Source: Candidatus Methylomirabilis sp.
GTDB lineage: Bacteria; DYJV01
DNA length: 8,384 bases
Assembly: GCA_020722945.1 (NCBI GenBank)
Contig: DYJV01000032.1
Span: forward strand, 1-8,384
Reading direction: 5' to 3'
Shown here: positions 1 through 8,384 of the stretch, in pieces
Layout of the letters: each line of letters begins with the position of its first letter
Numbering within the stretch: position 1 is the stretch's first letter
Program-made: the position numbers and the translations under genes
Notes under the pieces: generated by a model
Told to the model about the DNA's origin: nothing
The model's input: only the letters and a program-made list of their open reading frames with translations
Database searches by the model: none

Positions 1-246
1 TTCTCCCTGATGGACCGATGGTAATTTTAAGATTAAAATAGCAGCTAAATCAAATCCTACTCCATACTCAACAAGTATTTATCTAAAACCCTAAACCTGT
101 CTATCATGTATGTTTGCACTTGTCTGCAATAGGTAAAACAGATAGATAGGCGATAGTCATGTGAATTTACAGATGACTAAAAAAATTCCTCTTTTCTCTT
201 TCTTTCAGCTGTGAACTTTCAGACATCAGCTTGTTTTACATATTCC
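1..246. other. Left-edge stretch without a recognisable gene
   Basis: I see no gene here that I can support. The stretch is A+T-rich and broken by stops in all frames; the longest fragments are 12-20 codons with no recognisable content. It contains an imperfect inverted repeat and a degenerate copy of a repeat that also occurs in the recombinase relic on the other side of the operon (listed separately). It probably is intergenic or decayed DNA beyond the outer end of an IS3-type element. Confidence 0.5.
96..150. repeat. Inverted repeat enclosing a degenerate copy of a dispersed repeat
   Basis: CCTGTCTATC at 96-105 is complementary to GATAGATAGG at 141-150 apart from one position that would be a G-U pair in RNA. 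Between the arms, 116-135 reads GCACTTGTCTGCAATAGGTA, which matches GCCCTGTCTGCCGATAGGTA at 7873-7892 over most positions with a one-base gap. Short GC-rich imperfect palindromes scattered through an A+T-rich genome are typical of Bacteroidota intergenic DNA. Function unknown; it could also be a chance fold. Confidence 0.4.
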
Positions 247-271
247 GAAACTGCCACCATTTGTCAAGGCA
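247..271 (-). repeat. Possible outer terminal inverted repeat of the IS3 relic
   Basis: About 25 bases beyond the transposase stop lies GAAACTGCCACCATTTGTCA followed by AGGCAA, a relatively GC-rich stretch in A+T-rich DNA. IS3-family elements end shortly after the transposase gene in an inverted repeat of roughly 20-40 bases, so position and composition fit. The matching left repeat is missing because the rest of the element is gone, so this cannot be proven from the window alone. Confidence 0.3.
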
Positions 272-295
272 ATTTTTTTGAAGTTCTTAATCACT

Positions 296-496
296 CTATA
301 TTGCAACTTTCATCTCTTTAAAATAAACACTCATTGGTGTTTTATATCCAAATCTTGAATGAAGCCTCCTGTTATTGTAGAATTCTATGTATTTTTTGAT
401 TCCTATCCTTAATTCTTTCACACTTTGATATTTATTCAAATAAATATCTTCATATTTTAATGTCCTAAAAAATCTCTCTATATTATTATCTGTCAA
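296..496 (-). pseudogene. IS3-family transposase, C-terminal remnant
   Basis: Only the last third of the DDE integrase core of an IS3-family OrfB transposase remains. The fragment has TDNNIERFFRTLKYEDIYL, whose Glu in IERFF corresponds to the last catalytic acid of the DDE triad, then YIEFYNNRRLHSRFGYKTP, the usual C-terminal helix and tail, and a normal stop. The two catalytic Asp residues and OrfA are absent. In frame upstream there is a stop at 512-514, and the only possible start is a TTG, so this is a relic and not a gene. It seems one residue short just before the catalytic Glu compared with the usual DNxxIERFW pattern. It lies directly behind the last hyf gene on the same strand, its relic DNA beginning at or within a few bases of that gene's stop codon. 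It probably is not expressed as a functional protein. Confidence 0.85.
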
Positions 497-533
497 ATCT
501 ATTTGTTTTTTTCATTACTTCTTGTCAAATCTA
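491..533. repeat. 11-base direct repeat at the operon/IS junction
   Basis: TGTCAAATCTA occurs at 491-501 and again at 523-533. The second copy lies in the C-terminal codons of the hydrogenase-like small subunit (LDLTR) and the first spans its stop codon and the beginning of the transposase relic. This could mark microhomology used when the IS was truncated, a small local duplication, or chance in A+T-rich DNA. Confidence 0.5.
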
Positions 534-1260
534 ATAATGCATTTACAATAGTTAAAGGATGCGAAGGATTCCCGGGTATATATAAATCAACTTTAATATC
601 TTTTAGTATGCTTCGGTTAATAGCTTTACTATCAGCAAAAAGACCACCGCTTATTGCATCTATCCCACAGAGAATAAATAGTTTAGGTTTTGGAATTGCA
701 TCGTAAGCAATACGCAAGGGCTCTGCCATGTTCTCACTTATGGGACCTGTAAGCACTATGCCATCAGCATGGCGTGGTGATGCGGTAAACTCAATTCCGT
801 AACGGCTCATATCAAAATTAGCATTCCCGGCTGCTCCTAACTCCCATTCGCAAGAATTGTCGCCACCAGCTGATACCTGTCGTAATTTTAATGATTTTCC
901 AAATACTGTTTTTACTTCATCTCTAATTATGCTATCATCAACTCGTATAGGATTGGTTTCACCCTCTTTAATGATTAAATCTTCGCGTAAATTTGATGCT
1001 ATTCTATAATCTTGTGTGAATTTTATTTTTTCGGGAAACGCAAAAGCACATTCGCCACAAAAAGCACATTTTCCCATATCTATGCTGACAGGATTTGTGC
1101 CGATAGCACCCAAAGGGCAAATTTTAGCTAATGCTTGCTCATCAACTTTTACTGTGCTTATTTCTGGACGACCACGAAATGGTGGTCGTAATTTTACATT
1201 TCTTACATCGGGAATATATTGTTTCCCGTTATGATACATCGCTATTATTTCTTTAATCAT
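499..1260 (-). CDS. hyfI: Fused ferredoxin / NuoB-like small subunit of a group 4 hydrogenase-related (Ehr-type) complex
   Basis: This 253-residue protein joins a HyfH-like ferredoxin domain (about 1-95) to a HyfI/NuoB-like small-subunit domain (about 115-250); the two are separate proteins in E. coli Hyf. The family passes electrons through Fe-S clusters to the large subunit at the cytoplasmic face. The ferredoxin part keeps C48, C65, C68 and C71, enough for one [4Fe-4S] cluster. There is no Cys before C48, and F75 replaces the eighth ferredoxin Cys, so the other cluster is lost. In the NuoB part the proximal-cluster positions read D134, C137, D201 and N231, in contexts AGGDNSCEWEL, GIDAISGG and YIPGNPSHP, so three of four ligands are replaced. 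The fold signatures (SPRHAD at 161-166, VDLYIPG) remain. I chose ATG at 1260 because AGGGA lies four bases upstream; an in-frame TTG at 1293 would overlap hyfG. The gene starts 14 bases after hyfG, and its stop abuts an IS3 relic. Confidence 0.88.
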   Translation of the reverse strand: MIKEIIAMYHNGKQYIPDVRNVKLRPPFRGRPEISTVKVDEQALAKICPLGAIGTNPVSIDMGKCAFCGECAFAFPEKIKFTQDYRIASNLREDLIIKEGETNPIRVDDSIIRDEVKTVFGKSLKLRQVSAGGDNSCEWELGAAGNANFDMSRYGIEFTASPRHADGIVLTGPISENMAEPLRIAYDAIPKPKLFILCGIDAISGGLFADSKAINRSILKDIKVDLYIPGNPSHPLTIVNALLDLTRSNEKNK

Positions 1261-1264
1261 ATTT

Positions 1265-1269
1265 TCCCT
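1265..1269 (-). promoter_or_regulatory. Ribosome binding site deciding the small-subunit start
   Basis: AGGGA on the minus strand, four bases before ATG at 1260. It is one of the few purine-rich sites of Shine-Dalgarno type in the operon and favours this ATG over the upstream in-frame TTG. Confidence 0.6.
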
Positions 1270-1274
1270 TTTTT

Positions 1275-2804
1275 TTATAAATCGTGTCCGCAATAACTTA
1301 AATTATAACTTTTATTATTGATTGGAAAATCCGAAATTTCAACATTACGTAGTGACAACTCCAATGCTTTCCAATTGTGCATTGAGGGGTCTTTTATTTT
1401 GTAATGCTTTAATTTACCCAACTCATCGGTTATAGCACAATGGCAAACTTCTCCTCGCCAAGCTTCTACTAATGATATAGCAAAACTGTTTGGTTTTAGT
1501 TTAAGTTGATAATCCGGTTTTTCGTTTGGTAAAGCATCGAATGTATAATTTCCCATTAGATTTCTAATCCAAGCTATCGACTTTCTTACTTCTTTCTTTT
1601 TTAATAGAAAACGTGCAAAAACATCACCTTTTTCGCCTGTAACTGTTTCGTAAGGAAATTTTTGATAAGCAATGTTCGGATGACTTACGCGAATATCTCT
1701 TTCGATTTGAGACATACGAGCCGACAGTCCTACATTTCCTATCATTTGAGCTTGTTCGTGGCTGACAGTACCAATAAAATCAAAACGATTTTGAACGCTT
1801 GGCAAACGAAAAGTAATGTCAACCATTTCTTCAAATTGTGTTTCAAATTTTAGTAACACATTCAATAATTCTTCTTTCAATTCTTCGGTGAATGGGAAAT
1901 GGCTTCCCCCAACTCTAATAAGACTTTTACCAAAACGGTTTCCGCACCAAAATTGAGTAAAATTAATAATGGCGGTTCGCAAAATACCAAAAACATTTGA
2001 GCCGAAATGATAGGCAATATCTGTACACAATGCACTAATATCCCCTGTATGAATAGCTATTCGCTCCAATTCCAAAGCCAAAGCACGTTCAATGTGTCTT
2101 TGTTCACTCAATTGCTTATCAGCAAGTGCTTCCATAGTTTGAGCAAAAGCAACTGTATGACCTATTACGGTATCTCCGGCTATATTTTCGGCTAATAAGT
2201 TGCGCTGTAAATTATTTTCTTTATCTAAAAACAGTTGCTCTATTCCACGATGTTGCCAGCCTAATTGGATTTCAAGATGTAATACCGTTTCACCATTGCA
2301 AATAAAACGAAAATGTCCGGGCTCGATAACCCCTGCATGAATAGGTCCTACACCAACTTCGTGCAATTCTTCGCTTTTTATGGAATAGAAAGGATAATCG
2401 TTTATTTGCATCTTTTGGTTGGCTCGATTATGTGCAAAACGGACAGGTTTTTGCCAAGGATGCTCGATAAAATTGATTCCAAAATTCTCGTGAATTTCTC
2501 TTTCAAATATGTGTAAGGCAAATATTTCTTTACTTAAAGAAGCAAGCTCTTGCTTTTCGTCAGATTTCAGCACATGGGACAACACTAATATATTGTGGTT
2601 TTTATCATCGCCAATAGCCATAATACATTGTAAATCCTTGCCTGTTTTATAAGCAAAATAAGTCAAACAATGATTTTCGGATTTTTTCAATAGTTCAATA
2701 ACCAGCTGATAAAAATCTGTATATTTATAAACTGTAATATCTTTTAACTCAACAGATTGATTATTCTTTATTTTTAACATTTTATTTAATTCTTCCATAG
2801 TCAT
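1275..2804 (-). CDS. hyfG: Group 4 hydrogenase-like large subunit (HyfG/HycE-like, NuoC-NuoD fusion) lacking the NiFe ligands
   Basis: The 509-residue protein has a NuoC-like N-terminal domain (about 25-125; signature ALHIFEREIHENFGI at 96-110) and a NuoD/NiFe-large-subunit domain (about 145-509; GPIHAGVIEPGHFRF at 153-167, QLGWQHRGIE at 180-189). Catalytic HycE/HyfG proteins hold the NiFe centre with an N-terminal and a C-terminal CxxC. Here the first motif region reads ENIAGDTVIGH (206-216), with A209 and T212 in the Cys positions. The C-terminal region reads NKSYNLSYCGHDL (497-509), with no CxxC; C505 is a lone Cys not in register. The protein stops right there, with no peptide for a maturation endopeptidase to remove. 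It therefore cannot bind NiFe normally and resembles the Ehr large subunits, or NuoD, which is also metal-free. H156 keeps the GPxH context near which complex I binds quinone. The start overlaps the hyfF stop by one base (TAATG). Confidence 0.9.
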   Translation of the reverse strand: MTMEELNKMLKIKNNQSVELKDITVYKYTDFYQLVIELLKKSENHCLTYFAYKTGKDLQCIMAIGDDKNHNILVLSHVLKSDEKQELASLSKEIFALHIFEREIHENFGINFIEHPWQKPVRFAHNRANQKMQINDYPFYSIKSEELHEVGVGPIHAGVIEPGHFRFICNGETVLHLEIQLGWQHRGIEQLFLDKENNLQRNLLAENIAGDTVIGHTVAFAQTMEALADKQLSEQRHIERALALELERIAIHTGDISALCTDIAYHFGSNVFGILRTAIINFTQFWCGNRFGKSLIRVGGSHFPFTEELKEELLNVLLKFETQFEEMVDITFRLPSVQNRFDFIGTVSHEQAQMIGNVGLSARMSQIERDIRVSHPNIAYQKFPYETVTGEKGDVFARFLLKKKEVRKSIAWIRNLMGNYTFDALPNEKPDYQLKLKPNSFAISLVEAWRGEVCHCAITDELGKLKHYKIKDPSMHNWKALELSLRNVEISDFPINNKSYNLSYCGHDL

Positions 2805-4228
2805 TAATTAAGAATTGCAATGGCATTATTGATTAAATCTACAAAAAATACCGGTGGGTTTATTCCCAAGTAAATTACCAAACTAAATAAAATAAATTGC
2901 GAAACAGTTTCAAATCTATTAGGTGTGATTTTATTCATATCATTTGGTTTTTCATCATTATTAAAAAGCATATGAAACGTGTTTTTACTAAATGAATAAA
3001 TAATTAAACTGAGCAATATCAAAACAAAGATTGCAATAAGGTAATGGTTTTCTAAAAACAGAGCTTTAAAAACAAAAAACTCACTAACAAACATACCTGA
3101 AGGAGGGATAGCCAAAATAGAAATAAACCCAAAAGTTAAAGCCAACGCTCCGATTGTATTTTGTTTAAAATAGCCCGAAATATCTTTGATAAAATATGAG
3201 CCATAAAAATGATGAACCTGTCCGATTTGATAAAACAAACCTGCTTTTGCAAAAGAGTGCAGAATTAAATGTAGAATAGCAGCATAATAGCCAATGCCAC
3301 CGATTCCCAATCCTAATGCAACAATACCCATGTGTTCGAGACTAGAAAAAGCAAACATACGTTTAGAATGCACAATTTTTAGCATTTGAATTGCTGACAT
3401 AAAAACAGAAAGAACTCCTGAAATTATCAATACATTTTGTGCCCAATGCAAAATTGTGGTTTGGGAAATAATGGAAAAAACTCTAAAAATTCCAATAAAA
3501 CCCACATTCATTAGAGTTGTAGAAATAAAAGCACTTATAGGTGGTGGTGCTGCAGTATGAGCATCAACAGCAACAGTATATAGTGGAAACAAACCCATTT
3601 TTGCACTAAATCCTGCAAGTACTAAAAGAAAAGCCATTTTGAGCCAAATAGTATCCATTTGTTGAGCAATTGTAATCAGATGAGAGATATTTAAATTAGT
3701 AATACCGCTGTTACTTGCAGTTATACTTAAAAATAATATTCCTACAAATGCTAAAGCAACACCAATAGATGAAACAAATAAATATTTCCAAGCTGCTTCA
3801 AGAGCAATTTTAGTTTTTTCAAAATAAATTAATAATGAAACAAAAAGAGTTGTAGTTTCGATACTTACCCATAAAACAGCGAGATTATTAGAAAAATATG
3901 CTGAAATCATTGCCGTAATAAGCATTATTAAATATGAGAAATACTTCGCATTTTGTTTTTCGGTAAAATTATGACGTTGTAAATACAATCTGCTATGATA
4001 GAATGTTGCAAAGCTTAGTATTGTCAATACAAAGGACAACAGCACTCCCAAACTATCATATTTAAAATAAACGTTTTCTATTTCATTGATATGCAAATAT
4101 GAATAGCTACTAATTAATATCAATAATATTAAATAAATAGCTGATAATATAGCAGTTATAGTATTTTTGTTAAATAAAAAAATACTCGCACTTAGTATAA
4201 TTGATAGTATAATAAATATAATGATCAT
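2804..4228 (-). CDS. hyfF: HyfF-like antiporter-type membrane subunit (NuoM/NuoN family)
   Basis: A 474-residue, almost entirely hydrophobic protein with about 13-14 predicted membrane helices, of the proton-conducting NuoL/M/N-Mrp family. E124 (VSIETTT) corresponds to the conserved TM5 Glu and K210 (GFSAKMGLFPLY) to the TM7 Lys, the pair known in this family to drive proton translocation. Next comes the amphipathic AHTAAPPPISAF segment (223-234) typical of HyfF. Further polar residues in membrane segments are H297 region FSSLEHMG (295-301), H320, H324 and K328 (LHLILHSFAKAG), and K415 in a late helix (YSFSKNTF). The length is close to E. coli HyfF (about 526) though somewhat shorter at the C-terminus. 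It starts four bases after the hyfE stop and its own stop overlaps the hyfG start. Its channel residues look intact, in contrast to the degraded redox subunits downstream. Confidence 0.92.
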   Translation of the reverse strand: MIIIFIILSIILSASIFLFNKNTITAILSAIYLILLILISSYSYLHINEIENVYFKYDSLGVLLSFVLTILSFATFYHSRLYLQRHNFTEKQNAKYFSYLIMLITAMISAYFSNNLAVLWVSIETTTLFVSLLIYFEKTKIALEAAWKYLFVSSIGVALAFVGILFLSITASNSGITNLNISHLITIAQQMDTIWLKMAFLLVLAGFSAKMGLFPLYTVAVDAHTAAPPPISAFISTTLMNVGFIGIFRVFSIISQTTILHWAQNVLIISGVLSVFMSAIQMLKIVHSKRMFAFSSLEHMGIVALGLGIGGIGYYAAILHLILHSFAKAGLFYQIGQVHHFYGSYFIKDISGYFKQNTIGALALTFGFISILAIPPSGMFVSEFFVFKALFLENHYLIAIFVLILLSLIIYSFSKNTFHMLFNNDEKPNDMNKITPNRFETVSQFILFSLVIYLGINPPVFFVDLINNAIAILN

Positions 4229-4232
4229 TGCA

Positions 4233-4862
4233 TTAGTCTTTTAAATTTGAAAGTTGATTAATATTATCGTTTTGGAAAGTATTGCCAATTCGGTTTACAA
4301 AAATTCCCAATACAAGTATTCCCATTACAACATCAAGAAGAATAGCCAAGTTAACCAGCATAGGCATTGCACTTCCAACAGCCAGTGATAACATAAATAT
4401 TCCATTTTCAATAATGAGATAGCCTACCACATGCGAAAAAATATTTTTATGAATAATAATAAAATAAAAACCGTAAATTATTGATGCAAAAGCAACTGCA
4501 AAAAATTGAGTATGTAATTTATTATCTAAAATATTATTGCTCAAAATAAAACTTATTATAAGGGTAAGCATTACAACGATAACTGAGTAAAAGACAGGCA
4601 CTGATGGTTCGTGTATGCGTTTTAAACTGTTGTGCTTTCTTACTTTGTTTAGAAACCAAGGAACGACAATTGATTTTACAACAATGGTTTCAGTAAGAAT
4701 AAAGATTAAATCAAAGATTTCTATCTCATTTAAACTGGAAAAAACCATTCCGAACAATATCACACCTTGAATTACTAATAACCAAACGAATTTTTTAACT
4801 CTTTCGGCCAAAGCAAAATAAATTAAACTTATTGCATATATGATTATAAATATATAGGTCAT
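4233..4862 (-). CDS. hyfE: HyfE-like small membrane subunit (NuoK-related)
   Basis: A 209-residue hydrophobic protein with about six to seven membrane helices, near the usual HyfE length of about 216. The N-terminal half has TETIVVKSIVVPWFLNK (57-73), the HyfE pattern of a helix ending in an internal Lys and IPW-like turn. The C-terminal half has GYLIIENGIFML (147-158), where E152 corresponds to the key membrane Glu of NuoK, followed by D177 in the next helix (LAILLDVVMGILVLG). In group 4 complexes this subunit links the antiporter-like subunits to the NuoH-like heel and forms part of the charged axis across the membrane. It begins one base after the hyfC stop and ends four bases before hyfF. 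I see nothing truncated. Confidence 0.9.
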   Translation of the reverse strand: MTYIFIIIYAISLIYFALAERVKKFVWLLVIQGVILFGMVFSSLNEIEIFDLIFILTETIVVKSIVVPWFLNKVRKHNSLKRIHEPSVPVFYSVIVVMLTLIISFILSNNILDNKLHTQFFAVAFASIIYGFYFIIIHKNIFSHVVGYLIIENGIFMLSLAVGSAMPMLVNLAILLDVVMGILVLGIFVNRIGNTFQNDNINQLSNLKD

Positions 4863-4863
4863 T

Positions 4864-5778
4864 TTAATCCAAAATTATTTTTTGTGTAATAATTAAAGTT
4901 GTTAAAAATCCGACAACAGCAATAGCTGATAATACAATAATCCACTGCGGATTTTTATACATTTTGTTTCTTGCTTTAAAAGCTTCTAATATTCCGACTA
5001 TGCAGGCAAAAGCAAATTGAATTACTAAATAACCTGCTATTTGTTCGTATATATTCCAAGTGCTTTTTATGAGAAAATTAGCAATTAAACTTCCGTAAAT
5101 CGCAAATTTCAACCAAGTTGCGATATGAATCAAAGCTAAATCAAAGCCGCTGTTATCCAATACCATAACTTCGTGAACCATCGTTAATTCAAGGTGAGTT
5201 TTTGGGTCATCAACAGGCATACGTGAATTCTCTACCATAGCAATATAAAATAGCACATAAATGAATGCACTCCCTATGGCATACGATAAATTACTTCCAA
5301 TATGAAAATGTGTAAATAACTTGTGAAAAGAAATATTGTTTGTAAATAGAGCTACTGAAGCGGCTAAAATAAAGAATGCAGGTTCAACTAACATAGAATA
5401 AAGTGCTTCTCTGCTAGCTCCCATTCCTTCAAAACCGCTTCCTGTATCCATAGCTGCAATAATCATCAGGAATTTACCGATTGCCAATAAATAGGCAAAG
5501 AAAACAAAGTCTCCGTGAAAAGATAACAGTCCGGCTTTCCCGTCAAAAGGAATAAAAAAGGCAGCCAATAATACAGATGAAAAATATACTATTGGTGCTA
5601 TCTTAAAAATTAGGCTTGTTGTTGAGCTATAAACTGCACCTTTCTTAAACAAACGAATTACATCGTAAAGCGGTTGTAATATCGAAGGCATTTTACGAGC
5701 TGCAATTTTTGCTTTTGTTTTTGTTATTATTCCAACAAAAAATAGTGCAGATATAAGTATTAAGAATAAACTAATCAT
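4864..5778 (-). CDS. hyfC: HyfC/HycD-like membrane subunit (NuoH homologue)
   Basis: A 304-residue membrane protein with about eight helices, like HyfC/HycD (about 307-322 residues). It anchors the hydrophilic large and small subunits to the membrane and forms the entrance region that is the quinone chamber in complex I. Signatures seen are QPLYDVIRLFKKGAVYS (35-51), the cytoplasmic loop after the first helix; FEGMGASREALYSMLVEPA (116-134), with E117, R123 and E132; and VENSRMPVDDPKTHLELTM (182-200), with E183, R186, D190, D191, H195, E197 and then H202 and E203. These acidic and basic residues match the conserved family set that couples the redox arm to the proton channels. The start overlaps the hyfB stop by four bases (ATGA), suggesting translational coupling. 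No missing key residue is apparent. Confidence 0.93.
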   Translation of the reverse strand: MISLFLILISALFFVGIITKTKAKIAARKMPSILQPLYDVIRLFKKGAVYSSTTSLIFKIAPIVYFSSVLLAAFFIPFDGKAGLLSFHGDFVFFAYLLAIGKFLMIIAAMDTGSGFEGMGASREALYSMLVEPAFFILAASVALFTNNISFHKLFTHFHIGSNLSYAIGSAFIYVLFYIAMVENSRMPVDDPKTHLELTMVHEVMVLDNSGFDLALIHIATWLKFAIYGSLIANFLIKSTWNIYEQIAGYLVIQFAFACIVGILEAFKARNKMYKNPQWIIVLSAIAVVGFLTTLIITQKIILD

Positions 5779-7757
5779 ATCAAATTAAAGTAGGTTAGTA
5801 ACCCGATTATAATGATAAATGCAAGAGCATAAAGCAGATAATCTTGTATTTTACCTGTTTGGAAAACAGCAATTTTTTCAAAAAAATTAAGCGTTTTATT
5901 TAAGGGTATGGTAACTAAATAATCTTCAAAAATATCGCTTGAATGTGTTTCAAAGCTTCTTTTTTTCGGAAAAATTTCAGCAATATCAAAATTTTCATAT
6001 TTTTTTCTAACATTAACTATTTTTGACGACAGTTGAACAAAATTATCAGCATAAGAAGTAGCTGTATATTGATGCAATGCAGGATTTGCTCCGGTATATC
6101 CACAGCCCCAGGTGTCATTTTCTGAAATTTGATGTCGCTTTTGCTGCCATGCTCTGAGTAACCATAGAATTCCTATTATTGAAATAAAAATTCCTGATGA
6201 AAGACTTATTTTATTCAAAACGGGAGTCATTTCGTAAAGTATTAATGCGTTTTCGGTAAAAATAGCCACAACATTCATCAGTGGCTCAACAATTATAAAA
6301 GACCCCAATCCGATAAGAAGAATTAAAAAGCCTATCATAAAATCAGGAATAATCATTACCGGTTCTACTTCGGTAACATTTTTTGTTTTGTCACTTCGAC
6401 CTGTTCCAAGGAAAATGATGCTAAAAACCTTGGTGAAGCAAAATATTGCTAAACCCCCAATAATGGCTAAACCTGAAAAAGAGAAAAGCAAAATAATATC
6501 CATAAATAAACTTCCTGCCTGTAATGATTTAAACATTCCTGAATAGATTAAAAATTCAGAAATAAATCCGTTAAAAGGTGGTAGTCCGCTGATGGCAAGT
6601 GCTCCCAGTAAGAAAAACAGAGCTGTTTTTGGCATCTTTTTGATAAGTCCTCCTAATTGCTCAATGTTTCTTGTGTGAGTTTGTTTATAAACTGAACCTG
6701 CGGTGTAAAAAAGTAATGATTTAAACAGAGAATGATTTAAAATGTGTAAAATTCCACCTCCAAAACCAAGAACTGCTAATACAGGCATATTTTCTGCCAA
6801 ACCAATTACACCCAATCCAATACCAATCCCAATAATTCCAATATTTTCAATACTGTGATAAGCTAAAAGTTTTTTCACATCGTGCTGAACAATGGCAAGT
6901 GAAACTCCAATAATTCCTGACACTAACGATATTATTAGAATAAATAAACCTATTCCGAATAAATCTTCATGGATATAGCTAATCACTCTGAGTATTCCGT
7001 AAATGCCCATTTTTATCATCACACCGCTCATTACTCCCGAAACGTGAGAAGGTGCGGCAGGGTGGGCATGTGGTAACCATGAGTGCAATGGTATAAATCC
7101 GGCTTTTATTCCAAATCCAATAAAAAACAGTAGAAATAATGGAAATGGATTTTTAGAAGAAAAATAAACTGATAAACTATCAAAACTAAACGCTGATTGA
7201 GTTTGAATGTAAACTATAATAAAGGCTATCATTAAAAATACCACCCCTATATGCATTTGGATAAGGTATTTTAGTCCAATTTTAACTGTTTCTTTTTTCT
7301 CAGATTCAAAAATCACTAAAAAGAAAGATACTAAAGACATAATTTCCCAAACAATCAGAAAGGCTAAGGCATCTCTTATCATCACCACCAATAGCATGGA
7401 AATATGCAGCCATAAAAAATTAAAGTAATGGAAGGCTATTTCTGTAGTATTTTTTTTTGGCAAATAAGGTTCAAGGTAGCCTTTAGCATAAAGCAATCCG
7501 GTAAACGAAGTAAAATTGATAACGAAAATAAAAAATGCCGATAGTTTATCTATTTTTAATGAAACAGAATTTCCTAATAAATTAATAAAAGGAAGTTCTA
7601 ATATATTACCTGTTGTAAAGGCTTTTATTGCCCAAAATGAAGTAATACCTATAATACCAATCTGTAACAATAGGCTAATATTATTCTGATGTTGTTTTGG
7701 CAACAAGAATAATATTATTGTTGAAATAATTATGATTTGTAAAATAATAATTGTCAT
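5775..7757 (-). CDS. hyfB: HyfB-like antiporter-type membrane subunit (NuoL family)
   Basis: First gene of the operon, 660 residues, matching HyfB (about 672) better than HycC (about 608). The NuoL/MrpA-type core carries E138 (IVWEIMSL), the TM5 Glu; K218 (GFGIKAGFIPLHSWLPHAH), the TM7 Lys; K249 (GVMIKMGIYG), the TM8 Lys; H301/E304 (LLAYHSIENIG); H338, H342 and K346 (LHILNHSLFKS); and K443 in TM12 (FTKVFS). All belong to the proton-channel set of the family. The C-terminal extension has WGCGY near 565-570 and QYTATSYAD, typical of HyfB, a soluble linker, and a last membrane helix at about 640-660. An in-frame stop lies just upstream of the ATG, so the start is well defined, although no strong Shine-Dalgarno sequence precedes it. 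No promoter of a known consensus is evident in the 76 bases between the recombinase relic and this gene. Confidence 0.93.
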   Translation of the reverse strand: MTIIILQIIIISTIILFLLPKQHQNNISLLLQIGIIGITSFWAIKAFTTGNILELPFINLLGNSVSLKIDKLSAFFIFVINFTSFTGLLYAKGYLEPYLPKKNTTEIAFHYFNFLWLHISMLLVVMIRDALAFLIVWEIMSLVSFFLVIFESEKKETVKIGLKYLIQMHIGVVFLMIAFIIVYIQTQSAFSFDSLSVYFSSKNPFPLFLLFFIGFGIKAGFIPLHSWLPHAHPAAPSHVSGVMSGVMIKMGIYGILRVISYIHEDLFGIGLFILIISLVSGIIGVSLAIVQHDVKKLLAYHSIENIGIIGIGIGLGVIGLAENMPVLAVLGFGGGILHILNHSLFKSLLFYTAGSVYKQTHTRNIEQLGGLIKKMPKTALFFLLGALAISGLPPFNGFISEFLIYSGMFKSLQAGSLFMDIILLFSFSGLAIIGGLAIFCFTKVFSIIFLGTGRSDKTKNVTEVEPVMIIPDFMIGFLILLIGLGSFIIVEPLMNVVAIFTENALILYEMTPVLNKISLSSGIFISIIGILWLLRAWQQKRHQISENDTWGCGYTGANPALHQYTATSYADNFVQLSSKIVNVRKKYENFDIAEIFPKKRSFETHSSDIFEDYLVTIPLNKTLNFFEKIAVFQTGKIQDYLLYALAFIIIIGLLTYFNLI

Positions 7758-7837
7758 ATCTTATTTGTTTTTATGTGTGCTAACATCTGTGTATACGCAT
7801 TGTGTATATATTTACCCTTTATATCTGCAACTGTCAT
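7754..7837 (-). CDS. Possible 27-residue leader or small ORF bridging to hyfB
   Basis: An open frame of 27 codons with ATG at 7837-7835. Its ATG overlaps the stop of the recombinase relic (ATGA) and its own TGA overlaps the hyfB ATG (ATGA). AGGGA lies exactly four bases before the ATG, the same arrangement as at the small-subunit gene. The peptide is hydrophilic and basic, starting MTVADIKGKYIHN, with no membrane segment and no family I recognise. It could be a leader that couples translation into hyfB, or chance at an A+T-rich junction; length alone gives little support. Confidence 0.25.
   Translation of the reverse strand: MTVADIKGKYIHNAYTQMLAHIKTNKI
7788..7808. repeat. Short direct repeat TGTGTATA upstream of hyfB
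   Basis: TGTGTATA occurs at 7788-7795 and 7801-7808, start to start 13 bases apart, with a similar GTGTATAT string at 7924-7933 inside the recombinase relic. Spaced half-sites just behind a recombinase gene could be a recombination site, or protein-binding sites near the hyfB start. The evidence is position and repetition only. Confidence 0.25.
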
Positions 7838-8167
7838 AATTTCCCTGTTTTTGTTAAATTATCTAACGGACTGCCCTGTCTGCCGATAGGTAGATATTTT
7901 ATCCAGCCCTTTTTTTGTTATATGTGTGTATATTTTAGTTGTTTTTGAATTTGCATGTCCAAGCAATTTTTTTAATATCTTAAATTTATTCCTCGTTCCA
8001 AAAGATGTGTTGCAAAGCTGTGTCTAAGGGTGTGAACTGTTGCATGTTTCTTTACCATTAAAATAATCTAAAAAATTTCTAAAAGCCTTGATGTAGTTTA
8101 TTTGAGTATTAATGCTGTATCGTTTTAGTTTGAGTATTTTGATGTAATCAGCAATAATCTCTTCCAC
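7834..8167 (-). pseudogene. Tyrosine recombinase (phage-integrase family), degraded
   Basis: Reading the minus strand, GTG at 8167 preceded by AAAGGAG begins a SAM-like core-binding domain (EEIIADYIKILKLKRYSI, then [15 protein letters not shown]). At about 8045-8056 the frame jumps into the catalytic C-terminal motif, [20 protein letters not shown], so the middle of the protein with the first catalytic Arg and the Lys is deleted. A one-base-type frameshift follows at a run of seven T/A at 7967-7973; in the new frame comes LLGHANSKTTKIYTHI with the box II His and the nucleophilic Tyr. A 22-base insertion at 7873-7894 then breaks the last codons, after which SPLDNL can be read to a stop at 7834-7836. 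Intact relatives are XerC/IntI-like recombinases of about 270-380 residues. It is certainly inactive and points to past integration next to the operon. Confidence 0.85.
7873..7894. repeat. 22-base GC-rich repeat inserted in the recombinase relic
   Basis: Removing GCCCTGTCTGCCGATAGGTA plus two bases (GA) restores a continuous reading from LDKI to SPLDNL in the recombinase C-terminus, the usual ending of this family, so the stretch is an insertion. It contains an imperfect palindrome (CTGCC GATA GGTAG). A related sequence is at 116-135 and a possible one at 8352-8376. Confidence 0.5.
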
Positions 8168-8173
8168 TATAAC

Positions 8174-8193
8174 TCCTTTAATGCCCTAAAGGA
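8174..8193. terminator. Perfect 7-bp hairpin: plus-strand terminator or cover of the recombinase RBS
   Basis: TCCTTTA (8174-8180), loop ATGCCC, TAAAGGA (8187-8193). Read on the plus strand it is followed directly by TTTTTT (8194-8199), the form of an intrinsic terminator, but no plus-strand gene leads into it. Read on the minus strand, the 3' arm contains the AAAGGAG Shine-Dalgarno of the recombinase GTG start, so folding would hide that site. Both readings are possible. Confidence 0.4.
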
Positions 8194-8200
8194 TTTTTTG

Positions 8201-8227
8201 ACTATACTTTTTAATAAAAAATGTCAA
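8201..8227 (-). promoter_or_regulatory. Weak candidate promoter for the recombinase relic
   Basis: On the minus strand TTGACA (8227-8222) and TATAGT (8206-8201) are separated by 15 bases, shorter than the usual 17. The Bacteroidota-type -7 motif TAnnTTTG is not seen. A transcript from here would cross the relic and could reach hyfB, since nothing clearly terminates it. Confidence 0.25.
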
Positions 8228-8244
8228 TAATATATTTTCTGTTA

Positions 8245-8382
8245 TCAGAAAAAGAGTTTCGGTAATGAAATAAGAGTATTGCATAAATCATTCATTAGTT
8301 TAACAAATTTAGAAATCTCTTGCTCCCAACCATTGTAGTTTCGAAGCTGATGACCTGTCTTTCTGGGGGGCAGGCGGGGTGG
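8245..8382 (-). CDS. Open frame running off the right edge, unknown C-terminus
   Basis: A minus-strand frame is open from the window edge to TGA at 8247-8245 (45 codons). After a Pro-rich part that coincides with a GC-rich repeat, it reads GHQLRNYNGWEQEISKFVK and then LMNDLCNTLISLPKLFF, an amphipathic helical pattern that looks like real coding sequence. I do not recognise the family. The C-rich beginning may be the inserted repeat and not original coding DNA, so this may be a broken gene. Confidence 0.25.
   Translation of the reverse strand, partial: PPRLPPRKTGHQLRNYNGWEQEISKFVKLMNDLCNTLISLPKLFF
8352..8376. repeat. GC-rich imperfect palindrome at the right edge
   Basis: CCTGTC (8354-8359) can pair with GGCAGG (8369-8374), with one G-U pair, around a loop rich in T and G. 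Its CCTGTC core recalls the elements at 7873-7894 and 96-150. It stands out against the A+T-rich surroundings and sits inside the open frame at 8245-8382. Similarity to the other copies is partial. Confidence 0.35.
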
Positions 8383-8384
8383 TC

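Follow-up and report, generated by a model that had tools for sequence, protein, structure and literature searches.

Ehr (energy-converting-hydrogenase-related) complexes are related to the group 4 hydrogenases but lack a NiFe site, and their function has been described as unknown (PMC12342949, PMC10284858, PMC6349859). They have been reported in Geobacter sulfurreducens (GSU0739-45), Nitrospira, CPR bacteria and Margulisbacteria (PMC7894505, PMC12342949, PMC10284858, PMC6349859, PMC7304191). MBS from Pyrococcus furiosus is likewise a NiFe-less relative, and its proximal cluster has three Cys ligands (PMC7684303). The Yarrowia complex I variant R121M assembles without the N2 cluster and has no quinone-reductase activity (PMC8042128). 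The complex I subunits NuoB, NuoD, NuoH, NuoL, NuoN and NuoK are homologous to Ehr subunits. Mrp antiporters also contain homologous antiporter subunits, which move ions without redox chemistry; unlike Ehr, they have no NuoB/NuoD-like cytoplasmic arm. A major question still open in bioenergetics is how complex I couples electron transfer near N2 to ion pumping far from it.

The stretch of DNA analyzed here (the window, 8,384 nucleotides from a Candidatus Methylomirabilis sp.) contains a complete six-gene ehrABCDLS operon on its minus strand, of which ehrA is the first gene. Its features are:

ehrA: 5775-7757, minus strand; NuoL/HyfB-like antiporter subunit
ehrB: 4864-5778, minus strand; NuoH/HyfC-like subunit with conserved E-channel acids
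ehrC: 4233-4862, minus strand; HyfE/NuoK-like subunit
ehrD: 2804-4228, minus strand; NuoN/HyfF-like antiporter subunit
ehrL: 1275-2804, minus strand; NuoC+NuoD-like fused large subunit without NiFe ligands
ehrS: 499-1260, minus strand; ferredoxin+NuoB fusion small subunit, 253 aa, ATG at 1260
EhrS domains: one-cluster ferredoxin domain, ~residues 30-90; NuoB/HycG-like domain without the N2 site, ~residues 113-250
IS3-family transposase: 296-496, minus strand; C-terminal fragment directly downstream of ehrS
Tyrosine recombinase: ~7860-8170, minus strand; broken remnant upstream of ehrA, with pieces in several frames, identified by eye

The encoded proteins are homologs of those of group 4 hydrogenases, NiFe-binding Cys are missing from the large subunit, and the operon joins EhrL (NuoC+D) and EhrS (ferredoxin+NuoB) to membrane subunits like HyfB, HyfC, HyfE and HyfF. 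Judged from its genes, the complex thus fits the published definition of an Ehr complex; it has the same EhrA/B/C/D/L/S set as the published complexes, and neither has a NiFe site. The large subunit of a group 4 [NiFe] hydrogenase contains four NiFe-binding Cys, whereas in EhrL the CGxC motif is replaced by AGDT and the C-terminus reads LSYCGHDL, the second C-terminal Cys being absent. A four-Cys N2/proximal cluster is usual in Ehr complexes but lies outside the published definition, and it is here that the window departs from its relatives. The EhrS proteins that we retrieved outside the N2-less lineages, a set that did not include the EhrS of the published examples, carry N2 and usually two ferredoxin-domain clusters, whereas those of the window’s clade carry one ferredoxin-domain cluster and no N2. 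The limited collection of literature searched contained no description of N2 loss in Ehr complexes. The EhrS positions concerned are:

D134: 859-861, minus strand; codon GAC, first N2 ligand position, Cys in relatives
C137: 850-852, minus strand; codon TGC, the sole N2 ligand Cys retained
D201: 658-660, minus strand; codon GAT, third N2 ligand position, Cys in relatives
N231: 568-570, minus strand; codon AAT, fourth N2 ligand position, Cys in relatives
F75: 1036-1038, minus strand; a Cys that would bind the second (N6a-type) ferredoxin-domain cluster has been lost here, and the motif-1 Cys for it are missing too
C48/C65/C68/C71: 1048-1119, minus strand; single remaining [4Fe-4S] ligand set, N6b-type, 99-100% conserved in the clade

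An earlier note on this DNA had read the four ligand positions of the N2 [4Fe-4S] cluster as D134, C137, D201 and N231, with three of the four Cys gone and the flanking family signatures intact. The EhrS translation bears out both observations (the signatures are GGDNSCEWE, CGIDAISGG and YIPGNPSHP), and in alignments to MbhJ (6cfw) and HycG (7z0s) the structural homologs have Cys at all four EhrS positions. Each Cys to Asp or Cys to Asn replacement requires two nucleotide changes. An AlphaFold2 model of EhrS has a mean pLDDT of 94, and its NuoB domain matches E. coli HycG (7z0s_G), the closest fold, with a Z score of 15.5 and an rmsd of 2.7 over 141 residues at 32% identity. By this model the NuoB domain keeps its fold despite losing three of its four N2 ligands. 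Systems containing HycG/HyfI and MbhJ, that is, formate hydrogenlyase and group 4 [NiFe] hydrogenases, bind both NiFe and the proximal cluster via Cys, while the window complex has neither ligand set. EhrS also differs from complex I, in which four NuoB Cys bind N2, and from MBS, which retains its three-Cys proximal [4Fe-4S] cluster as the catalyst; just C137 is Cys among the four EhrS positions. MBS is nonetheless the nearest known variation to an N2-less Ehr complex.

The rest of the electron path is reduced as well. We take C48/C65/C68/C71 to be an N6b-type set by motif logic, according to the established ferredoxin pattern. As this set remains and the other ferredoxin-domain set is gone, the genes allow for one canonical cluster in the complex. 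Reduced ferredoxin domains are also found in four-Cys relatives (L006, L150, L152-154 and L196-198), which the tree places in another subclade. These relatives suggested a stepwise order in which the ferredoxin-domain cluster was lost first and N2 later. Given their place in that other subclade, and given that both clusters are present in L195, the nearest lineage with four Cys, they do not establish such an order on the stem of the clade. The reverse reduction also exists: in L030:1417-2175 and L028:1468-2244 the EhrS ferredoxin domains are degenerate, with no or few ligand Cys, and the four-Cys N2 site is intact.

To place the window among its relatives we scanned one genome per species from GTDB 220, which gave 186 confirmed relatives, and analyzed the best 80 of the 186. 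Nearly all of these 80 are labeled Bacteroidota and share 60-91% identity with EhrS. Together with three sequences from whole-genome searches and the window itself, and with one row representing a second copy in L101, they make up 85 clade rows. The ligand pattern is D/C/D/N in 80 rows, D/C/E/N in two, and D/A/D/N, D/C/D/Y and S/D/D/N in one each; by site, D134 is present in 84 members, C137 in 83, D201 in 83 (Glu in the other two) and N231 in 84. Canonical close relatives have Cys at all four positions in 22/22 cases. In a tree computed after removal of the ligand columns, these N2-less proteins form one clade with support of 100/98, while the placement of L195 as its nearest four-Cys lineage has weaker support (90/61). 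A spread sample of 395 Bacteroidota genomes contained 17 EhrS matches; since these were mostly four-Cys, N2-less EhrS is patchy in the phylum. Our search of viral contigs for EhrS relatives found none.

Among the 253 EhrS positions, the only fixed differences between the clade and the 22 four-Cys relatives (a residue present in at least 85% of each group and differing between them) are positions 75, 134, 201 and 231. All four are cluster ligands, three of N2 and one, C75F, of the second ferredoxin-domain cluster. The dN/dS of EhrS is 0.07-0.10 against five homologs, about 0.075, and across all six ehr genes it is ~0.06-0.22 with intact reading frames. By these ratios, every ehr subunit is under purifying selection.

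These data bear on whether the loss of N2 is real and whether it is maintained. If EhrS had been misaligned, the true ligand cysteines would sit elsewhere in the protein, and a further Cys, C198, does occur three residues ahead of D201. However, C198 is Cys in 16/85 clade members and Val or Ala in most, which rules it out as a substitute N2 ligand; EhrS contains six Cys in total, four of them within the ferredoxin domain, and the motif context is ungapped, with the MbhJ and HycG alignments agreeing on the ligand positions. Misalignment is therefore very improbable. We regard as just as improbable that the operon is a dispensable hydrogenase relic under relaxed selection or undergoing pseudogenization. 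The operon does stand at a contig end in this genome, between the IS3 transposase fragment (296-496) and the broken tyrosine recombinase (~7860-8170), but the low dN/dS and intact frames of all six genes and the clade-wide conservation contradict the relic reading. The earlier note’s view that the loss was selected rather than the product of decay has thus held up: the pattern defines one well-supported clade under strong purifying selection, with fixed change at cluster-ligand positions only. Neither observation that would have counted against it was made, as no alignment places Cys at the three substituted EhrS positions and the close relatives do not all retain four Cys alongside a relaxed copy in the window.

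The window’s genome belongs to a phylum with two species in the genome set examined, and its other small-subunit match, an ordinary NuoB, has the complete set of ligand Cys. The EhrS of the window is 88-91% identical to proteins in three metagenome-assembled genomes (MAGs) labeled Rikenella, Melioribacter and Chloroherpeton, which come from one sulfidic-cave sample series; one of the three shares its phylum with a Paludibacter MAG. Mis-binning of the contig is disfavored because an RND gene further along it matches G001, from the window’s own order, at 59% identity, with Bacteroidota genomes far less similar. On account of this match we prefer horizontal acquisition, and the simplest reading of the sequences is that the operon was acquired horizontally from Bacteroidota.

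Several variations in gene content and divergence accompany these operons. The ehrD gene (2804-4228) has a dN of ~0.32 against L035-L037, three to four times that of the other five genes (~0.06-0.12), but is not unusually diverged from L041 (dN 0.19), a pattern that suggests recombination of ehrD. There is one ehrA in the window’s subclade, and two tandem ehrA genes are present in a large N2-less subclade (most of L048-L114). The second EhrS-like copy in L101 (L101:17741-18511) is D/C/D/N, has no recognizable ferredoxin domain and lies ~8.7 kb from the operon copy. In L115:1-16501, two tandem ehr operons occur in one genome (G336), and EhrS is four-Cys in both.

The membrane arm is intact. Counted over 64-95 clade sequences per subunit, 99-100% conservation was observed for E138, K218, K249, K346 and E401 of EhrA; E124, K148, K210, K328 and E383 of EhrD; E152 of the NuoK-like subunit; and the E-channel residues E124, E132, E183, D190, E197 and E203 of EhrB. 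EhrA and EhrD thereby contain the ion-translocating Lys and Glu residues of MrpA/MrpD-like subunits, an equivalence drawn by homology, not structure. The complex is not of Mrp composition, however: the Mrp set is MrpA-G without NuoB/D-like proteins, and here the conserved operon includes ehrL and ehrS.

Loss of N2 also coincides with new cysteines in EhrL, none of which is present in the four-Cys sister lineage L215:

EhrL C260: 2025-2027, minus strand; in 74/76 of the N2-less clade and mostly absent in four-Cys relatives
EhrL C454-H455-C456: 1437-1445, minus strand; in the RGE loop, C454 being invariant in the N2-less clade (76/76) and C456 nearly so (71/76), both rarely seen among four-Cys relatives

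Replacement of N2 by conserved acids next to an intact membrane arm suggests that ion movement in these complexes does without the usual electron transfer. In the mechanism we propose, electrons on the remaining cluster would, without N2, have no known way to reach the old quinone/NiFe pocket, so the complex would probably not belong to the known types of redox pump driven by ferredoxin or NADH. H+ and/or Na+/K+ would instead pass through the antiporter modules with no turnover at the old active site, the mode of action of Mrp. The cytoplasmic arm could then serve as a structural or regulatory cap and the single remaining cluster as a structural or redox-sensing element, while the old N2 pocket, now an acidic site formed by D134, D201 and N231, may mimic the cluster charge, bind protons or hold a divalent metal. 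Yarrowia complex I without N2 loses quinone reduction, which implies that in Ehr electrons can no longer take the known path from the remaining cluster to the old active site. The Yarrowia mutant is a dead quinone reductase; the loss in the window’s clade is natural, ancient and conserved. We also searched the operon neighborhoods in the clade for a redox partner gene and found no recurrent partner. A cut route and no recurrent partner together favor an ion-translocating complex independent of old-site turnover. That the clade has had its electron path cut and has been kept as a mover of H+ and/or Na+/K+ is, in our judgment from sequence, about evenly balanced between right and wrong. Against it, one complete cluster kept in a pure ion transporter would be odd.

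Two alternatives would keep the complex redox-driven. Another metal center may have taken over, as the strict retention of D134, D201 and N231 and the appearance of cysteines in EhrL could indicate; it would be formed by C137 and the three substituted positions, perhaps with C260, C454 and C456 of EhrL, and would make the complex a redox pump with new chemistry. C137 is retained in 83/85 members, and the proximal cluster of MBS already functions with three Cys (PMC7684303). The EhrL cysteines, nearly fixed in the clade and rare outside it, are the main argument for such a replaced center. Several lineages speak against it, however: L046 (D/A/D/N) and L109 (S/D/D/N) have lost C137 and retain the EhrL cysteines, L241 has a D/C/D/D site and none of them, and L133 has C454 alongside a normal N2 set. 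Moreover, we know of no precedent for a [4Fe-4S] cluster held by one Cys, two Asp and one Asn, and we consider a new metal center unlikely. Alternatively, N2 could be dispensable and the remaining N6b-type cluster could sustain redox drive by itself, for instance with an unlinked soluble flavoprotein or ferredoxin as partner. The C48/C65/C68/C71 set is not only nearly invariant in the clade but is the same cluster that is kept in other one-cluster lineages. Yet the operon has no recurrent redox partner gene nearby, the L241 operon has dispensed with even the N6b-type cluster, and in mitochondrial complex I loss of N2 abolishes quinone reduction (PMC8042128). We find this possibility quite unlikely.

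Ion translocation without old-site turnover, the reading we prefer, draws support from other losses of N2 in the superfamily. The site is also gone in L034/L117/L120 (D/C/D/D); in L116/L118 (D/A/G/D) together with L123 (D/S/S/H); in L033 (T/A/E/D) and Allomeiothermus silvanus DSM 9946 (T/D/E/S); in L010 (A/S/E/H); in L121 (D/E/S/S); and in a Mycobacterium branderi plasmid protein (N/D/D/A). Parsimony calls for no fewer than five to six independent losses of N2, a count taken from quick trees in which some forks are weak. The ferredoxin domain is also cut to one cluster in the Thermales, M. branderi and L121 proteins, and the one-cluster lineages A. silvanus, M. branderi, L033 and L121 keep the same cluster as the window’s clade. 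With seven losses taken as independent, 13/26 substituted positions are acidic versus ~3 expected (binomial p ~1e-6, background 0.115), a statistic that is approximate because lineage independence rests on the quick trees. The earlier note had suggested that D134 and D201 could bind another metal or take the structural place of the cluster; such repeated gain of carboxylates at the N2 site would agree with the binding of a metal, with mimicry of charge or with the binding of protons.

The most reduced example is L241:5266-12456, a complete operon (S-A-B-C-D-L). Its EhrS lacks a ferredoxin domain and contains a single Cys, and its EhrL contains two, too few for any four-Cys cluster. Our examination of this operon detected no Fe-S motif and no ferredoxin gene within it, and nearly all of the membrane-arm charges are retained. 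L241 thus apparently encodes a complex I homolog without an Fe-S cluster of its own.

Taken more broadly, a branch of the complex I superfamily may be a non-redox ion-translocating machine in which electron cofactors were lost repeatedly and independently, in L241 apparently every one, a conserved carboxylate site replaced N2 and both arms stayed under selection; we advance this tentatively, as somewhat more likely wrong than right. Natural complexes that keep their arms and pumping residues yet lack N2, and in the L241 case apparently any Fe-S cluster, would pull the ion-moving and redox machineries apart as no mutant has, and would show what role the cytoplasmic arm has when it is unable to carry electrons. 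The non-redox reading, if true, would assign a function to one branch of the Ehr complexes, and it would bear on the proposed origin of complex I from an Mrp-like antiporter.
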